DNA of 7,119 bases from Synergistaceae bacterium. GTDB lineage: Bacteria > Synergistota > Synergistia > Synergistales > Synergistaceae. Numbering within the stretch: position 1 is the stretch's first letter; every line of letters starts with the position of its first letter. This document shows positions 1-7,119 of this stretch, piece by piece. A program made the position numbers and the translations under genes. The notes beneath the pieces were generated by a model. That model was not told the DNA's origin and made no database searches. It saw only the letters and a program-made list of their open reading frames with translations. Location of the stretch: positions 1 through 7,119 of the forward strand of contig JAISQP010000016.1 of the NCBI GenBank assembly GCA_031274115.1, read 5' to 3'.

Positions 1-552
1 GCCTCTCGTGGCGTTGAAGGCCGAGAATATGAACCCCTCGACGGGCCAGAGGAGACCTCTGGACTCAAGCAGTTTGGAAACCCTCGCGTTCTGACGCTCC
101 GCGTCGAATTTCGGCGTCATGGCCGCTACCTTGAGAGCGATGTCAACATCCGTCATGGGGACGAATACCGATGGCTGAACGGCCGGCGCGGCCGGCATGT
201 CCTGAGGTAGAATGGCGGCCACGTCGATAGCCTGCTTCATCAGGCCGACTATCGCTTTTACGGACGACACCGTGGCCTCCGCGGGGCCAATCGGCGTCTT
301 TGTCCTGTCCATAAAGGCGTACTTCCCAGGCACAATCCCGGCGACGTCAAGCGCGCCTTGAGGCGAGTCCACGTTTGCTCGCGCCGGCCGCGCGAACGCG
401 ACAAACGCTAAAATAACGGCGGCGAACACTAACACGCGCTTTCCCACTTTAGCGCGGCGCGCGCCAATATCCGCCGAACTCAAATAAAAAGCCATCCCAG
501 GGCCAATCGAAACAGGGCAACGACGCACGTTCAATCTGCTCCTTATCGTCAT
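1..552 (-). CDS. Exported protein, probable M23/LytM-type peptidase, 3' end missing
   Basis: The first 184 codons are present and the reading frame is still open at the window edge. The ATG at 552 follows a strong AGGAGG site with a 6-base gap, which fixes the start. Residues 1-39 are basic and unusually long for a signal n-region. Residues 40-54 are hydrophobic and are followed by an A-R-A site at 57-59, so cleavage before N60 is likely and the protein should act outside the inner membrane. Residues 60-164 match nothing I recognise. Residues 166-184 (RGLLWPVEGFIFSAFNATRG, here written in part) resemble the entry strand of M23 peptidases, in which WPV-G-I-S-F is followed by an R-G turn before the HxxxD motif. 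The zinc ligands HxxxD and HxH would lie past position 1, so peptidase activity cannot be judged. If the call is right, the role would be peptidoglycan cleavage or cell-wall remodelling. It could instead be another secreted protein with a chance match. Confidence 0.6.
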   Translation of the reverse strand, partial: MTIRSRLNVRRCPVSIGPGMAFYLSSADIGARRAKVGKRVLVFAAVILAFVAFARPARANVDSPQGALDVAGIVPGKYAFMDRTKTPIGPAEATVSSVKAIVGLMKQAIDVAAILPQDMPAAPAVQPSVFVPMTDVDIALKVAAMTPKFDAERQNARVSKLLESRGLLWPVEGFIFSAFNATRG

Positions 553-571
553 CAGATACCTCCTGCAGGGT

Positions 572-583
572 TATTAATTTGTA
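572..583. repeat. 12-base direct repeat, copy 1
   Basis: TATTAATTTGTA occurs here, just upstream of the ribosome site of the M23-like gene, and again at 812-823 in the same orientation. The spacing is 240 bases. Both copies are A+T-rich, so chance is possible. Confidence 0.4.
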
Positions 584-614
584 TTTTCAATCGCTAAAAT
601 TCTTTTGCCGTTTA

Positions 615-641
615 CGAACAATGTTCGAAGCATTCGCATTC
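615..641. promoter_or_regulatory. Palindrome cluster, possible operator
   Basis: CGAACAATGTTCG at 615-627 is a perfect dyad with 6-base arms around one central base. It runs into a second, shorter dyad CGAAGCATTCG (626-636) and a tandem GCATTC repeat (630-641). The cluster sits about 65-90 bases before the start of the M23-like gene, a reasonable operator position. The GAAC-N3-GTTC core resembles Gram-positive LexA boxes, but the spacer is one base shorter than their usual four. The binding protein is unknown. Confidence 0.3.
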
Positions 642-768
642 ACAAACTTTGGCAATGCTAACACAAAACCCTCAAGATGGCAAATTCGCAAATCGCGCCC
701 GGATCTCCAAAGAACTCCAATCATGCGGGCAAACTTTTACCACTGCCCACCGTTTTGTTGACGTAAGA

Positions 769-793
769 ATCGGCAGGGCTTTGACTCGCCGAT
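769..793 (-). terminator. Weak stem-loop after the winged-helix gene
   Basis: ATCGGC (769-774) pairs with GCCGAT (788-793) around a 13-base loop, about 20 bases past the stop of the 78-residue gene. On the minus strand only a short TCTTA follows, not a T run. An intrinsic terminator is therefore possible but poorly supported. Confidence 0.2.
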
Positions 794-811
794 CGTGACA
801 GCGTTATCGTC

Positions 812-823
812 TATTAATTTGTA
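812..823. repeat. 12-base direct repeat, copy 2
   Basis: This second TATTAATTTGTA overlaps the last codons and stop of the 78-residue winged-helix gene. Read on the minus strand, the copy encodes the terminal T-N-stop. Confidence 0.4.
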
Positions 824-1050
824 AAAGACACATGATAACCATCCATGTTACTGTACACCAATCCGGAGTCGCTCCACTGCTGCAGCGTTTTTTTAACTTC
901 GTGTGGACTGGCGTCTATGCCGTGATTCCCTAAGTGTTCGACGATTTCGCTTACCAGGAAACTCTCGTTTTTCTTGTCCTGAAAAACCCAATTATAAATG
1001 AAAGGTTCGATATCGGTCTTGTCTTTATCTGTAATTATCACATTACGCAT
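814..1050 (-). CDS. Small winged-helix-like protein, 78 residues
   Basis: I do not recognise a named family. The pattern is that of one compact winged helix-turn-helix. Helix 1 lies at about 13-24, helix 2 at 31-43 (FLVSEIVEHLG), a putative recognition helix at 48-62 (SPHEVKKTLQQW), and a wing hairpin at 63-76 (GLVYSNMDGYHVSF). No other domain, signal or membrane segment is present, so a cytoplasmic DNA-binding or protein-binding role is inferred. The ATG at 1050 has a GAGGG site about ten bases upstream. That site overlaps the stop of the HD fragment before it, so the two were probably once co-expressed. The gene is much richer in A+T than the ABC operon and has Asn/Lys-leaning codons, which suggests acquisition by transfer. 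It could regulate its own locus or be an orphan left by a decayed module. Confidence 0.6.
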   Translation of the reverse strand: MRNVIITDKDKTDIEPFIYNWVFQDKKNESFLVSEIVEHLGNHGIDASPHEVKKTLQQWSDSGLVYSNMDGYHVSFTN

Positions 1051-1063
1051 AAAATCACTTCCC

Positions 1064-1279
1064 TCATGTATGATATTTTATAAATAAACAGTTACAAGGA
1101 CCACGTAAAAACAATGAAATTATTCCATTATACACAGCCATCAAAGCCGCTTCTGTTTTGTGACTATAAGGAGGGTGGCCTACGTCGTGCAATAATCCTG
1201 TTATTCTCACCGCCTGATATAATAACATGTATAAAACGGAGTATTCGCCTAGTTTTCCATAATAATACAAATTGAGCAT
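1064..1279 (-). pseudogene. Remnant of an HD-domain phosphohydrolase
   Basis: The 71-codon frame contains VRITGLLHDVGHPPYSH at residues 24-40. This matches the HD-metal motif of dGTPase/SAMHD1-like phosphohydrolases, in which the H31-D32 pair binds metal and HxxxH-P-P-x-S-H is typical. Those enzymes are normally several hundred residues long. Here the region carrying the first metal-binding His is absent, because an in-frame TGA lies four codons before the ATG and the ABC gene ends 36 bases upstream. After E-A-A-L (43-46) the sequence shows no family resemblance and stops at 71. I checked the other two frames just after that point and found early stops, so a single frameshift does not restore the rest. 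No convincing ribosome site precedes the ATG. I read it as a dead fragment, A+T-rich and probably foreign. A small novel HD-like peptide is a weaker option. Confidence 0.6.
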
Positions 1280-1315
1280 ATGAAATGCTCACAAAAAACA
1301 AACAAAACCGTTTTT

Positions 1316-2110
1316 TCAGAGCTTGGGCAGCGCCGCCAGAAGAGCTCTGGTGTAGCTGTGGGAGGGGCGCTCCAGGAGTTCCGACGTGTCCCCGGACTCC
1401 ACGATACCGCCCTTGTAGAGGACTATGGCGCGAGTCGCGGCGCGGCGGGCCAGCAGGAGGTCGTGCGTCACCAATATCATGGACATGCCGGCCTTCACGC
1501 GGCGGCTCAAGACCTCGAGCACCTCTCCGCGCGTCGAAACGTCCTGCATCGCGGTGGGTTCGTCGCACAGCAGGAGCTCCGGTTCGAGTATCAGGGCTCT
1601 CGCGACCGCGACCCTCTGGCGCTGTCCTCCCGAGAGGGAATAGCGCACGCGGACGTCGTGCAGGTCGTCAGGAAGCTTGAGCTCCGCCAGGAGGTCCTTC
1701 GCTCTCTTCAAGCCCTCCGCTCTCTCTTCGCGGGCGCCGTGGACGACGTTCCACGGCTCCGTCACGGCGCCCTGTACGGTCAGGGTAGGCGGCAGCGACC
1801 CGTAGGGATCCTGCAGCACATATCCGCATCGGCGGCGGGCCGCCGTGCGTTCACCCTCCGTCATCGCGTCAAATGACCGCCCGAGCAGCTCGACGCTGCC
1901 GGCTGAAGGCTTGACGAGGCCGAGCAGCGAGCGCAGGAGCGTAGTCTTACCGCTTCCGGACTCCCCGACGACGGCGAGCGTCTCGCCCTTTTCGAGGGAG
2001 AAGGAGACGGACTTCAGGGCCCAGACCCCTTCGGCCCGCCCCTTGAAGAGGCGGCGGCGTCCCTTGAAATGGACTCCAAGATCTCTGACGTTTAAATACG
2101 CGTCACTCAT
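1316..2110 (-). CDS. Peptide/nickel-type ABC transporter ATPase (DppF/NikE-like)
   Basis: This is the second nucleotide-binding subunit of the importer and hydrolyses ATP on the cytoplasmic face. Its 264 residues show Walker A GESGSGKT (49-56), Q-loop Q100 in LQDPYGSL, signature LSGGQ (159-163), Walker B LLLCDE (179-184) and switch H216 in VTHD. All catalytic residues are kept. The D-loop reads A-M-Q-D where most relatives have S-A-L-D; the Asp is retained. The C-terminus (PSHSYTRALLAALPKL) stops at the beginning of the oligopeptide-type tail. The length therefore resembles NikE (about 268) more than DppF (over 300). The ATG at 2110 overlaps the preceding ATPase gene by 8 bases and follows a GGAGG site. 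It is the last gene of the operon, and I see no G+C-rich terminator after it. The substrate is undetermined, so no symbol is assigned. Confidence 0.93.
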   Translation of the reverse strand: MSDAYLNVRDLGVHFKGRRRLFKGRAEGVWALKSVSFSLEKGETLAVVGESGSGKTTLLRSLLGLVKPSAGSVELLGRSFDAMTEGERTAARRRCGYVLQDPYGSLPPTLTVQGAVTEPWNVVHGAREERAEGLKRAKDLLAELKLPDDLHDVRVRYSLSGGQRQRVAVARALILEPELLLCDEPTAMQDVSTRGEVLEVLSRRVKAGMSMILVTHDLLLARRAATRAIVLYKGGIVESGDTSELLERPSHSYTRALLAALPKL

Positions 2111-2927
2111 AACGGCCCTCCCCCGGCGTCTCCATCTCTCGGATCGCCTCGATCAGCCGCTTCGTGTAGGGCTGTTCGGGGGCGCTCGCGAGCTTGCGCG
2201 AAGGACCGCTCTCCACGATCCTTCCGTCCTTCATCACTATCAGGGTATCGCATATTCCGGCGGCCAGCGGCAGGTCGTGCGTCACCAGCAGGAGCCCCAT
2301 GCCGCGCCCGCGCACCAGCTCCGCCGTCGTCTCCAACACCTCATGCTGCGTTATCACGTCGAGGGCCGTCGTCGGCTCGTCAGCAAGAAGAAAATCCGGC
2401 TCGCACGAGAGCGCGGCGGCAAGCGCGGCCCGCTGCTTCTGCCCGCCTGACAGCTCGTGCGGGTAACGCCCCAGCGCCGATTCATCCAGCCCGACCGTCC
2501 GAATCAGCTGCGCGGCCCGTTCGCGCCCTTCGCGCCTAGGCGTCTTCATGTGATGCTCCAGAACCTCGGTAATGTGGCGCTCTATCGTGAGGTGCGGCGT
2601 GAAGGAGTTCATAGCGCCCTGAGGGACCAGCGCTATTCTGCGCCAGCGCCAGACGTTCATGGCCTCCTCTTTGAGAGAGAGAAGGTCCTCTCCGTCGCAG
2701 ATCACCTGCCCGGCGACCAGCGTCCCCGGCGGCAGCAGACGTGGTATGGCCATCAAAGCGCTCGATTTGCCGCTGCCCGACTCCCCCACAAGCCCGACCA
2801 GGTCGCCCGTCGCCACGCTGAACGAACAGTTTTCCACGGCGCGAACCTCTTTGTCCCGGCCTCTGTATGTGACTGAAAGGCTTCGAAGCTCGACAGCCCT
2901 CCTAGGCGTATTCCCGCCGGAGGTCAT
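2103..2927 (-). CDS. Peptide/nickel-type ABC transporter ATPase (DppD/NikD-like)
   Basis: This is the first nucleotide-binding subunit, 274 residues, expected to pair with the other ATPase beneath the two permeases. It has Walker A GESGSGKS (48-55), Q-loop Q103 within VPQGAMNSF, signature LSGGQ (159-163), Walker B FLLADE (179-184), an intact T-A-L-D D-loop (187-190) and switch H217 in VTHD. The C-terminus EQPYTKRLIEAI (251-262) is the short oligopeptide-type tail. The PQGAMNS motif is typical of one branch of peptide-importer ATPases. I chose the ATG at 2927 because it forms an ATGA overlap with the stop of the upstream permease and has an AAGGAGG site 7 bases before it. A longer open frame continues upstream but only shadows the permease gene. 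The substrate is not predictable. Confidence 0.94.
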   Translation of the reverse strand: MTSGGNTPRRAVELRSLSVTYRGRDKEVRAVENCSFSVATGDLVGLVGESGSGKSSALMAIPRLLPPGTLVAGQVICDGEDLLSLKEEAMNVWRWRRIALVPQGAMNSFTPHLTIERHITEVLEHHMKTPRREGRERAAQLIRTVGLDESALGRYPHELSGGQKQRAALAAALSCEPDFLLADEPTTALDVITQHEVLETTAELVRGRGMGLLLVTHDLPLAAGICDTLIVMKDGRIVESGPSRKLASAPEQPYTKRLIEAIREMETPGEGRYE

Positions 2928-4114
2928 TCCATCGCCTCCTTGAGCGCTTCCTGTTTCGTCTCCATGGCGAGCCTGGGGTCGGCTTTTTCCTCCAGCTTGC
3001 GCCCTATATCCATGAAGAGCAGACAGATCACGGCTATCCCGATCCCGGGAGGCAGGACGGTCCACCACGCCCCGTTGGTGAAGGCGCCGAACGTGTGCGC
3101 TTCGTGCAGCATTCTCCCCCAGGAGGCAAGCCGGGGGTCGGAGAGCCCGAGAAAGGCCAGTCCGGCTTCGGCCAGTATCGCCCCCGGCACGCCGAGAGCC
3201 ACGTTTGCGAGCAGGAGGGGGAGCGCCTCCGGGACGAGATGACGGAAGAGGATATAGTTCCGCTTCGCGCCCAGAGCCCGCAGGCCCTCGACCCATGGGG
3301 CGTCGCGCAGGGAGAGCGTCATGGCCCGCACGGTCCGGGCCGTCCCCATCCATGAGAATATGGAGAGAATGAAGACGAGGTTCCAGAGCCCCTTGCCCCA
3401 CATCCCGGCGAGCACCATCAGGATGGGCAGCGTCGGGATGGACAGGAGTACGTCCACCGCGCGCATGATGATCGAGTCGGTCAGCCCGCCGGCGTACCCG
3501 GACAAGAGGCCCAGAGACAGGCCGAGAAGCGTGGAGATCAGCGTCGCCGCGATCCCCACCAGGAGCGACACGCGGACGCCACGAACCAGAAGCGCGGCGA
3601 CGTCGCGCCCGCGCTGGTCCGAGCCGAGCAAGCCCCATCGCCCGCCCTCGATCCTCATCTCGACCTCCCCCTCGCCGTCGAGCGATAGGCTGTATTCGCC
3701 CGGAGAGGGGAAGAGGATCGGGGCCATATTCTCGAACGGGCTGTGTCGCAGCGCTCTTTTAAATTGAATGTCGCGGGCGTCGATGTCCAGCTCTCCGGCG
3801 CCGCTCGCGAGCGTAAAGCTCCCCTCCGGGGTCCTCCATTCGAGCGCGCCGCCGTCCATGCGCCCGGTGACGGATATCCGCAGCGGAGGGGCGTAGTTCC
3901 ACGTCAGAGGCGCGACAGCGCCGGGATCTTCGGATGTATCGACGCGCAAGACCGCCGTCCCGCCGATCGAACGATCCAGCCAGCCCGGCTTCGAGTAAGG
4001 CGGCGCCTGGGGACCGTCCTTCAGCCCGAGCGCCCTCGGCCCGACGATCGCCAGGAGCGCGAGCAGAAGGAGTAATATCTCGCTCCACCGGCGTTTGAAA
4101 ATCATCCTCTTCAT
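2924..4114 (-). CDS. Peptide/nickel-type ABC permease (DppC-like) with large extracytoplasmic insert
   Basis: This inner-membrane channel subunit has 396 residues, against roughly 280-300 for ordinary DppC/OppC proteins. TM1 is at about 12-27. Residues 30-160 are hydrophilic and probably mostly beta, with repeated alternating patterns and a turn-rich PSPGEYSLSLDGEGEVEM stretch (137-153). The normal family core resumes at 161 with GLLGSDQRGRDV, the usual G-T/S-D-x-x-G-R-D motif. Further helices lie near 181-206, 226-240, 244-258, 299-324 and 353-371. The cytoplasmic EAA-type loop that docks the ATPase is at 276-299 (EGLRALGA...RHLVPEALP). The ATG at 4114 forms an ATGA overlap with the preceding permease. 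A second in-frame ATG three codons later is also possible, since GAGAGG lies before it. The insert should face the periplasm, where the binding protein docks; its function is unknown. Confidence 0.92.
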   Translation of the reverse strand: MKRMIFKRRWSEILLLLLALLAIVGPRALGLKDGPQAPPYSKPGWLDRSIGGTAVLRVDTSEDPGAVAPLTWNYAPPLRISVTGRMDGGALEWRTPEGSFTLASGAGELDIDARDIQFKRALRHSPFENMAPILFPSPGEYSLSLDGEGEVEMRIEGGRWGLLGSDQRGRDVAALLVRGVRVSLLVGIAATLISTLLGLSLGLLSGYAGGLTDSIIMRAVDVLLSIPTLPILMVLAGMWGKGLWNLVFILSIFSWMGTARTVRAMTLSLRDAPWVEGLRALGAKRNYILFRHLVPEALPLLLANVALGVPGAILAEAGLAFLGLSDPRLASWGRMLHEAHTFGAFTNGAWWTVLPPGIGIAVICLLFMDIGRKLEEKADPRLAMETKQEALKEAME

Positions 4115-5079
4115 CCTCTCGAGCCCTCGCGCCTGACGCGCGGATCGACGAGGGCGTAACAGACGTCGGCCAGGAGATTGCAGCCCACCGTCAGAAGAGC
4201 CAGCAGGAAAAACGCCGCGCCGGCCGACGGGTAGTCGTGCGAGTTTGTGGCCTCCAGCAGAAAGCGTCCGACCCCGTTCAGCGAGAAGACGGTCTCCGTG
4301 ATGACCGCGCCGCTCACCACCGACGGCAGGGAGAGAAGCAGAATCGTCAGAACGGGCGGCAGTATGGACCGGAAAGCGTGATTCCACACCACGCGGCGGT
4401 ACGGCAACCCCCTGGCCCGCGCCATCAAAACGTAGTCCTCGCCCATGGCCTTCACCATCATATTTCTGATGTAGAGCGCCCACCCGCCGAAGCTCAGGAG
4501 CACGAGCGAGAAGACTGGCAGGGCGAGATGCCAGACGTAGTCGAGCGCTCCGTATATTCCCCCCGGCGGAGGGACAGACGTGGTCCCGCGCAGAGGGAAC
4601 AGCGGCCAGGTATAGGCGAAGCACAGCAGAAGCAGTATCTGCACGAAAAACGACGGGAATGAGAATGAAACGGCCCCCCCGACGAGAACGAGCCGCTCGG
4701 CGTTAGAACCCCGCTTCAGAGCGGCCTTTACGCCAAGCCAGCCTCCCAGCGCGGCTGACAGGACCAGCGAGGGGAGCAGAAGAGCCACGGTGTTCGGAGC
4801 GCGTTTTTTCAGCTCGTCCCAGACCGGCGCACCCGTCATCATCGACAGGCCGAAACGGAACGACAGCATCTCTCGGATATACACGACGAACTGCTCTCCC
4901 ATGGGCTTGTCCAGCCCCCACTGCGCGGCGAGCTGCTGTTTTGCCTCCGGAGAGAAGCGCGGGTCCACGATGCCGGTGAGCGGGTCGCCGGGCATGATTC
5001 TGAACAGAAAGAAGTTGAGCACGAGGACCGAGATCAGTACAACCGCGGAACCGAACACGCGCTTCAAAAAGACGTTCAT
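4111..5079 (-). CDS. Peptide/nickel-type ABC permease (DppB-like)
   Basis: This is the other channel subunit, 322 residues, a normal length for DppB/OppB. TM1 is at about 10-28, followed by the periplasmic RIMPGDPL motif (27-34) and the segment LAAQWGLDKPMGEQFVVYI (50-68), both hallmarks of the family. More helices lie near 98-118, 130-157, 183-204, 243-262 and 287-310. The EAA-type loop that contacts the ATPase is at 214-240 (EDYVLMARARGL...FRSILPP). The end, YALVDPRVR (308-316), is the usual C-terminal signature. The ATG at 5079 overlaps the binding-protein stop as ATGA. The upstream GAAGG is weak and distant, so start-up probably relies on coupling to the previous gene. Nothing in this subunit looks altered, in contrast to its partner permease. 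Confidence 0.94.
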   Translation of the reverse strand: MNVFLKRVFGSAVVLISVLVLNFFLFRIMPGDPLTGIVDPRFSPEAKQQLAAQWGLDKPMGEQFVVYIREMLSFRFGLSMMTGAPVWDELKKRAPNTVALLLPSLVLSAALGGWLGVKAALKRGSNAERLVLVGGAVSFSFPSFFVQILLLLCFAYTWPLFPLRGTTSVPPPGGIYGALDYVWHLALPVFSLVLLSFGGWALYIRNMMVKAMGEDYVLMARARGLPYRRVVWNHAFRSILPPVLTILLLSLPSVVSGAVITETVFSLNGVGRFLLEATNSHDYPSAGAAFFLLALLTVGCNLLADVCYALVDPRVRREGSRG

Positions 5080-6767
5080 CGCGGCGACTCGCCTTCGAGC
5101 AGCATGTAGTGTTCGTTGCGGGTCATGTGAACGTACTCGCCGGTCCTCGACTCGCGAAAGGTGAACGGGCCGGCGCCGATAAGCTCTGTGAGCGTCGTCC
5201 CGTCCAGGGCCTTGTGCGGTTTGTTGGTCGGCTGCCACGTTCGCCAATCCGTGACGTTCTCCAGAATATGCTTCGGCAGCAGGAGCATACCTCCGATGTT
5301 ATGCAGATGCCAGTAACTCGTGTTCGCCATCGTCACCCGCACCGTCCTCTCGCTCTCGTCCGCTTCGATGGATTCGATATCTTTCACGCTGTCGAAGAAT
5401 CGCGGAACGTTGTTGTCCTTGATGAACTTCAGGGTGTACTCGACGTCGCGAACCGTGATGGGGCGTCCGTCCTGCCACTTCAGACCGGGGCGCAGGGTAA
5501 AGGTGAGGACGGAGCCCTTCTCTCCCGGCTCGATGCTCCAGCTCTCGGCGAGCCACGGCATGTCCTCGAAGGTATAGGGATCGGCGGAGATCATGGTGTC
5601 GTAGACCGTCCCAAGCACCGCCCAGTCGTATGCGGTGGAGGAGACGAGCGGGTTCAGCGTTCGAATCTCCTCCGGGATATTCCAATAAATGGGGCGTTCC
5701 CCGCCGTCCTTTGGCGTCATGGAGATGAGCGTGAGCAGGTTGTCCGAGGTCGATCTGTCCGTCGTGAACACGCCGTCCCAGTCGTTTCGCATCGCCGAGA
5801 TGGAGTAGCGGCTGTAGATCGGGATGACCGGCATCAGCTCCGAGAGCATCTTCTGCGCTCGCGAGGCCATAACGCGCGCGCTCGCCTCGTCCGGCGCGTA
5901 GCGGAGATCATGGAGCGCTTTGTCCAGCTCCGGGTCGGCAATGCCGCTCATGTTGTACCCGCCCTCCACGTCCATGGACGAATGATAAAAGGAGTATAGA
6001 ACATCGGGGTCCCGCGACATTGTCCAAGCGTTGGTGCAGGCGTCGAAGTTCCGGACGTCGACTCGGGCCAGCATTGTCTGAAAATCGAGCGGCTCGGCCT
6101 CTGCCGGAACTCCGATAGATGACAGGGCCTCCGCCGTCAGGGCGGCGATCTCCGTCGTCGTCGTCGCCACCGACGAGGGAGGGCAGAGTATCTTCGTGAC
6201 CGGAACCTTGCGCCCGTCAGGAGCGACGAGCCGCCCCGAGCGGTCCCACGTCCACCCCGCGTCCGCGAGGCGCTTGCGCGCGGCATCCACCCCGGGCGGG
6301 AACTTCGTCACGTTCGGCTCGTAGTACGGCGAGATACTCGGCAGAAAACTCTCGATCGGCTCGCAGTACCCCGCGAACAGGTCGCGAGTCCATTTTCTGC
6401 GCTCCACGACCTGCGACGCGGCCTGACGCAATACCGTCTGATCCCATGGGAACTTGCGCAAGTTGAAGGTGATGAAAAAGCCGTGAAAGGACGAGGCCAG
6501 CGACAGGTCCGCGCCGGACCTGGCAAGGCGCTCGACGTCCGCCGGGCGGTATATGTCGGAGAGCACGTCGAGCTTCCCGGCTGACATGGCGAGAAGCTGC
6601 GCGTCCATGTCACGGATTATGACGTAATACAGATCCTTCATCTTCGGCCCGCGATAGTTCCTTATGTCGAACGACGACGCCTGCTCGCCGGCCGCGGGAT
6701 GAACCGACAGCGCGAGCGCCGCCGCAAAGCAGATCAGCAACGAACAACGCAGGTAAAAACGCCTCAA
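5076..6767 (-). CDS. Family-5 ABC solute-binding protein, circularly permuted
   Basis: This is the periplasmic receptor of the importer, 563 residues, near the usual length. Residues 1-27 are a signal peptide (basic start, core 9-21, cleavage near PAAG) without a lipobox, so the mature protein is soluble. The fold order is reversed. Residues 44-333 are the family's normal C-terminal half: the VIIRDMDAQLLAMSAGKLDVL strand-helix (49-69), FITFNLRKFPWDQTVLRQA (98-116), FDACTNAWTMSRDPD (241-255) and PVIPIYSR (313-320). A linker follows. Residues 359-563 are the normal N-terminal half: LNPLVSSTAYD (371-381), the MPWLAESW motif (403-410), LTFTLRPGLKWQDGRPIT (421-438) and GAGPFTFRES (531-540). The chain ends at SPR, where the first half would ordinarily follow. 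The start is TTG after a GGGGG site; an in-frame TAG sits three codons upstream, so no N-half is missing. Which ligand binds is unknown. Confidence 0.9.
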   Translation of the reverse strand: MRRFYLRCSLLICFAAALALSVHPAAGEQASSFDIRNYRGPKMKDLYYVIIRDMDAQLLAMSAGKLDVLSDIYRPADVERLARSGADLSLASSFHGFFITFNLRKFPWDQTVLRQAASQVVERRKWTRDLFAGYCEPIESFLPSISPYYEPNVTKFPPGVDAARKRLADAGWTWDRSGRLVAPDGRKVPVTKILCPPSSVATTTTEIAALTAEALSSIGVPAEAEPLDFQTMLARVDVRNFDACTNAWTMSRDPDVLYSFYHSSMDVEGGYNMSGIADPELDKALHDLRYAPDEASARVMASRAQKMLSELMPVIPIYSRYSISAMRNDWDGVFTTDRSTSDNLLTLISMTPKDGGERPIYWNIPEEIRTLNPLVSSTAYDWAVLGTVYDTMISADPYTFEDMPWLAESWSIEPGEKGSVLTFTLRPGLKWQDGRPITVRDVEYTLKFIKDNNVPRFFDSVKDIESIEADESERTVRVTMANTSYWHLHNIGGMLLLPKHILENVTDWRTWQPTNKPHKALDGTTLTELIGAGPFTFRESRTGEYVHMTRNEHYMLLEGESPR

Positions 6768-6780
6768 AATGGACTACCCC

Positions 6781-6836
6781 CTATATTCAAGCAACGCTTA
6801 CTAAATTATACACTTACTGACAAGCTATGAATATAG
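6781..6836 (-). repeat. Inverted repeat over the ABC operon leader
   Basis: CTATATTCA (6781-6789) is exactly complementary to TGAATATAG (6828-6836). Pairing extends inward by AGC/GCT with one bulged A at 6827, giving 12 pairs around a 31-base loop. The near arm touches the GGGGG ribosome site (6777-6781) of the binding-protein gene. A transcript started upstream of 6836 could fold so as to hinder translation. As DNA, the arms could instead be two operator half-sites flanking the -10 box at 6805-6810. Confidence 0.5.
6805..6810 (-). promoter_or_regulatory. Candidate -10 box for the ABC operon
   Basis: The minus strand reads TATAAT here, a perfect -10 match. It would give a start near 6798 and a leader of about 30 bases before the TTG. 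The best -35 at a 17-base spacing is only TATTCA, so the promoter would be weak or activator-dependent. Confidence 0.4.
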
Positions 6837-6891
6837 ACCGCAAAACGCGGAATAACGGCGCCGGGTGTTCTCCCTTCCGCGCGTAGCGTTG

Positions 6892-6908
6892 TATAATATC
6901 TTATTATA
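6892..6908. promoter_or_regulatory. Back-to-back -10 boxes in a perfect dyad
   Basis: TATAATA (6892-6898) and TATTATA (6902-6908) are perfect inverted copies around TCT. Each strand therefore presents a consensus TATAAT. The plus-strand copy suits the gene starting at 6927, giving a start near 6904 and a leader of about 20 bases. The minus-strand copy could be a distal start for the ABC operon with a long leader. No good -35 is visible for the plus copy. Confidence 0.45.
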
Positions 6909-6926
6909 AGAAAGGACTCTGCGACT

Positions 6927-7119
6927 ATGACGGACGATTTCAGTGGAATAACATTCAGCCAGGAGATGGAGCGTGAGATACTCGAGCTCGAACGCAGGGG
7001 CGAGCTTCCGAAGGAGATCGACAGGTTCGGCGATCATTTTCTGAAGTTCCTGCTCGCCGCGCCGGAGAGGCAATGGATACTGCTCGACCTGCTCAACACT
7101 ATCCTGAAGCTGATGGGTT
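6927..7119 (+). CDS. Rpn-like PD-(D/E)XK nuclease/transposase-family protein, N-terminus only
   Basis: The first 64 codons are present and the frame runs off the window. The ATG at 6927 has AAAGGA (6911-6916) ten bases before it and a TATAAT box at 6892-6897. Residues 12-30 are a charged helix (QEMEREILELERRGELPKE). Residues 32-61 (DRFGDHFLKFLLAAPER then WILLDLLNTIL) match the opening of Rpn-family proteins, in which D-x-x-F-K-x-L-L precedes a leucine-rich LLDLLNAIL helix. Family members are often annotated as recombination-promoting nucleases or inactive transposases and act on DNA in the cytoplasm. The catalytic D-ExK motif would be past the window end, so activity cannot be assessed. The gene is divergent from the ABC operon and G+C-rich like it. 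There is no sign of a functional link beyond the shared control region. Confidence 0.65.
   Translation, partial: MTDDFSGITFSQEMEREILELERRGELPKEIDRFGDHFLKFLLAAPERQWILLDLLNTILKLMG

Follow-up and report, generated by a model that had tools for sequence, protein, structure and literature searches.

Sequence comparisons confirm that the gene at positions 5076 to 6767 (minus strand) of the window, the whole stretch of 7,119 nucleotides analysed here, encodes a family-5 substrate-binding protein (SBP) whose chain has been circularly permuted in nature, and that this is not an assembly artefact. Taken whole, the explanation we favour, a permuted family-5 (cluster C) periplasmic SBP that serves a Dpp/Opp-type ABC importer by the steps proposed below, is very probably correct. 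The 563-residue protein starts with a TTG codon at 6767; the frame is closed upstream by an in-frame TAG (6776-6774), and the purine run AGGGGGT at 6776 to 6782 (minus strand) is, by eye, a likely ribosome-binding site. A promoter scan upstream of the gene found none. Residues 1 to about 28 (6684 to 6767, minus strand) form a predicted Sec signal peptide, with a cleavage site placed by eye and without a visible lipobox. By a simple pattern, AxA-like sites were present in 59 of 72 sequences and lipobox-like ones in 0 of 72. Two other frames lie at the borders of the window: a 184-residue ORF with a hydrophobic stretch (1 to 552, minus strand) runs off its end, and an ORF start of 64 residues (6927 to 7118, plus strand) points, on the opposite strand, towards the other end; neither of them matches a Pfam family with an E-value of 0.1 or less.

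The native C-terminal part of the protein now comes first (residues 34-352; 5712 to 6668, minus strand). It is followed by the turn KDGGERP (residues 353-359; 5691 to 5711, minus strand), a loop in the model, which fuses the native C- and N-termini, and then by the native N-terminal part with its LNP, WLAESW, W-DG and GAGPF blocks (residues 360-555; 5103 to 5690, minus strand). SBP_bac_5 (PF00496) was the one Pfam family listed for the protein at E up to 1 (182.1 bits, cut-off 32.4), and it matched in two stretches: residues 404-555 covered profile positions 4-141, and residues 40-263 covered 145-363 when the native C-part was given alone. No single colinear stretch was obtained unless the protein was rotated in silico. 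A phmmer search of PDB sequences gave the same swap in all three alignments printed (CcNikZ-II, CtaP and AppA), and against AppA, residues 43-326 of the SBP aligned to 214-495 and residues 407-555 to 70-208 (PDB chains). By these profile and sequence matches the two halves are complementary, occur once each and stand in reversed order, and we assign the protein to a permuted subclass rather than to the ordinary SBP_bac_5 members. A repeat search yielded short imperfect repeats only, and a second SBP half was not found by it.

For the rotation, the window SBP was cut at residue 354/355 and its ends were exchanged. The rotated protein gave one Pfam stretch (profile 4-363 of 368; 193.6 bits versus 182.1 unrotated) and, in BLASTP, a single alignment that covers E. 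coli DppA 42-518 (61.6 bits versus pieces of 44.7 and 40.4). With phmmer against DppA there was no gain (40.9 bits before rotation and 40.5 after, two domains both times). A rotation scan used 14 ordinary SBPs as reference, 13 from Synergistota genomes and E. coli DppA. Its optimum fell at the native-terminus junction, residue 318-348, in all seven permuted proteins tested, with a mean gain at the best rotation of 11.7 to 30.8 bits; the ordinary SBP controls scored best at their own ends (14/14). The motifs occurred in the expected order in 65 of the 72 sequences with a corrected pattern (28 of 72 with a stricter one); six of the seven failing rows lacked one letter pattern, and the seventh, L084, ends before the GPF block. 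The preliminary description had given the frame, the TTG start, the in-frame TAG and the ATGA overlap with the permease gene, and had claimed a reversed order with each block present once, hence a natural permutation. Coordinates and strand check out, the reversed complementary Pfam halves and their merging into one stretch after rotation bear out the block order, and the rotation scan, conservation and operon setting support the permutation itself.

The search of databases for homologues with the same block order, which that description had proposed, returned many. In a phylum survey, relatives of the permuted SBP were found in 106 of 185 Synergistota genomes, with E-values no worse than 1e-40; the match spanned the junction in 105 of these 106 (rows read by eye), the exception being G044, where it covered residues 7-229, and in a few genomes of the survey it came in pieces. 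An assembly error in a single metagenome contig, whether a join or an inversion, for which the record of 7119 bases would leave room, was rejected and has a practically negligible probability, since the homologue search and the survey show the same order in 106/185 genomes, contigs of more than 1 Mb (1.4-3.6 Mb) carry 11 of the 40 copies that were retrieved together with their flanks, and for 109 of the best 120 of 294 homologues (the window protein among the 109) a single alignment takes in 90% or more of the query. The other members of those 109 are 47-83% identical to the window SBP, and the organisms named among the matches listed are Synergistaceae, Synergistales, Thermovirgaceae, Fretibacterium and Synergistetes. 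One of the 11 copies on contigs over 1 Mb (L127, 2.8-Mb contig) has a frameshift near query residue 391 that breaks it in two (7780-8940 and 8751-9452, plus strand), for which sequencing error and decay are both possible.

The gene evolves under purifying selection: dN/dS was 0.085-0.161 between the window gene and nine distinct homologous genes (ten rows, one gene appearing twice). Decay of the gene was among the readings weighed and set aside. Ten genomes were picked because they had few candidates; in all ten, no SBP_bac_5 other than the permuted protein was found, and in each of them profile positions 144-146 to 362-364 came ahead of 3-5 to 141-146. Since it is the sole family-5 SBP found there, the rewired form presumably does the work in these genomes. 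The remaining family-5 matches, in nine genomes searched at E 1e-3, stood at E 1e-11 or worse.

AlphaFold2 predicted the SBP as one confident chain (pLDDT 92.4, pTM 0.86), and we infer from this confidence that the two halves form one joint fold. The turn between the fused termini is modelled as a loop between strands 351-352 and 360-364, with a pLDDT of 94 for the block 351-360. In the 50 rows shown, Foldseek with the whole model gave TM-scores of 0.40-0.54, and the VIA rows fall largely within residues 34-355: an aligner that follows chain order can match only one of the halves per alignment, and stops at the native C-terminus. Such half-only structural matches fit a permutation without proving it. 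The turn is short, seven residues here, with a spacing of 24-29 residues in 68 of the 72 sequences, and it might force a domain-swapped dimer, so that the working unit would not be a monomeric permutant. The confident monomer model, particularly around the turn, makes this very improbable. Judged by the domain borders of DppA, the new ends probably sit in a loop (mature DppA about 203-209) of the same lobe as the native ones; a location near the inter-lobe hinge, as first described, is presumably at odds with these borders.

The SBP is encoded together with Dpp/Opp-type permeases and ATPases, all on the minus strand. Its gene overlaps by ATGA (5079-5076) that of permease B (PermB, DppB/OppB type, 322 residues, 4111 to 5079), which is followed by permease C (PermC, DppC/OppC type, long form of 396 residues, 2924 to 4114), ATP-binding protein 1 (274 residues, 2103 to 2927) and ATP-binding protein 2 (264 residues, 1316 to 2110). 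The next two junctions overlap by 4 bases each and the last one, between the ATPase genes, by 8 bases. Both ATPases are short, and their oligo_HPY matches stay below the cut-off (21.1 and 26.6 bits versus 27.1). All five genes were present in the order SBP-PermB-PermC-ATP1-ATP2 in 49 of 68 loci; together with the ATGA overlap, this upholds the earlier proposal that the permuted arrangement is built into the operon. Ten of the other 19 loci span under 4.1 kb from the SBP start. In the remaining nine, which span at least 6.9 kb (L012, L018, L020, L023, L025, L026, L091, L092 and L105), the operon is incomplete or rearranged, with one or more genes missing at the expected place. PermB is without PermC after it in L012, L020 and L025; a long PermC lies elsewhere in the genomes of L020 (G105) and L025 (G007), and none was found in that of L012 (G005).

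The long form of PermC has an insert predicted to be all-beta (residues about 31-158; 3641 to 4024, minus strand; block pLDDT 92-98), which follows TM1 and precedes the LGTDxxGRD motif, here within the segment LGSDQRGRD; DppC is without such a segment. Thirteen Dpp/Opp C-type chains align over 260-267 residues of a PermC model span of about 380, and compared with the DppC/OppC permeases 8z1w, 8z21 and 8j5s, about 115 residues of the model, the beta-segment between TM1 and TM2, are unaligned. The BPD_transp_1 core is present (95.2 bits, cut-off 26.4), and the protein scores below the cut-off of every named NCBIfam model, the best being Opp4C (193.2 bits versus 350, residues 162-381). In the rows listed for the survey of Synergistota genomes with PermC, ordinary DppC-type permeases matched from residue 131 or later only. 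A separate protein search with PermC found 1071 matches, of which the best 120 were considered. Foldseek matches of PermC to cupins were weak (2fqp, E 0.011), and the insert, when searched with phmmer in the PDB, reached a best E of 0.24. The long PermC and the permuted SBP were found together in 102 of the 185 genomes, the SBP only in four, PermC only in two, and neither in 77. The modelled beta-domain, which would face the periplasm, may serve as a docking site for the permuted SBP.

The following course would account for these data. The permutation is most likely a single event that predates the divergence of the Synergistota proteins. The short turn would have stitched the native termini together, and the chain would have been opened elsewhere in that lobe, in the loop that separates the GxGPF/RNExY strand from the next D-L-Y-x-x-I strand. 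With the lobe-crossing segments intact, the protein, exported by its signal peptide, would remain the same two-lobed trap that closes on its ligand, and the trap would pass the ligand to PermB/PermC for ATP-driven import. The permuted form would have been kept, usually with a permease bearing the extra periplasmic beta-domain. Circular permutations usually come about when a gene is duplicated, the copies fuse and the outer halves are lost, and this route may be supposed here; a tandem intermediate was not seen. Neutral drift, a changed attachment of the chain ends or adaptation to the long PermC may each be the reason for its retention.

When 21 permuted rows were rotated and placed in one tree with 23 ordinary ones, the permuted proteins fell on one side of a branch (100/100), and half trees on shared columns agreed (N half 99.6/100, C half 95.7/98). 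The protein might instead be a chimera, its halves coming from two different SBP genes joined in new order: the event is too old for the donors to be named, and the authors of the report on TpMglB-2 discuss a permuted part acquired from another gene (PMC4990184). However, there is little if any overlap or gap where the halves join at profile 141-146, and both halves group the permuted proteins alike, which makes a chimera improbable. The simplest account, and from these trees and alignments the most likely one, would be that a family-5 SBP was circularly permuted once, long ago, and kept its fold and transport role.

Permuted SBPs outside the phylum were sought among the best 120 of 294 matches and, from a search with L088, the most divergent member fetched, among the best 120 of 140. 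Two proteins had the native C-part first by Pfam: P0347 (560 residues, 33-41% identical to Synergistota-type rows) and P0349 (785 residues), from a Promethearchaeota archaeon MAG whose longest contig has 4127 bases. BLASTP alignments of P0349 to L088 and P0001 run from end to end in the permuted order; the nine matches listed after it (P0350-P0358) have the ordinary order by Pfam. At its end, P0349 carries about 200 extra residues (about 570-785), which have a Thr-rich stretch, a hydrophobic end and, in Pfam, only Ig-like matches below the threshold; the new C-terminus of P0349 may be its tether. Half-by-half trees place P0347 and P0349 with the Synergistota permuted proteins, and because both half trees agree in this, one permutation event is favoured.

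The Promethearchaeota record could also reflect an independent permutation, the loop being a favoured cut site. Its branch is long (2.43), it is 21-27% identical to the other permuted rows, and the trees were without any ordinary SBP known to be archaeal. P0349 nevertheless joins the permuted clade in the N-half as well as the C-half tree, and local sequence patterns, S[YF]WHL and WxTWxP among them, are shared as well; a second origin is therefore rather unlikely. The placement and organism of P0349 are provisional, given its long branch, unusual composition and one short MAG contig. A wider form of the single-origin account, 'cluster Cc', is tentative and somewhat doubtful: one ancient permutation would be shared, by descent or transfer, between Synergistota and at least one Promethearchaeota lineage, with the beta-domain of the Synergistota PermC docking the SBP. 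If this were true, chain topology and translocator would have co-evolved.

Circular permutation is familiar as an engineering trick for binding proteins. The present case would be a natural experiment in which a chain was rewired with its shape and job kept, seen across a large part of a phylum and in a single record from archaea, and effects of chain order on folding, docking or tethering become testable. It also reveals a blind spot of annotation: sources label the permuted proteins as ordinary SBPs, and the Pfam label hides the swapped order.

Among known systems, AppA, DppA, OppA and NikA (SBP_bac_5, cluster C) have their halves in the opposite order to the window SBP, which is about 20-25% identical to 14 ordinary SBPs in the longer alignments and reaches 47 bits with the NCBIfam DppA model (cut-off 1005). 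Its ligand may, on slight indications, be an oligopeptide or a related compound; D436 of DppA, the Asp that contacts the peptide amino group (PMC12136057), is replaced by S, G or T in eight of eight permuted rows aligned. The closest precedent is TpMglB-2 (Tp0684) of Treponema pallidum, a natural permutation of a periplasmic binding protein, as here, which still binds its ligand, has relatives of the same topology and is termed 'Type Ic / Cluster Bc' (PMC4990184). That protein has the Type I/cluster B sugar-binding fold, to which the permutation adds a fourth lobe crossing (PMC4990184), whereas the window SBP belongs to family 5/cluster C. The window SBP thus shares with Cluster Bc the natural permutation and not the Type I/cluster B fold. 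It is cut elsewhere than TpMglB-2 and, by the domain borders of DppA, presumably needs no extra crossing. A natural permutation in family-5 SBPs, which the preliminary description had supposed to be undescribed, was not found in the literature searched, a body outside which many subscription journals lie; the SBP precedent there is the cluster B one (PMC4990184). Permutation of an SBP was thus already known in cluster B, and what appears to be new, on the sequence comparisons, is a permuted SBP of family 5 and its unusually broad spread.
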